A stretch of 6,779 nucleotides of DNA from Desulfuromonas sp. SDB (lineage in GTDB: Bacteria > SDB-A): the NCBI GenBank assembly GCA_001412365.1, contig LKUE01000233.1, positions 1-6,779 on the forward strand, in the 5' to 3' direction. The stretch's first letter is position 1. Each line of letters begins with the position of its first letter. The notes under the pieces were generated by a model. That model worked only from the letters and a program-made list of their open reading frames with translations. It did no database searches and was not told the origin of the DNA. Positions 1-6,779 of the stretch are shown in pieces. Both the position numbers and the translations under genes were made by a program.

Positions 1-317
1 TCCAGTACTGCAGGGATTACCTTTCCCTGTTTGATGAGTCTTTTCAATCTCTCTTTATTTGTCTGAGAGTATTCACTATTGGGTTTTCTCGGACTAAAGC
101 GTTGAGCATTCCTCTCTTCATCTAGCTTTTTATTAATGCTGTCGATCCATCCAAAGCAGAGTGCCTCTTCTACTGCATCATTATACGGAATACGGAGTTT
201 TCCGGTTTGCCTCCGGTAGTAAACCAACCAGATTTCATTTTCGGTTTGGTAATTCTTCTCCAACCAAACCCGCTAATCATCTCGATTAGTCACGTATAAT
301 GTTTTAGTTATTTCCAT
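1..317 (-). pseudogene. YdeI/OmpD-associated-family protein, N-terminal part, with in-frame amber codon
   Basis: From an ATG at 315-317 the minus strand reads MEITKTLYVTNRDD, then TAG (273-275), then continues in the same frame as RVWLEKNYQTENEIWLVYY and on through a GKLRIPYNDAVEEALCFGWID segment to the window edge. Conservation continues without a frameshift for about 90 codons after the stop. The family (YdeI/OmpD-associated, linked by annotation to bacteriocin or peptide resistance, biochemical role unclear) usually reads N-R-x-D-W-R-x-W-L here, so one TGG-to-TAG change would explain the stop. The gene starts 37 bp past attC 354-481, as the next cassette in the array should, and has no strong Shine-Dalgarno. 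TAG serves as a normal stop in mazE and fic in this window, so recoding is unlikely. It is most likely a recent pseudogene, or else a sequencing error. The C-terminus lies outside the window. Confidence 0.8.
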
Positions 318-353
318 CTCGTTCTAATTATACTGCCTTGCTCTTATTATATG

Positions 354-481
354 GGCTAACGCTTAACTCACTCGCTGAAACAGCATAGAACTAAGCTATG
401 AAAAAGTATCGACTGTTCAAATCCCGCAAGAACTGGCCAAAGCGCTCTGCTGTTGCAGTCGGATGAAGCTTTGGGTTAGCC
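354..481 (-). other. attC recombination site (128 bp), end of beta-lactamase-fold cassette
   Basis: The outer boxes GGCTAAC (354-360) and GTTAGCC (475-481) are perfect inverted repeats and fit the RYYYAAC/GTTRRRY core consensus. Inside them, a CTGAAACAGCATAGA segment pairs almost completely with a downstream CTCTGCTGTTGCAG segment, giving a long imperfect hairpin. It lies 3' of the gene at 536-1564 and just 5' of the next start codon, as a cassette boundary should. Confidence 0.85.
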
Positions 482-535
482 ATTTCTTTACTAGTGATGA
501 TGACAATACCCGCTATTTGTTAGTGTTGTTTTTAA

Positions 536-1564
536 TCATATGTTATTGATTATTTTTAACATTATTTGGTATATGAGGCTGGGCTTGGCCTGTTGATTTA
601 TAGTGCCTGTGAAGTATAAATCCTTTTCAGGTACATAAAAGGCGACCGAACCAACCGAACCAGCATGACCGAGCAAAGGCGGCATTCTTCTGAACATTGT
701 AAAGACCGCTGGCAGACTAAATTTCTGTAAGCCAATCCCATATTCAAATGGAAAAAATACCTTATTCCACTTTTCCAACTCTACCAGTTTTTCATTAGGC
801 CAAAAGTATCCATTGAAAAACGCCTTAAGGAAGATCATCTGGTCACTGGCGGTAGAAATGATATCGTTTTTTGTGGAACTTATAAAGTTCGAAATTCCTA
901 TTTTTTTGTTTTTGTACCGGACAGGGACGTAACTCTTGTCATTTATATCACTGGCAACATAAGTATCATGCATGCCTAAATCTTTGAAAAGATTGTTTAA
1001 TACCTGGTTATTGGCTTGCCCAGTAACTTTTTCCACGACCAACTCTAACAATTGGTGGTTAGTGTCGATGTATTTGGCCTTGCCGGGCTCACCTGGAGGA
1101 AAATGAGGTTTCATTTTCTTCACTTCCTCGATTACCCTTTCCAAAGGCCAAGCTGGATCCAATCCAGCTTCCAAGTCTTCGATAACGGTGTGACCGTTTA
1201 TCTGCTTATCTGCTATATAGTCTGGTAGTCCGGAAGTCTGAGAAATCAGGTGCTTCAAAGTAATTTTTCTGGAATAATCCCTTCCATTCAGAACATGGAG
1301 ATTGGAAATTACATCGTCTGATACAAAGTCAGCAAATTTATCATCAAGCTTGAGATTACCGTTGGTGGCTAGACGTAAAATTAGGGAAGACATGAATATT
1401 TTATTGATACTGGCAACGTAGTATTTGCTGTTATTCTGAAAGTTACCGGTTGAGCTGATTAAGTCCATCATACCATCTCCGGAAGATACATTGATGACCG
1501 CACCGGCGATATTGCTTTTACCCACAGCTTTTGAGACTAATCTGTCCAAGTATTGATTATCCAT
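536..1564 (-). CDS. serine beta-lactamase-fold hydrolase (class C / PBP-like), no signal peptide
   Basis: A 342-residue protein of the Beta-lactamase (AmpC/esterase/DD-peptidase-like) family. The catalytic serine and lysine are in S52-I-N-K55 (SxxK). The second motif is Y165-I-D-T-N, at the usual YxN position but with D at the third place. The third motif is H300-A-G, equivalent to KTG. The segment LKHLISQTSGLPDY (about 103-116) is typical of the family. The N-terminus is polar (MDNQYLDRL), with no signal peptide or membrane anchor, so a cytoplasmic esterase or peptidase role is at least as likely as periplasmic beta-lactamase activity. The ATG start is supported by GGAG six bases upstream. 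The leader from the attC at 1612-1691 is only 47 bp and holds a small inverted repeat (1580-1594) but no clear promoter. Family assignment is firm; the substrate is unknown. Confidence 0.9.
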   Translation of the reverse strand: MDNQYLDRLVSKAVGKSNIAGAVINVSSGDGMMDLISSTGNFQNNSKYYVASINKIFMSSLILRLATNGNLKLDDKFADFVSDDVISNLHVLNGRDYSRKITLKHLISQTSGLPDYIADKQINGHTVIEDLEAGLDPAWPLERVIEEVKKMKPHFPPGEPGKAKYIDTNHQLLELVVEKVTGQANNQVLNNLFKDLGMHDTYVASDINDKSYVPVRYKNKKIGISNFISSTKNDIISTASDQMIFLKAFFNGYFWPNEKLVELEKWNKVFFPFEYGIGLQKFSLPAVFTMFRRMPPLLGHAGSVGSVAFYVPEKDLYFTGTINQQAKPSLIYQIMLKIINNI

Positions 1565-1611
1565 CCTGATCTCCCGAATGATAAACAGCTTATCGCATAC
1601 TGTTTTAAGTT

Positions 1612-1691
1612 GACTAACGCTAAGGCTCAGCGGATTGCGATTAGCTTTAACACAGCATAGACAGCAATATCGCCGCAGCCGTTTGTTATCT
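1612..1691 (-). other. attC recombination site (80 bp), end of phosphotransferase cassette
   Basis: The bounding boxes are GACTAAC (1612-1618) and GTTATCT (1685-1691). Inner arms GGCT-ca-GCGG-ATTGC pair with GCAAT-atcg-CCGC-AGCC, leaving the two unpaired (extrahelical-type) bases that mark attC hairpins. It starts 12 bp after the stop of the gene at 1704-2582. Its left arm resembles the attC at 354-481, and both contain an ACAGCATAGA segment. Confidence 0.88.
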
Positions 1692-1703
1692 GAACTATTA
1701 CCC

Positions 1704-2582
1704 TCATGATACTCGAATCAGGCAATTTAGCCGCTTTCTACATCCTATGATTGCATCCTTTAGCTCATTACGAATTGCATTACTATATGAATAAAGTTGG
1801 CTTCGTATCATCACCGCCAACATTAACTCCCTCAATGATAGAGATCCCTTTTCTATAGCATCAAGATAAGTCTGTAGGGAGTCTCTGGCTGCTTCTTTTA
1901 TCATCCACCATCCTTCTGGCACTTCATTGCATATATCTCTATCCCACAAATAACCTAAATCCGAGAAGTTCAGTGTATACCTTGAATAGCCCCAATCCAC
2001 AAAGCAGATTCTATCACGTGATAAGATGAGATTACCTGGATGTATATCTCCATGAGTGAGTGTAACGAAACCACTCTCTAATATTCGAAGAATATCACGG
2101 CAGTCTTGAATCATGGAATCAGATGAAATCTTAGATATTATTCTGACCTCATAATCAAGCATATCAGAGATACTGGCATGAATCGAATTGGTTATCTCAG
2201 ATTCTGCACCTGTCTGGCTAACATGCCTGAGGTGGAATGCACCCAATGCTCGAAAAGCCTCAGGAATTCTGCTGCGGTTATTCTCTCTAAGATCCGAACC
2301 ATCAAGATACTCCCATACTCCGAGAATTCCATCCTCATTCCGGATTTGCCCAAGCAATCTTGGGATGCATATTTCATCAGGATTTAGCGAATTCAGGTAT
2401 TTCTGTATTTCATTTTGCCCTTTAATATCATTGTGTTTTATCCATTTTAGGAATATGGAATCAACTTGGCGGTATATACGAAAGCTATTTTCCTGTATGC
2501 GTTCAATTTCCGAGACGCTATTCGGAGCAATGTCGGGCATTTCAGATAGAAGTAACTGTTTGATCTTCTGTTTCACTATCAA
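1704..2582 (-). CDS. aminoglycoside phosphotransferase/choline kinase-fold protein
   Basis: A 292-residue kinase-like phosphotransferase (APH superfamily). Visible landmarks are a candidate ATP-binding lysine K46 in FLKWIKH, a hinge-like WEYLDG (90-95), the Brenner catalytic motif H177-GDIHPG-N184, and the Mg-binding F-V-D196-W-G segment. Length and motif order fit the family. The substrate could be an aminoglycoside, choline, a hydroxyl-amino acid or another small molecule; the sequence does not decide, and resistance should not be assumed. The start is the TTG at 2580-2582, which has AAGG seven bases upstream; an in-frame GTG two codons later is the alternative. Only about 20 bp separate this start from the attC at 2602-2658, leaving no room for a full promoter of its own, so transcription probably enters from fic or further upstream. 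Confidence 0.85.
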   Translation of the reverse strand: MIVKQKIKQLLLSEMPDIAPNSVSEIERIQENSFRIYRQVDSIFLKWIKHNDIKGQNEIQKYLNSLNPDEICIPRLLGQIRNEDGILGVWEYLDGSDLRENNRSRIPEAFRALGAFHLRHVSQTGAESEITNSIHASISDMLDYEVRIISKISSDSMIQDCRDILRILESGFVTLTHGDIHPGNLILSRDRICFVDWGYSRYTLNFSDLGYLWDRDICNEVPEGWWMIKEAARDSLQTYLDAIEKGSLSLRELMLAVMIRSQLYSYSNAIRNELKDAIIGCRKRLNCLIRVS

Positions 2583-2601
2583 GCCATGACCTTCTCTTTA
2601 C

Positions 2602-2658
2602 AGATAACCGCTGCTGTTCAGCGGCTCGATAGCGTCCGATGCAACAGCATGGTTATCT
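2602..2658 (-). other. attC recombination site (57 bp), end of fic cassette
   Basis: AGATAACC (2602-2609) and GGTTATCT (2651-2658) are perfect inverted repeats. The inner arms TGCTGTT-CAGCGG and CCGATG-C-AACAGCA pair with one extrahelical base, the classic attC asymmetry. The outer AGATAAC box shares two bases with the fic TAG stop codon at 2657-2659. Confidence 0.9.
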
Positions 2659-3739
2659 ATCTAATCATTTTTAACAAATCAAAAAGTTTTTTATTAATAA
2701 ATATATTCTCTTTACCAAGTTTAAAAGATTCCAAGACTTTGATTTCTTCAAGTTGTTTTAAATATTTACTAGCAGTTCTTCTTTCAGCAATATTATTATT
2801 AACTAAATACTCTATTTTGGTATAAGGTTGAATAAATAAGCTTTCAATTAATTCTTTTGAATAAGTTGTTTTAGGCAATTTCTCTCTACAGTATGAAGTT
2901 GTTTCTTCAAGAAGTTCTCTTATTGATTGAATTATATTTAAAGTTTCTATTGATGTTTTTTCAACTGCTTCAAGTATAAATAAAATAAAGGTCTCCCAGT
3001 CTTCATCAGTTCTAATTTTTTGCAAATACTCATAATATTTATTTTTGTTTTTAATTATATAATCACTTAAATATAAAATTGGGCTTCTTAATAATTTTTT
3101 TAAGACCAAATATAATACATTAATTATCCTACCTGTTCTACCATTACCATCATAAAAGGGATGAATTGATTCAAATTGATAATGAATTACTGCCATTTTT
3201 ATTAATGGATCTGTGTTATCATCATCATTATTTATATATTTTTCCAGATTACTTAATAAACTATTTATTATTTGTTCATTATCAGGTGGTGTATAAATCA
3301 CCTCTCCAGTTTTATCATTAACTAAAGCTGTGCCAGGTAATTTTCTTATTCCAGCATCATTTTTTTCAAGTATTCTTTGAATATGAATAATTGTTTTGGT
3401 AATGAGTAAGTCTTTCTCTTTAATTAATTGATATCCATTCCAAAGAGCTTCTCTATAGTTTAATACTTCTTTTGTCTGAGGATCTACTTGTTGATTTTTC
3501 GCTATTAATGCTTTATATAAATTATCCTGGGTTGTGATAATATTTTCAATTTCTGAACTTGCCTGTGCTTCTTTCAATATTAAAGCATTAATTAAAATAT
3601 TTTCATTAGGAATTGTAGAACAATATCCATTTAATTTTGCAAGTTCAATGTTTGCTTTAATTGATTTTTTTAATATTTTTGGTGTTTCAACATTAATTAT
3701 TGGCGGTAATAAAGGTAAATTATTATTTGGATTATTCAT
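2657..3739 (-). CDS. fic: Fic-domain protein (class II AMPylase type) with C-terminal winged helix
   Basis: A 360-residue Fic protein. The active-site motif H193-PFYDGNGRTG-R204 matches HPFx(D/E)GNGRxxR, so transfer of AMP from ATP to target hydroxyls is the expected chemistry. S61-SEI-E65-N66 near the N-terminus matches the inhibitory helix motif (S/T)xxxE(G/N), which puts it in class II (SoFic/BtFic-like), where the inhibitory element is built in and no separate antitoxin is needed. The flap strand is near GEVIYTPPD (145-153). The C-terminal 50 residues (about 308-358, IAERRTASKYLKQLEE) look like a winged helix-turn-helix, as in related proteins of this length. The ATG has only a weak GAGA ribosome site. 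The coding sequence is far more AT-rich than its neighbours, suggesting separate origin. It stops inside the following attC. Confidence 0.93.
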   Translation of the reverse strand: MNNPNNNLPLLPPIINVETPKILKKSIKANIELAKLNGYCSTIPNENILINALILKEAQASSEIENIITTQDNLYKALIAKNQQVDPQTKEVLNYREALWNGYQLIKEKDLLITKTIIHIQRILEKNDAGIRKLPGTALVNDKTGEVIYTPPDNEQIINSLLSNLEKYINNDDDNTDPLIKMAVIHYQFESIHPFYDGNGRTGRIINVLYLVLKKLLRSPILYLSDYIIKNKNKYYEYLQKIRTDEDWETFILFILEAVEKTSIETLNIIQSIRELLEETTSYCREKLPKTTYSKELIESLFIQPYTKIEYLVNNNIAERRTASKYLKQLEEIKVLESFKLGKENIFINKKLFDLLKMIR

Positions 3740-3751
3740 ATAATTTTCTCA

Positions 3752-3809
3752 TGTACATAAAATTTAATTCATTGTACATTAATTTGATAACATGTGCAAG
3801 CTATGTACA
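3752..3809. promoter_or_regulatory. phased TGTACA-type operator array upstream of fic
   Basis: Palindromic TGTACA occurs at 3752-3757, 3773-3778 and 3804-3809, with a variant TGTGCA at 3793-3798. Two copies are extended to ATGTACAT. Start-to-start distances are 21, 20 and 11 bp, all near multiples of one helical turn, so bound proteins would sit on one face of the DNA. One box overlaps the -10 and another the -35 of the predicted fic promoter, which suggests repression. The regulator is unknown; the Fic winged helix is a candidate by inference only. Confidence 0.5.
3771..3799 (-). promoter_or_regulatory. predicted fic promoter
   Basis: On the minus strand, -35 TTGCAC (3794-3799) and -10 TACAAT (3771-3776) are separated by 17 bp. 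Transcription would start near 3764, giving a leader of about 25 nt. The -10 matches consensus at five of six positions; the -35 is weak. Confidence 0.5.
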
Positions 3810-3848
3810 TATAAATTAATATATTTTTAATTTGTATTACCAATGTAT

Positions 3849-3897
3849 AGATAACATTTATATTTTACTATATCAGATTAAATCTAACTATTATTGA
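3849..3897. repeat. 49-bp dispersed repeat, copy A
   Basis: Matches 5909-5957 at 41 of 49 positions without gaps. Both copies start with AG(A/T)TAAC, then share ATTTATATTTTA, a dyad GATTAAATC and TATTATTGA. The dyad is AGATTAAATCT here and TGATTAAATCA in copy B, a compensatory change that keeps the symmetry. Copy A lies about 110 bp upstream of the fic start. It could be a shared regulatory element or the remains of an AT-rich cassette end. Confidence 0.6.
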
Positions 3898-3941
3898 TCA
3901 ACACTCCCTTGTTAACCGGCATTTAGGATAAACCAGCTTCC

Positions 3942-4135
3942 TAATAGTAATTTTCAATCCCAAATCCGTATTGTTTATCTTGCTCTGTCTTCCGGATAAA
4001 ATGCTTTAGCCGTTTCTCAAACTCACCCGGTCTTTTCCTGCCGTTATCAATGTATGCGATCCGAATACGCTGATAGGCTCTCGAATACTTCTGATAGTTT
4101 TCCCAAGTGTATGGTGTTGTTGGTTCAATTTTATA
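3942..4135 (-). pseudogene. C-terminal remnant of a YdeI/OmpD-associated-family protein
   Basis: The minus strand encodes YKIEPTTPYTWENYQKYS, then AYQRIRIAYIDNGRKRPGEF, then EKRLKHFIRKTEQDKQYGFG and IENYY, ending at TAG (3942-3944). The W-E-N-Y-Q...Y-x-R-I-R-I-A-Y-I-D...K-R-P-x-E-F-E-K-R-L block is the C-terminal signature of YdeI-like proteins. There is no ATG, GTG or TTG in the segment, and nothing of the N-terminal part is nearby. It begins right after the mazF TAA and in the same frame, so any expression would need readthrough. It is a decayed or truncated passenger of the MazEF unit. It belongs to the same family as the gene at the window start but is not the missing part of that copy. 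Confidence 0.75.
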
Positions 4136-4465
4136 TTAAAAAGCGAATATTCTTTGAAGAATTGAAATGACATCCAACTGTGTTTTGGAATCTATTGTGC
4201 CAAGCTTCTTTACGAGTCTTGTTTTATCAATTGTTCGAAGCTGATCTAAAACAATTTGTCCCTTTTTCTTTTGGAAAGTACAGGAGACACGTGTTGGATA
4301 ATCTTTTTGAGCAGACGTCATAGGAGCAATGATTGCCGTTCGTATATTGCGATTCATTTCATCAGGTGAAATTACCAAGCAGGTCCTTGTTTTTTGGATC
4401 TCTGAATCAATTGTAGGATCAAGGGTGACCAAATATACATCAAAACGTTTCACTACCATTGCCAT
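4136..4465 (-). CDS. mazF: MazF/PemK-family endoribonuclease toxin
   Basis: A 109-residue protein of the MazF/PemK family, which cleaves mRNA at short single-stranded sequences and is neutralised by its cognate MazE. The family landmarks are clear: RFDVYLVTLDPTIDSEIQKTR (10-residue beta core, then the active-site R in KTR), CLVISPDEMN, IIAPMTS with the conserved S/T, and GQIVLDQLRTIDKTRLVKKLG. The usual KTRPCLV reads KTRTCLV, a small deviation. The ATG start overlaps the end of mazE by 13 bp; an in-frame ATG two codons later and a GTG are alternatives, and there is no strong ribosome site of its own, so translation is probably coupled to mazE. The TAA stop runs straight into the in-frame YdeI-like remnant. 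Confidence 0.95.
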   Translation of the reverse strand: MAMVVKRFDVYLVTLDPTIDSEIQKTRTCLVISPDEMNRNIRTAIIAPMTSAQKDYPTRVSCTFQKKKGQIVLDQLRTIDKTRLVKKLGTIDSKTQLDVISILQRIFAF

Positions 4466-4704
4466 TCTTCATCATCCCATGAATGCGAAATATTATCATC
4501 AATGATTAGCTTGTCGCCGTTCTTCTCCCCTATAGCCTTGAAAGCAGCATCCCACCCATCACGAACATCTTTGACCGGTCGAATGATGATTTGGTTTTTT
4601 TCAACCTCAATTTCAACATTATCCATAATACCTGTTTGATCAAGGATGGGTTTCGGAATACGCAACCCCTGGGAATTACCTATTTTTATTATCCGTGCGC
4701 GCAT
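4453..4704 (-). CDS. mazE: MazE-family antitoxin (AbrB/SpoVT-type swapped-hairpin DNA binding)
   Basis: An 83-residue antitoxin. The N-terminal half (MRARIIKIGNSQGLRIPKP and on to about residue 45) is the AbrB/MazE swapped-hairpin DNA-binding domain. The acidic tail (DDNISHSWDDEEWQW) is the flexible part that blocks the MazF active site in this family. AGGAG seven bases upstream gives a strong ribosome site for the ATG. The gene ends with TAG followed at once by an in-frame TGA, and mazF begins within its last codons. With its own promoter and a palindrome at the -10, it should be autoregulated as other MazEF pairs are. Confidence 0.95.
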   Translation of the reverse strand: MRARIIKIGNSQGLRIPKPILDQTGIMDNVEIEVEKNQIIIRPVKDVRDGWDAAFKAIGEKNGDKLIIDDNISHSWDDEEWQW

Positions 4705-4736
4705 TAGTCTTCTCCTTTGCCATGTTATGTAAGCAC

Positions 4737-4765
4737 ATTGTAATTACATGTCCGGCAATAGTCAA
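4737..4765 (-). promoter_or_regulatory. mazEF promoter
   Basis: Minus-strand -35 TTGACT (4760-4765), 17-bp spacer, -10 TACAAT (4737-4742). The -35 and -10 each match consensus at five of six positions, and the leader to mazE would be about 25 nt with a strong ribosome site. Confidence 0.75.
4739..4748. promoter_or_regulatory. palindromic operator at the mazEF -10
   Basis: TGTAATTACA is a perfect 10-bp palindrome overlapping the -10, flanked by further ACAT/ATGT sequence. MazE-type antitoxins bind such sites to repress their own operon, so this is the likely autoregulatory operator. Confidence 0.5.
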
Positions 4766-4792
4766 GGATAAATTTTATAGGCTTAATGCTGC

Positions 4793-4853
4793 AAATAACC
4801 GGTGCAAATGTAGCCCAGCGGAATTTTCGTCCGAGTGTATGCGGTTGTTAGAC
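4793..4853 (-). other. attC-like site (61 bp), end of PadR-monooxygenase cassette
   Basis: The bounding boxes are AAATAAC (4793-4799) and GTTAGAC (4847-4853). The inner arms GCAAATGTAG and GTGTATGC pair only with help from G-T wobbles, so the hairpin is weaker than in the attC sites at 354-481, 1612-1691 and 2602-2658. Its position between the terminator at 4896-4928 and the mazEF promoter is right for a cassette boundary. Confidence 0.6.
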
Positions 4854-4895
4854 ATTACTACTTAACACACTATTTTTTTAAACTTTTTTACAAAA

Positions 4896-4928
4896 ATTCC
4901 ATACCTGCCAAAAAGGCAGGTATGGAAT
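4896..4928 (-). terminator. Rho-independent terminator of the PadR-monooxygenase operon
   Basis: A perfect 14-bp stem (ATTCCATACCTGCC and its complement) closes a 5-nt loop. Read on the minus strand it runs into a T-tract; the plus strand has no T-run after it, so it acts for the minus-strand operon. It lies 28 bp past the stop at 4956 and before the attC. Confidence 0.88.
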
Positions 4929-4955
4929 AATTGCCAAGTATCTAATTGTTTACAA

Positions 4956-5327
4956 TTAACTCATTACTGGATGCCAGCCATCTACCAATTGATAATTTTC
5001 AGTTTTGAATCCTTTTACAGCTTTATGAAAAATTTCAGAAATATTTTCCCCATGTGCCTTTTTAAAAGATTCACTGCTTTTCCATACATCAAAAGATTCC
5101 TTGCTTTCCCACATAGATAAAGCAACTATTTTCCCTGAATCATTTGCTTTTTTCATGACTGTATACTGAATCAATCCAGATTGATTTTGTAATTCTTTAT
5201 TGGAATCTATAATCTCATTCAGTATAATTTTCTCTTTGCCAGCATTTGCCTCAACTTCATGCATTACAATATAAACATTTCCAGTTGAGTGTGAGTGTAA
5301 CCTATTGCCTAGATTGTTTTTTTTCAT
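4956..5327 (-). CDS. antibiotic biosynthesis monooxygenase (ABM)-domain protein
   Basis: A 123-residue protein with a single ABM ferredoxin-like domain (about residues 17-110). Visible are the first strand VYIVMHEVEA, the middle GLIQYTVMKKAND with SMWESKESFDVWKSSESF (the family's W-E-S...W...S..F...H pattern), and the helix ending KAHGENISEIF. Members act as cofactor-free quinone-forming monooxygenases, haem-degrading enzymes or small-molecule binders; which applies here cannot be told. A 16-residue polar extension precedes the domain. The ATG overlaps the padR stop in an ATGA, and AGGAG eight bases upstream is a strong ribosome site. Co-transcription with padR suggests the enzyme handles a compound that the regulator senses. 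Confidence 0.85.
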   Translation of the reverse strand: MKKNNLGNRLHSHSTGNVYIVMHEVEANAGKEKIILNEIIDSNKELQNQSGLIQYTVMKKANDSGKIVALSMWESKESFDVWKSSESFKKAHGENISEIFHKAVKGFKTENYQLVDGWHPVMS

Positions 5328-5854
5328 GTGCGCTTCTCCTGTTTTAGTTTTAAAATTAGCTCGCTAATAAATTCGTACTCCAGAGAGGTCTGTCGTACGA
5401 TAAAATCGAGACCAGGATGTAATGCGCGGATGTCGTCAGAGAATATTTTAAGAGATTCACAACGATCTGCAAGGCGCGCTTGACGTTCTTCAAGAAGACT
5501 CAAGCTTTCCTCTGGCTCTATAAGTCCAATTAAATTTAAAGATACTCCATCTGGGTACTCACTTGGATAATTTTCAGCTAATCGCTCCCTGAGCAAGCGA
5601 TGTAACTCCTTCTCTCCTTTAGGTGTTATCGAATAAACTAGTCGCAAAGGATAGTTATGATTACGTTCCTCATGAGAAGATACAAATCCATCTTCCTGTA
5701 ATTTACCAAGAAGCTTATAGGCATTTGCTTTTCCAATTTTGATTACATTTCCAGGCATTTTTAAAAACTCATTCAATTTGTAACCATGAGTAGATTGATT
5801 TTGCAAAATACCAAGAAGTAAAAGTTTTTTATCTTTTAAAGAACTCATGGTCAT
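5324..5854 (-). CDS. PadR-family transcriptional regulator
   Basis: A 176-residue regulator. The N-terminal winged helix is typical of PadR: KKLLLLGILQNQSTHGYKLN, then KIGKANAYKLLGKLQEDGFV, then YSITPKGEKELHRLL. A helical C-terminal region (about 95-176) should give the dimerisation and ligand part. The family usually represses genes for phenolic-acid or drug detoxification and itself. The ORF can start at 5854 (MTMSSL) or two codons later at 5848; the second matches usual PadR starts better. The promoter lies so close that transcription should begin at about 5848-5850, giving a leaderless mRNA, and there is no Shine-Dalgarno sequence. The stop overlaps the monooxygenase start by four bases. 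Confidence 0.87.
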   Translation of the reverse strand: MTMSSLKDKKLLLLGILQNQSTHGYKLNEFLKMPGNVIKIGKANAYKLLGKLQEDGFVSSHEERNHNYPLRLVYSITPKGEKELHRLLRERLAENYPSEYPDGVSLNLIGLIEPEESLSLLEERQARLADRCESLKIFSDDIRALHPGLDFIVRQTSLEYEFISELILKLKQEKRT

Positions 5855-5855
5855 T

Positions 5856-5884
5856 ATTATAATATTCTAAAGGTGAATAGTCAA
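5856..5884 (-). promoter_or_regulatory. padR operon promoter, near consensus, abutting the start codon
   Basis: Minus-strand -35 TTGACT (5879-5884), 17-bp spacer, -10 TATAAT (5856-5861, perfect). The first possible start codon begins one base after the -10, so initiation would fall at or beside the second ATG (5846-5848). Confidence 0.8.
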
Positions 5885-5893
5885 TAGTGAATA
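5873..5893. repeat. three tandem heptamers over the padR -35
   Basis: On the plus strand GTGAATA, GTCAATA and GTGAATA follow one another with no spacer; the -35 TTGACT is built from the first and middle copies. The outermost copy also forms an imperfect palindrome, GTGAATATACAC (5887-5898). Placement suggests an operator for PadR autoregulation; this is inference. Confidence 0.5.
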
Positions 5894-5908
5894 TACACTT
5901 TTTTTTAG

Positions 5909-5957
5909 AGTTAACATTTATATTTTAAAGTATATGATTAAATCAAAATATTATTGA
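5909..5957. repeat. 49-bp dispersed repeat, copy B
   Basis: Partner of 3849-3897, with the dyad TGATTAAATCA at 5935-5945, the same 20 bases from the TAAC as in copy A. It lies upstream of the padR promoter. Confidence 0.6.
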
Positions 5958-6020
5958 ATTGATCTTTATTTGTCAAAATAATACCGCAAATAATGACATT
6001 AAGTGGCTTATATAATTATC

Positions 6021-6089
6021 TTGTAACTGACTAGGCATAAATATCATAAAAATGTATGTTAAAAATGTTGGTTTCTGCCTTGGTTAAGT
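6021..6089 (-). other. possible degenerate attC after the VOC gene
   Basis: TTGTAAC (6021-6027) and GTTAAGT (6083-6089) bound an inner AGGCA/TGCCT pair (6033-6037, 6076-6080). The site lies 20 bp past the VOC stop, where an attC is expected, but one box departs from consensus and the stem is short. Confidence 0.35.
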
Positions 6090-6109
6090 GAAATTTTATA
6101 TCCTATTTA

Positions 6110-6478
6110 TTACAGTTTTTGACCAATATCAATTTTATAATTATCAGGATCAAAAACTGACAATATTTTCACATCGTTTTGGACAACATATGGACCGTCA
6201 AAGTTAACCAGCCCTCTTTCTTTTAAAATCTGAAAATCTTTGTCAAGATCAATAGATTCTAGTGCCAAGTGAGGAGATGGATTTTGATCAGAGTATATGT
6301 TTTTATTCTCATCAATAGAAACTAATTCTAATAAAACTCCACTATTATTAAGATCTAAATAAACGTATCCATCATTTCTTGTATCCGTTTCTACAATCTT
6401 GAAACCAAGAATTTTAGTATAGAAATCAACAGATTTGTTTATATCACTAACTTGAATTGCAAAATGATGCATTCGCAT
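6110..6478 (-). CDS. VOC-superfamily protein (glyoxalase/bleomycin-resistance/dioxygenase fold)
   Basis: A 122-residue protein with two beta-alpha-beta-beta-beta modules. Module one begins MHHFAIQVSDINKSVDFYTK, then LGFKIVE; module two begins PHLALESIDLD and ends FDPDNYKIDIGQ. Candidate metal ligands are H5, E51 (LLELV), H70 and D117, where the family commonly has glutamate. A glyoxalase, dioxygenase, fosfomycin- or bleomycin-type resistance protein, or a simple binding protein are all possible. The ATG at 6478 has AAGGAA at about ten bases; an in-frame ATG two codons on is the alternative. The gene starts 31 bp after the attC-like site at 6510-6569, as in a cassette, and no clear promoter is seen in that leader. 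Confidence 0.88.
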   Translation of the reverse strand: MRMHHFAIQVSDINKSVDFYTKILGFKIVETDTRNDGYVYLDLNNSGVLLELVSIDENKNIYSDQNPSPHLALESIDLDKDFQILKERGLVNFDGPYVVQNDVKILSVFDPDNYKIDIGQKL

Positions 6479-6509
6479 ATTTTTTGTTTCCTTTTTTAAA
6501 TTTAATTCT

Positions 6510-6569
6510 ATTTAACGTTAAGCTTACCGGCGCTTAACTATGGGCGTCCTGTGCAGTGTCTTGTTAGGT
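6510..6569 (-). other. attC-like site (60 bp) upstream of the VOC cassette
   Basis: ATTTAAC (6510-6516) and GTTAGGT (6563-6569) can pair over all seven bases, two by wobble, and both fit the core consensus. An inner GGCGC pairs with GCG-T-CC leaving one extrahelical base. The arm between these is poorly paired, so it is a weaker site than that at 2602-2658. Confidence 0.6.
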
Positions 6570-6671
6570 TTCTCTATTCTCATATTGTATTCTAGGATAT
6601 TCAACCGGACATGATCGCTAGAGTGAACTGGTGTTGTGAAAAATTCAGTGTGAGAATTTCTGATAGATTCC

Positions 6672-6779
6672 TCACAGATCAACAGGTAAAGGGTTCGACA
6701 TTGCCTGAATCAAAGTATTGATCCATGGCGAAAAATGTCCTGCATACCGCTGCTGGAGAACCTCTAATTTCCAGTCATT
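6672..6779 (-). CDS. unrecognised protein, C-terminal 35 residues only
   Basis: The minus strand entering from the window edge reads NDWKLEVLQQRYAGHF, then SPWINTLIQAMSNPLPVDL, and ends at TGA (6672-6674). It is open over its whole visible length and has a protein-like composition with several aromatic residues (two W, Y, F), but it is too short to place in a family. It would be the gene of the cassette ending in the attC-like site at 6510-6569. The 100 bases between its stop and that site show no gene, terminator or repeat that I can support. Confidence 0.55.
   Translation of the reverse strand, partial: NDWKLEVLQQRYAGHFSPWINTLIQAMSNPLPVDL

Follow-up and report, generated by a model that had tools for sequence, protein, structure and literature searches.

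Integron integrases (IntI) move genes one at a time into and out of an array by acting on attC sites folded as single strands. Large integrons are considered mostly silent beyond their first cassettes, because transcription starts from Pc beside attI. In the superintegrons of Vibrio the attC sites are near-identical, whereas those of the locus described here are diverse. Sedentary chromosomal integrons and CALIN share with this locus several attC sites that all point the same way, cassettes of one or two genes, a cargo of toxin-antitoxin and defence genes, and some cassettes with promoter-like sites of their own; the term CALIN fits solely the contig as assembled, however, as the genome carries intI on another contig, C253. 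Cassettes of the delta-attI type are known from class 1 and class 2 integrons, in which they are competent for recombination and keep 14-18 nt of attI, except for one type with 244 nt (PMC12901181). They have in common with the present case that attC appears replaced by attI up to the crossover GTT within an array, and AATATAAATGTT of the present locus is similar to the published delta-attI2 core AATAAAATGTTRRRY (PMC12901181). Unlike the published examples (PMC12901181), the segment found here spans about 64 nt, takes in a Pc-like promoter and recurs as several divergent copies in one genome, some of them beside chromosomal genes, and the IntI belongs to another clade. Insertions at attG sites also place single cassettes among chromosomal genes, and such sites need not resemble attI (Loot et al. 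2024, as cited in PMC12901181); the repeats here differ from that description in sharing about 64 nt of homology with attI-Pc.

The window analysed is the whole of one contig (C233, 6,779 bp) of a metagenome-assembled genome (MAG). We consider it probable that this contig represents an internal stretch of the cassette array of a chromosomal-type integron, that the platform of the integron lies on C253, and that the Fic and PadR-ABM cassettes are of the delta-attI type. An integron cassette array had been proposed in an earlier note on this DNA, and the proposal is supported by attC matches in a single orientation, by pairing of cassette starts with their own R'' and by a cargo that is unrelated between cassettes, whose GC content ranges from 24% to 40%. 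The attC sites were located with a covariance model, R2, built from seeds that were chosen by eye and solely from other contigs of the same genome, and by scanning the minus strand for generic R''/R' stems, a procedure for which dinucleotide shuffles gave a mean of 0.475 sites scoring at least 24 and none scoring at least 32. Scores for the attI-Pc copies come from a second model, R1. The features, in the order in which the minus strand is read, are as follows.

6672-6779, minus: 3' end of a cassette ORF truncated by the contig end (open frame without a start; SET-domain-like by eye)
6510-6569, minus: attC site A, degenerate (R2 14.9 bits, E 0.07, rank 4)
6110-6478, minus: VOC/glyoxalase-fold ORF (PF00903, 9.8e-14)
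6066-6089, minus: left half (R''-L'') of the VOC cassette attC, right half missing (R'' pairing; no partner above shuffles)
5913-5976, minus: attI-Pc copy 1, TTGACA-17-TAATAT ... AAAATATAAATGTT (alignments; R1 46.6 bits, E 1.2e-11, itself an R1 training sequence)
5324-5854, minus: PadR-family regulator (PF03551, 3.7e-14)
4956-5327, minus: ABM/heme-degrading-type monooxygenase (PF03992, 9.4e-13)
4896-4928, minus: intrinsic-terminator-like hairpin in the PadR-ABM cassette (14-bp stem and T tract)
4781-4853, minus: attC site C, R' mutated to ATTAAGC (R2 16.6 bits, E 0.028, rank 3)
4453-4704, minus: MazE-like antitoxin (PF04014, 4.6e-7)
4136-4465, minus: PemK/MazF-like toxin (PF02452, 4.1e-28)
4101-4124, minus: apparent attC left half behind MazF, joined to an ORF 3' remnant (sequence reading; no right-half partner)
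3941-4100, minus: cassette ORF 3' remnant, YdeI-like by eye (sequence reading)
3896-3917, minus: attC left half, R'' GGTTAAC, fused at the -35 end of copy 2 (R2 10.6 bits, sixth in the window)
3853-3915, minus: attI-Pc copy 2, TTAACA ... GTAAAATATAAATGTT, start of the Fic cassette (alignments; R1 50.4 bits, E 7.5e-13, itself an R1 training sequence)
2657-3739, minus: Fic protein adenylyltransferase, SoFic type (PF13784/PF02661/PF21248)
2602-2658, minus: attC site E (R2 over 2603-2657, 31.6 bits, E 6.5e-6, rank 1; stem 39.0; fold z -5.35)
1704-2582, minus: APH-fold phosphotransferase (PF01636, 8.8e-14)
1612-1691, minus: attC site F (R2 21.7 bits, E 0.0016, rank 2; stem 24.5; fold z -0.49)
536-1564, minus: serine-hydrolase/beta-lactamase-fold protein (PF00144, 4.2e-27)
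354-481, minus: attC site G, 128 nt (R2 12.7 bits, E 0.24, rank 5; stem 26.5; fold z -1.94)
3-263, minus: 5' part of the next cassette ORF, truncated by the contig end (open frame; YdeI-like by eye)

The five best R2 matches in the window are five attC sites, all intergenic and all on the minus strand. They include the three sites named earlier (354-481, 1612-1691 and 2602-2658), each matched at its position and exactly these being returned by the stem scan, and add two more at 4781-4853 and 6510-6569. Site 2602-2658 is far beyond chance by its stem, given a score of 39.0 against no shuffled site at 32 or above, and single-strand folding agrees with the stem scan in ranking it strongest. The sites at 354-481 and 1612-1691 are marginal by stem scan alone, and those at 4781-4853, 6510-6569 and 354-481 are individually weak in the R2 search (E 0.03-0.24). 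As in the seed alignment, L'' has two extra bases opposite one A in sites E and F. The segment ACAGCAT, previously taken as a mark of sites from one integron, is indeed present in a single copy in all three (plus strand 380, 1652 and 2644), but it is poor evidence of shared ancestry, because it lies in an arm in one site and in the loop in two. Likewise, the idea that all units are bounded by attC-type hairpins holds for five boundaries, but those before Fic and PadR are attI-like. A search of Rfam at gathering and relaxed thresholds returned nothing relevant.

Circularisation of a cassette requires its R'' to pair with its own start. As expected of an array, attC is found at the 3' end of cassette ORFs, and own starts pair with R'' at a mean of 6.3 of 7 positions (exactly in 9 of 17), as against a mean of 4.9 for the next junction; none of 20,000 permutations paired as well, in a test that is not blind, given that the seeds of R2 and some of the listed R'' had been chosen by eye. 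Within the window, R'' of site E (AGATAAC) pairs at all seven positions with GTTATCT, the start of the Fic cassette, and R'' of site F, also AGATAAC, pairs 7/7 with the start of its own APH cassette and 4/7 with the next. The beta-lactamase-fold cassette pairs at 6/7 plus a G-T, the VOC cassette at 6/7 (R'' ACTTAAC with start GTTAAAT), and the PadR-ABM cassette at just 4/7.

Where might the platform of this array be? The remark that no integrase is in view is true of the window, which is an entire 6,779-bp contig. The array is an orphan only as assembled, however, since C253 of the same MAG carries an intact, full-length, patch-bearing IntI, beside attI and cassettes (TIGR02249, 395.6 bits against a cut-off of 265). 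The protein can be aligned with 2a3v, the structure of a Vibrio integron integrase, over the patch and over the R, H, R and Y of catalysis. It is the one full integron integrase of the genome. The order on C253 is intI, Pc (TTGACT-17-TATACT), attI (AAAATATAAATG/TTGGGC) and a TIR cassette (R'' GCCCAAC against start GTTGGGC), with Pc-attI at 1380-1446 beside intI. The defence-rich array continues on C348, whose start overlaps the end of C253 inside one RM gene in the same frame. An overlap of C233 with C253 or C348 was looked for and none was found; the link of the window to C253 consists of the common genome bin and the attI sequence rather than of assembly.

The segments at 3853-3915 and 5913-5976 are not attC but homologues, about 64 nt long, of this integron's own Pc-attI. 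Both end exactly at the GTT of a cassette start, and the next cassette follows directly; copy 1 combines a promoter-like site with this junction at its 3' GTT, and copy 2 is within 2 mismatches of the 23-mer on C253, for which a reversed control has 1 match in the genome at up to 3 mismatches. Further copies lie on C348, C79, C195 and C223. Identity in the 3' core is 26/26 for C348 and 23/26 and 21/26 for the window copies, C223 has 2 mismatches in 23, and the C195 copy was detected at E 2.1e-6 outside the R1 training set. The homology is restricted to a core of about 64-66 nt with unrelated flanks. On this reading of the sequence, inner genes could gain a promoter of their own from the copies, although those in the window may be inactive, given their degenerate sequence.

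Half-attC remnants accompany the copies. At three array copies, the attC on the left-hand side retains R''-L'' and has no detectable right half, in a search in which five control attCs gave their true R' as best partner; for the half at 3896-3917, no right half scored above shuffles. Only at the Fic copy does the R'' half lie at the copy's edge, at the -35 end and 62 nt from the GTT, whereas it precedes the attI GTT by 174 nt at the PadR copy and by 425 nt at the HerA copy. How might such an arrangement arise? We envision that IntI, moving single cassettes through folded single-stranded attC sites, would recombine R'' of an upstream cassette's attC with the attI region, or that this site would later be rearranged with it, and that the exchange would swap the right half of attC for a stretch of attI long enough to take in the Pc promoter region. 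A simple one-step exchange of R'' with attI would predict that the extra DNA left of the PadR and HerA copies resembles the region upstream of attI on C253, and the lack of any detected similarity there speaks against it. The best reading of these junctions remains that Fic and PadR-ABM are delta-attI-type cassettes. This would extend such cassettes from mobile class 1 and class 2 integrons to a chromosomal-type integron of a poorly sampled environmental lineage, making their origin testable outside antibiotic selection. Pc-attI copies within an array would also break the rule of inner silence and could add landing sites. A bolder version, in which the integron repeatedly copies Pc-attI into array and chromosome and thereby becomes a multi-entry, multi-promoter integron with expressed inner cassettes, strikes us as rather improbable.

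Alternatively, the copies may descend from several former complete platforms, tandem or dispersed, that have lost intI, which would leave the genome with several decayed integrons. We regard this as unlikely, albeit a serious contender: on C195 and C223, copies also head runs of cassettes next to ordinary genes, and there they come after such genes and not after cassettes, and the 174-425 nt left of two array copies are unexplained. Against it, homology continuing upstream toward intI was found at none of the copies, the genome has a single full integrase, and a half-attC abuts the Fic copy.

That C233, C253 or both were binned from another organism of the metagenome is improbable. The MAG comprises 433 contigs with 3.91% contamination, and the integrase is absent from three same-family genomes, all the others of the family in the searched set; but the same attI copies and attC type recur on many contigs of the bin, including C67, C184, C195 and C223 with ordinary chromosomal genes, and single cassettes are scattered among such genes on C184 and C67. 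The three same-family genomes also gave no attC-model match and no significant attI-model match. The genome-wide R2 search undercounts, missing window matches that the unfiltered search gives. The attI upstream of intI did not recur in the fetched flanks (at most 8 kb of array, some far shorter) of five IntI relatives, from Nitrospirae and Deltaproteobacteria MAGs and Desulfothermus, so members of this IntI clade do not generally have a repeated attI.

It is more improbable still that the repeats represent a general promoter motif of the genome. They contain -35/-10-like hexamers, and a partial copy at 1970 on C195 precedes a small ORF without a clear attC; genome counts nevertheless led us to reject this idea, the core 16-mer being no commoner than the reversed sequence used as a control (18 and 17 matches at up to 2 mismatches) and the long 23-mer occurring at cassette starts only (6 matches against 1 for the control). 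Moreover, the copies end exactly at the cassette GTT, and the Fic R'' is fully complementary to that junction. An ordinary gene neighbourhood or defence island with terminators or chance hairpins, to which the weakness of several attC sites and the promoter-like and terminator-like elements of the cargo might point, is hardly credible in view of the R2 ranking, the single orientation, the own-R'' pairing, the presence in this genome of an IntI beside a canonical attI array, and the three relatives, in which the conserved operon that the earlier note had named as a refutation was not seen, these genomes having no attC-model or IntI match.

Of the cargo functions suggested earlier, Pfam backs the toxin-antitoxin, Fic, APH fold, beta-lactamase fold and VOC assignments; the YdeI-like label is by eye, with no supporting Pfam or NCBIfam match (Pfam for the ORF at 3-263, NCBIfam for a 38-aa piece of the 3941-4100 remnant). 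Fic scores 439 bits against NF046030 (cut-off 550), the best named match of the 536-1564 protein is AmpH, far under its cut-off, and the ABM ORF, which overlaps PadR by 4 nt, matches HmuQ weakly (38.8 bits, cut-off 130). PadR and MazE have promoter-like sites of their own (TTGACT-17-TATAAT at 5884-5856 and TTGACT-17-TACAAT at 4765-4737). The truncated ORF at 6672-6779 shares 37 nt at 95% identity with C79:2033-2069.

The window, which comprises contig C233 in its entirety (6,779 bp, with an open reading frame cut at each end), belongs to a genome of 3.14 Mb in 433 contigs (98.7% complete, 3.91% contaminated). Every main gene lies on the minus strand, and Pfam assigns their products to VOC, PadR with an ABM monooxygenase, MazE with PemK, SoFic-type Fic, an APH-fold phosphotransferase and a beta-lactamase-fold serine hydrolase, in agreement with the VOC, toxin-antitoxin, Fic, phosphotransferase and beta-lactamase-fold functions read from the sequence in an earlier note. 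The elements considered here are:

354-481, minus strand, attC site
1612-1691, minus strand, attC site
2602-2658, minus strand, attC site
3853-3915, copy of the integron's promoter and entry site (attI-Pc) at the Fic cassette
3896-3917, attC left half
5913-5976, attI-Pc copy at the PadR cassette

A generic stem scan of the window returned precisely the three attC sites that the note had proposed, with few in shuffles; only 2602-2658 is overwhelming on stem and fold evidence by themselves (fold z -5.35). A covariance model was seeded outside the window from eight aligned attC candidates on other contigs of the genome (C253, C348, C195, C79 and C223), with the attC pairing imposed: seven pairs in R, two outer and six inner ones in L, and extrahelical bases. 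Its five best unfiltered window matches, all on the minus strand and intergenic, are the same three sites and two new ones; the left half at 3896-3917 ranks sixth. Over nine loci of the same genome, the model found attCs on C253, C348, C195, C79, C67, C184, C363 and C223, some being its own seeds.

A cassette circle joins the first bases of a cassette to its own attC, so the far-end R'' should pair better with its own first seven bases than with the bases that follow. Across 17 cassettes, a list drawn up partly by eye, own-start pairing averages 6.3/7 (nine exact) versus 4.9 at the next junction, a total reached by 0 of 20,000 shuffles. Within the window, the Fic cassette (start GTTATCT, attC beginning AGATAAC) and the APH cassette pair at 7/7, and the beta-lactamase-fold cassette at 6/7 plus one G-T pair.

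Genome-wide, one gene gives a full integron-integrase family match (C253:64-1305, 414 aa; 395.6 bits to TIGR02249, cut-off 265). An alignment of its residues 113-413 with 2a3v, the Vibrio integron integrase of known structure, runs through the patch (ALERKYPKAGKEWGWFWIFPS...RRHH) and the positions of the catalytic R, H, R and Y. The N-terminal extension of ~100 residues is common to relatives in Nitrospirae and Deltaproteobacteria MAGs; identity to plasmid-borne class 3 IntI is ~46% over the shared part, and the protein was not found in three same-family genomes searched. Hence the earlier remark that no integrase is in view holds for the window, a complete contig, but not for the genome. With attC sites on one strand, R'' closure pairing and an IntI elsewhere in the genome, the proposed cassette array stands, and it is of the ordinary integron kind.

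Adjoining intI on C253 are Pc (TTGACT-17-TATACT) and attI. The first cassettes behind them encode a TIR protein, an AAA/OLD-like ATPase and DUF4145; next is a type-IIG-like restriction gene, which continues into C348, and after it come DUF3800, ORF6N and a HerA-like ATPase. This intI-proximal array (C253 and C348) is rich in defence-like cargo, namely the TIR protein, the two ATPases, the restriction gene and DUF3800.

The longest window repeat, 52 nt at 83%, is the attI region of this integron. The stretch from -35 to GTT aligns in four copies (the C253 platform, C348 and the two in the window); homology ends at ~66 nt, with unrelated flanks, and both window copies terminate at the GTT of a cassette. 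A sequence-only model built from five copies, on which training copies score high by construction, recovered an extra copy on C195 (E 2.1e-6); the C223 copy has 2 mismatches in 23, and C79 carries one training copy and one weak copy. The -35/-10 hexamers of the window copies are degenerate, and the copies may not be active. Promoter-like sites show no excess across the window (31 versus 28.1 expected), although TTGACA-17-TAATAT of the PadR copy is among the top-scoring. The inner copies look like delta-attI-type cassettes with a predicted promoter region. Such cassettes are known, and recombinationally functional, in class 1 and 2 integrons (PMC12901181); here, in contrast, the retained piece takes in the Pc region. 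The addition to the known picture is Pc-attI sequence repeated within the array and at further cassette starts of the genome.

How might these copies have arisen? The simplest origin would be an exchange between the R'' of an attC and the attI region. Three of the copies within arrays have on their left an attC left half for which no right half was found, whereas five control attCs gave their true partner. Such an exchange fits the Fic copy, in which R'' meets the -35 end, and fits the PadR and HerA copies less well, with 174 and 425 nt, respectively, separating R'' from GTT. The main alternative is that the copies derive from decayed separate platforms.

Several further observations concern the arrays. 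At 3941-4124, behind MazF, half an attC is fused to the 3' end of a different cassette ORF, a putative deletion scar within the array. C253 holds a mini-cassette without a gene (L015 2357-2520), in which the start GTTGCAG and R'' CTGCAAC lie only ~20 nt apart, ahead of a 151-nt attC-like element similar to one on C223 (L142 ~1900-2060). A further cassette run on C363 (L141 440-5830) carries one more MazE/PemK pair and another APH-fold kinase. Lone cassettes with good attCs lie within a lipoprotein-type gene run (GNAT; C184, L140 1294-1912) and ahead of a dapB-like gene (unassigned; C67, L139 83-700), as expected of attG-type insertion amid ordinary chromosomal genes. A second, shorter IntI/XerA-like recombinase of 282 aa, without the patch (G000:C394:4235-5083, L016), adjoins DNA methyltransferase and restriction-type genes.
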